Positions 1-41,966 of a stretch of 41,966 nucleotides of DNA are shown here, in pieces; the first letter of the stretch is position 1; each line of letters starts with the position of its first letter. The notes beneath the pieces were generated by a model. It was not told where the DNA came from and did not search any database. It saw nothing but the letters and a program-made list of their open reading frames with translations. This DNA comes from Deltaproteobacteria bacterium RIFCSPHIGHO2_02_FULL_43_33 (GTDB taxonomy: Bacteria; Desulfobacterota; GWC2-55-46; UBA9637). The stretch is taken from NCBI GenBank assembly GCA_001798165.1, contig MGRL01000024.1, forward strand, positions 1 to 41,966, read 5' to 3'. The position numbers and the translations under genes are program-made.

Positions 1-239
1 GAAAGATTGAGGGAACCTGAAGACAACAGGGATGTATTCAAAGTCCTCGGCGAAAACAAGATAATTTCGGCAAGGCTTCAAAAAAGACTTGAGGAGATGG
101 CTTCCTTCAGAAACCTCATAGTCCATTCTTACGCAAAGATAGACAATGAAATTGTTTTGGCATTCTGAAAAAACGACTGCGGGATATTGAGGAGTTCATG
201 AAGGTTGTATCAAAATCGAAAGAAATAGGAAGAAAATAG
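1..239 (+). pseudogene. HepT-like (DUF86) toxin, 3' part, frameshifted
   Basis: The gene enters from outside the window. Frame 1 reads to a stop at 166-168 and contains RNLIVHSYAKID, which matches the R-x4-H-x-Y active-site motif of HepT/DUF86 RNases (the toxin half of MNT-HepT pairs). In these proteins the motif is followed by a charged C-terminal helix. That helix is present, but in another frame: from 162 the sequence reads ILKKRLRDIEEFMKVV and on to a stop at 237-239. A single-base indel near 151-165 therefore appears to have cut off the last 25 or so residues. The antitoxin and N-terminus lie outside the window, so I cannot say whether the locus is dead, or whether this is a sequencing or assembly error in a TTTTGG / AAAAAA context. 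Confidence 0.65.
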
Positions 240-341
240 GGATACCATTAAATAAGAAGGATTTGAAAATAACTGGCCCAACGATCCGTTAAGATAGACA
301 CAGCGAAACACTGCCGCCGACCTAAATAATGAGGTAAAAAA

Positions 342-638
342 ATGAAAACAAAAACTTTGATAATTTCTATTTTCCTGTCAGGAACTATCTTGCTTTCTTC
401 AGCCAGCAATACAATTGCCGCAAAGCGCACGCTTTGGTTGAATAAGTGCGCATCATGCCATGACGGCAAGACGGCGCCTGCTGCCGAGTCTCTTGTGAAA
501 AAATACAAGACTGTTGAAGATTTCACGGAGGCTGTTCAGACCAAAGGACATAAGGGCATGAACATCCTCAAAAGCAGCATCCCTCTCCTTAAAAAAATTG
601 CGCAGGAATTGGGAATAAAGGATTCGCAAGGGAAATAA
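342..638 (+). CDS. small monohaem c-type cytochrome, periplasmic
   Basis: A 98-residue protein with a cleavable signal peptide (basic start, hydrophobic 5-22, likely cleavage after about residue 27). One covalent haem site, CASCH, lies at 36-40. Met73 in the segment GHKGMN is a plausible distal haem ligand, as in small class I cytochromes. The mature protein would be about 70 residues, short for this class. A GAGG ribosome-binding site at 331-334 supports the start. It is the only plus-strand gene on this side of mreB and stands alone between the HepT remnant and the convergent Nudix gene. A role as a periplasmic electron carrier is inferred from the family; its partner is unknown. Confidence 0.8.
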   Translation: MKTKTLIISIFLSGTILLSSASNTIAAKRTLWLNKCASCHDGKTAPAAESLVKKYKTVEDFTEAVQTKGHKGMNILKSSIPLLKKIAQELGIKDSQGK

Positions 639-649
639 TCGAGGCAGTC

Positions 650-1183
650 TTACACTGCAATCATCTTCTTTGCCTTTTTTAAAATCTCTTTTTCATCTTT
701 ATATTCAACCGTCTTTATTGCCTCATCTATGGGAAACCATTGGCAGTCATTAACTTCGCTGTCATGATTTTTTACATCTCCTTGAGTATACTCCATCAGG
801 AAAAAATAGACTATCTTGAAAAACCGTTTTGTCTCTTCCGCCTCTTTATGCGCATAAAAATATTGAATATGGTCAATCAGTTTTATAATCTTGCCGTCCA
901 ATCCGGTCTCCTCTTTCACCTCACGGTGCGCTGTTCTGGCAATAGTCTCGCCGTTTTCCCTCAAGCCCTTGGGAAGACACCAAACTTTACCCTCTTTTAC
1001 GGCAATGAGGGCGACCTCAATCCCCCTTTCTCCCCCCTTTTTCAAAGGGGGGATTGAGAGGGGATTTCTACGGAAGATAACGCCGCCTGATGATATTTGA
1101 CGCTCGGTCTTCATACCAACTTTTGACTTTTGACCCCCGCTTAAAACCTGCGGGGGCAGGCCCCTGACTCCTGACTGTTTCAT
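650..1183 (-). CDS. Nudix hydrolase with repeat-derived N-terminus and insertion
   Basis: A complete Nudix box (GX5EX7REUXEEXGU) spans residues 73-95, beginning GLRENGE and ending REVKEETGL, so this is a pyrophosphohydrolase of nucleotide-like substrates; the substrate is not predictable. Two stretches are unusual. Residues 40-56 (NPLSIPPLKKGGERGIE) are encoded by a palindromic repeat inserted between the first two strands of the fold, where relatives have a short loop. The first 23 residues are encoded by 7-bp repeats and a hairpin. The start at 1183 forms an ATGA overlap with the stop of the upstream radical SAM gene, with a weak GGATGG upstream. The alternative ATG at 1114 (residue 24, MKTERQ) fits the family's usual length better but has no ribosome-binding site. 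Last gene of the minus-strand group. Confidence 0.82.
   Translation of the reverse strand: MKQSGVRGLPPQVLSGGQKSKVGMKTERQISSGGVIFRRNPLSIPPLKKGGERGIEVALIAVKEGKVWCLPKGLRENGETIARTAHREVKEETGLDGKIIKLIDHIQYFYAHKEAEETKRFFKIVYFFLMEYTQGDVKNHDSEVNDCQWFPIDEAIKTVEYKDEKEILKKAKKMIAV
1016..1064. repeat. palindromic repeat inside the Nudix gene
   Basis: CCCCCCTTT at 1032-1040 and AAAGGGGGG at 1044-1052 form a perfect 9-bp stem with a 3-nt loop. A second arm pair, CTCAATCC at 1016-1023 and GGATTGAG at 1051-1058, partly competes with it. The element is read in frame as the peptide IPPLKKGG and its flanks. Similar PPLxKGG peptides are familiar to me from translated intergenic repeats in other bacteria, which supports a mobile or spreading repeat; that part is recollection, not shown here. 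Confidence 0.7.
1120..1178. repeat. 7-bp tandem repeats flanking a GC-rich hairpin
   Basis: Read on the minus strand this has two AGTCAGG units and two GTCAAAA units on either side of a perfect 7-bp stem (CCCCCGC 1134-1140, GCGGGGG 1150-1156, 9-nt loop). It lies between the radical SAM stop and the conserved Nudix core. It would be translated as the first 23 residues if the 1183 start is used. Confidence 0.65.
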
Positions 1184-2091
1184 ATAAACCCATCCAATCT
1201 CCCCAACCCCTCAGCCCTCGCAATCCTTACTGCATCTTCAAATTCTTCGCCAGTTATCCTTCTGTTCATCGGCGGATGCTCAAAGGCCTTGTAGCATGGC
1301 CTGTATTGATCCATGATATTCACATAGCTATTTTGGGAAATCTCCTTTGCAATAAAGCGCATGACCTCCCGCGTGCCTGCAAGGCCTTGGGGCAGAACGA
1401 GGTGCCTGATTAAAAGCCCCTTTTGTGCTATCCCTTTCTTGTCAATCACCAAATCGCCTACTTGCCAGTGCATCTCTTTTATCGCTGTCTTTACTGTTTC
1501 AACATAATCAGGCGCTGCCGAAAGTTTCTTTGCAGCAGCATTATTCCCGTATTTAAAATCAGGCATGTAGATGTCAAATATGCCATCCAGGAGTTTAATA
1601 GTCTCAACTGATTCGTAACCGCCGCAGTTATACACAAGCGGTATCTCAAGACCTTTTTCAATTGCATAAGGAAGCGCTGAAACAATTTGTGCTGCCTGAT
1701 GGGTAGGAGTTACAAAATTTATATTGTGACACTCCTGGCGCATGAGGTTTATCATCATAGCGCCAAGCTCCTTGAGAGATACTTCTCTGCCTTCTCCCAG
1801 ATGGCTGATATCATAGTTCTGACAGAAGAGGCACTTCAAATTACAGTATGTTAAAAATATTGTTCCGCTACCGTAATAACCAACAAGCGGCCTCTCCTCT
1901 CCAAAATGGGGATGAAAACTTGAGACCATCGGCAAACTGCCGACCTTGCAGACACCTTTTTCCCCTTGAAAACGATTTACCCTGCAATGTCTCGGGCATA
2001 GATGACAGTCTTCAAGTATTTTATTTAAGACATCTATCCTGTTAGAAAGTTCACCTGTTTCGTAGAGTTTGATATAGGAAGGCTGTGGCAT
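1180..2091 (-). CDS. pflX: radical SAM protein, PflX/COG1313 type
   Basis: 303 residues. The radical SAM cluster motif CNLKCLFCQN (CxxxCxxC) lies about 83 residues in. It is preceded by a Cys-rich N-terminus, CHLCPRHCRVNRFQGEKGVC, typical of the PflX family related to pyruvate formate-lyase activating enzyme. The 4Fe-4S cluster would cleave S-adenosylmethionine to make a 5'-deoxyadenosyl radical; the target in this subgroup is not established. It shares a polarity with metK two genes upstream, which makes the cofactor, though co-regulation is only inferred. Its stop overlaps the possible Nudix start at ATGA. A repeat hairpin separates it from the upstream DksA-like gene. Confidence 0.85.
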   Translation of the reverse strand: MPQPSYIKLYETGELSNRIDVLNKILEDCHLCPRHCRVNRFQGEKGVCKVGSLPMVSSFHPHFGEERPLVGYYGSGTIFLTYCNLKCLFCQNYDISHLGEGREVSLKELGAMMINLMRQECHNINFVTPTHQAAQIVSALPYAIEKGLEIPLVYNCGGYESVETIKLLDGIFDIYMPDFKYGNNAAAKKLSAAPDYVETVKTAIKEMHWQVGDLVIDKKGIAQKGLLIRHLVLPQGLAGTREVMRFIAKEISQNSYVNIMDQYRPCYKAFEHPPMNRRITGEEFEDAVRIARAEGLGRLDGFI

Positions 2092-2092
2092 G

Positions 2093-2165
2093 CGGTTGGA
2101 GGTTGGAGGTTAGAGGCAAAATATATTATTTAAAGCCTTTGGCCTCTATCCTCCCACCTCTAACA
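2093..2165. repeat. 7-bp array forming a hairpin, possible terminator
   Basis: GGTTGGA GGTTGGA GGTTAGA on the left faces an inverted GCCTCTATCCTCCCACC on the right; 14 of 17 positions are complementary. The array fills the gap between the DksA-like stop and the start of the radical SAM gene. It could fold in RNA and attenuate or process the transcript; function is inferred. Confidence 0.6.
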
Positions 2166-2168
2166 TAT

Positions 2169-2549
2169 TTATAACGTCGGTTTTTTACCCTCTTTCTTGC
2201 TTTGGCAATTTACACAGCAGTATGTCAGCGGAACTATCTTTAATCTATCCTCGCTTATCTCTTCGCTGCAATTTTCACATATCCCATAAGTCCCATCCTC
2301 AAGTTTCCTAATCGCCTCATCCATCTTTGTAAGCTCTTCACGTCTTATATCAGCAACAGCAAGGCCGGTATCTTCAATCAAATCAATAAGCGACTGCTCC
2401 TCTAAGTCTTGTGGATTGTCAAACTGTTCATTATATTCTCTGCCAAGCTTGTTAAAAAACTCCTCCCTGAGGTCATTCCACATCTTACGCTTCTTATCCA
2501 GAAGCATCTTTTTCAGTTTTTCCTGTCTTGCCTTTTTATTAGCAGTCAT
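2169..2549 (-). CDS. DksA/TraR-family zinc-finger protein
   Basis: 126 residues from the chosen ATG at 2549, which has a GGGGG ribosome-binding site a few bases upstream. An in-frame ATG at 2588 lies in repeat sequence and is unlikely. A long charged helical region (KKMLLDKKRKMW and on) is followed by the four-cysteine finger CENC...CVNC near residues 91-115. This is the DksA/TraR plan: a coiled coil that enters the RNA polymerase secondary channel plus a C4 zinc site. The family modulates initiation, often with ppGpp. Without alignment I cannot separate true DksA from the shorter general-stress TraR-like proteins. Neighbours are metK upstream and the radical SAM gene downstream. Confidence 0.85.
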   Translation of the reverse strand: MTANKKARQEKLKKMLLDKKRKMWNDLREEFFNKLGREYNEQFDNPQDLEEQSLIDLIEDTGLAVADIRREELTKMDEAIRKLEDGTYGICENCSEEISEDRLKIVPLTYCCVNCQSKKEGKKPTL

Positions 2550-2562
2550 AAAACCCCCTCTG

Positions 2563-2607
2563 TTGGAATTGCAAATTAAAGATTGCAAAATGCAAATTTT
2601 GAATTTA
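2563..2607. repeat. 7-bp periodic array (GAATTGC / AAATTGC type)
   Basis: Successive heptamers GAATTGC AAATTAA AGATTGC AAAATGC AAATTTT fill the gap between the metK stop (2608) and the DksA-like gene. The sequence differs from the other arrays but the period is the same. Confidence 0.5.
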
Positions 2608-3822
2608 TCAGCACACCGGATATTTCCCCTCAGCCAACTCCACGCAAAACTTGCCGATATTTGAAAGGCCGCTATCTATTATAGCTTCTGCTTTCTTTCT
2701 TACCGTCTTTTCACCAATACCCTTAGTCAAAATAATCTGAGCAGACGCAAGATGAGGTTTGTCAATCCTCATGCCTATCTCGCTTAAGAGCCACACATAA
2801 ACCTCTTTTATGCCTTCAATATTGTCATATATATCCTTTGCCAATTTGTGGGCAAGAATATTATAAATCTTTCCCACATGGCTTACAGGGTTTTTGCCGG
2901 CAGCAGCCTCTGTGCCCATTGGTCTGTTGAGCGATATAACGCCGTTCACCCTGTTGCCCCTTCCAACTTGGCCGGAATCGGCATCTTCAGCAGATGTGCC
3001 AAGCAACGACAAATAGATGCCGCCGAGGCCCTGCCCTTTTTTATCAAGAGTATTGTAGTGGATATTAATTTCTTTAAATTCCTTCCCAAACCTTTCATGC
3101 ACAAATCTATTTGCTACATATTTTATTCTGCCTTTTTTTAGAAAGTAATCATTTACATCTCTAACATATCTTGAAACCAAAGGCATTGCAATTGTCAAAT
3201 CCAGTTTTCCGCCTTTACGAAGCCCCATAACCTTAACATCATCTCCTGTCTCAGGGATAATCTCTTTAATTCTCTTTGAATTTAAAAATCTTTCCACCTC
3301 ATAAACAACATTTTCAGTCGAGGTAAATGGAGCATACCCAACGGCAGCAGATGTATCATTCGCTCCTTTCAGTTTTCCCTTTCTTTTAAAAATATCCGTA
3401 AGTTCTTCAGAACCCTGCGCAAGCACAACCCTGTATTGAACATCCCTTTCAGCATCCACAAACCTTATATTATTCTTAAACCACTTTTTTGCGGTATCAA
3501 TTGCTATCTCTTCCACATCTATATCTTTGTTGCCAACCCTGAATGTTGCCCTGTCTCCGATTATTAGTTCCATGGGTTTTATAATTTTGCCGCCGCCAAA
3601 TCTTCTTTCCACCTGTCCGGCAACCAAAAGTCCTTTGTCAATATTATGGTGCAGTATATCGCCGAATCTTTTCAAATATTCCTGACTCAGCGCAACTGAA
3701 ATGCTCTCCATAATCGCATCACAGATATAATCAGGATGGCCGACGCCCTTTCTCTCAACAATCTCAACATCCTGCTCTGACACTGATTTATTTTTAAGGA
3801 TTTCTATTGTGATGTTACGCAT
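2608..3822 (-). CDS. metK: S-adenosylmethionine synthetase, archaeal type
   Basis: 404 residues from the ATG at 3822 (MRNITIEI), which has AAAGGTAG just upstream and matches the usual N-terminus of the family; an ATG six codons earlier (3840) is also possible. The protein matches the archaeal methionine adenosyltransferase family (AdoMet_Synthase, PF01941), not the usual bacterial MetK: the N-terminal segment [16 protein letters not shown] and the later [20 protein letters not shown] are signature stretches. It makes SAM from ATP and methionine. The gene follows queH by about 20 bases and probably shares its transcript. Archaeal-type MAT is known in a minority of bacteria, which suggests old horizontal transfer here. 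No bacterial-type copy is in this window. Confidence 0.92.
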
Positions 3823-3843
3823 AGAATCTACCTTTGGCATTTT

Positions 3844-4425
3844 TCAGAGTGAACCACCCATATACCTTTCCTTCTCGCTAAATATGCAGCCGCAATACTG
3901 CTGGCGGTAAAGCCCCATATCCTTTGATTCTTTAATACCTTCTTTCCAGCCTATGCGGAAGTCATCGTAGTAAAATGCCACACCGTATTTATCCGCCAGA
4001 CCCAATCCAATCTTTTTTATCTCATCGTGCTTCTGGTATTTGCTGTAAAGAAGCGAAGATGAAAACCAGTCAAAATTATTTTCCTTTGCAGCCTGTGCGG
4101 TTGCCTCAAGTCTTGATGAGTAGCAGTAGCCGCATCGCACATTCTTGGGGACAGATTTGAAATCTGTCCCCACTGTGTTTTGCAGAAACTCCTCAAGGTT
4201 GTATTCATCGCGGTAAATCATCTGTACATTCATTTTATTTGCAAGAATTTTTACTGCCTCAAGTCTTTTTTGATATTCTGTATAAGGGTGGATATTGGGA
4301 TTAAAGAAAAATCCCCAGACATCTATCTCCTGATTAAGACCTTCAAGGGCATGCTCCCCTTCAAGTATCTTCTTTAATGGGTAGATGGCACACGGGCCAC
4401 AGCAGATGTGGACGAGTAATTTCAT
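3844..4425 (-). CDS. queH: epoxyqueuosine reductase QueH
   Basis: 193 residues of the QueH (DUF208) family, which performs the last step of queuosine tRNA modification in bacteria lacking QueG. The cysteines expected for the iron-sulfur cluster and an adjacent metal site are all visible: HICCGPC (Cys8, 9, 12), CGYC (Cys98, 101) and YCGC (Cys178, 180). Residues 86-93 (GTDFKSVP) come from a perfect 25-bp palindromic repeat inserted just before the second cysteine pair; relatives have unrelated sequence there. The frame is kept and all ligands remain, so the protein is probably active. It lies upstream of metK; a MITE-like element separates it from the outer-membrane-like gene. Confidence 0.92.
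   Translation of the reverse strand: MKLLVHICCGPCAIYPLKKILEGEHALEGLNQEIDVWGFFFNPNIHPYTEYQKRLEAVKILANKMNVQMIYRDEYNLEEFLQNTVGTDFKSVPKNVRCGYCYSSRLEATAQAAKENNFDWFSSSLLYSKYQKHDEIKKIGLGLADKYGVAFYYDDFRIGWKEGIKESKDMGLYRQQYCGCIFSEKERYMGGSL
4147..4171. repeat. perfect palindrome inserted in frame in queH
   Basis: GGGGACAGATTT, one central G, then AAATCTGTCCCC: perfect 12-bp arms. It encodes GTDFKSVP within QueH. I recall this palindrome and peptide as recurrent in other bacterial genomes, but cannot verify that here. Confidence 0.75.
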
Positions 4426-4473
4426 GAAAGCCTTTTGCTAAAACAGTTATGCATCCGTAAGTTAATACACTAA

Positions 4474-4612
4474 CAGGCTGTTGAAAAAGTCCTCAACAGC
4501 CTTGATTACACAGATTCATAAAGACGATTACATAGATAATTCACAAGATTTTAATCTGTGTAATCTTGTCTTTTATCTGTGTAATCAGAAATTGTTGAGT
4601 TTTTCAACAAGC
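4474..4612. mobile_element. MITE-like element with hairpin ends, no transposase
   Basis: The left end has GGCTGTTGA (4476-4484) paired with TCAACAGCC (4493-4501). The right end has TTGTTGA (4592-4598) and TCAACAA (4604-4610). The two ends are inverted versions of each other (CTGTTGAAAAA type), resembling the terminal repeats of several insertion sequence families. Inside, GATTACACAGAT at 4504-4515 faces ATCTGTGTAATC at 4554-4565 and again at 4575-4586. There is no reading frame inside. It occupies the gap between queH and the 4622-5575 gene and could act as a bidirectional terminator. Confidence 0.6.
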
Positions 4613-4621
4613 TCCTAAAGT

Positions 4622-5575
4622 CTAAAATAAAATATTAGGACGTATGATTACCTGGAAATTATCTCTTCCCGCTTTGTCACGGAGAGAACCAGTATATTTT
4701 TCGGCGTCTTCCCATACAAATCCCACTGTTAATGAGAACGCTATTTTTTGCTCCTTAAACGGCCATTTTTTATCAATAGTCAAATAATGCCTCAACGGGG
4801 TAAGGGTTTTGCTATCCACATCAAATGTGTATTCAAAACCGCTGTTTTTTAGAATCGAGGCATATTCCTCCAGGTCAAGCATACTTCGACGAAGGGATAA
4901 ATATATGACGTCCTTGATATGCGGATTGTCATGCAATTTGCCGCCTATTCTGAAACTCCAGTGCAAATCACGAGTTGAAAACTTTCTATCGCCTTTAATC
5001 TTCCATTCTATTTCGCACCAATTATCGTCAATCAACTCGTTGTCCTTGATGTGATAATTGCCGATGCTTATCAAATAGCCCATGTAACCAAAGTTTCCCT
5101 GTTTCTGCTTCTCGCCAGGTTTAGTAAATTTTATCACATTTCCCAGGAACACCGAAAAAGCATACGGTTCTTCAAATCCTGCAGTTACAGTCTTGACAAT
5201 ATTCAGATTACTGGAAATATCGGTTGATTTATAAAAGTCATTGGCATCATCTTTTAAGTATACGCCAAGGTTTGGCATAGGAAAGACAGCAGCCTCCAGC
5301 ACAAGGAATCTTGGAATATAGGAGCTATACAGAAGGTCTCTATAAATTTCAAGCTCTTCCTTTTCGCCGGCATCAGGTATAGGCTCGTCTGTCAGACCAA
5401 TATAAAGCCCGATATTTGAATAATAGGCATCAATCTCATACTCGAGACTAACCTTCTTCTTGTTTATTTCATCTTCTTTTTTTACCGGCTCTCCATCTTC
5501 GGCAAAAATATTTATTATGGTAAGGTGCAGAAACAAAAAAACGAAAACTATCCTCAATAAATTTGCAGATGTCAT
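4622..5575 (-). CDS. unknown secreted, probably outer-membrane beta-barrel protein
   Basis: 317 residues, family not recognised. The N-terminus is a signal peptide (hydrophobic 7-23, likely cleavage near NIFA-ED). A short charged linker follows, then alternating polar/aromatic stretches such as YEIDAYYSNIGLYIGL, CEIEWKIKG and KIAFSLTVGFVWED that look like amphipathic strands. The protein ends in phenylalanine (RPNILF), the usual last residue of outer-membrane barrels recognised by the Bam complex. One cysteine. It sits downstream of ruvB behind a repeat array, so the link to ruv genes is probably only positional. A barrel of 12 or so strands is my inference; ligand and role are unknown. Confidence 0.65.
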   Translation of the reverse strand: MTSANLLRIVFVFLFLHLTIINIFAEDGEPVKKEDEINKKKVSLEYEIDAYYSNIGLYIGLTDEPIPDAGEKEELEIYRDLLYSSYIPRFLVLEAAVFPMPNLGVYLKDDANDFYKSTDISSNLNIVKTVTAGFEEPYAFSVFLGNVIKFTKPGEKQKQGNFGYMGYLISIGNYHIKDNELIDDNWCEIEWKIKGDRKFSTRDLHWSFRIGGKLHDNPHIKDVIYLSLRRSMLDLEEYASILKNSGFEYTFDVDSKTLTPLRHYLTIDKKWPFKEQKIAFSLTVGFVWEDAEKYTGSLRDKAGRDNFQVIIRPNILF

Positions 5576-5581
5576 TTCATT

Positions 5582-5646
5582 AGGCTATAGGCAATGGACG
5601 ATAGGTTTTTCCTATTGCCTCTCCCCTACTGCCTTTTACCTGTCTT
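5582..5646. repeat. GGCTATA-type 7-bp array between ruvB and 4622-5575 gene
   Basis: AGGCTAT AGGCAAT units on the left, CCTATTGCCTC and CTGCC units on the right, with a T-rich centre. The inverted arms allow a hairpin directly after the ruvB stop. Confidence 0.6.
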
Positions 5647-6667
5647 TTAAAACAATTTTTCCTGTACGCTATTTTGATTCCCTTTGTATATCTTTCCCAT
5701 ATGTTCATACGCCGATTGTGTTGCAACCCTGCCCCTTGGCGTCCTCTGAATAAAACCTTCCTGCATGAGATAAGGCTCATATACATCCTCAAGCGCATCC
5801 TTTTCCTCGTGAAGGCTTGCTGCAAGGGATTCTATACCAACTGGTCCGCCGCCGAATTTATCAATGATAGCTGAAAGTATCTGCCTGTCCATTTTGTCAA
5901 AACCCTTTTTATCTATTTCAAGCATCTTCAATGCCTCATCAGCTACATCCTTTGTTACAATCCCCTCAGCCTTTACCTGAGCAAAATCCCTCACCCTTTT
6001 TAAAAGTCTGTTAGCAATCCTCGGCGTACCTCTTGAACGTCTTGCAATCTCCAGCGCACCGCCATTATCTGTTTTAATGTTCAAAATACCTGCTGATCTT
6101 GTGATAATAGTCCTAAGTTCCTCAGATGAATAAAAATCCAGCCTTGAGATAATGCCAAATCTGTCTCGCAAGGGCGATGTCAAAAGCCCTGCCCTCGTTG
6201 TTGCACCGATAAGAGTAAACTTTGGTATATCCAACTTAACGCTTCTGGCTGACGGACCCTGGCCAATGATTATGTCTATATGATAATCCTCCATTGCAGG
6301 GTAAAGTATTTCTTCAACAACACTGCTTAACCTATGAATTTCATCAATAAAAAGCACATCGTGTTCTTCAAGGTTTGTGAGTATTGCAGCAAGGTCGCCG
6401 GGCCTTTCTATAACAGGGCCTGATGTAGTCTTTATATTTACATTGAGCTCATTGGATATGATATACGCAAGGGTTGTTTTGCCGAGCCCTGGCGGGCCGT
6501 AAAAAAGCACATGGTCAAGGACCTCGCCCCTGCCTTTTGCAGCGTCAATAAAGATCTTTAGGTTTTCCTTTGTAGCACTTTGGCCTACATAGTCTTTTAG
6601 AAATTTAGGTCGAAGTTGGGCATCAAAGGTCTTTTCATCTTCTAATACAATTGGTGTGATTTCTCTT

Positions 6668-6675
<8 letters not shown>
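5647..6675 (-). CDS. ruvB: Holliday junction helicase motor RuvB
   Basis: 342 residues, normal for RuvB. Walker [10 protein letters not shown] at 60-68, Walker B DEIH at 111-114, sensor 1 in the ATTRAG region, and a C-terminal winged helix ending in the usual TPRGRVAT stretch. RuvB hexamers, loaded by RuvA, drive branch migration of Holliday junctions. The start overlaps the end of ruvA by 8 bases, so the two are translationally coupled. Order yebC-ruvC-ruvA-ruvB is the standard bacterial arrangement. Confidence 0.97.
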
Positions 6676-7267
<592 letters not shown>

Positions 7268-7277
7268 AATTAAATAC

Positions 7278-7348
7278 GGGCTATAGGCAATAGGCTATGG
7301 GCTATAGGATTTTACCTGTTGCCTATTGCCTCTCGCCTCTTGCCTGCC
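7278..7348. repeat. GGCTATA-type 7-bp array at the ruvC/ruvA junction
   Basis: GGGCTAT AGGCAAT AGGCTAT GGGCTAT on the left; GCCTATT GCCTCTC GCCTCTT GCCTGCC on the right; inverted, so a hairpin is expected. The ruvC stop at 7295 lies inside it, so the last 16 residues of RuvC are array-encoded. Confidence 0.7.
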
Positions 7349-7810
7349 TTTATGGTGTATATGGCAGATTGCTGCTGCCAAGGCATCAGATGCATCTGGT
7401 TTTGATATAGAATTCAGCTTTAATAGAGCTTTCACCATTTTTTGAACCTGGTCTTTTGTAGCATTCCCATAACCAACAACTGATTGTTTTATCTTCATTG
7501 GGCTGTATTCAAATACAGGCAGCCCCTGCTGGGCAGCGCACAATATCGCCACCCCCCGCGCATGGCCAAGCATGATGGCGCTCCTGGCATTCTTTGCGTA
7601 AAATATCTCTTCAATAACAACGTCGTCCGGTTTAAATTCACCAATGACTTTTTGAATGCTGTCAAAGATTGAATTGAGTCTCAAGGCAAGATTTTTTTTT
7701 GAGCCGGCGACAATGCTGCCATCAGAAACATGAAGCAATTTACCCTTGTCGCTGTCAACTATGCCGTAACCTGTAATATGAGAACCAGGGTCAATGCCGA
7801 GAACCCTCAA
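7295..7810 (-). CDS. ruvC: Holliday junction resolvase RuvC
   Basis: 171 residues. The RNase H-fold endonuclease that cuts Holliday junctions with RuvAB. Catalytic acids are visible: Asp7 (GIDPGS), Glu67 (VVIEEIF), Asp139 and Asp142 (KPDASDALA). The enzyme proper ends near CHIHH at about 153; the remaining tail RQEARGNRQQVKSYSP is encoded by the 7-bp array and looks acquired when the original stop was lost. No ribosome-binding site better than AGGGGGGC before the ATG is seen. Confidence 0.96.
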   Translation of the reverse strand: MRVLGIDPGSHITGYGIVDSDKGKLLHVSDGSIVAGSKKNLALRLNSIFDSIQKVIGEFKPDDVVIEEIFYAKNARSAIMLGHARGVAILCAAQQGLPVFEYSPMKIKQSVVGYGNATKDQVQKMVKALLKLNSISKPDASDALAAAICHIHHKGRQEARGNRQQVKSYSP

Positions 7811-7829
7811 GAAGCCCCCCTTTAAACTG

Positions 7830-7898
7830 CAATTACGAATTATAAATTAAAAATTAAGAACTGAAAATTCGTAATTCGTAATTACTAATTCATAATTG
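7830..7898. repeat. ATTCGTA-type 7-bp array between yebC and ruvC
   Basis: CAATTACGAATTATAAATT is followed by tandem ATTCGTA ATTCGTA ATTACTA ATTCATA units. The whole is AT-rich, with period 7 and partly self-complementary. It fills the gap between the yebC stop and the ruvC start. Confidence 0.6.
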
Positions 7899-7901
7899 TA
7901 G

Positions 7902-8654
7902 TCACGCCACTTTTTCCATCTCTTCCTGCGATATATCAAAGTTTGCGTAAACATTCTGCACATCATCCAATTCTTCCAATTCTTCCAAAAGCCTCAGAAC
8001 CTGCTGCGCATCCTTGCCTTCTACCCTTATGGTGTTCTTTGGTATCATGCTTATTTCAGAGAGCGTATATTTGAGGCCCTTTGCATCAAATATTTCTTTT
8101 ACCTTATGAAAATCCGTGGCCGCTGTGTAAACCTCAAACACCTTATCCTCATTATTTGTTATCACATCCTCTGCCCCGGCATCTATAGCAATCTCCATGA
8201 GCTTATCTTCAGTTATAGAACTCATATCAAATGTAAACATCCCCTTTTTTTCGAACATCCATGCAACTGAACCGCTCTCGCCGAATCTGCCGCCGCCTTT
8301 GGTAAATACACTCCTTACTTCTCCTGCGGTTCTATTTCTATTGTCTGTTGCAACCTCAACAAGCACGGCCACGCCGCCATGGCCGTAACCTTCATAAAAG
8401 AACTCTTCATAATGGACGCCCTCTAATTCTCCGGCCCCTTTTTTAATTGCCCTGTCTATATTATCTGATGGCACATTATTGCTTTTTGCTTTGTCTATGG
8501 CCATTCTAAGCCGCGGATTCCCATCAGGGTCTCCGCCGCCCATCTTTGCAGCTACAATTACCTCTTTGATGAGTTTTGTAAATACCTTTCCCTTTTTAAC
8601 ATCGCTCTTAGCCTTTTTGTGTTTAATATTAGCCCATCTTGAATGGCCTGACAT
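7902..8654 (-). CDS. yebC: YebC/PmpR family protein (TACO1-like)
   Basis: 250 residues beginning [25 protein letters not shown], the diagnostic start of the family; three-domain length is normal. Family members have been described as transcriptional regulators (PmpR) and, more recently, as factors that help ribosomes through difficult sequences such as proline runs; which applies here is not shown. It is first in the yebC-ruvC-ruvA-ruvB group. GGGAGG lies about 10 bases before the ATG, and a TTGCAA/TAATTT promoter candidate lies just upstream. Confidence 0.96.
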
Positions 8655-8691
8655 TTTTTAAAAACCTCCCTAACTTATTCAGAGCGCTTAT

Positions 8692-8720
8692 AAATTAGCA
8701 TAAAATAAAACCTGTTGCAA
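8692..8720 (-). promoter_or_regulatory. putative sigma-70 promoter of yebC-ruvCAB
   Basis: On the minus strand: TTGCAA (8720-8715), 17-base spacer, TAATTT (8697-8692), placing the start of transcription about 30-40 bases before the yebC ATG. The -35 hexamer coincides with one arm of the 11-bp inverted repeat of the 8711-8907 segment. Confidence 0.45.
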
Positions 8721-8907
8721 AGATAAAGATATTGTCAACAGCCTAACAAATTGTAAGCAAAAGATTTTTTAGACTCTCATACTCGTAAACCTCTCAGTTT
8801 ATTTTACATAAATTTTTACATAAGTTTCAGCTTGATAACCCATTTTATATTTGTTAGTATAAACCGCTGACCGACTTGATAATATAAAGCAATACCTTTG
8901 CAACAGC
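8711..8907. other. divergent yebC/mreB control region bounded by inverted repeat
   Basis: The gene-free stretch 8655-9004 holds this segment. CTGTTGCAAAG at 8712-8722 is exactly inverted as CTTTGCAACAG at 8896-8906. It could be a degenerate MITE that now carries the promoters of both flanking operons, or a regulator-binding arrangement. No reading frame. From 8908 to the mreB ribosome-binding site I see only an AT-rich leader. Confidence 0.45.
8832..8860 (+). promoter_or_regulatory. putative sigma-70 promoter of the mreB cluster
   Basis: TTGATA at 8832-8837, 17-base spacer, TAGTAT at 8855-8860, close to consensus with ideal spacing. The transcript would begin near 8867, giving a leader of about 140 bases before the mreB ATG. 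Confidence 0.6.
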
Positions 8908-8950
8908 CTGTGAAGAACCTCGGTTGTTCTCATTGATCTATAGACTATAA

Positions 8951-10036
<1,086 letters not shown>

Positions 10037-10040
10037 AAAG

Positions 10041-10108
10041 AGTTGCAAGCTGCAAATTGCTCTATTTATGTCGCTGTGTATAAAAACTTAAATCTCGCAA
10101 CTTGAAAG
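10041..10108. repeat. 7-bp array with solitary end of the 154-bp repeat
   Basis: GAGTTGC AAGCTGC AAATTGC heptamers lead into 10058-10082, which is the reverse complement of the first 25 bases of the 154-bp repeat found at 16086 and 35322 (21 bases exact to the 16086 copy). A GCAACTTG heptamer arm follows. The result is a hairpin-capable mreB-mreC spacer. Confidence 0.6.
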
Positions 10109-10115
10109 TTTAATT

Positions 10116-10955
10116 ATGGTAAGTTTTCTAAAAAAGCACCGCGTAATCATAACATCAACCGCTCTCTGTCTCTTCTCGCTTCACATAGCGTCTACGAATG
10201 TTAAAGGTATCGGCGGAACAATAATTAGCGGGAGGGTTATATCCGCTATAGCCTCGCCTATCCAGTATGGTATTAATCATACGATTGGTGCAATAAAAGC
10301 AACATGGGCATCATATGTATATCTTATCAATGTCAGCAAGGAAAATATATTGTTAAAAAATGACATTGATAAGCTGAAAGAGGAAAATAACCAATTAAAA
10401 GAGGCTGCCCTCTTAAGCAACAGACTGAAGGAACTGCTGGCCTTCAAGGAAGACATATCCGGTCCAGCAGTCGCAGCCGATATCATTGGTATTGAGAATA
10501 CAGGCTGGGTAAGAACTGCAAGCATCAATAAAGGTTCTTCTGACGGAATCAAACGGGATATGGCGGTTGTCACCACCCTTGGTATTGTAGGGCGGATTAT
10601 AGAGGTGCAGCCAACAACTTCAAAAATTCTCCTTGTTACAGACCCCAGGTGCAATATTGACGTGGTTGTACAGAGGAGCAGGATTAAAGGCATCACCGAG
10701 GGAACTGGCACCAACAGACTTGTCTTAAAATATGTAAGACATGAAGATGATATACAAATAGGGGATAAATTGATATCTTCCGGCCTTGGCGGCATCTTTC
10801 CTAAAGGTATGGTAGTGGGTGAAGTATTTCGTGCTGAAAAGGGAGATGATAATTTTTTTATGGATATAGAACTCAAACCAGGGGCTGACCTTCAAAAACT
10901 GGAAGAAGTCCTTATTATCACAGGTAACATAAGCCCTATGTCCCCCTTGCTTTAG
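10116..10955 (+). CDS. mreC: rod-shape protein MreC
   Basis: 279 residues. One N-terminal membrane segment (about 10-27), a periplasmic coiled coil (about 70-100, LKNDIDKLKEENNQLKEAA), then the twin beta-barrel MreC domain (about 110-275) with the usual VVTTLGIVGRI and SGLGGIFPKGMVVGEV stretches. MreC bridges MreB to the periplasmic wall synthases and activates PBP2. No strong ribosome-binding site is seen; the upstream spacer is repeat-filled. Confidence 0.95.
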   Translation: MVSFLKKHRVIITSTALCLFSLHIASTNVKGIGGTIISGRVISAIASPIQYGINHTIGAIKATWASYVYLINVSKENILLKNDIDKLKEENNQLKEAALLSNRLKELLAFKEDISGPAVAADIIGIENTGWVRTASINKGSSDGIKRDMAVVTTLGIVGRIIEVQPTTSKILLVTDPRCNIDVVVQRSRIKGITEGTGTNRLVLKYVRHEDDIQIGDKLISSGLGGIFPKGMVVGEVFRAEKGDDNFFMDIELKPGADLQKLEEVLIITGNISPMSPLL

Positions 10956-10964
10956 CGTAATTCA

Positions 10965-11471
10965 ATGAAAATTTTTACCATTTATCTTGTTCTTGCCTCA
11001 TTGTTTCTCATAATAGAAAGCACAATCCTCTCTATTCTGCTTCCTTCTCTTTTGATTCCGGATGTTATACTCATAATGGTTTTTTATCTCGCTTTCGGCA
11101 ATGCATCCCTTGAAGGGGTATTAACAACTTTTGTGTTGGGCTATCTAACCGATGTATTCTCCGGCGGGATAATCGGCCTTTCCTCATTTACTCTTCTGTT
11201 GATATTTATTATAACCACAAAACTTTCAAAGATATTAACTCTCAACAGCATGCTTATAAAGGTCGGAGGAACAATCTTTATAAGTATCATAAAAGGAATA
11301 TTAACCTATACATCTTTAAGGTTCTTAAACCAGGAAATACCATTCTATATTATCTTCCCCATAGCTGTCTCTACAGGCATCGTAAGCCCATTTGTATTTG
11401 CCCTGATAAATAAAATAGAATTGTATTGTATTCCATATAAAGGAGAAGATAAAATAATAAGCAGATATTAA
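10965..11471 (+). CDS. mreD: rod-shape protein MreD
   Basis: 168 residues, almost entirely hydrophobic, with about five or six membrane segments, matching MreD. It follows mreC by nine bases and so is co-translated. MreD is the least conserved member of the complex; position and topology are the main evidence, along with the segment TFVLGYLTDVFSGGIIGLSS, which is typical. Confidence 0.92.
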   Translation: MKIFTIYLVLASLFLIIESTILSILLPSLLIPDVILIMVFYLAFGNASLEGVLTTFVLGYLTDVFSGGIIGLSSFTLLLIFIITTKLSKILTLNSMLIKVGGTIFISIIKGILTYTSLRFLNQEIPFYIIFPIAVSTGIVSPFVFALINKIELYCIPYKGEDKIISRY

Positions 11472-11488
11472 AATAAACTTATATTTTT

Positions 11489-11522
11489 TCTCTTCCAGAA
11501 TACTCTTATAACATGGAAGAGA
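11489..11522. other. hairpin in the mreD-mrdA spacer
   Basis: TCTCTTCCA (11489-11497) and TGGAAGAGA (11514-11522) form a perfect 9-bp stem with a 16-base loop, preceded by a run of T. No T run follows on the plus strand, so it is not a classical terminator for mreD. It could tune processing between mreD and mrdA. Confidence 0.45.
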
Positions 11523-11567
11523 GAATCAGGTGTTTAAATATATCAGCATATATCGGCGAATAGACCT

Positions 11568-13469
11568 ATGAATGTTTATTTAGGAAAAAACGAACCAAGT
11601 GAACTTAAGGCAAGGCTTTATATAGCGACAGGCATTGCCTTATCAATATTTTTCCTCCTTGTTATACGATTATGGTTCCTCCAGATATTTAAGGGGAAAG
11701 AGTTTAAGGAATTATCAGAGAATAACAGAATAAGATTAGTGAGGACAATAGCCCCGCGCGGCCTCCTTTTAGACAGAACAGGCACGGTAGTGGTGGGAAA
11801 TAGGCCTGCCTTTAACCTTGCCGTAATACCTGAGGATGTAAAGGACTGGGGAAAGATAAAAAAGGTTATCCCGCATATTGTTCATCTCACAGAAGCGGAT
11901 ATAGAAGGAAGGCTTCAACAGGCGCAAGGACGCCCTCCTTTTCAGGCAATAAAATTGAAGGAAGACTTGACATGGGAAGAAATAGCCAGCATTGAAACAT
12001 TCAGGATCGATATGCCGGGCATAGTGCTGGAAATAGAGCCAAGACGCGTATATTCTTTCGGAGAGGCAGGCTCACATGTTATTGGCTATCTTGGAGAAAT
12101 AGATGAACAGCAAATAAAGAAATTGAAAAAGGCAAATTATATGCTCGGAGATTTTATCGGCAAGTATGGAATAGAATATCAATGGGAAAAATATCTGCGC
12201 GGTATAAATGGCGGCAGGCAGATAGAGGTAGATGCCATAGGAAGAGAAATAAAACTTATAAAAAAGATAACCCCAACGCAAGGCTATACTATTTATCTTA
12301 CTATAGATTTAGAAACACAATTGGCGGCAAACAAGGCAATGCAAGACAAAGTGGGCGCTGTAATTGCCATAGACCCTCAAAACGGCAAAATACTTGCAGC
12401 AGTAAGCAATCCTTCTTTTGACCCAAATCTTTTTGCAGCCGGCATTGACAAAGAACAGTGGAATAATCTTATCTCTAACCCATTCCATGTCATGGAGACC
12501 AAAACCATTCAAGGTCAATATCCTCCAGCGTCAACCTTTAAGATGATTACAGCGGCAGCAGCGCTTGAAGAAGGGGTAATTACCCCGTCAACCAAGATAT
12601 ATGCAGGCGAGTCATTCTGGTTTGGGAATAAGGAGTTTAGAGACTGGAAGGCTGGCGGACACGGCATAATTGATATACACAGGGCAATCGTAGAGTCTTC
12701 AGATACCTTCTTTTACCAGGTAGGTTTAAAGGTAGGAATAGATCGCCTTGCACATTATGCAAAAGGTTTTGGGCTTGGCAGAAAAACAGGCATTCAATTG
12801 ACAAATGAAAAACCCGGCCTTGTGCCATCCAGCAGATGGAAAAAAGAGACCCAGGGCGCGCCATGGTATGAAGGCGAAACAATATCTGTTTCCGTAGGGC
12901 AGGGTTACCTTCTTGCCACCCCTCTCCAAATGTTAAACGCATATGCCGCTGTTGCAAATGGCGGCAAACTCTATCTCCCTCAATTAGTCAATATGGTGGA
13001 AACACCCGAAGGTCAGGTCATTTGGAGGTTTATGCCGCAGGAAATAGGAAGGATTCCTATGTCGCCTGCAAATATAAAAATAGTGAGAGACGCATTAAAA
13101 GGGGTGGTAAATGAAAACGGCGGCACTGGATGGCCGGCAAGAGTTCCGGGGGTAGAGATTGCAGGCAAAACAGGAACAGCTCAGGTAATAAAGCTGAAAG
13201 AAAACGCCCCAAGAAAAAAGCCAAAAGATACGCCGTATGAACAAAGGGACCATGCATGGTTTGTAGGTTTCGGGCCAGCAGAAAATCCTGAAATAGCTGT
13301 AGCCGTTCTTGTAGAGCACGGCGGCTTTGGCGCAGAGGCAGCTGCGCCTGTTGCCCGTGAGGTTATAAAGGCATACCTTAAATCAAAACTACAGGCAACC
13401 ATATTTAAAACACCAGCAGTTAATGCAGCAGAGAACGTTAACTTAGAGGAGTCAGATATCAATGATTGA
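11568..13469 (+). CDS. mrdA: penicillin-binding protein 2, elongation transpeptidase
   Basis: 633 residues. N-terminal membrane anchor (about 17-40), dimerisation domain beginning RGLLLDRTG, then the transpeptidase domain. Its three active-site motifs are in place: STFK with nucleophile Ser322, SSD at 377-379 (the SxN-type motif, Asp in PBP2) and KTG at 534-536. It crosslinks lateral-wall peptidoglycan and pairs with RodA, whose gene overlaps the mrdA end by 8 bases. The ATG at 11568 has no good ribosome-binding site. Confidence 0.97.
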   Translation: MNVYLGKNEPSELKARLYIATGIALSIFFLLVIRLWFLQIFKGKEFKELSENNRIRLVRTIAPRGLLLDRTGTVVVGNRPAFNLAVIPEDVKDWGKIKKVIPHIVHLTEADIEGRLQQAQGRPPFQAIKLKEDLTWEEIASIETFRIDMPGIVLEIEPRRVYSFGEAGSHVIGYLGEIDEQQIKKLKKANYMLGDFIGKYGIEYQWEKYLRGINGGRQIEVDAIGREIKLIKKITPTQGYTIYLTIDLETQLAANKAMQDKVGAVIAIDPQNGKILAAVSNPSFDPNLFAAGIDKEQWNNLISNPFHVMETKTIQGQYPPASTFKMITAAAALEEGVITPSTKIYAGESFWFGNKEFRDWKAGGHGIIDIHRAIVESSDTFFYQVGLKVGIDRLAHYAKGFGLGRKTGIQLTNEKPGLVPSSRWKKETQGAPWYEGETISVSVGQGYLLATPLQMLNAYAAVANGGKLYLPQLVNMVETPEGQVIWRFMPQEIGRIPMSPANIKIVRDALKGVVNENGGTGWPARVPGVEIAGKTGTAQVIKLKENAPRKKPKDTPYEQRDHAWFVGFGPAENPEIAVAVLVEHGGFGAEAAAPVAREVIKAYLKSKLQATIFKTPAVNAAENVNLEESDIND

Positions 13470-14556
13470 CAGAAGACTATTTCTTCACTTTGACTGGGTT
13501 GTCTTTCTTGTAACAATATTTCTATGCCTTATCGGCATCTTGAATATCTACAGCGCCGCCTTAATGGACAGCGATAATAATCTATATGAAAAACAGCTTA
13601 TTTGGTTTTCCATAGGCTTGGCCCTAATGATATTAGCTACCTTAGTTAACTATATACATTTGGAGAGGCTTGCCTACCCAATCTATATCATCGCAATTAT
13701 TCTTTTAATATCAACTATCTTGACAGGCCGCACAGCAGGCGGCGCCAAGCGATGGCTGAGTATAGGTTTTGCATCGTTTCAGCCATCAGAATTTGCAAAA
13801 ATTGCAATAATACTTATTTTGTCAAAATATTTTAGCGCCATAAAAATTCCATTCAGGGGGTTATCTCTCAAAGAATTGATTGTACCATCCGTCATAGCCT
13901 TCATACCGTTTATACTTATTATCAAACAGCCGGACATGGGAACTGCTGTCATCATATTTCTCATCTTTGCGTCTATGGTCATCTTTGCAAAGGTAAGACT
14001 TAAGTTACTTATAGGTATTACAGCAATTTCTTTACCTTTAATACCAATTGCGTGGCATTTTTTAAAAGATTACCAAAAGGCGCGATTAATGAGCTTTTTA
14101 GACCCTACGCTGGACCCCTTAGGCACAGGCTACCATATTATGCAATCAAAGATAGCCATTGGTTCCGGAGGTATCATTGGGAACGGCTTTACAAATGGCA
14201 CACAGGGGCAGCTAAGGTTTCTCCCCGAACATCACACAGATTTCATATTCTCTGTTCTCGCTGAAGAGTGGGGATTTATAGGCTCATTTATTGTCCTCAT
14301 ATTATATTTCGTTCTGGTACTCTGGGGGCTGAATATAGCGCAAAATGCAAAAGACAGACTTGGGGCATTTCTTGCCTTTGGCGTATCATTTATGTTCTTG
14401 TGGCACATCCTCATAAATATTGGTATGGTAACAGGTATGCTTCCGGTTGTAGGGGTTCCCCTCCCCTTTATGAGCTACGGGGGTTCTTTTCTTATTACTA
14501 CAATGATCGGCGCAGGGATACTTGCCAATGTCAGCATGAGGAGGTTTATATTCTAA
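13462..14556 (+). CDS. rodA: peptidoglycan glycosyltransferase RodA
   Basis: 364 residues of the SEDS family with about ten membrane helices. Conserved stretches include GGAKRWLSIG, PSEFAKIA, KQPDMGTA, LPEHHTDFIFSVLAEEWGF and PLPFMSYGGS. RodA polymerises lipid II glycan strands with PBP2. Start preceded by AGAGGAG within the end of mrdA; its stop overlaps the probable start of pgpA. Also known as mrdB. Confidence 0.97.
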   Translation: MIDRRLFLHFDWVVFLVTIFLCLIGILNIYSAALMDSDNNLYEKQLIWFSIGLALMILATLVNYIHLERLAYPIYIIAIILLISTILTGRTAGGAKRWLSIGFASFQPSEFAKIAIILILSKYFSAIKIPFRGLSLKELIVPSVIAFIPFILIIKQPDMGTAVIIFLIFASMVIFAKVRLKLLIGITAISLPLIPIAWHFLKDYQKARLMSFLDPTLDPLGTGYHIMQSKIAIGSGGIIGNGFTNGTQGQLRFLPEHHTDFIFSVLAEEWGFIGSFIVLILYFVLVLWGLNIAQNAKDRLGAFLAFGVSFMFLWHILINIGMVTGMLPVVGVPLPFMSYGGSFLITTMIGAGILANVSMRRFIF

Positions 14557-15008
14557 AAAAAACGGCTGTATTCCTTGCAACAGGAATGTATGCAGGGTAT
14601 TCTCCTCTTGCACCAGGAACACTTGGCACTTTATGGGGAATAATACTATGCTTCCTTATTCCATCAATGAATTTAGTTATATATGGGGCATTTCTGACTA
14701 TCAGCTCTTTAGCAGCAATATGGCTGTCATCAGTTGCAAAGAGTTTTCTTAATAAAAAAGACCCAAGACAGGTAGTGTGTGATGAAATTGTAGGCTATAT
14801 GTTTGCGATGTTCCTTATATCATTTACCCTGTCTCATGTAATTATTGTATTTCTCTTGTTCAGATTTTTTGATATAGTAAAACCCTTCCCGGCTGGTTTA
14901 ATAGATAAAAGAATGGACAATGGTTTCGGCATAGTATTGGATGACATTGTGGCAGGCATATACAGCAATATTGCTTTCAGGTTGTTTGCTAAATTTATTG
15001 CAGTATGA
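14550..15008 (+). CDS. pgpA: phosphatidylglycerophosphatase A, probable AUU start
   Basis: About 152 residues. Family signatures are clear: GYSPLAPGTLGTLWG, DPRQVVCDEIVGYM (the acidic metal/catalytic segment) and RFFDIVKPFPA, plus DDIVAGIYSN near the end. It dephosphorylates phosphatidylglycerophosphate in the inner membrane. Homology begins at ILKKTAVFLATG, yet no ATG, GTG or TTG lies there in frame. An AGGAGG at 14539-14544 stands five bases before an ATT codon at 14550, so ATT is the best start. The first in-frame ATG (14586) would remove the N-terminal helix. The start overlaps the rodA stop; the end overlaps pncC as ATGA. Confidence 0.88.
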   Translation: MLKKTAVFLATGMYAGYSPLAPGTLGTLWGIILCFLIPSMNLVIYGAFLTISSLAAIWLSSVAKSFLNKKDPRQVVCDEIVGYMFAMFLISFTLSHVIIVFLLFRFFDIVKPFPAGLIDKRMDNGFGIVLDDIVAGIYSNIAFRLFAKFIAV

Positions 15009-15508
15009 AAAAACAGAAAGAGGCCTCAGAAGAAACAGTTGCGCGCCTCATGAAGAGGTTAAGACTTACTCTATCTATAGCAGAATCATGTACCGGCGGT
15101 CTTCTATGCCATAAAATAACTAATGTATCAGGAAGCTCTAAATACTTTAAAGGCGGAATCATCGCATACCATAATGAAGTAAAAAAGCAACTGCTTGGCG
15201 TACCGGCACATATATTGAGTAAGTTCGGCGCTGTAAGCAGAGAAACTGCTGTTGCAATGGCATATAGCATAAGAAAAATAATGGCTGCTGATATTGGCAT
15301 AGCAATAACAGGCATTGCCGGCCCAACAGGCGGGACAGCGGCTAAGCCCGTTGGAAGTGTATTTATAGCCATATCGGCAGCAACAAAAAGTAATTGTCAA
15401 AATTTCTTATTTCAAGGAAACAGAAAAACTATAAAACTTTCAACCTCAAACAAGGCGCTCAATATGCTGAAAGAATTTTTATTAGCAAAAGATAATGGAA
15501 CAAAATAG
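15005..15508 (+). CDS. pncC: nicotinamide-nucleotide amidohydrolase (CinA C-terminal domain)
   Basis: 167 residues, a stand-alone CinA C-terminal domain (PncC), which deamidates NMN to nicotinate mononucleotide in NAD recycling. Conserved features are LSIAESCTGGLLCHKIT with the catalytic Ser, YFKGGIIAYHNEVK, and AITGIAGPTGGTAAKPVGSV. The N-terminal MoaB-like domain of full CinA is absent. Coupled by ATGA to pgpA and overlapping thpR by 14 bases; the cluster recA-(thpR)-pncC is common in bacteria. Confidence 0.95.
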   Translation: MKKQKEASEETVARLMKRLRLTLSIAESCTGGLLCHKITNVSGSSKYFKGGIIAYHNEVKKQLLGVPAHILSKFGAVSRETAVAMAYSIRKIMAADIGIAITGIAGPTGGTAAKPVGSVFIAISAATKSNCQNFLFQGNRKTIKLSTSNKALNMLKEFLLAKDNGTK

Positions 15509-16076
15509 ATTTGTAAGAGCCTTTATTGCCATAGAATTGCCGAGCATAATAGTTAAAAGTTTAGGAGAGATTCAGGATAACTTAAGAGATACAACTAACA
15601 AGATTACATGGGTAAAACCGGACAATATTCACCTTACCATGAAATTTCTTGGCAATATAGAAACAGATAAGGCACATGCTATAGAAAAGATATTGAAAAA
15701 CATAGTTAGCCAAATCTCCATTGGAAAGCTGTCAGTCGAAGGGGTTGGGGCATTCCCAACAATAAATAACCCGCGGGTAATATGGGTTGGTATAGAAGAT
15801 GATAAAAACTTGCTCAAGATCTATACTCAACTTGAGGACGGACTGGCATCACTTGGCTTTAAAAAGGAAGATAGGCCATTCAAACCGCATCTTACGCTGG
15901 GAAGGGTAAAGTTTTTAAAGGATAAAAAAGGATTAAAGGAAAGACTTGAGAAACTTGCAGATATAAAGCTCGCCAGCTTTATAGTAGATAGCCTTATTCT
16001 ATTTAAGAGTGAGTTAACACCAGAAGGCTCATTGTATACAAAATTAAAAGAAGTAAAATTAGATAGAAATAATTAG
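15495..16076 (+). CDS. thpR: RNA 2',3'-cyclic phosphodiesterase ThpR
   Basis: 193 residues of the 2H phosphoesterase superfamily with both catalytic motifs: HLTMKFLG (about residue 49) and HLTLGRV (about residue 133). It opens 2',3'-cyclic phosphates in RNA; the older name is 2'-5' RNA ligase. The start lies within the end of pncC. It is the last gene before the structured repeat that precedes recA. Confidence 0.95.
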   Translation: MEQNRFVRAFIAIELPSIIVKSLGEIQDNLRDTTNKITWVKPDNIHLTMKFLGNIETDKAHAIEKILKNIVSQISIGKLSVEGVGAFPTINNPRVIWVGIEDDKNLLKIYTQLEDGLASLGFKKEDRPFKPHLTLGRVKFLKDKKGLKERLEKLADIKLASFIVDSLILFKSELTPEGSLYTKLKEVKLDRNN

Positions 16077-16085
16077 TTGCTTGTA

Positions 16086-16239
16086 TATACACAGCGACAT
16101 AAATAGAACAGCATACAGAGCGTCAGAACAAAGCAGACCAAGGCGCAACGAAGGTGAGGAGTGAGGCGTATTTTAAGCATACGCCGCAACGACGAGCCGA
16201 GGAACAACGCAGGTATGCGAAGTTATGACGCTCTGTATA
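16086..16239. repeat. 154-bp structured repeat, copy A (upstream of recA)
   Basis: Same length and about 95 percent identical (7 differences that I count) to 35322-35475, in the same orientation. ATACAGAGCGTCA at 16113-16125 is exactly inverted at 16226-16238. A central hairpin, GGCGTAT (16165-16171) and ATACGCC (16179-16185), has a 7-base loop. The ends resemble each other inverted (TATACACAGCGAC and TATACAGAGCGTC). The interior is visibly more GC-rich than the genes around it. No reading frame of note. The end is 31 bases from the recA start, so any recA promoter must lie in or before it. Confidence 0.8.
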
Positions 16240-16270
16240 AAAACTAACAACTGAAATCAAGGAGGCGCTC

Positions 16271-17350
16271 ATGGCATTAACAGAAAAAGAAAAGGCTATA
16301 GACCTGGCAATAGGCCAGATTGAAAAGCAATTTGGAAAAGGCTCTATCATGCGGCTTGAAAAAGAAGGTGCAATAGCAACTGATATACCAGTCATATCAA
16401 CTGGCTCACCTGCTATTAATATAGCCCTCGGTATTGGCGGCGTTCCAAGAGGCAGGGTAGTAGAGATCTATGGGCCGGAATCTTCAGGGAAAACCACCCT
16501 TACCCTGCATATCATAGCCGAGGCGCAGAAAGCAGGCGGTACGGCTGCATTCATAGATGCCGAACATGCCTTAGACTTAGAATATGCGAGAAGGCTTGGT
16601 GTAAAAACCGAAGAACTTCTCTTATCACAACCAGATACAGGAGAACAGGCCCTTGAGATTGCAGAAGTATTGATACGAAGCGGCGCTATTGATGTGCTGG
16701 TTATAGACTCTGTCGCAGCCCTTGTGCCGCGTGCAGAATTGGAAGGTGATATGGGAGATGCCCACATGGGTCTCCAGGCACGACTCATGAGCCAAGCCTT
16801 GAGAAAATTGACCTCAACGATAAACAAATCAAAAACCTGCATGATATTTATAAATCAGATACGACACAAGATAGGTGTTATGTTCGGAAATCCGGAGACT
16901 ACCACCGGTGGAAATGCGTTAAAATTTTACGCATCCGTAAGGATTGACATTAGAAGAATCGGCGCTATTAAACAGGGTGAAACTGTTATCGGAAACAGGA
17001 CAAAGGTAAAGATTGTGAAAAACAAGCTGGCGCCGCCATTCAGGGATGCTGAGTTAGATATCCTTTATAATGAAGGCATATCCCGAGAGGGCGATTTAAT
17101 TGACCTTGGAGCACAGGCATCCATTATAGAGAAGAGCGGGGCATGGTTTTCATACGATGGTGAGAGAATAGGCCAGGGAAGAGAGGCTGCCAGAGTTTAT
17201 CTTAAAGAGCATACCGATATAACCTCTACAATAGAAGGAAAAATATTGCAACACTTTGGCATACGGCAAACAAGGAAAGATACCATAGCCCCAAAAATAG
17301 AAGAAAAGACAAAACCTTCAGCTGCGGCAAAAGGAGCAGGCGCAAGATAA
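16271..17350 (+). CDS. recA: recombinase RecA
   Basis: 359 residues. Walker [10 protein letters not shown] at 68-76, Walker [11 protein letters not shown], loop L1 [21 protein letters not shown]2 region [21 protein letters not shown]. It forms filaments on single-stranded DNA for recombination and SOS induction. Strong AAGGAGG ribosome-binding site. recX lies two genes downstream, the usual modulator partner. No convincing LexA box was identified between the repeat and the start. Confidence 0.98.
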
Positions 17351-17428
17351 CTTTTTAAATTATAAGCCGCTCAAGGCCTATTGTTTTAAATTGTCATCTT
17401 ACTGAAGAAAGAAGGAGGGTTAAGAAAT

Positions 17429-18589
17429 ATGGAACTCCACGATGTCTTAAATCTTGCGGTTAAGGAGAAGGCGTCCGATGTGCATTTCAAGGCAGGGTTG
17501 CCTCCCATATTAAGAATATACGGAAGCCTCATACCGATAAAAAACCAAGAAAAACTTACCCCTGATGAAATTGCCAAAACAGCTATGAGGCTTATGAATG
17601 ATCAGCAAAAGGAGGTATTCAAAACAGCTCGCCAGGTTGATATGGCCTATGGCGTGCCTGGCCTTGGAAGATTTAGGATAAACATATTTCAACAAAGAGG
17701 CTCAACAGGGATAGTCTTTAGGGTTATACCAGGGGTAATGAATTCTATTGATGAGCTCCATCTCCCAAAAGTACTGGAAAAGATTGCCAGTGAATCAAGG
17801 GGGTTGATTTTGGTAACCGGTGTTACCGGAAGCGGCAAATCTACAACAATAGCCTCCATGTTAGACTATATCAACAATCATAGCACCTATAATGTCATCA
17901 CCATAGAGGACCCAATTGAATTTCTGCATAGAGACAAAAAATGTATAATCAACCAACGGGAGATCGGCGTTGATGCAAGAAATTTTGCAGAAGCCCTGAG
18001 GGGCGCGCTCAGGCAGGACCCTGACATAATAATGGTAGGTGAAATGAGGGATATGGAAACCATAGAAACTGCGCTTATATCAGCAGAGACCGGGCATCTC
18101 GTTTTATCCACGCTGCATACCATAGATGCCATGGAAACTATAAATCGTATTGTTTCTGTATTTCCGCCCTACCAACAAAAGCAGATTAGAATACAACTTG
18201 CCGGTGTTATAAAAGGAATTGTTTCGCAGAGGCTTATGCCAACCAAGGATGGCAGAGGTAGGGTGCCGGCAGTTGAAGTAATGGTATCTACTGCAAGAAT
18301 ACGGGAGTGCATAGAAGATAAAGAAAAAACCAAAGATATTGTAGATGCAATTGCCAAAGGGCAGACAACCTATGGAATGCAGACATTTGATCAGTCAATT
18401 ATGGAGCTGCTGAACAAAGGATTTATTGCATATGACGAAGCGTTGGCCCAGTCAAGCAATCCTGATGATTTTGCCCTCAGGGTTAAGGGTATAACCGCAA
18501 CAAGTGATGAGGGATGGAAAGAGTTTGAGAAACCTAAAGAAACTCAGGGCAAAAAGGAAGAGCCTAAGTTGGATATAGAAAGATTTTAA
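17429..18589 (+). CDS. pilT: type IV pilus retraction ATPase, PilT type
   Basis: 386 residues. N-terminal PAS-like domain with ASDVHFKAG, Walker A GVTGSGKST at 131-139, Asp box VITIEDPIEF, Walker B DPDIIMVGEMRD and His box TGHLVLSTLHT. PilT hexamers depolymerise pili and power twitching. The 30-residue charged tail after about 355 is longer than in standard PilT, and the motif around CIEDKEKTKDIVDAI departs from the AIRNLI motif, so a PilU/PilT2-like paralogue is possible. GGAGGG precedes the start. No other pilus gene is in the window; its presence bears on the output of the chemosensory cluster. Confidence 0.93.
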   Translation: MELHDVLNLAVKEKASDVHFKAGLPPILRIYGSLIPIKNQEKLTPDEIAKTAMRLMNDQQKEVFKTARQVDMAYGVPGLGRFRINIFQQRGSTGIVFRVIPGVMNSIDELHLPKVLEKIASESRGLILVTGVTGSGKSTTIASMLDYINNHSTYNVITIEDPIEFLHRDKKCIINQREIGVDARNFAEALRGALRQDPDIIMVGEMRDMETIETALISAETGHLVLSTLHTIDAMETINRIVSVFPPYQQKQIRIQLAGVIKGIVSQRLMPTKDGRGRVPAVEVMVSTARIRECIEDKEKTKDIVDAIAKGQTTYGMQTFDQSIMELLNKGFIAYDEALAQSSNPDDFALRVKGITATSDEGWKEFEKPKETQGKKEEPKLDIERF

Positions 18590-18629
18590 AAATGTCAAAT
18601 GGCCAGAGGGTTAAAATAAGAGTGGAAAC

Positions 18630-18664
18630 TTTGACTCTTTGACACTTTGACTCTCTGACACTTT
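18630..18664. repeat. 8-bp tandem repeat before recX
   Basis: TTTGACTC TTTGACAC TTTGACTC TCTGACAC TTT, period 8 rather than 7. It lies in the pilT-recX gap just upstream of the GTG start of recX. Confidence 0.75.
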
Positions 18665-18680
18665 AAATCCTGAAAATTCA

Positions 18681-19196
18681 GTGCCGCATAATTCTAAAAA
18701 AGATATCAACTATGCCAAGGCCATCGCAATACGATATCTCTCACATGCACCACGAAGCACTAAAGAGGTTGAATTAAAACTCAAAGGAAAAGATGTTACC
18801 GGTGATACGCTTGAAGAAACTATCCGTTATCTTATAGACCGCGGATATCTTAATGATGAGTTGTTTGCAAAAAACTGGATAAGCTCAAAAATAAAATCAC
18901 GTTTATGGGGGAAAAATAGGATAATTCAAGGTCTGAAACAAAAAGGCATATCATCTGAGATAATAAAAGAGGCTCTGGACAATTCTGAGGTAGAAACAAC
19001 AGAATTCAACACCGCAGATATTGCCCTTAAAAAGTGGTTAAAAACTCAAAAGAAACATTTACTCGGTATTCAAAATAGTAAACCAATGACGCAAAAGGCA
19101 TTTAGGCATCTTAAAAATAAAGGATTCTCAACATCCGCGATTATTACTGCAATAAAAAAATATGATGGGGAATTTGAAATATATGAAGGCCAATGA
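18681..19196 (+). CDS. recX: RecA modulator RecX
   Basis: 171 residues from a GTG start at 18681. The RecX three-helix repeats are recognisable: YLSHAPRSTKEVELKLKGK, then YLIDRGYLNDELFAKNWISSKIKSRLWGKNRI in pieces, and a final KAFRHLKNKGFSTSAIITAI. RecX limits RecA filament growth. No clear ribosome-binding site precedes the GTG, and an 8-bp repeat array is close upstream, so the start is the least certain part. Its last codons overlap the alaS start. Confidence 0.9.
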   Translation: MPHNSKKDINYAKAIAIRYLSHAPRSTKEVELKLKGKDVTGDTLEETIRYLIDRGYLNDELFAKNWISSKIKSRLWGKNRIIQGLKQKGISSEIIKEALDNSEVETTEFNTADIALKKWLKTQKKHLLGIQNSKPMTQKAFRHLKNKGFSTSAIITAIKKYDGEFEIYEGQ

Positions 19197-21828
19197 GATA
19201 AGAGAGGCTTTTTTAAAATACTTCAATAAAAATGGCCATACCATAGTTCAATCAGCGCCGCTTTTGCCTAAAGGAGATCCCACTTTATTATTTACCAATG
19301 CCGGGATGGTCCAATTCAAAGGGGTCTTTCTCGGAGAAGAAAAGAGAGACTTTAGCAGGGCTGTGTCTGTCCAAAAATGTATGAGGGCTGGAGGTAAGCA
19401 TAATGACCTGGAAAACGTCGGCAGGACAGCACGGCACCATACATTTTTTGAGATGCTCGGGAACTTCTCATTCGGAGACTATTTTAAGAAAGAAGCAGTA
19501 GCATTTGCATGGGACTTCATGACAAAGGAAATGGGGCTTGATTCAGAGAGGCTATGGGCTACTGTGTTTCAGGAAGACGATGAGGCAGCCGGCATATGGG
19601 AAAAAACTATCGGCATACCTAAAAACCGCATCGTAAGAATGGGAGAAAAAGACAACTTTTGGGCAATGGGAGATGTTGGACCTTGCGGACCATGCTCTGA
19701 GATTATCATAGACCAGGGCAAAGAAATCGGATGCGGTAGACCGGATTGCGCTATTGGGTGCGACTGCGACAGATTTCTTGAATTATGGAACCTGGTATTT
19801 ATGCAGTATAGCAAGGATTTGAAAGGGAAACTTACCCCTCTCCCTAAACCAAGCATTGATACAGGTATGGGCCTTGAAAGGCTCACCGCCGTAATACAAG
19901 GAAAGAAAAGTAACTATGAAAGCGATCTCTTTATGCCCCTTATTAACTTCATAGAAGACTTATCTGAAAAAAGTTACGGCGAAGCTGAGACATACGATAT
20001 CTCTATCAGAGCTATCGCAGACCACAGCCGCGCAGTTACATTCCTTATAACCGACGGTGTCCTGCCGAGCAATGAAGGTCGGGGCTATGTCCTGCGGAGG
20101 ATTTTGAGAAGGGCATCAAGGCACGGAAAATTTATTGGCATCAATGAACCGTTTCTCTATAAGGTCTGTGGTAAAGTGATAGAGATTATGGGAGGGATAT
20201 ATCCTGAAATAGTAATAGCACGCGACTCTATTATAAAAGCAGCAGAGGGTGAAGAAACGAGGTTTTTGGAAACCCTTGAAAGAGGGCTCAATATGCTTGA
20301 GGAAGAGATAGGTATCTTGAAACAAAGAGATAAAAAAACAATCCCTGGTGATATTGCATTTAAACTCTATGATACCTATGGATTTCCCCTGGATTTGACC
20401 GCTGATATAATTAGGACAGAAGGGCTTTCAGTTGATGAACAGGGATTTAATCTGGCAATGGAAGAACAAAGACTTAAAGCGCGGGAGGCATGGAAAGGCT
20501 CAGGAGAGGTAAAGACCCACGAACTTTACAACAAACTTTCAAAAGACGGTATTAAGGTAAATTTTGTAGGATATCATGCAGATGTTGCATCCTCCAAGAT
20601 AGTCTGCCTTATAAAAGATGGGAAGATGATTGATAATGCCTCTCAGAGTAATCATGTGGAAGTTATTACAAAGGAAACCCCGTTTTACGGTGAATCAGGG
20701 GGACAGGCAGGCGATATAGGTTCTCTGGTGGGAAAAGGCTTTGAATTAACAGTAGTGGATACAAAAAAACCCTTGCCGGATATTATTGTCCATCACTGCA
20801 CAGTAAAAGAAGGAAAGGTGAAAACAGGCGATAATGTTGAATTAGTTCCTGATTTGAATGTAAGAAGGGCAACAAGCAGGCATCATACAGCCACTCACCT
20901 TCTCCACGCATCCCTGCGGAACATCCTTGGAGAACACATACGGCAGGCAGGCTCGCTCGTAGGCCCTACGCGGCTGCGGTTTGATTTTAATCATTTTGCT
21001 TCTATACCTGAAAAGGAGCTAAACGATATAGAATATTTAATAAATGAAAAGATAATGGAAAACCTTTCTGTAACCATAGACACCCTTCCCTATAAAGATG
21101 CAGTAAACAGAGGTGCGCTTGCCTTTTTTGATGAAAAATATGGCGACACAGTAAGGATGGTTGCTGTAGAGGGATTCAGCAAGGAGCTTTGCGGCGGCAT
21201 TCATGTTAAAAAGACCGGCGATATTGGGCTATTCAAGATTATCAGTGATTCCTCAGTTGCGGCAGGCATCAGAAGAATAGAGGCAGTAGCAGGCGCCGTG
21301 GCCCTGAAGACCATAGCAGAAGAAGAGAATAACTTGAGAGAAGCAGCTTCTCTATTAAAAGTCTCTTTAAAGGAACTGCCGGATAAAATAAGCAAACTCA
21401 TTCAACAGCAAAAGGCTTTTGAAAAAGAGATAGAATCTCTAAAGGCAAAACTTCAGAGCAGTGAAGCGCTTGACGTTCTCAAAAACATAAAGACAATAGG
21501 CGGCGTTAATGTACTTTCTTCCCAAGTTGAGGCTACAAATCCAGATGAATTGAGACAAATGGCAGATGTATTAAGGGCAAAAATTAACTCCGGTGTTGTT
21601 GTCCTGGGAAGCAGGAGTGATGGAAAAGCCTTCATACTTGCAGCAATAACGCAGGATTTATCAAACAAATTTAATGCCAGCAATATTATAAAAGAACTTG
21701 CACCTCTGATAGGTGGAAAAGGAGGCGGTAAGACTGACATGGCGCAGGCAGGCGGAAACAACCCTGCAGGGCTAAAGGATGCGATGGAAAAGACATATAA
21801 GATAGTTGAAACTACATTAACAAAATAA
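19183..21828 (+). CDS. alaS: alanyl-tRNA synthetase
   Basis: 881 residues from the ATG at 19183 (MKANEIREAFLKYF), the canonical AlaRS N-terminus. Two earlier in-frame ATGs at 19162 and 19165 lie inside recX and are less likely. Class II catalytic core with GKHNDLENVGRTARHHTFFEMLGNF in pieces, the Cys-rich insertion around GCGRPDCAIGCDCD, the editing-site motif HHTATHLLHAS and the zinc-ligand segment CGGIHVKKTGD, then the C-terminal oligomerisation/C-Ala region with GGKGGGKTDMAQAGG. All regions are intact. It overlaps recX by 14 bases. Confidence 0.97.
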   Translation: MKANEIREAFLKYFNKNGHTIVQSAPLLPKGDPTLLFTNAGMVQFKGVFLGEEKRDFSRAVSVQKCMRAGGKHNDLENVGRTARHHTFFEMLGNFSFGDYFKKEAVAFAWDFMTKEMGLDSERLWATVFQEDDEAAGIWEKTIGIPKNRIVRMGEKDNFWAMGDVGPCGPCSEIIIDQGKEIGCGRPDCAIGCDCDRFLELWNLVFMQYSKDLKGKLTPLPKPSIDTGMGLERLTAVIQGKKSNYESDLFMPLINFIEDLSEKSYGEAETYDISIRAIADHSRAVTFLITDGVLPSNEGRGYVLRRILRRASRHGKFIGINEPFLYKVCGKVIEIMGGIYPEIVIARDSIIKAAEGEETRFLETLERGLNMLEEEIGILKQRDKKTIPGDIAFKLYDTYGFPLDLTADIIRTEGLSVDEQGFNLAMEEQRLKAREAWKGSGEVKTHELYNKLSKDGIKVNFVGYHADVASSKIVCLIKDGKMIDNASQSNHVEVITKETPFYGESGGQAGDIGSLVGKGFELTVVDTKKPLPDIIVHHCTVKEGKVKTGDNVELVPDLNVRRATSRHHTATHLLHASLRNILGEHIRQAGSLVGPTRLRFDFNHFASIPEKELNDIEYLINEKIMENLSVTIDTLPYKDAVNRGALAFFDEKYGDTVRMVAVEGFSKELCGGIHVKKTGDIGLFKIISDSSVAAGIRRIEAVAGAVALKTIAEEENNLREAASLLKVSLKELPDKISKLIQQQKAFEKEIESLKAKLQSSEALDVLKNIKTIGGVNVLSSQVEATNPDELRQMADVLRAKINSGVVVLGSRSDGKAFILAAITQDLSNKFNASNIIKELAPLIGGKGGGKTDMAQAGGNNPAGLKDAMEKTYKIVETTLTK

Positions 21829-21841
21829 AAGGGAGGTTTAT

Positions 21842-22165
21842 ATGGCGCTTGACGATATCTTGAAAAGGGCAGCACTCATGGGTATCGGCATCCTGAGTTT
21901 AACTGAAGGAAAACTCAAGGAGTTAGTAAAGGAGTTGGAAGACCGAGGTGAGATGAGCGAAAAAGAAGGTAAAGATTTATTAAAGGACCTTCTATCCAAA
22001 GCTGATAAAGAAAAAAAGGCAATAGAAGATAAGATAAGAAAGAGCATTAAGGATTATCTTGCAAAGGTTGATATAGCCAGCAGGGAAGAGGTGATAGGTT
22101 TAAAGAAAAAAGTTAACAACCTTGAAGAAAAGGTAAAGGAATTGACAAAGGCAATAGAGGAGTAA
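21842..22165 (+). CDS. phasin-like small helical protein
   Basis: 107 residues, almost wholly helical and charged, with a C-terminal leucine-type coiled coil (EVIGLKKKVNNLEEKVKELTKAIEE in outline). The beginning MALDDILKRAALMGIGILSLTEGKLKELV resembles the phasin/polyhydroxyalkanoate granule-associated superfamily, which coats storage granules or acts as a general amphipathic scaffold. No polymer synthase is nearby, so the granule role is not supported here. Strong GGGAGG ribosome-binding site, 13 bases after alaS. Last gene of the plus-strand block. Confidence 0.75.
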   Translation: MALDDILKRAALMGIGILSLTEGKLKELVKELEDRGEMSEKEGKDLLKDLLSKADKEKKAIEDKIRKSIKDYLAKVDIASREEVIGLKKKVNNLEEKVKELTKAIEE

Positions 22166-22176
22166 CTACAGACTAA

Positions 22177-22220
22177 AAGCCTATAAGTTATTAGACTAAA
22201 AGTTTTAAACTTGTAGGCTT
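22177..22220. terminator. convergent-gene hairpin, probable bidirectional terminator
   Basis: AAGCCTATAAGTT (22177-22189) and AACTTGTAGGCTT (22208-22220) pair at 12 of 13 positions. It sits in the 82-base gap between the phasin-like gene and the convergent TPR gene, within a 7-bp CTAAAAG/CTTGTAG array; a T-rich stretch (TCTTTATTTTTT) follows at 22244-22257. This fits termination of the plus-strand block. Confidence 0.5.
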
Positions 22221-22247
22221 GTAGACTATTAGACTTTTAGGCTGTCT

Positions 22248-22955
22248 TTATTTTTTCCCTGCCACGAGATTCATATACATCTGGGCCTTGGTATCATGAG
22301 GATTTTTGTGAAGTACTTTCATCCATTCTGCCTTGGCCTTTTCTATCTGCCCCATTGCATAATAGGTAATACCAAGGTTTACCCTCACTGGGGCATAGTC
22401 AGGGTTTATGGCTATGGCCTCCTCTAACTCCTTTACAGCCTTATTGTAATCCCTCATATCTCGGTATACGCTGCCTAACTTGTTTTTAATATCCACAAAT
22501 GTTGGGCGAAGTAGAATAGCCTTTTTATATTCATCAACTGCTTCACTATAGAGGCCCAACGTCTGATATATATTCCCCAACTCTGCGTGCATATTTGCCA
22601 GTTTGCCTTTCGCATAGGGATCAAGATATGAAGTGGCGCCGGCCTTGCCGGTTTCCTTTGCCTTGGTATAAATCATCTGCGCCTTATCAAATTCCCCCAT
22701 CTCATTGTAAAGCACCGCCAAATTTAATGACACCTCAGTATAATTTGGATTAATCTTTATCGCTTTTTCAAAACATTCTATAGCGTCAGTTCGCCTATCT
22801 GCTGTATAATATATGTAGCCCAACATATTATAGACATCAGCAAAATTGTCTTTTTCTTTTAACACCTCTGCTAAATATATTTGCGCATCTTGATAGTCCT
22901 TTTCCTCAAAGGCCTTTTTCCCTAATTCATACGATTCATGCCAGCTCCTTTTCAC
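22248..22955 (-). CDS. TPR-repeat protein
   Basis: 235 residues from a GTG at 22955, chosen because AGGGAGG stands about nine bases upstream; an ATG at 23012 would add 19 residues of repeat-like sequence. At least five tetratricopeptide repeats are seen (for example ADVYNMLGYIYYTADRRTDA and VRVNLGITYYAMGQIEKA). No signal peptide with the GTG start, so it is probably cytoplasmic. It is the last gene of the chemosensory cluster, after a BamD-like lipoprotein. The TPR fold implies a protein-binding adaptor; partners are unknown. Confidence 0.82.
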   Translation of the reverse strand: MKRSWHESYELGKKAFEEKDYQDAQIYLAEVLKEKDNFADVYNMLGYIYYTADRRTDAIECFEKAIKINPNYTEVSLNLAVLYNEMGEFDKAQMIYTKAKETGKAGATSYLDPYAKGKLANMHAELGNIYQTLGLYSEAVDEYKKAILLRPTFVDIKNKLGSVYRDMRDYNKAVKELEEAIAINPDYAPVRVNLGITYYAMGQIEKAKAEWMKVLHKNPHDTKAQMYMNLVAGKK

Positions 22956-23032
22956 CCCGTTAGACCTCCCTTCAACCTGCAAAAATTGTAAACTGAAGAT
23001 TGCGGCGAACATTTCAAATCAACAAATATCCC

Positions 23033-23833
23033 CTACCCATCATGGTTATCACTCAGCCAGTCTTTTGCATCACCAGCAAAAGAGCTTTCTGGAAATTGTG
23101 TAATAAGCGTAGAAAATGTATCCCTTGCAAGGTCATTCTCTCCAAGTTCCACATAGGATATGCCAATATAGTATAAAACCTTATCAGATATGCCGGTTTC
23201 AGGGTACTTTTTTAATATTTCCGCAAACCGGACTAATGCGCCTTTATACTTTTTATCCTTGAAATAAAAATTTCCTATATAAAACTCCCTCTCTGCTAAC
23301 CGCTTCTTTAAAAAAATACCCATCTCCTTTGCCTTGTCAACGTATATACTTGCCGGGTATTGCGCAGCTAAATCAGTGAAAGCCAAAAGGGCCTTCTGGG
23401 TAGCAGCCTGATCCCGGTCTATGCTGAGCACATCTCTGAAATAGCTCATACCTTTCTGGAATAAGGCGTAAGGCGCCCTGGGATGGCCTGGATGTAAGGC
23501 AATAAAGGTGGCGTAGTAAGAAGCAGCGTCGCTATATTCGGAGCTGGCATAATAGGCATCGGCCAGCAACAGTTGCGCATCCTCGGCAAAAGGAGTTAAG
23601 GGATAATCCTCCATAACCTTCTTGAGCTTATCAATAGCCTCACGATAATCACCATCATGATAGAGATTTGCGCCTTCCGCATATAATAATGCGGGGTTAT
23701 TATCCTTTGTTATCTCTTGAGTCGCAGCGCAACCGATTACGAGAAAAGGTAATGAGGCAAAAAGACAGAATGCAAAAGAAATTATACATCCTTTGCTCCT
23801 TGATTTACGAATACCGGCTACTATTTTTTTCAT
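23033..23833 (-). CDS. bamD: BamD-like outer-membrane lipoprotein
   Basis: 266 residues. Lipoprotein signal with lipobox LVIGC, lipidated Cys35, then five TPR-like repeats starting ALLYAEGANLYHDGDYREAI, typical of BamD/YfiO. BamD is the essential lipoprotein of the Bam complex that inserts outer-membrane barrels. The N-terminal extension before the hydrophobic core (basic, about 18 residues) is longer than usual. It follows cheY by five bases, so a housekeeping assembly factor seems to be co-transcribed with chemosensory genes; a related TPR lipoprotein with a pilus role (PilF/Tgl-like) is an alternative to consider. Confidence 0.82.
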   Translation of the reverse strand: MKKIVAGIRKSRSKGCIISFAFCLFASLPFLVIGCAATQEITKDNNPALLYAEGANLYHDGDYREAIDKLKKVMEDYPLTPFAEDAQLLLADAYYASSEYSDAASYYATFIALHPGHPRAPYALFQKGMSYFRDVLSIDRDQAATQKALLAFTDLAAQYPASIYVDKAKEMGIFLKKRLAEREFYIGNFYFKDKKYKGALVRFAEILKKYPETGISDKVLYYIGISYVELGENDLARDTFSTLITQFPESSFAGDAKDWLSDNHDG

Positions 23834-23838
23834 TTTTC

Positions 23839-24213
23839 TTATGGTATCTTAAGCAGCTCTTTTACGACGGTCAACACATGAGGCGCCTGAATCGGCTTGG
23901 TAATGTAAGCATTGGCTCCGAGGGAGATGGCCTTTTCCCTATCTTCCTTTCCACCCTCTGTTGTAACCATTACTATAGGGAGATCTTTATAGGCAGGATT
24001 ACCCCTGATGATGCTTACCAATTTAAGGCCGTCCATAACCGGCATATTTATATCTGCCAACACAAGGTCAAATTTGCCGCTGGTAAGCTTCTTATAGCCG
24101 TCTACCCCGTCCGCAGCCTCATCAATCTCTACGCCGCTTAATCTCTTTAACGCAAAGACTAACAACTGCCTCATTGTAGGAGAATCATCAATTATCAGTA
24201 TTCTGTAGGACAT
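23839..24213 (-). CDS. cheY: single-domain response regulator, CheY type
   Basis: 124 residues, a receiver domain only. Acidic pair Asp9/Asp10, phosphoacceptor Asp54 (VLADINMP), Thr in VMVTTEGG, and the Lys of the YITKPI segment are all present. It is expected to be phosphorylated by the CheA of this cluster. It is one of two CheY proteins here (the other at 38629-39018), placed two bases after the GAF gene. Confidence 0.92.
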   Translation of the reverse strand: MSYRILIIDDSPTMRQLLVFALKRLSGVEIDEAADGVDGYKKLTSGKFDLVLADINMPVMDGLKLVSIIRGNPAYKDLPIVMVTTEGGKEDREKAISLGANAYITKPIQAPHVLTVVKELLKIP

Positions 24214-24215
24214 AT

Positions 24216-25037
24216 CTATTTCGTTAAAAGATTTATAAACCCTTGGATAGTAGAAAGTTTTCTCTCAGATTCAGAATAAAGCTTCGAGCTGAATATGGCT
24301 GTAGCAGCGTGGCCTGCCAACAAAGTAAATAATTCATAATCCAGTTCTGAAAACTTCGGCTTTTGCTGCAAAAGCTTATATATCGCTATCACACCTATGA
24401 CATGTTCTTTTATCTTTAATGGTATACATACGATGGGTGAGAGGGGGTTAAATTTTTCAAACGGTTTTATTTCGTCAATAAAGAAATTCTCTCCGCTCTT
24501 GGCAACGTTGCCAATAATGCCGACCCCAATTTTTATCAAAGGGATTTCTTCTTTATCAACTCCTTCTGTAGTAACTGCGGTAAGCTCGTTGGTCTTTTCA
24601 TCCAGTAAAAGAACCCCAAATATCTCACCACCAATGAGATTTATGATAATCTCCTGTATAATCTGCAGAACTTCCTTAAAATCCAAGGTTGAGTGTAATT
24701 GAAAGCTGGCCACATACAGGTTCGCCAGATTATTATTTTCCTGTTCTATCTCTATATATCTATTGGCAAAGTTCTTATTTTCAGCCTCAACCTCCCTATG
24801 CTGCTGTAGAAGTTTCTGCATCTCCTGCTCAAGGCCCTGCACCTTTTTATTCAACTCAGCTACCAGCTTGTCGCTGCCGCCTGACATACCAACAAGCCTT
24901 TTCTCTTCCTCCAACTGAACTACCTTAAAGCGAAGACGTTCATTCTCCTTCAAGAGTTCTTGGGTAAAATCAGCCCCCTTCTTAAAGAGCTGCATAAACT
25001 CTTCTGCCCGCGAGAATATGTTCTTTTCATCAGCCAT
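24216..25037 (-). CDS. coiled-coil GAF-domain protein
   Basis: 273 residues. A long coiled coil (about 20-110, ENERLRFKVVQLEEEKRL and KVQGLEQEMQKLLQQHREVE) leads into a GAF domain (about 115-262; LYVASFQLHSTLDFKEVLQII, FGVLLLDEKTNELTAV, CIPLKIKEHVIGVIAIYKL). No output or enzyme domain, so it may be a ligand-sensing or scaffolding partner of the adjacent CheY. AAGGATA precedes the ATG, with a promoter candidate at 25095-25124. GAF ligand cannot be predicted. Confidence 0.85.
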   Translation of the reverse strand: MADEKNIFSRAEEFMQLFKKGADFTQELLKENERLRFKVVQLEEEKRLVGMSGGSDKLVAELNKKVQGLEQEMQKLLQQHREVEAENKNFANRYIEIEQENNNLANLYVASFQLHSTLDFKEVLQIIQEIIINLIGGEIFGVLLLDEKTNELTAVTTEGVDKEEIPLIKIGVGIIGNVAKSGENFFIDEIKPFEKFNPLSPIVCIPLKIKEHVIGVIAIYKLLQQKPKFSELDYELFTLLAGHAATAIFSSKLYSESERKLSTIQGFINLLTK

Positions 25038-25094
25038 TATTTATATCCTTTTTCACGCTGAACGTAACCACTGAATCCAATCTGAATTTTTTAC

Positions 25095-25124
25095 AATATA
25101 GCATACAAAATTATCCCACATCAA
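25095..25124 (-). promoter_or_regulatory. putative internal promoter for GAF-cheY-bamD-TPR
   Basis: Minus strand: TTGATG (25124-25119), 18-base spacer, TGC-TATATT giving an extended -10 (25100-25095). The 114-base gap between cheB and the GAF gene is among the largest inside the cluster, which fits a secondary start. Confidence 0.4.
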
Positions 25125-25151
25125 GCCTTTTTTAAATGCCATTGTCGCTTT

Positions 25152-26234
25152 CTAATGAGGTAAGCTTGTAATACACCTTTTCACTATTCTTGATCCAATA
25201 TCATGCAGTGGAACAATCTCATCTACCTTACCCGTTGCAATGGCAGATTCAGGCATGCCAAACACAATAGAGGTATCCTCAGACTCTGCCATGATATAAC
25301 CGCCTTGTTCCTTTATCTTTACCACACCTTTTGTCCCATCATTCCCCATACCGGTAAGCACAATCCCCATAGTTCGCTCAGCCCAAATTGAAGCACATGA
25401 CAAAAACATACTATCTACAGAAGGCACATATTTATCTTCTGCCCTCTTCTCTAAAAGGTCAGTCACTATTCCCCTCTGCTTTCTTTTAAAGCAAAGATGG
25501 TATCCGCCGGGCGCAATCAAGATATCGCCGGATTTTACCTCCTCGCCATTTCCTGCCTCCCTTACATTCATTTTACAAATCTTGTTCAATCTCTCGGCAA
25601 ACGGCTTTGTGAAACCGGGCGGCATATGCTGCGACACCACAATACTCACAGGAAATCCTTCTGGAAAATGTGTTAGTATGTCAGAGAGAGCGGGAGGACC
25701 GCCGGTAGACGAACCGATGGCTATAACATCAAAACCCATCCCAGCCTCTGCAGCGCTACACGGCTGTGGTAATACCTCTCCTTTCGCTTCAATCTTTTCA
25801 AAGGTTTTCAGAATTCCCTTCCGCACCTTATCCATCTTCAGTTGCGGAAGCATCTTGATTTTTCTGCCAAGTTCATCTTTTATATCAAATAATGCCATAG
25901 AAGGCGTAGCCGCCGGCTTGGGAATAAAGTCGACAGCGCCAAATTCCATAGCCTTAAATATATTCGTATCCCCATCTCTGCTGCTTATGACGATAACAGG
26001 AATAGGGTTTGCTCCCATGAGTATCCTCAAAAAGGTAAAACCATCCATAACAGGCATCTCAAGGTCAAGGGTGATAAGGTCGGGCATAAGCTTCATCGCC
26101 TGTTTAAGCCCTTCGCTCCCATTAGCTGCCGTCCCAACTACCTCCACTCCTCCGATAGATTCAAGGAGCTTGGCAATGGTGCGGCGGTTAAAGGCAGAAT
26201 CATCAACTATAAGTACCCGTAGCGGCTTATTCAT
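25152..26234 (-). CDS. cheB: chemoreceptor methylesterase/deamidase CheB
   Basis: 360 residues. Receiver domain (Asp11/12, phosphoacceptor Asp57, Lys106) joined by a linker to the methylesterase domain with catalytic Ser176 (IGSSTGG), His203 (SQHMP) and Asp299 (GMGNDG). It removes methyl groups from the receptors encoded in the cluster and is activated by phosphorylation. Five bases downstream of cheR, the usual adaptation pair. Confidence 0.97.
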   Translation of the reverse strand: MNKPLRVLIVDDSAFNRRTIAKLLESIGGVEVVGTAANGSEGLKQAMKLMPDLITLDLEMPVMDGFTFLRILMGANPIPVIVISSRDGDTNIFKAMEFGAVDFIPKPAATPSMALFDIKDELGRKIKMLPQLKMDKVRKGILKTFEKIEAKGEVLPQPCSAAEAGMGFDVIAIGSSTGGPPALSDILTHFPEGFPVSIVVSQHMPPGFTKPFAERLNKICKMNVREAGNGEEVKSGDILIAPGGYHLCFKRKQRGIVTDLLEKRAEDKYVPSVDSMFLSCASIWAERTMGIVLTGMGNDGTKGVVKIKEQGGYIMAESEDTSIVFGMPESAIATGKVDEIVPLHDIGSRIVKRCITSLPH

Positions 26235-26239
26235 AATTT

Positions 26240-27133
26240 TTACCTGCTGACTGTTAAAAACTCAGCATTTCTAATCTCCTTAAACGGCTTTCTATATACC
26301 ATATCGTTCTTTAAATGCTGCAGGGTATACGCAGTAGAGATATTCATCATAGATTCAGCATGTCCAAGGAGAAGATAGCCTCCGTCTTCCAGCTTATCAT
26401 AAAAATTCCGGATAACCTTTTTCTTGGATTCAACATCAAAATATATCAATACATTTCTACAGAAAATTACATCCATACTCCGCAGGAGGCTCATCTTGTT
26501 CCTCTCTATAAGATTCAGATAGCCGAATCTAACCATATTCTTTACCTCATCTTTTATCTTATATTTCCCATCAAATGGTTCAAAATATTTATCTATGAAG
26601 TTTTTATGAGTGCTTCTGAAAGAAGATTGAGTATAAACGCCTTTCCTTGCCACCTGCAATACCCGCTGACTGATGTCATTTCCAAATATTTCTATATTCC
26701 AATCTTTAAACTGGCCGGTTTCAAGGATAAGCATTGCAATAGTGTACGGCTCCTCTCCCGTAGAGCAGCCTGCGCTCCAGATGCATAGGTTCCGTTCTTT
26801 TGTGTTGTTTTCCTTTCTATTCTTTATCTCAGAAAGTATTTCCTCGCTAAAGGCCTTCAACTGGCATGACTCCCTGAAAAAATATGTTTCATTGGTGGTA
26901 AGGATATCTATAATAGCGGATAATTCTTCGCTGCTCTTAGGGTCATATCTCAAGAACCTATAATATTCCTTAAAATTCTTGAGCTGATGCAATTTAACCC
27001 TGTTGGAAAGCCTCTTCTCCAGGAGAAATTTGGAAGAGATATCAAAAGAAAGGCCGCAATGGTTGTATATATAATCTCTGATGAGACGAAATTCCTCTTC
27101 AGCCATCAATATGTCCGGTTCAATAAATGCCAT
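26240..27133 (-). CDS. cheR: chemoreceptor methyltransferase CheR
   Basis: 297 residues. N-terminal helical domain, then the SAM-dependent methyltransferase with LTTNETYFFRE, the SAM loop SAGCSTGEEPYTIAM and FCRNVLIYF. It methylates glutamates on the MCPs. No C-terminal pentapeptide-binding extension beyond the core. The chosen ATG lacks a ribosome-binding site; ATG nine codons later is possible. A 7-bp array separates it from the HEAT gene. Confidence 0.95.
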   Translation of the reverse strand: MAFIEPDILMAEEEFRLIRDYIYNHCGLSFDISSKFLLEKRLSNRVKLHQLKNFKEYYRFLRYDPKSSEELSAIIDILTTNETYFFRESCQLKAFSEEILSEIKNRKENNTKERNLCIWSAGCSTGEEPYTIAMLILETGQFKDWNIEIFGNDISQRVLQVARKGVYTQSSFRSTHKNFIDKYFEPFDGKYKIKDEVKNMVRFGYLNLIERNKMSLLRSMDVIFCRNVLIYFDVESKKKVIRNFYDKLEDGGYLLLGHAESMMNISTAYTLQHLKNDMVYRKPFKEIRNAEFLTVSR

Positions 27134-27140
27134 AAATAAT

Positions 27141-27198
27141 TAGAGTCTATGGGCTATGGGGTTTCCTATCACCTATTGCCTCTTGTCTATTGCCTGCC
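27141..27198. repeat. GGCTATG-type 7-bp array between HEAT gene and cheR
   Basis: TAGAGTCTATGGGCTATGGGG on the left half faces CACCTATTGCCT CTTGTCT ATTGCCT GCC on the right. The final codons of the HEAT-repeat gene run into it. Confidence 0.6.
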
Positions 27199-29253
27199 TT
27201 TCAGCGCCTCAGCTATTTTTTGTTTAATCAAATCATCTGTTTCTATCTTGAGATGCGCTTCAAGAGAAGTTTTCACACGGTTCTCTTGTCTCTTTGCTAA
27301 CACATCAACAACCTGAGCCCTCACATCCCAATCAGGATGTTCTAACAACGGCAATATATCGTTTACAGCACCCTCTTTATCTATCCTCTCCATGATATCA
27401 ATAGCAACCTTAACAATCTCAGAATCGCTGTGGAATAAGCACTTGGCCACACATGGCTTGATTTCTTCAATCGCAGAAGACTCTTGAGCAGCAATTTTGG
27501 CCATTGTCTCAAGTGTTGCGCACACTATCATTCCATTGTCATTATCTGCAAATCCCTTAATTGCTTTTATGGCGCTCCCTTTGCCTATCTTTCCCAAGCT
27601 CTCTATCGTAGCTGCCTTTACCCATATATCTTCGTCCTCAAGCAACAGAAGGAGGTGTTCCACTGCCTTTTCTGTTCTCAAATTGCCGAGGGCCCTGGCA
27701 GCCGCAATTCTCACATCTCTGTCTTCATCAGCAAGGGCCAGGATAATATCCTGAGCATATTCTTCCACACAGCATCTCTCTATTGCATGAACAGCGGCTT
27801 TTCTCACCACAGGATTGTCATCTTTAAGGGCAAGCCTTACTTTTTCAATTTCTGCTATTCCAGCAATCCTTCCAAGAATGACAACTGCCTTTTCCCGTAT
27901 ATAAGGATCCTCCATGGAAAGCAACGGTAAAATATCAGGGACCACATCACGCTCTGACATTCTTGCAATAGCACACATGGCATCTACTGCGGCATTTTTC
28001 ACATCATCAAACTCATCTTGAAGAAGCTGCATAACATCAGGCAACGCACCCTCCGGATTAATCTTCGCAATTGCAACAGCTGCACTTGCCCTCACATGGC
28101 CATAAGTATCCTTGAGCGCCTTCATAAGGACATTTTCAGATTTCTTACTGCCAATCTCTCCCAGGATATAGCATAATAATGCCTTTACCTTTTCATCTTG
28201 GTTTTGATAAACGCCCAGAATATCATCCACAACCTCCTCTCCAAGCTTTATCAATACCTCTTGCGCCTCATCAATTGTCTCGTCAAAAGATAAGGCCTTG
28301 ATTAAAGGCAATACCGCCTCTCTTTTACTGCTCAGTCCTAAAACAAACACAACCCCTTTCTTGACATTCGCATCGTTGCTTTTCAGAGAAGATGCAATCT
28401 TCTCTATCATGGAAGATGTAAATTGAGAAATATGAGACTTAAGCTCCTGTAGAGGTAATGCAGCAGAGGCAACAAGCCTTTTCAGGGCAACAACAGCAGC
28501 CTCTCTGCTGGAAGTTGAATTTTCTTTTAATCCGTCTATGAGATATGGCATTGCCTCTCTGCCGCCCACCTTGCCGATAAGGTCATATGCCGCCCTTTTT
28601 AAAAGCTTATCACTGCATGCGTTATACACCCCATTCATGGGAATGGGCTTGCCTATATTTCCCAATGCCTCCAGGGTGGTAAACTTTAAGGCAATATCTC
28701 CTTTATTCAATATATCCAGCAATATATCAACAACCCTCTTGCTGCCGATTTTCCCAAGCCCTTCTATGGCAGAAAGTCGCACATTTTCATCAGGGTCGTT
28801 GGCGGCCTTTATCAAGGTATCCACGATATTATCAATTGCTGTGATATCCTTTTTCGTGGCCCATATTTCAGCGCCTATATCTGACAGGATATCCACAATA
28901 AATTTTCTCACATCATGATCTTTATCATCCAGATTCTGAATAAGAAATGAAACAGCCTTGACTCCAAGCTTTGTTAAACCTTCTACCGCTGAGTTTCGCA
29001 GTCCTGCATTATCCTCAGAATGAAGCACGTCAACCATAAGCTGCACTACCTGAGCTATGGCTTTCTCATCCTTGAATGAAACGGCTGCGCTCACGGCGCT
29101 CTTTCTCACCCGCCAGCTCACATCAGCCATTGCCTTTTTAAGAAACGGTAATACCGCTGGCTCAAATGGCGCATCTATCAGCCCCTCTATAGACTGTCTC
29201 CTCGCCTCTTCATCATAACTGTTTAATCTTTTCTTAAGCTCGTCTACAAACAT
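27187..29253 (-). CDS. large HEAT-repeat protein in chemosensory cluster
   Basis: 688 residues from the ATG at 29253, supported by AAGGTGA six bases upstream; a GTG six codons earlier lacks such a site. Built of about 20 HEAT/PBS-lyase-type repeats of 31-35 residues (patterns such as DPDENVRLSAIEGLGKIG and DEDRDVRIAAARALGNL). No enzyme motif, signal peptide or membrane segment. HEAT arrays bind proteins; in phycobilisome lyases and in archaeal Che-linked proteins they occur as adaptors. Between the zinc-ribbon/receiver gene and cheR, it may dock CheR, receptors or an output apparatus. That role is inference. Confidence 0.88.
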   Translation of the reverse strand: MFVDELKKRLNSYDEEARRQSIEGLIDAPFEPAVLPFLKKAMADVSWRVRKSAVSAAVSFKDEKAIAQVVQLMVDVLHSEDNAGLRNSAVEGLTKLGVKAVSFLIQNLDDKDHDVRKFIVDILSDIGAEIWATKKDITAIDNIVDTLIKAANDPDENVRLSAIEGLGKIGSKRVVDILLDILNKGDIALKFTTLEALGNIGKPIPMNGVYNACSDKLLKRAAYDLIGKVGGREAMPYLIDGLKENSTSSREAAVVALKRLVASAALPLQELKSHISQFTSSMIEKIASSLKSNDANVKKGVVFVLGLSSKREAVLPLIKALSFDETIDEAQEVLIKLGEEVVDDILGVYQNQDEKVKALLCYILGEIGSKKSENVLMKALKDTYGHVRASAAVAIAKINPEGALPDVMQLLQDEFDDVKNAAVDAMCAIARMSERDVVPDILPLLSMEDPYIREKAVVILGRIAGIAEIEKVRLALKDDNPVVRKAAVHAIERCCVEEYAQDIILALADEDRDVRIAAARALGNLRTEKAVEHLLLLLEDEDIWVKAATIESLGKIGKGSAIKAIKGFADNDNGMIVCATLETMAKIAAQESSAIEEIKPCVAKCLFHSDSEIVKVAIDIMERIDKEGAVNDILPLLEHPDWDVRAQVVDVLAKRQENRVKTSLEAHLKIETDDLIKQKIAEALKGRQ

Positions 29254-29309
29254 CGCATTCACCTTTTCCACCAGCTACTAAAAATTAACATTTATTGCTT
29301 AGCCTGCCT

Positions 29310-30224
29310 TTATATCCCAAGCTCTTTCTTCATTTTATCAATAAGCTCTTCAAAGGTATTTTTGAGATAAGCTGTTCCCTTACGTACTTCAGGCGACACC
29401 CGCTTAGCATAATATGCCAATCCTTCCTTTATCTCATCCTTTAAAAGATCATACAGATTGCCATCTCGTAGCCCCTGCTCTACAATCTCCTGGTTATAAA
29501 GAATAATATCTGAGGCAATGATCCTTGCCAAACGCTTAGCCTCCTCATGGGCCTTCCCCAATGCCTGAACCTCAGGCGCCTCTATCTTGATATCCTGAGT
29601 CGCTATCTCTTTTATTTTTTGTGAAAAATCCTCTTGCTCAACTATTACAGTCTCAAATTCCCTTGCTTGTGCTTGTACCTTTACAGCAGGCCTCATACCT
29701 TCTTTATCTTTGCCAAGCAGTTTGTTTATCTTGGGTATAAGCTGGTCAGGGATATGATGCATCTCCATATAATCATCGGCGCCATATATAGAAGTAGGCA
29801 TCCTCTTATATCGAGTCTTATCATAAATAGAAGCCAGAAGAATAATCTTAATATGCTTGAGTTTTTCGCTCTTCTTTATAAAATCAGATATCTCAAACCC
29901 ATACATCCCCGGCAGGGCAACATCTACCAACGCTATATCCGGCACCTTTATCTCCAGAAACTGAAGCGCCTCCACGCCATCTTTGGCAAGAATAACATCA
30001 AAATTATGCCCGTCAAGAAATTCCTTGATAGCAGAGCAAAAATGGGGGTTGGCATTAGCAACCATCACCTTATCTCTTGCTTCTCCGAATTGTTCAGCAG
30101 ACTGCTTTTGTCTTACAAGGAACGGCATCTGACAGTTATTGCATACTATATCTTTCCCAGATTGGATTATCTCTTCTTTATGAAATGTATTTGAAGCCTT
30201 ACATCGCGGGCATTGAATGTCCAT
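29310..30224 (-). CDS. zinc-ribbon protein with degenerate receiver domain
   Basis: 304 residues from the ATG at 30224, preceded by GGGAG. Three parts: a zinc ribbon with Cys5, Cys8, Cys28 and Cys31 (CPRC...CNNC, as in MJ0042-type ribbons); a receiver-like domain (about 51-172) with phosphoacceptor-like Asp101 (LVDVALPGMYGFE); and a helical C-terminal part (about 215-304). The receiver lacks the usual acidic pair (VMVANANPHF instead of a D-D segment) and the conserved Lys (MEMHHIP instead of KP), so normal phosphorylation is unlikely. It resembles pseudo-receiver proteins found near chemosensory genes; its function is not known to me. Confidence 0.8.
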   Translation of the reverse strand: MDIQCPRCKASNTFHKEEIIQSGKDIVCNNCQMPFLVRQKQSAEQFGEARDKVMVANANPHFCSAIKEFLDGHNFDVILAKDGVEALQFLEIKVPDIALVDVALPGMYGFEISDFIKKSEKLKHIKIILLASIYDKTRYKRMPTSIYGADDYMEMHHIPDQLIPKINKLLGKDKEGMRPAVKVQAQAREFETVIVEQEDFSQKIKEIATQDIKIEAPEVQALGKAHEEAKRLARIIASDIILYNQEIVEQGLRDGNLYDLLKDEIKEGLAYYAKRVSPEVRKGTAYLKNTFEELIDKMKKELGI

Positions 30225-30243
30225 TATTACTCCCAAAAAATAC

Positions 30244-30356
30244 GGGCTATCGGCGAATAAGGCAGGCTCTGGGCTATGGGCTATGGGTTATGGGCTATAG
30301 GATTTTTCCTATTACCTATCGCCTATAGCCTGCCTTTGCCTATAGCCTCTTGCCTG
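30244..30356. repeat. long GGCTATG/GCCTATA 7-bp inverted array
   Basis: GGGCTAT, GGGCTAT, GGGTTAT, GGGCTAT units on the left; CCTATCG CCTATAG CCTGCCT TTGCCTATAG CCTCTTG CCTG on the right. At about 113 bp this is the longest array. It lies between the diheme MCP stop and the zinc-ribbon gene. Confidence 0.7.
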
Positions 30357-30359
30357 TTT

Positions 30360-32489
30360 TTAAACCGAAAATTTATTCATCTCCTCTTTCAGCACATGGA
30401 CCTGAGAAGAGAGCACCTTGACTGCCTCTTCCATATCTTTAACGCTCTCGTTGTTTGCCTTTATTACATCCGCAATATGCTCCAGATTCTCAATAACATT
30501 TTCACTCTCTGTCTTTTGACCGTCAATAGCCTTGTGGATATATTGAATCATTTCATTAACGGTGACTATAGAGTTTGCTATCTGTTTGCTCCCCTTGGTC
30601 TGCTCCACCGTGGCCTTATTTACCTTGCCGGTGATGTCTTGCATATTCTCCATGACCCGGCTGACAAATTCAGCGGCCTCGCTTTGCTCCTGCGTTGCCT
30701 TGGCTATCTTTTTAATCATCTCATTAATCCTCTCTACAGCCACTGCCGCAGCAGATGTTCCTTTGGCCTGCTCTTTTGTTGCCCTCACAATAACATCAAC
30801 TATATCTCTTGAATTCTCTGACGACTCAAGAATCCTGGTAAATACATCGCCTGTCTTCAGCGCCAATGCAACGCTCTTCTCTATCCCAGCCTCAGCGCTC
30901 CGCATAACATCCACAGCCTTTTTGTTCTCTGCCCGAAGGTTGGCAATGAGAGCGGCTATTTCTTTTGTTGAATTGCTCGTCCGGTCAGAAAGCTTCTTTA
31001 TCTCGCCTGCAACAACGCCAAAACTCTTTCCATACTCGCCTGCCTGCGATGCTATAATAGAGGCATTGAGGGCAAGCAAGTTGGTCTGCTGGGCTATCTG
31101 ATTTATGATGATGAGTATTTTCTCAATCTCTTTAGACGCCTTTCCAAAATCTTCCATTATCTTTGCAGACATCTTTATCTCATCCCTCGTCTCTGTTATG
31201 CCCTTTATCACCTCTTCAACAGCTATCTTACCGTCATTTGTATCCTGGGCTGCCTTATGAGACATCTCTCCTGATTTTACCGCATTCTCCTCAATCTCTT
31301 TTAAGGACGCATCTATTTGTATCATTGAGGATGCAGTCTCTGCTGCTCCTCCTGATAACACCTTTGAGCTGCCGGCAACCTCTTTAATAGAGCTTATCAT
31401 TTGGGTAACCGAGGAGATCACCTCATGAAGGGCGCTGTCAAGCTTTTCCCGGTACGACGCTATCTCTTCTATAGAGGCAGCCATCTCAAGGGCAGATGCA
31501 GAGGTCTCTTCTGATACTGCGGTAAGCCTTGCAACGCGGTCAGATATCTCTGCTACAGAATGCTTCATCGCACCTACGCTCTCAGATGTATCTGCCGCAG
31601 ACTTCTCCTGTATCTCAATTCCGCTCTTCAGTTTTGCTGTCTCATCCCGCACACTTTTGGTGCCGATATCAACCCATCCAGTCGCTGCATTTACCTTGGA
31701 AACAAGGCTCTTTAAGCCGTCAGCCATAGTATTGATACTGTTAACCAAGGCGCCAATGGAATCGTTTCTCTGAATATCAATACGAATTGAAAGATTACCA
31801 TCCCCAATCTTTGCCACAGGCCTTATAATGTCATCTATAGGTCGTGTTACAAGCCGCCTCAAAACAAAATATATGACTAACACTATGGCGATATAGGTTA
31901 TTACACCAGCTATAAGGATGATAAACAACTGAGATTCCATCTCCCGGGTTGCAATGTCTACAAGGAGCATGCCCCTCAGTTTTTCTTCCTGGGTATGGCA
32001 CTTCGCGCAGCCAGGTCTTTTAACAATAGGGACAGCCCCCCTTATCACCCTCCCTTGGCCGGGGATATCCACAATGATTGTCCGAGGCCTCTTTTCCGGC
32101 GCTATCCTGTGGCAGACAAGACACTGCTCCTCTTTATCCCGCTTAATAAAAGTTCCACGTTCTGTTGAATGATTTGTAAATGCCTTTCTGCCATCATGCC
32201 CATACACATATATATTTTTTATCTCTTTGCGTTGATCGCCAACAGATTCAAATATGCTTTGAATAGCCCCGGGATCTTTCACTGCAATCTCTGCCAGCAT
32301 TGCCCCCGCGAGGCTGCTCTCAAGGGCTGTGGCAAGCGTTAACGCCTCCCTTTCCTGGGCCTCTATAAGCTGCCTTTGAATCTTAAAATAAACATAAGCA
32401 AACGAACCGCCGCCCAGCACAGTTAAAACAGCTACGACAATGATTGCAACTTTAAAACTCAAGTTCCTCGAGAACAGACCTTTTAGCAT
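30360..32489 (-). CDS. chemoreceptor with diheme c-type periplasmic sensor
   Basis: 709 residues from the ATG at 32489 (AGGAGACATT upstream); an upstream in-frame ATG at 32540 lies in a repeat. Membrane helix 14-35, periplasmic sensor 36-187, second helix about 188-210, HAMP, then a long cytoplasmic signalling coil with a hairpin tip around [22 protein letters not shown]. The sensor holds two covalent haem motifs, CLVCH (123-127) and CAKCH (161-165), so it needs cytochrome c maturation. c-type haem MCPs are known: DcrA of Desulfovibrio (oxygen/redox) and single-haem sensors in Geobacter. Two motifs in one sensor is less usual. Input is probably redox potential or oxygen/NO. Confidence 0.93.
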   Translation of the reverse strand: MLKGLFSRNLSFKVAIIVVAVLTVLGGGSFAYVYFKIQRQLIEAQEREALTLATALESSLAGAMLAEIAVKDPGAIQSIFESVGDQRKEIKNIYVYGHDGRKAFTNHSTERGTFIKRDKEEQCLVCHRIAPEKRPRTIIVDIPGQGRVIRGAVPIVKRPGCAKCHTQEEKLRGMLLVDIATREMESQLFIILIAGVITYIAIVLVIYFVLRRLVTRPIDDIIRPVAKIGDGNLSIRIDIQRNDSIGALVNSINTMADGLKSLVSKVNAATGWVDIGTKSVRDETAKLKSGIEIQEKSAADTSESVGAMKHSVAEISDRVARLTAVSEETSASALEMAASIEEIASYREKLDSALHEVISSVTQMISSIKEVAGSSKVLSGGAAETASSMIQIDASLKEIEENAVKSGEMSHKAAQDTNDGKIAVEEVIKGITETRDEIKMSAKIMEDFGKASKEIEKILIIINQIAQQTNLLALNASIIASQAGEYGKSFGVVAGEIKKLSDRTSNSTKEIAALIANLRAENKKAVDVMRSAEAGIEKSVALALKTGDVFTRILESSENSRDIVDVIVRATKEQAKGTSAAAVAVERINEMIKKIAKATQEQSEAAEFVSRVMENMQDITGKVNKATVEQTKGSKQIANSIVTVNEMIQYIHKAIDGQKTESENVIENLEHIADVIKANNESVKDMEEAVKVLSSQVHVLKEEMNKFSV

Positions 32490-32500
32490 AATGTCTCCTG

Positions 32501-32584
32501 AAAAACAGGCGATAGGCAATGGGCTATAGGCTATGGGCAAGGGCTTCCCTATTGCCTCTCGCCTCTTGCCTATAGCCTGTTTTT
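32501..32584. repeat. 7-bp array hairpin closed by a 10-bp perfect stem
   Basis: AAAAACAGGC (32501-32510) and GCCTGTTTTT (32575-32584) are exact complements enclosing GGCTATA/GCCTATT heptamers. The T tract at one end and A tract at the other give a terminator-like shape on both strands, between the hemerythrin-like gene and the diheme MCP. Confidence 0.7.
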
Positions 32585-32586
32585 AT

Positions 32587-33027
32587 TCAACAGCAATATT
32601 TCTCATATATAGGATACAACACCTTTTCTTCATTGTTGACCCTCTTTATGATATCTTCATAGACCCCTTGAAAATCTTTATTAAAGTCGGCGGCAACTTT
32701 TGCTATTTCATCTTTGCTTGGATATTTCTCCAAAAATCTTAGAATCCTGTCTTCTATACCCTTCATGGCAGTGGAGAATGTGCTTATGGTCATCTCTATC
32801 ATTTCCATATTTTTTTTATCCTTCGTTTTATTACGAAGGTCAAAATATAGCTTGTCATCCTCTTTCTTTAAATGGCCAAAAAGGCTCTTTTTAAGCGAAT
32901 CTATCCGAGTCGCTATCCCCTGAATATCTTTTGTCTGAATAGAAAACTTAATATCCTCTAAGAGCTGCCCCACTATTTTGTGGTCGCTTTTTAGTTCATT
33001 TATATAATTTTTATTTATCTCATTCAT
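32587..33027 (-). CDS. hemerythrin-like four-helix protein
   Basis: 146 residues, one HHE-type helical bundle. His16 (SDHKIV), His52 and Glu56/57 (HLKKEDDKLYFDLR) and the EEKVLYPIYEKY segment match the family order. The third helix shows no His, and the place of the fourth-helix His is Asn131/132 (RVNNEEKVLYP). The diiron site may therefore be incomplete or altered. Two C-terminal cysteines (CC). AGGAGG lies 11 bases before the ATG. Flanked by two MCP genes, it could deliver oxygen/redox information or protect; stand-alone hemerythrins and hemerythrin-MCPs (DcrH) are known precedents. Confidence 0.75.
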   Translation of the reverse strand: MNEINKNYINELKSDHKIVGQLLEDIKFSIQTKDIQGIATRIDSLKKSLFGHLKKEDDKLYFDLRNKTKDKKNMEMIEMTISTFSTAMKGIEDRILRFLEKYPSKDEIAKVAADFNKDFQGVYEDIIKRVNNEEKVLYPIYEKYCC

Positions 33028-33093
33028 AGCCAGAGTCCTCCTATAAAGTAGTTGGCAATAAAGAATTGCGCATTTACCTTTGACTTCTTTATT

Positions 33094-35235
33094 TTAATTC
33101 AACTTAAATCTTTCCATGCTTTGCCTTAAGGTATAGACCTCCTTCTTCAGCATACCAACCACCTGCTCTAACTGGCCGGCATTTTTCATGCCAACATCTG
33201 CAATACCTGTAATATTCACCACTGCATCAGTTATCTTTTGGCTCTCATTTTCCTGTTCAAAAGAAACAACGTTTATCATTTGTATAGACTTCATCATATC
33301 TTCCGTATGAGATGCAATTATTTTACTGCTGCCGGTCTGCTCAGAGGTCGCCCTCTTTATCTGTGATACAAGCCCTTTCATCCTTTCAACCGCCTGCGCT
33401 ATCTGGCTGCTGCCTTGAGATTGCTCCTGTATCGCCTTGGCCATTGTATGAATAGTTTTTGTAATAACCTCCGTATTCTCCGTAACCTTCTTGCTGCCGG
33501 CTGTCTGTTCCTGGGTTGCCTTTGCAATCTTAGAACTCATATCCTGAAACGTCTTGAACCTCTGCATCATCCCTTCAAGTATGCCAATAGTCTCTGTGGA
33601 GAGTTTTTCTCCTTCTGCAACCTTTGTTATTCCTTCCTCAACTGATGATACAGCCTTTGCTATCTGCTCCTGAATGCCGGATATGATAATGGTAATCTCC
33701 TTGGTTGACGCAGCAGTCCTCTCTGATAACTCTCGTATCTCATCCGCAACAACGCTAAAGCCCTTTCCATGCTCCCCTGCCTGGGCTGCAATGATTGTTG
33801 CATTCAATGCCAGTAAATTTGTTTCTGCTGCCACATCGTCAATCACCTTGAGTATCTTCCCAATCTCTCTGGATCTATTGCCAAGTTCATCTATAACCCT
33901 TGCCAGGGCATTGACCGATTCTTTCACCGTTTCCATGCCTGCATGGGAAAGTTCCACTGCCTTTAATCCCTTCTCACTCTCTTTCGCCACTTCATTGGAT
34001 AGCTCCGCAGCCTCCATGGTATGCCTTTCTATCTCCATTGCAGTGGCATCTATCTCAAGCAGCGATGAGGCTGTTTCATCAGCGCTCACAGAAACATTAT
34101 CAATCCCTCCAACAACCTCTTTGAGCGAGCCGGCAATCTCTTCTATAGAGGCAGATATTTCCCCAACAGTGCCAGTCAGGGCGGCAACATTCCCATCAAC
34201 CTCTTCTATAGAGGAAGCCATCTCCAGAATAGAGGATGATATCTCCTCCGACAATTTCAATATCTGCTCCATGCCTTTCGCAATATCCCTCGCAGTTTTA
34301 TGCAGCCCATCTACGGATGCTGACACATCTTTCATGCTGCTATTCTGTTGGTTTGAGCCGGCCTTTATACTTGATGCGCTCTCATCAATCATCTTAACCG
34401 CAGTATCTACGTTTACAGAGAGTTCTCTGGTCTGAAGGATGATATTTCGCATCCCTTTCATAGCCTTATTAACAGCAGTTGCAAAATCGCCTATCTCGCT
34501 TTTGACCGCAATATCTACATTTCTTGAAATATCTCCGCCTGTCATACGGTCTGCATAACCAGTAAGTTCAGTCAGGGGTTTAGAAAAATCTTTGCGAAGG
34601 ATATAGGAGGATAGCAAGAGATATGCCGCTACAACAAAAAAACTCATTGCAAAAGTTATAACAATAAAACTTTTGAATCTAACTCTGGATATTTTTATTA
34701 AATCACCGGCCTCGCCCTCTTCCATCTTAACCAACCCATCTGCAATATCTCTCATTTTCTTATATCTTTCAGCCTGTATGCCGAGGGCCAGGTCCTTTGC
34801 CTCTTGAATGTTGTTTTGATATATAAATGGTATAATCTGTGCATCTCTTGTATTTCTAAAGTCATTCCACACAGCCTTAAAATCTCGCATAAATGCATTC
34901 ATTTTTTCGCCATGCCCTTCTAAACCCTTTTCAAACCACTGTATCAGCTCGCCGTCTATCTCTTTGCTTACCTCCTGAATATCGGCATTATACTTGTCCA
35001 TCTTATCCTTATTCGTCTCGCCCATCATTGCCACCAACTGGGCCCTTACATCGCTTATCTTGCCTTTCACATTTGCGGCAAAGAGGGAGGCAGCATAATG
35101 CTCTCCATACATCTGCTGCAAAAACATATTCATCTCTTTTAGGTTTTTATAGCCGATGTATGTCCCAATGCCCATCATGAATAGAAGCGCAAGAAAACCC
35201 ATATAAATTTTAAACTTCAGGTGATGAATATTCAT
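33094..35235 (-). CDS. methyl-accepting chemotaxis protein, 4HB-type sensor
   Basis: 713 residues. Membrane helix about 9-28, an all-helical periplasmic sensor about 29-188 of four-helix-bundle type with no haem or metal motif, second helix about 190-212, HAMP ([22 protein letters not shown] in outline), and a signalling domain with tip [25 protein letters not shown]. The tip shares the IIAxQAGE variant with the diheme receptor, so both probably engage the same CheA/CheW array. GGGAGG lies rather far (12 bases) from the ATG. The ligand is unknown. The 154-bp repeat lies upstream. Confidence 0.94.
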
Positions 35236-35321
35236 CCAGGTTTTAAGCCTCCCTTTTTACTTTGAATTTTGTTATTCCGTTCACTGTTCATAGCTGACAG
35301 CAAAAACCATTAAACGTGGGC

Positions 35322-35475
35322 TATACACAACGACATAAATAGAGCAGCATACAGAGCGTCAGAACACAGCAGACCAAGGCGCGACGAAGGTGAGGAGTGA
35401 GGCGTATTTTTAGCATACGCCGCAACGACGAGCCGAGGAGCAACGCAGGTATGCTAAGTTATGACGCTCTGTATA
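35322..35475. repeat. 154-bp structured repeat, copy B (cheW-MCP gap)
   Basis: Matches 16086-16239 over its full length. 13-bp arms ATACAGAGCGTCA at 35349-35361 and inverted at 35462-35474; central hairpin GGCGTAT (35401-35407) with ATACGCC (35415-35421). It fills most of the 35236-35479 gap and ends five bases from the cheW stop. The rest of the gap, 35236-35321, holds only the MCP leader. Confidence 0.8.
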
Positions 35476-35479
35476 TAAA

Positions 35480-35974
35480 CTAATTCTGCTTCAGAGGTAA
35501 AGATAGAGTGCCCTTTTCCTCTGCTGTCAGTATTTTGTCAATGCTTAATATAAAGAGAAGGCCGCCTTCACTTATATTTGCCACACCGTCAAGATATTCC
35601 ACATCTTCTCCTTTTATCATCTTAGGCGGCGGAAGGAGGCTATCGTGAGGCAGGGTAATAATATCTGTCACATCATCAACAACAAGACCGAGAATCCTAT
35701 TTTCTACCTGCACAATAATAATTTTCGTTGCCCTATTGACCTCTGCCGGCAGACCAAACCTCTTTCTCAGATCAATAATCGGTATAACCATACCTCGTAA
35801 GTTGATAACACCTTCAACAAATGACGGCGCCTTGGGCAGCGGCATAATCTTCTGGTGCTTAATAACCTCTTTTATATGCATTATGTGCACGCCGTACTCT
35901 TCTTCCCCTAATTTGAAGCAGATAAGTTGACTATCGGAAGAAGTGCTTGACGTTTGAACGGCATCTTGCCTCAT
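35480..35974 (-). CDS. cheW: chemotaxis coupling protein CheW (first of two)
   Basis: 164 residues, one CheW domain (about 12-155): LICFKLGEEEYGVHIMHIKEV, PSFVEGVINLRGMVIPIIDLRKRFGL and VVDDVTDII are typical. It links receptors to CheA. Its start overlaps the second cheW as ATGA, so the pair is translated together. The stop codon lies at the edge of the 154-bp repeat. Confidence 0.94.
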   Translation of the reverse strand: MRQDAVQTSSTSSDSQLICFKLGEEEYGVHIMHIKEVIKHQKIMPLPKAPSFVEGVINLRGMVIPIIDLRKRFGLPAEVNRATKIIIVQVENRILGLVVDDVTDIITLPHDSLLPPPKMIKGEDVEYLDGVANISEGGLLFILSIDKILTAEEKGTLSLPLKQN

Positions 35975-36519
35975 AATGAAGTATCTTTCATAGCCAAGAG
36001 CATCGGCAGGTTTAACAGCATAATGAGCCTATCTTCATGATGAACCATGCCTCTTATAAATTCTATGCCAGCGCTTCCCTGAACATTGGAGGTTGATTCT
36101 ATCTCTTTTGGGTTAACCCTGATGGCGCCCATTATTTTGTCAACTATCAAGCCAATTTTTATGCCATCATGTTTGGCTATAATGATTCTGGTCTCCGGGC
36201 TTATCTCTTTGTCTTTCAGGCCAAGGCGCTTTTGGAGATTCATGATATAAATTATCTCACCCCTTAAAGATATGATACCCGCAATAAACGGAGGGACATG
36301 CGGAACATCAGTTATATCTCTCGTTTTAATAACTTCTGTTATCTCACTTAACTCAAGCGTATATTCTTCATCATCCACGATAAATGAGAGGAATTGCAGC
36401 AGCTCTTCCTCCTTATTTTTATCAGCGCTACCCCTTTTATAAAACTCCTCAGCAACAGGGGCAATAGAAATCTGCGAGTTAGGAGTTGAAATTTGGGAAT
36501 TTTTTCTTATGTCTAACAT
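35971..36519 (-). CDS. cheW: chemotaxis coupling protein CheW (second), repeat-bearing N-terminus
   Basis: 182 residues; CheW domain about 42-175 (LQFLSFIVDDEEYTLELSEI, PPFIAGIISLRGEIIYIMNL). The N-terminal extension contains KNSQISTPNSQIS (6-18), a 7-residue period encoded by 7-bp DNA repeats, like the RuvA linker. Two CheW proteins beside one CheA suggest mixed receptor arrays or one for each receptor; the extension of about 40 residues is probably disordered. Confidence 0.93.
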   Translation of the reverse strand: MLDIRKNSQISTPNSQISIAPVAEEFYKRGSADKNKEEELLQFLSFIVDDEEYTLELSEITEVIKTRDITDVPHVPPFIAGIISLRGEIIYIMNLQKRLGLKDKEISPETRIIIAKHDGIKIGLIVDKIMGAIRVNPKEIESTSNVQGSAGIEFIRGMVHHEDRLIMLLNLPMLLAMKDTSL

Positions 36520-36533
36520 AAATACTTTTGATA

Positions 36534-36573
36534 TGGGCTATAGGTTTTCCTCTTGCCTATTGCCTCTTGCCTG
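36534..36573. repeat. GGCTATA-type 7-bp array between cheA and cheW
   Basis: GGGCTAT AGG on the left, CTCTTGCCTATTGCCTCTTG and CCTG on the right, directly after the cheA stop (36578, read on the minus strand). Confidence 0.55.
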
Positions 36574-36577
36574 TATT

Positions 36578-38608
36578 TTACGCTGCCCTCTTACCTGCAC
36601 CTCGATTAGCTGTGGTCACAATTCCGGCAACATCTACAACCAAAAGAGTCCCCATATTGCCAAGGTCAGTAGCGCCTGCAATGCCCGGCACATCAAAAAG
36701 CCTCCCCAGAGTTTTAATGACGACATCCTGCTGTTCAATAATAGTGTCAACCAGTATACACAGCATAGACTCTGCAATGCCGACAACAATACCGTACATC
36801 TCTCCCTTTTCTATTCTTGCTACCGTTGGATAGAAAAACTGTTCCAGTCTTAAGGCAGGGATTGTCTTGCCCCTTAAGACAATGACCTCTTTCTTTTCCA
36901 TAGTTTTTATATCCGAGGCACTGACATTCAACATCTCTACAACACCGCCTAACGGTATTGCATATCTTTTGCTGCCTGCCGCTACTGTCAACGCTTGAAC
37001 GATAGCCAGGGTAATAGGAAGGGTAAGTACAATCCGAGAACCTGTTCCTTCTTCGGTATCTATATCAATGGTTCCGCTCAGATTGGAGATATTCTTCTTT
37101 ACCACATCCATCCCAACCCCTCTTCCAGACACCTCGCTGACCTCGCTTTTTGTAGAAAATCCAGGAAGAAATATAAAGTCAAGTATCTCCTGCATTGAAA
37201 GAGCCTGGGATGCCGCTTCGTCTATAAGCCCGCTATCAACTGCTTTTCTTTTAATAGCTGCCACATTCATCCCTGCGCCATTATCTCCTATCTCTATCAC
37301 GACATGATTCCCTTTTTGATATGCCTTAAGAGAGATTGCGCCCACCCTCGGCTTCCCCCTCTTCTCTCTCTCTGCCGGAGGTTCTATGCCATGGTCAATG
37401 GCATTCCTTATGATATGCATAAGCGGGTCTGCCAGCTCTTCTATGATTAATTTGTCCAGCTCTGTGTCGCCGCCTGAGGTATTCAACTCCACCTCTTTCC
37501 CCAGTTCTAAAGAGAGCTTTCTTATAACTCTTGCAAATTTATCGAAAAGCTGATTGATAGGAACCAACCTGACCTCTATCATGCTCTCCTGAAGTTCATG
37601 CAATCTTTTTTCCAGATTTTTGTCAATCTTGGAAAGCTCAAGGGCAACCCCTGTGAGCCCTGCTTCTATTCTGAGTTTATTTATAATTTGAGCTATAGAT
37701 GTCTTTATCTGCGACAGCTCGCCTACGGTGTTCATGATGCTGTCAAGTTTTTGAATATCTACTCTTACGGTATTGCTCATACTGCGCAGAGTAGTCTCTT
37801 CTGATTTTGATTCTGCCGGCAACCCGACGTCAGCTCCAACCTTAATATCGGCTGAAGCCGGCAAAGGATGGCCCTTTACAGCCTTTACGGCAAGATTTCT
37901 CCCCTTAAACATTTCCTCAATAAATGCCGTCTCCATATGGGTGCTGTAGAGGATATCGAAATGAAGCGCTTCTTTATTTTTAGCTGTAGAGGGGAGTGTA
38001 GCAATAACCTCGCCAAAAGGCTTAAGAAAATCTGTAAGTTCAATGAGTCCTTGATCAAAAATCGTAAGTGAGAATTCAGCGCCTATGAGTAAAACAGCAT
38101 TGCCTGCCTTTATATTTTCTGCAAGCCTGTGCTCCTCATATTCAGTAAGCACCCCAAGAATGCCTTTGTCAACACCCATGTCTTCTGAAGGCTGCAACAC
38201 AGTAGAAAGCGGGGCATTAGTAATATTATTAATTTTTGCAACAACCGAATCAATTTTATCTGCTGCAAAATCTTCTCCTTTTCCCTTTGCAACCAGCATC
38301 TTATCTAACAAATCAACAGCCTCAAAAAGGACATTGACAATCTCGCTATTGAGAGACAGTTTACCCATCCGCAAAGAATCAAACATATCTTCCATCCTAT
38401 GGGTAAGCATCTGCATATTTGTAAAGCCAAACATGCCGGATATACCCTTGAGGGTATGGGCATTCCTGAAAATATTATTGAGGGTAGCAGGTTCAACCTT
38501 TCCTGTGCTGATCCCTTCAGCAAGCTTTATAATGTTGGCGCTCAGTTCTCCAAGTATATCTTCTGACTCTGCCAGAAATTCACTTATGTCTCTTTTTGAT
38601 TCTGTCAT
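36578..38608 (-). CDS. cheA: chemosensory histidine kinase CheA
   Basis: 676 residues. P1 domain with phospho-accepting His51 (RNAHTLKGISG); a middle domain about 155-260 (YEEHRLAENIKAGNAVLL, FGEVIATLPS) of the kind seen in myxobacterial DifE-like and other Desulfobacterota kinases, in place of a classical P2; P3 dimerisation helices with VGELSQIKTSI; P4 ATPase with N box HIIRNAIDHGIE, DNGAG and GRGVGMDVV; C-terminal CheW-like P5. All catalytic motifs are intact. Preceded by cheY and followed by two cheW genes. The domain layout points to a non-flagellar or alternative-function class, which is inference. Confidence 0.96.
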   Translation of the reverse strand: MTESKRDISEFLAESEDILGELSANIIKLAEGISTGKVEPATLNNIFRNAHTLKGISGMFGFTNMQMLTHRMEDMFDSLRMGKLSLNSEIVNVLFEAVDLLDKMLVAKGKGEDFAADKIDSVVAKINNITNAPLSTVLQPSEDMGVDKGILGVLTEYEEHRLAENIKAGNAVLLIGAEFSLTIFDQGLIELTDFLKPFGEVIATLPSTAKNKEALHFDILYSTHMETAFIEEMFKGRNLAVKAVKGHPLPASADIKVGADVGLPAESKSEETTLRSMSNTVRVDIQKLDSIMNTVGELSQIKTSIAQIINKLRIEAGLTGVALELSKIDKNLEKRLHELQESMIEVRLVPINQLFDKFARVIRKLSLELGKEVELNTSGGDTELDKLIIEELADPLMHIIRNAIDHGIEPPAEREKRGKPRVGAISLKAYQKGNHVVIEIGDNGAGMNVAAIKRKAVDSGLIDEAASQALSMQEILDFIFLPGFSTKSEVSEVSGRGVGMDVVKKNISNLSGTIDIDTEEGTGSRIVLTLPITLAIVQALTVAAGSKRYAIPLGGVVEMLNVSASDIKTMEKKEVIVLRGKTIPALRLEQFFYPTVARIEKGEMYGIVVGIAESMLCILVDTIIEQQDVVIKTLGRLFDVPGIAGATDLGNMGTLLVVDVAGIVTTANRGAGKRAA

Positions 38609-38628
38609 AATGTTATATTTCTATTCGC

Positions 38629-39018
38629 CTATTGCCTAACTCCTACCTTTAAATACTTTTTCACTAACCTTTGAAGGGTTTCCGGGTCAAACGGTTTTAC
38701 CAAATATTCATCAGCCCCCAGAGAAAGCCCTTTCTCCTTGTCTTTTTCACTCCCCTCTGTGGTAATAATAATCAAGGGAATATGTTTATAATCCGGATTT
38801 TTCTTTACAAAATTAACCAACTCAAGGCCGTTTATATCAGGCATATTGATATCGGTAAGGATGAGATCAAAGGAGTGGTGGGGAAGGAGTTTTAGCGCCT
38901 CAAAACCGCTCTTGGACTCAAATATCTCTAAGCCATCTATGACCTCTACGGCAGATGTTATCATGGCGCGGGTTGTTGGCGAGTCCTCTACTATCAGTAT
39001 TTTTGCCGGCAAGGTCAT
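38629..39018 (-). CDS. cheY: single-domain response regulator, CheY type
   Basis: 129 residues, receiver only. Acidic residues at 11-12 (VEDSP), phosphoacceptor Asp56 (LILTDINMP), Thr in IIITTEGS and Lys in YLVKPF are present. It overlaps the PATAN gene by ATGA and precedes cheA by 20 bases. Its coupling to a PATAN protein recalls cyanobacterial PATAN-receiver proteins in which both parts are fused; here they are separate but adjacent. Confidence 0.93.
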   Translation of the reverse strand: MTLPAKILIVEDSPTTRAMITSAVEVIDGLEIFESKSGFEALKLLPHHSFDLILTDINMPDINGLELVNFVKKNPDYKHIPLIIITTEGSEKDKEKGLSLGADEYLVKPFDPETLQRLVKKYLKVGVRQ

Positions 39019-40124
39019 TCCTTTCCTTTCATGCTCAGGCGCCTTTCTAAAAGGGCCCTTTCCATAGCCATACCGGCCTGAGCAAGAAATATCTCCAGAC
39101 TCTCTGTATCGCCTATAGGCCTTTCATCAGGCACATTATCTCCGTACAGCAAGGCTGCAACCTTGCCGCTTACTAAAAGAGGGGCAAGGAATATTTCGCG
39201 AGGCCACTCTCCCCCAAGCTCTTTGATAATGTATTCATGCACCGGCCCATGCCCTAATTCTTCTTTAATAGTCATCTTCTTAAGGATAGCCTCTTTAAAT
39301 ATTGATTCATCACCTGTCTGAATCTTTATACCTTTTATACGACGGTTAGGGTCTCCGGTTTTAAGGGCTACCCCAAATTGACCCAATCCTTCTATAGCAT
39401 CTCTCTTTACTATAAAGAGCACTGCCCTGTTCATAATCTCGCTTGCAAATCGCAGGATCATGAGCGTTATCTCGCTGGAGGAATGGGGGTTTTGCAATTC
39501 AAATATCATAGACTTGAGAAGGGCCAGCCCAGGACTCGATACCACAGGCTCAACCCGCTCTTCTTCTGCAATCCCAGCCTCTGCCCATATACTGCGGGGG
39601 CTGAAAGTCTCTTCTTTAAGCTGAGGGATAGCCTCGTGTTTGACAACAGGAGTCTCCGCCTCTTTTTGAGGCGCTTCTGTTACCTGAGGCTCTGCCAATG
39701 GCGGAATAGTTTGTTTAGGATACGATGGAATAGGCTCTGGAGGAGGAGCTGTCTTAACCTTTGATTTGGCCTCGTCTAAAAGGCGAGACCCCTCCATTGC
39801 CAAAAATTGGGGATTAAGCCCATGCTCAGCAATAAATACAGAATCCGGTTTCATCCCCTTAATTTCTTCATTCGGGTCTTTCAGTTCAAAATCAAAATTC
39901 CCTTCTTCTATAAAAAGACTAAAGACTGTATCCTGCGTATTATTACGAATTATTTTCTTTGAGACGTCAAGAGAGTAAGCGGCTATCACCATCCCATCCT
40001 TGAAATATATCTTTCCTTCCACAGCCTTTCCCCTGATGGCAAGAACGCCTGATCTTCTGCTCAGAAAGATAATCTGGAAGATATCGCCGAGTCCAAGGTC
40101 TTCTAAATTTCCTACCAAACTCAT
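39015..40124 (-). CDS. PATAN (DUF4388) protein with C-terminal GAF-like region
   Basis: 369 residues. N-terminal DUF4388/PATAN domain about 1-115 (MSLVGNLEDLGLGDIFQIIFLSRRSGVLAI, GKIYFKDGMVIAA), a proline/glutamate-rich linker about 125-185, and a C-terminal GAF-like domain about 195-360. PATAN domains act as output adaptors; in cyanobacterial PATAN-CheY proteins they bind type IV pilus motors or regulators. As first gene of the chemosensory cluster it may be the output partner of the overlapping CheY. GGGGAG precedes the start. Confidence 0.85.
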   Translation of the reverse strand: MSLVGNLEDLGLGDIFQIIFLSRRSGVLAIRGKAVEGKIYFKDGMVIAAYSLDVSKKIIRNNTQDTVFSLFIEEGNFDFELKDPNEEIKGMKPDSVFIAEHGLNPQFLAMEGSRLLDEAKSKVKTAPPPEPIPSYPKQTIPPLAEPQVTEAPQKEAETPVVKHEAIPQLKEETFSPRSIWAEAGIAEEERVEPVVSSPGLALLKSMIFELQNPHSSSEITLMILRFASEIMNRAVLFIVKRDAIEGLGQFGVALKTGDPNRRIKGIKIQTGDESIFKEAILKKMTIKEELGHGPVHEYIIKELGGEWPREIFLAPLLVSGKVAALLYGDNVPDERPIGDTESLEIFLAQAGMAMERALLERRLSMKGKE

Positions 40125-40206
40125 TTAAATCTCCCCAAGTGTCAAAATCCCTATTAGCCCAGATCTCTTAGCTCTCTCAGGCAGGGTTATTATTAAGGAG
40201 GACATA

Positions 40207-40344
40207 CAACAGTTTACATCTAACCAATTACGTCCACGATAAACCGGGACGTTACGAATTTTTGAATCACGGATTTCGTAGCGTCGGGATTTATTCCTTT
40301 TATTCCTGACGATATTTGGGCTCTACAAAAAATGTAAACTATTG
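40207..40344. mobile_element. MITE-like inverted-repeat element upstream of PATAN gene
   Basis: CAACAGTTTACAT (40207-40219) faces ATGTAAACTATTG (40332-40344), 12 of 13 complementary. Inside, GACGTTACGAA pairs with TTCGTAGCGTC (one wobble), making a long imperfect hairpin. No reading frame and no clear target duplication. It lies within the otherwise gene-free 40125-40462 and would be part of the leader of the chemosensory transcript if the 40390-40418 promoter is used. Confidence 0.55.
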
Positions 40345-40389
40345 AATGCTCCGAGTAATAACTATATGTATTCCTTCTAAAATTGTTAA

Positions 40390-40418
40390 TATTTAACATA
40401 GGTATATGCTCATGTAAA
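40390..40418 (-). promoter_or_regulatory. putative promoter of the chemosensory cluster
   Basis: Minus strand: TTTACA (40418-40413), 17-base spacer, TAAATA (40395-40390). Transcription would begin near 40383, leaving a leader of about 260 bases that includes the inverted-repeat element. No sigma-54 or flagellar sigma-28 pattern was recognised. Confidence 0.4.
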
Positions 40419-40462
40419 GGCTTTTTTGGCTAATTTTCTGCTAAATCAAAGTATTAATCGCG

Positions 40463-41824
40463 CTAATCGCCTATAACAACCTCTTGGGCATTCTCAATCA
40501 TTCTAATATCCAACAAAAATTTTTCAGTGTGCACCCTGCCTAATATCGGCGGCTCATTTTTCAGGAACATCTCAAAGATTTTTTCCGGCAATATCTCTTT
40601 ATGGGTAATAGAAACAACCTTTGTGGCAATCACCTCATCAGGCAAAGAACCGCTCCCTATCTGGCTCTCACCATCTTCAATGGTAACGATATACCCCTGG
40701 GCAAGCCTTTGCTTCAAAAGTCTTGCTGCCTTTTCTGCAACCAACACTATTTCAGCAATGGGTCTTGTTAAAAATCTTAATGTTGGAAGCTCCCTGTGCA
40801 ACGTATCCGGATTCAGATAAAGTTTCAACGTTGCCTCCAACGCTGCAATAGTAATCTTATCAACTCGGAGCGCCCTCTTTAATGGGTTTTTGTTTATCTT
40901 CTGAATATATTTCCGCCTGCCAATAATAATGCCGGCCTGCGGACCGCCAAGGAGTTTATCTCCGCTGAATGTAACTATATCTATCCCTGCCTCAACACTG
41001 TCTCTGACCACAGGTTCTCTCGGAAGACCAAACCGGGATAAATCAACCAATGAACCGCTTCCCAAATCTTCAATTACCGGTATGGCATGACGACTGCCCA
41101 TTGCTGCCAATTCCCTCATATCAACAGATGCTGTAAAACCAACCACCCTATAATTGCTTGTGTGGGCCTTTAAAATTGCCGCCGTGTCAGGGCTTATAGC
41201 AGAGATGTAATCTGAGAGATGCGTTCTGTTTGTTGTCCCCACCTCTATAAGTTTACATCCGCTTTTTTGGATTACCTCCGGAATTCTGAAAGACCCGCCT
41301 ATCTCTATAAGCTCACCCCTGGAAATAATAACCTCCCTGTCTTCAGCAAGCGTATTCAATGTCAGAAAAACCGCTGCCGCATTATTGTTTACTATAGTAG
41401 CCGCCTCAGCGCCTGTTAAACGGCAGACAATATCTTCTATATGGCTATCCCTCTCGCCCCGTTCGCCTCTTCCTATATCAAACTCAAGATTTACCGGATG
41501 GCTGGCGCAAATCTTCACTGCCTCAACCGCACTATCGCATAATATCGCCCTTCCAAGGTTTGTATGCAATATCGTGCCTGACGCATTGATTATTTTCTTG
41601 ATAGACGGTTTCAATATATCTTCTATATGCGATATAACTAATTTTTCTATCGTATTCACATCTGTCTTCTGGCCGGCGATAATATCTGTTCTCATTTTAC
41701 TCAGAATATCTCTCACCTCTTGCGTAATAAGGTTTTTTGAATATAAGCGGGCATATTCCTGCATCTTGGCTGATTTTAAGACTTCATCAACCGCAGGTAT
41801 TTCCCGTAAGCGTTTATTGGGCAT
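40463..41824 (-). CDS. selA: L-seryl-tRNA(Sec) selenium transferase SelA
   Basis: 453 residues, full SelA length. The PLP-binding Lys290 sits in TFSGDKLLGGPQAG; ASGTILHTNLGRA and VVGFTASVDMRELA are typical. SelA converts Ser-tRNA(Sec) to Sec-tRNA(Sec) with selenophosphate, so the organism makes selenoproteins. selB, selC and selD are not in the window; selB often lies next to selA and may be just outside or elsewhere. No ribosome-binding site precedes the ATG, and a promoter-like pair lies so close that a leaderless transcript is possible. Confidence 0.96.
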   Translation of the reverse strand: MPNKRLREIPAVDEVLKSAKMQEYARLYSKNLITQEVRDILSKMRTDIIAGQKTDVNTIEKLVISHIEDILKPSIKKIINASGTILHTNLGRAILCDSAVEAVKICASHPVNLEFDIGRGERGERDSHIEDIVCRLTGAEAATIVNNNAAAVFLTLNTLAEDREVIISRGELIEIGGSFRIPEVIQKSGCKLIEVGTTNRTHLSDYISAISPDTAAILKAHTSNYRVVGFTASVDMRELAAMGSRHAIPVIEDLGSGSLVDLSRFGLPREPVVRDSVEAGIDIVTFSGDKLLGGPQAGIIIGRRKYIQKINKNPLKRALRVDKITIAALEATLKLYLNPDTLHRELPTLRFLTRPIAEIVLVAEKAARLLKQRLAQGYIVTIEDGESQIGSGSLPDEVIATKVVSITHKEILPEKIFEMFLKNEPPILGRVHTEKFLLDIRMIENAQEVVIGD

Positions 41825-41831
41825 AAACAGA

Positions 41832-41860
41832 ATCTACCACGGAAACGAAATAAAGGTCAA
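41832..41860 (-). promoter_or_regulatory. weak promoter candidate of selA
   Basis: Minus strand: TTGACC (41860-41855), 17-base spacer, GTAGAT (41837-41832). The predicted start falls at or next to the selA ATG. The rest of 41861-41966 is AT-rich with no gene that I can support. Confidence 0.3.
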
Positions 41861-41966
41861 CAGGATGAGATTTTTGGTAATGTAAAATCCTCTGTGTAAT
41901 TTTGAAATAAGTAACAAAAAAGGCTATTCTCTCCGTAATCAAAATAAAATCCCGACGAGGATAATA

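Follow-up and report, generated by a model that had tools for sequence, protein, structure and literature searches.

The 154-bp repeat that occurs twice in the window, by which we mean the whole stretch of 41,966 nucleotides analysed here, is probably a MITE, that is, a protein-free, non-autonomous transposon of about 154 bp, and would represent one of several branches of a superfamily found across the phylum. This reading draws together the length of 154 bp, terminal inverted repeats (TIRs) matching at 15 of 17 positions, stop codons in all six frames, the dispersed occurrence of many copies, and presence or absence of the element between relatives. The initial annotation had proposed either a non-autonomous mobile element or a structured RNA. 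Mobility has become firmer through an empty site upstream of recA and through target duplications around remote relatives, and a fold with compensatory changes was found as well; a strand-specific RNA role was not borne out, since both strands fold and the copies show no clear orientation preference.

Anatomy and genomic copies

The two copies in the window (Table 1) had been described as near-identical, with about seven differences, exact 13-bp inner arms, a 7-bp central hairpin and inverted-like termini, and we recovered all of these features in the sequence. The copies are equally long and differ at exactly seven positions (16094, 16108, 16131, 16147, 16175, 16204 and 16219). Their exact inner arms, ATACAGAGCGTCA and TGACGCTCTGTAT, are nested within a 27-nt inverted repeat that is 81% complementary, and the 7-bp central stem consists of GGCGTAT and ATACGCC. 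The second copy of the end motif starts at 16112, compared to 16086 for the outer one. The right end pairs with this inner left arm, which yields one long imperfect hairpin around the central stem. Both copies are richer in GC (0.49 and 0.50) than the window as a whole (0.42) and contain a stop codon in each of the six frames, in agreement with the GC enrichment and lack of coding capacity reported at the outset. An 18-mer from the centre of the element had two matches in the window and none in 100 shuffles.

Table 1. Features of the element in the window and of the insertion sequence considered as a source of its mover.
Feature	Position	Strand	Remark
Element copy 1, 154 bp	16086..16239	+	between 2'-5' RNA ligase (thpR-like) gene and recA
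Element copy 2, 154 bp	35322..35475	+	between cheW (35480-35974, -) and MCP gene (33094-35235, -)
Outer left terminal repeat TATACACAGCGACATAA	16086..16102	+	15/17 complementary to right end
Inner left arm, end motif repeated 26 nt inside	16112..16139	+	16113-16139 pairs with 16212-16238
Central hairpin GGCGTAT-loop-ATACGCC	16165..16185	+	missing from 111-bp form
Right terminal repeat TTATGACGCTCTGTATA	16223..16239	+	inverted match to outer left end
Lone outer left end, 25 nt	10058..10082	-	E 9.6e-5; exact 20-mer match
IS1182-family IS, open transposase gene	L384 446-2142, contig C57 (G000)		repeats CAGACTGTGTGAAAACT, TATG duplication

Copy 1 is located between the 2'-5' RNA ligase gene (15495-16076) and recA (16271-17350), the latter starting 31 bp beyond the end of the element. 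The genes flanking the two copies were identified by Pfam as those of 2'-5' RNA ligase, RecA, CheW and an MCP, which confirms the neighbourhoods initially assigned to both. Relative to their neighbouring genes, the two copies have opposite orientations. The lone left end at 10058-10082 is probably a truncated relic.

Beyond the two copies first noticed, querying the genome that contains the window (2.19 Mb in 126 contigs) with the element returned 107 alignment rows, 20 of them nearly full-length. Thirty loci were retained and extracted, further partial rows being left out, and they hold 29 distinct elements, as two loci contain the same one. Seventeen of the 29 copies are exactly 154 bp and four are 111 bp long; the remaining eight comprise shortened (90, 108 and 121 bp) and enlarged forms (156, 165, 184, 212 and 242 bp), so that the shortened copies span 90-121 bp and the enlarged ones 156-242 bp. 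The 111-bp form is devoid of the central hairpin, and several longer forms hold other small palindromes. In the aligned copies, the flanks differ and the ends are sharp, as is typical of a dispersed multicopy repeat, and the 20-mer pattern of the outer left end occurs exactly 24 times in the genome. In three copies (L020, L026 and L027), we observed that the central hairpin is expanded by a C-rich repeat (CCTCCCCCTTTATCCCCC...), which itself folds back.

Ends, target duplications and spread

The plan of the element comprises an outer repeat, a second copy of it 26-27 nt inward, and a right repeat. In the remote genome G342 (4.1 Mb), the end motif gave 397+364 matches with at most two mismatches, compared to 0 for the control, and the layout consists of the outer repeat, the inner copy 27 nt later and the right end at about 151-153. 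When the inner arm was compared with the upstream DNA of 21 remote elements, identity peaked at -27 with a mean of 7.6 of 18 positions against a background of about 4.5; taken one by one, seven of these elements match best at -27 or -28, each with 11 or more of 18 positions identical.

The flanks of remote copies carry a target duplication of about 4 bp. At 30 site pairs from G342 and G176, a set in which one left end is counted twice and sites common by descent are kept, we found 17 exact 4-mers where 1.3 were expected, and at least three of four positions matched in 23 pairs where 4.4 were expected. As the adjacent T and A hardly vary, the duplication could measure anything from 4 to 6 bp. 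At the sites of the window's family, the target duplication is mostly eroded: at the same offset, seven of 107 sites have exact 4-mers (1.2 expected) and 20 match at three or more of four positions (10.2 expected, p 0.002), while a scan over all offsets in this family alone gave p 0.013. These 107 sites, which likewise include any that are common by descent, replaced an earlier set of 184, which was contaminated by inner-arm starts.

The site upstream of recA is without the element in three relatives (G001, G004 and G006), and the gap measures only about 30 bp in G001. Four filled sites aligned with diverged element-free relatives yielded no clean junction with a duplication. A TA target, as in the Correia and RUP repeats, had been considered on the basis of one of these four filled/empty comparisons, which would fit it; the flank statistics favour the duplication of about 4 bp, and the TA target was set aside, the single site being compatible with TA.

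These features can be accommodated in one scheme. A transposase supplied in trans, possibly of the DDE type, would bind three sites, namely the outer left repeat, its copy 26-27 nt inward and the right repeat, and would excise or copy the element, which would then be joined at a staggered cut and thereby acquire the duplication of about 4 bp. The folded centre might be retained for being helpful to the spread or the survival of a copy.

The element is shared widely among relatives. Counting its own, 38 of the 59 genomes searched gave matches, corresponding to 37 of 58 relatives, which answers for related genomes what the initial annotation had left to a wider search. The exact right-end pattern (21 specified bases) was present in 86 stretches of named genomes, and among the 80 titles listed, 79 read "Deltaproteobacteria bacterium" (many of them NC_groundwater isolates) and one "bacterium"; the named carriers are MAGs. 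Across the phylum, a covariance model of the core detected the element or remote kin in 98 of 297 genomes, its own included (E<=1e-4); up to 11 candidates were scored per genome, so that copy counts from this search are lower bounds. One copy in another class (L263, genome G131) is near-identical to the window core and scores as well as the window's own copy (155.7 bits), and its sequence suggests either horizontal transfer or contamination of that assembly. The other outside-class matches among those listed scored about 54-73 bits, and the copies of G342 22-70 bits with the same model. Overall, the superfamily appears to have moved between classes.

Remote relatives share the centre AAGGCGCG...TGAGGAaTGAGGCGTAC...GTACGCCGCAAtGACGA...GCGCAACGCAG, and their outer stems vary (GACGGCTTCGTAAAAAG, CAGGCTGTTCAAAAA, ATCACCAGCAAGATATC and others). 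The arms nevertheless still pair within each element, at 14-18 of 18 positions in 24 of 27 remote elements and at 11-12 in the other three. Shuffled arms paired at a mean of 8.3 of 18 positions and reached 14 or more in 0.06%, and arms taken from two different elements at a mean of 9.6, with 14 or more in 6.7% of 702 combinations; the register was picked for best fit in all sets alike, and the model used to find the elements itself rewards pairing. Bacterial MITE families are usually narrow, and the ends are usually their best-conserved part. Here, one in three of the genomes sampled from the phylum has a member of the superfamily, with hundreds of end matches in one genome, and the conserved middle with differing palindromic ends is the reverse of what is expected of a plain MITE. 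A bolder reading, which we hold to be possible but rather unlikely, is that the parasite is the folded core itself. As a DNA or RNA module able to fold on its own, it would have swapped its terminal repeats many times and be moved by different transposases in different lineages, while core, hairpin plan and three-site spacing were kept. If true, modular SINE-like parasites would have a prokaryotic counterpart in which selection acts on structure rather than on ends.

As a separate observation in two relatives, a palindrome of the form CGGGG-ACCCACrC...GyGTGGGTCGGG occupies similar internal positions of the element (L149 1263-1412 and L163 2905-3055), lying in the right arm in L149 and in the left arm in L163.

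Fold and transcriptional context

The fold of the element is real and conserved. Copy 1 folds from both strands and far more strongly than shuffled sequences (-52.7 kcal/mol, z -7.7 for the plus strand; -47.9, z -4.7 for the minus strand). In a MAFFT alignment of the 127-nt core from 24 of 33 selected diverse copies, 17 of 36 pairs were changed on both sides, with two-sided changes in 44 cells compared to 11.8 (sd 2.8) in shuffles; none of 500 shuffles equalled the observed value on any of five measures. Pairing reached 95.6% at the true partners against 22-38% when partners were slid. The nine copies dropped from this count have insertions, strong divergence or a left arm that does not pair; L149 and L150, whose left arm does not pair with the right, are among them. 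For the whole set of 33 copies, RNAalifold predicts 28 pairs, 18 of which have two-sided changes. All of these counts are to be read with the caveat that the structure was derived from the same sequences and that relatedness inflates them. The initial annotation had named compensatory changes as a check, and the absence of both further copies and covariation as the outcome that would speak against it; both copies and covariation were found.

The compensatory changes are also what would be expected if the repeat were a structured RNA, for instance a small RNA, a terminator or a cis-regulatory element, that had been spread by duplication and was selected for its RNA hairpin. AAAAAG ... CTTTTT surrounds the hairpin in many remote relatives and could stop transcription on both strands, which would fit such a role. 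We nonetheless regard this alternative as improbable. The element folds from either strand, its remote relatives have target duplications, and Rfam gave no match in the window at the gathering threshold, nor any overlapping the element when 10 loci were searched with E values up to 1. The same covariation signal would be expected from an RNA as from a palindrome in the DNA that a protein recognises or that hairpin-templated repair corrects.

The orientation of neighbouring genes points in the same direction. Relative to the element, the neighbours of 80 copies were arranged ++ in 30, -- in 24, +- in 14 and -+ in 12 cases, i.e. tandem in sense (30) or antisense (24), convergent (14) or divergent (12), and there is no clear orientation preference, which argues against the RNA reading. 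This sample is based on crude, mechanically called ORFs of at least 100 aa on both sides; 19 copies overlapping an ORF of more than 200 aa and copies without a neighbour in the retrieved DNA were set aside. At the recA copy, we found one promoter-like site, compared to 1.1 expected, and no terminator-like site. The latter also disfavours a structured RNA, and a promoter or terminator role for this copy was dropped. Judged from the genome of G001, the arrangement suggests that the recA copy lies within an operon gap. A hairpin in the recA leader is therefore likely, provided that the genes are co-transcribed, and copies in transcribed gaps such as this one might add a stable hairpin to the mRNA.

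Candidate movers and comparable repeats

Among the loci scanned, no autonomous partner with matching ends came to light, which counts against the MITE reading. Inverted ends 0.3-5 kb apart occur in several loci (at least 20 rows), and the ORFs of nine such loci were tested: none of their 17 ORFs of at least 170 aa matched a transposase family, the matches being to housekeeping families or to nothing. In G342, inspection by eye of 10 stretches revealed no transposase enclosed by such ends. Matches to rve or DDE_Tnp_1 in G342 and the window's genome (G000) gave 11 loci, of which none was bracketed by good ends; a few weak ends with five mismatches were present. attC-like sites were dropped after inspection by eye.

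The window's genome has a single DDE_Tnp_1 match, and this gene encodes a transposase of the IS1182 family (398 bits against a cut-off of 270). Of 22 arms tested, nine resemble the repeat of this insertion sequence, CAGACTGTGTGAAAACT, at an uncorrected p<0.05; the resemblance is not significant in the other 13, and the arms are not independent. From these sequence likenesses, IS1182-type enzymes may be considered a weak lead as movers. The same resemblance, together with the TATG duplication of that insertion sequence, might alternatively indicate that the repeat derives from a catalogued insertion sequence, either as its end or ends or as what remained after an internal deletion. We consider this very unlikely given how weak the resemblance is, and the element forms a complete unit that has both of its ends.

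RAYT transposases are unlikely as movers. A REPIN or BIME mobilised by such a REP-associated tyrosine transposase (Y1_Tnp) would be palindromic, mostly intergenic and of high copy number, as the element is; moreover, the window's genome has four Y1_Tnp matches, and two other repeat families in it contain GTAG...CTAC hairpins. However, none of these four loci has the element, only one of 34 Y1_Tnp loci has it within about 1.5 kb (a raw count), and Y1_Tnp is not matched at all in five of 20 genomes that carry the element, including G342 with its 761 end matches. The ends of the aligned copies are also free of a GTAG tag, and Y1 enzymes would not be expected to duplicate their target. Lacking both proximity to and co-occurrence with Y1_Tnp, this explanation was rejected, and we give it scarcely any credence. 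REPs tagged with CGTC are likewise described as being without a known transposase (PMC3733652). Both kinds of repeat are high-copy palindromes; REPs measure 20-40 bp, whereas the present unit has 154 bp, TIRs and a target duplication, and shows no link to Y1_Tnp.

A sequence-motif search of the main texts of papers found no description of the element, and its anatomy can be compared with several known repeats. Among these are the Correia or NEMIS repeats of Neisseria. According to PMC2229807, they are short MITEs that have TIRs and 5'-TA-3' termini, their transcripts form long stem-loops, and their two size classes of about 107 and 155 bp differ by an internal 50 bp. The element resembles them in anatomy and in having two sizes, here 111 and 154 bp, which differ by the central hairpin region; it differs from that account in its duplication of about 4 bp, its conserved core with varying ends, its second internal copy of the left end and its host group. 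RUP of Streptococcus pneumoniae is described as a MITE with a target that holds TA, and IS630-Spn1, which shares its TIRs, is proposed to move it in trans (PMC2229807); for the window element, neither such a partner nor a TA target is established.

The window element had no match in plasmids, and its exact right-end pattern none in viral contigs; the remote family members were without match in plasmids and phages. E. coli genomes should hold ERIC, and the window element had no blastn match in 20,395 E. coli records. ERIC (RU-1) of enterobacteria is, in the excerpts cited, a mobile repeat of 127 bp (PMC2229807), a length shared by the core of the present element. In Geobacter metallireducens, "short RNA elements" have been reported in 24 intergenic copies with the central palindrome GRCGTAGCGCTGCTACGCC, and similar ones in Desulfotalea psychrophila (PMC2700814). 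This palindrome resembles the GGCGTA..TACGCC hairpin of the window element, and the Geobacter elements may be earlier sightings of its kin. If confirmed, the superfamily would account for many intergenic palindromes that stand unannotated in these genomes, and it would prompt the question of which effect makes a folded insert that encodes no protein worth conserving.

The window's genome contains further short palindromic repeats. A second family, TATAGTGAACGAAATAAATAAGTAG...CTATA (L214-L224), is about 107-126 bp long, contains GTAG...CTAC hairpins and has 13 end matches with at most two mismatches, a few of which belong to related families. Additional TATA-ended families (L227, L233, L240; L243-L248, L253, L258) share an end like TATAnnnAnnGnnATAAATAACTTG and differ in their insides, which hold GTAG-tagged REP-like pairs in one family and a CTGTCATTCCCG...CGGGAATCC palindrome, which we take to be dRS3-like, in another. 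A contig-end sequence that had been read as an insertion sequence proved to be another short repeat end beside DNA recurring elsewhere. Finally, a mini-palindrome like TCCGCCTnnnGGCGGA takes the place of parts of loops or arms in two repeat families of this genome that are unrelated to each other, namely in L017, L022, L026 and L028 of the 154-bp family and in L217, L219, L221 and L223 of the second family, as if hairpins were inserting into hairpins.
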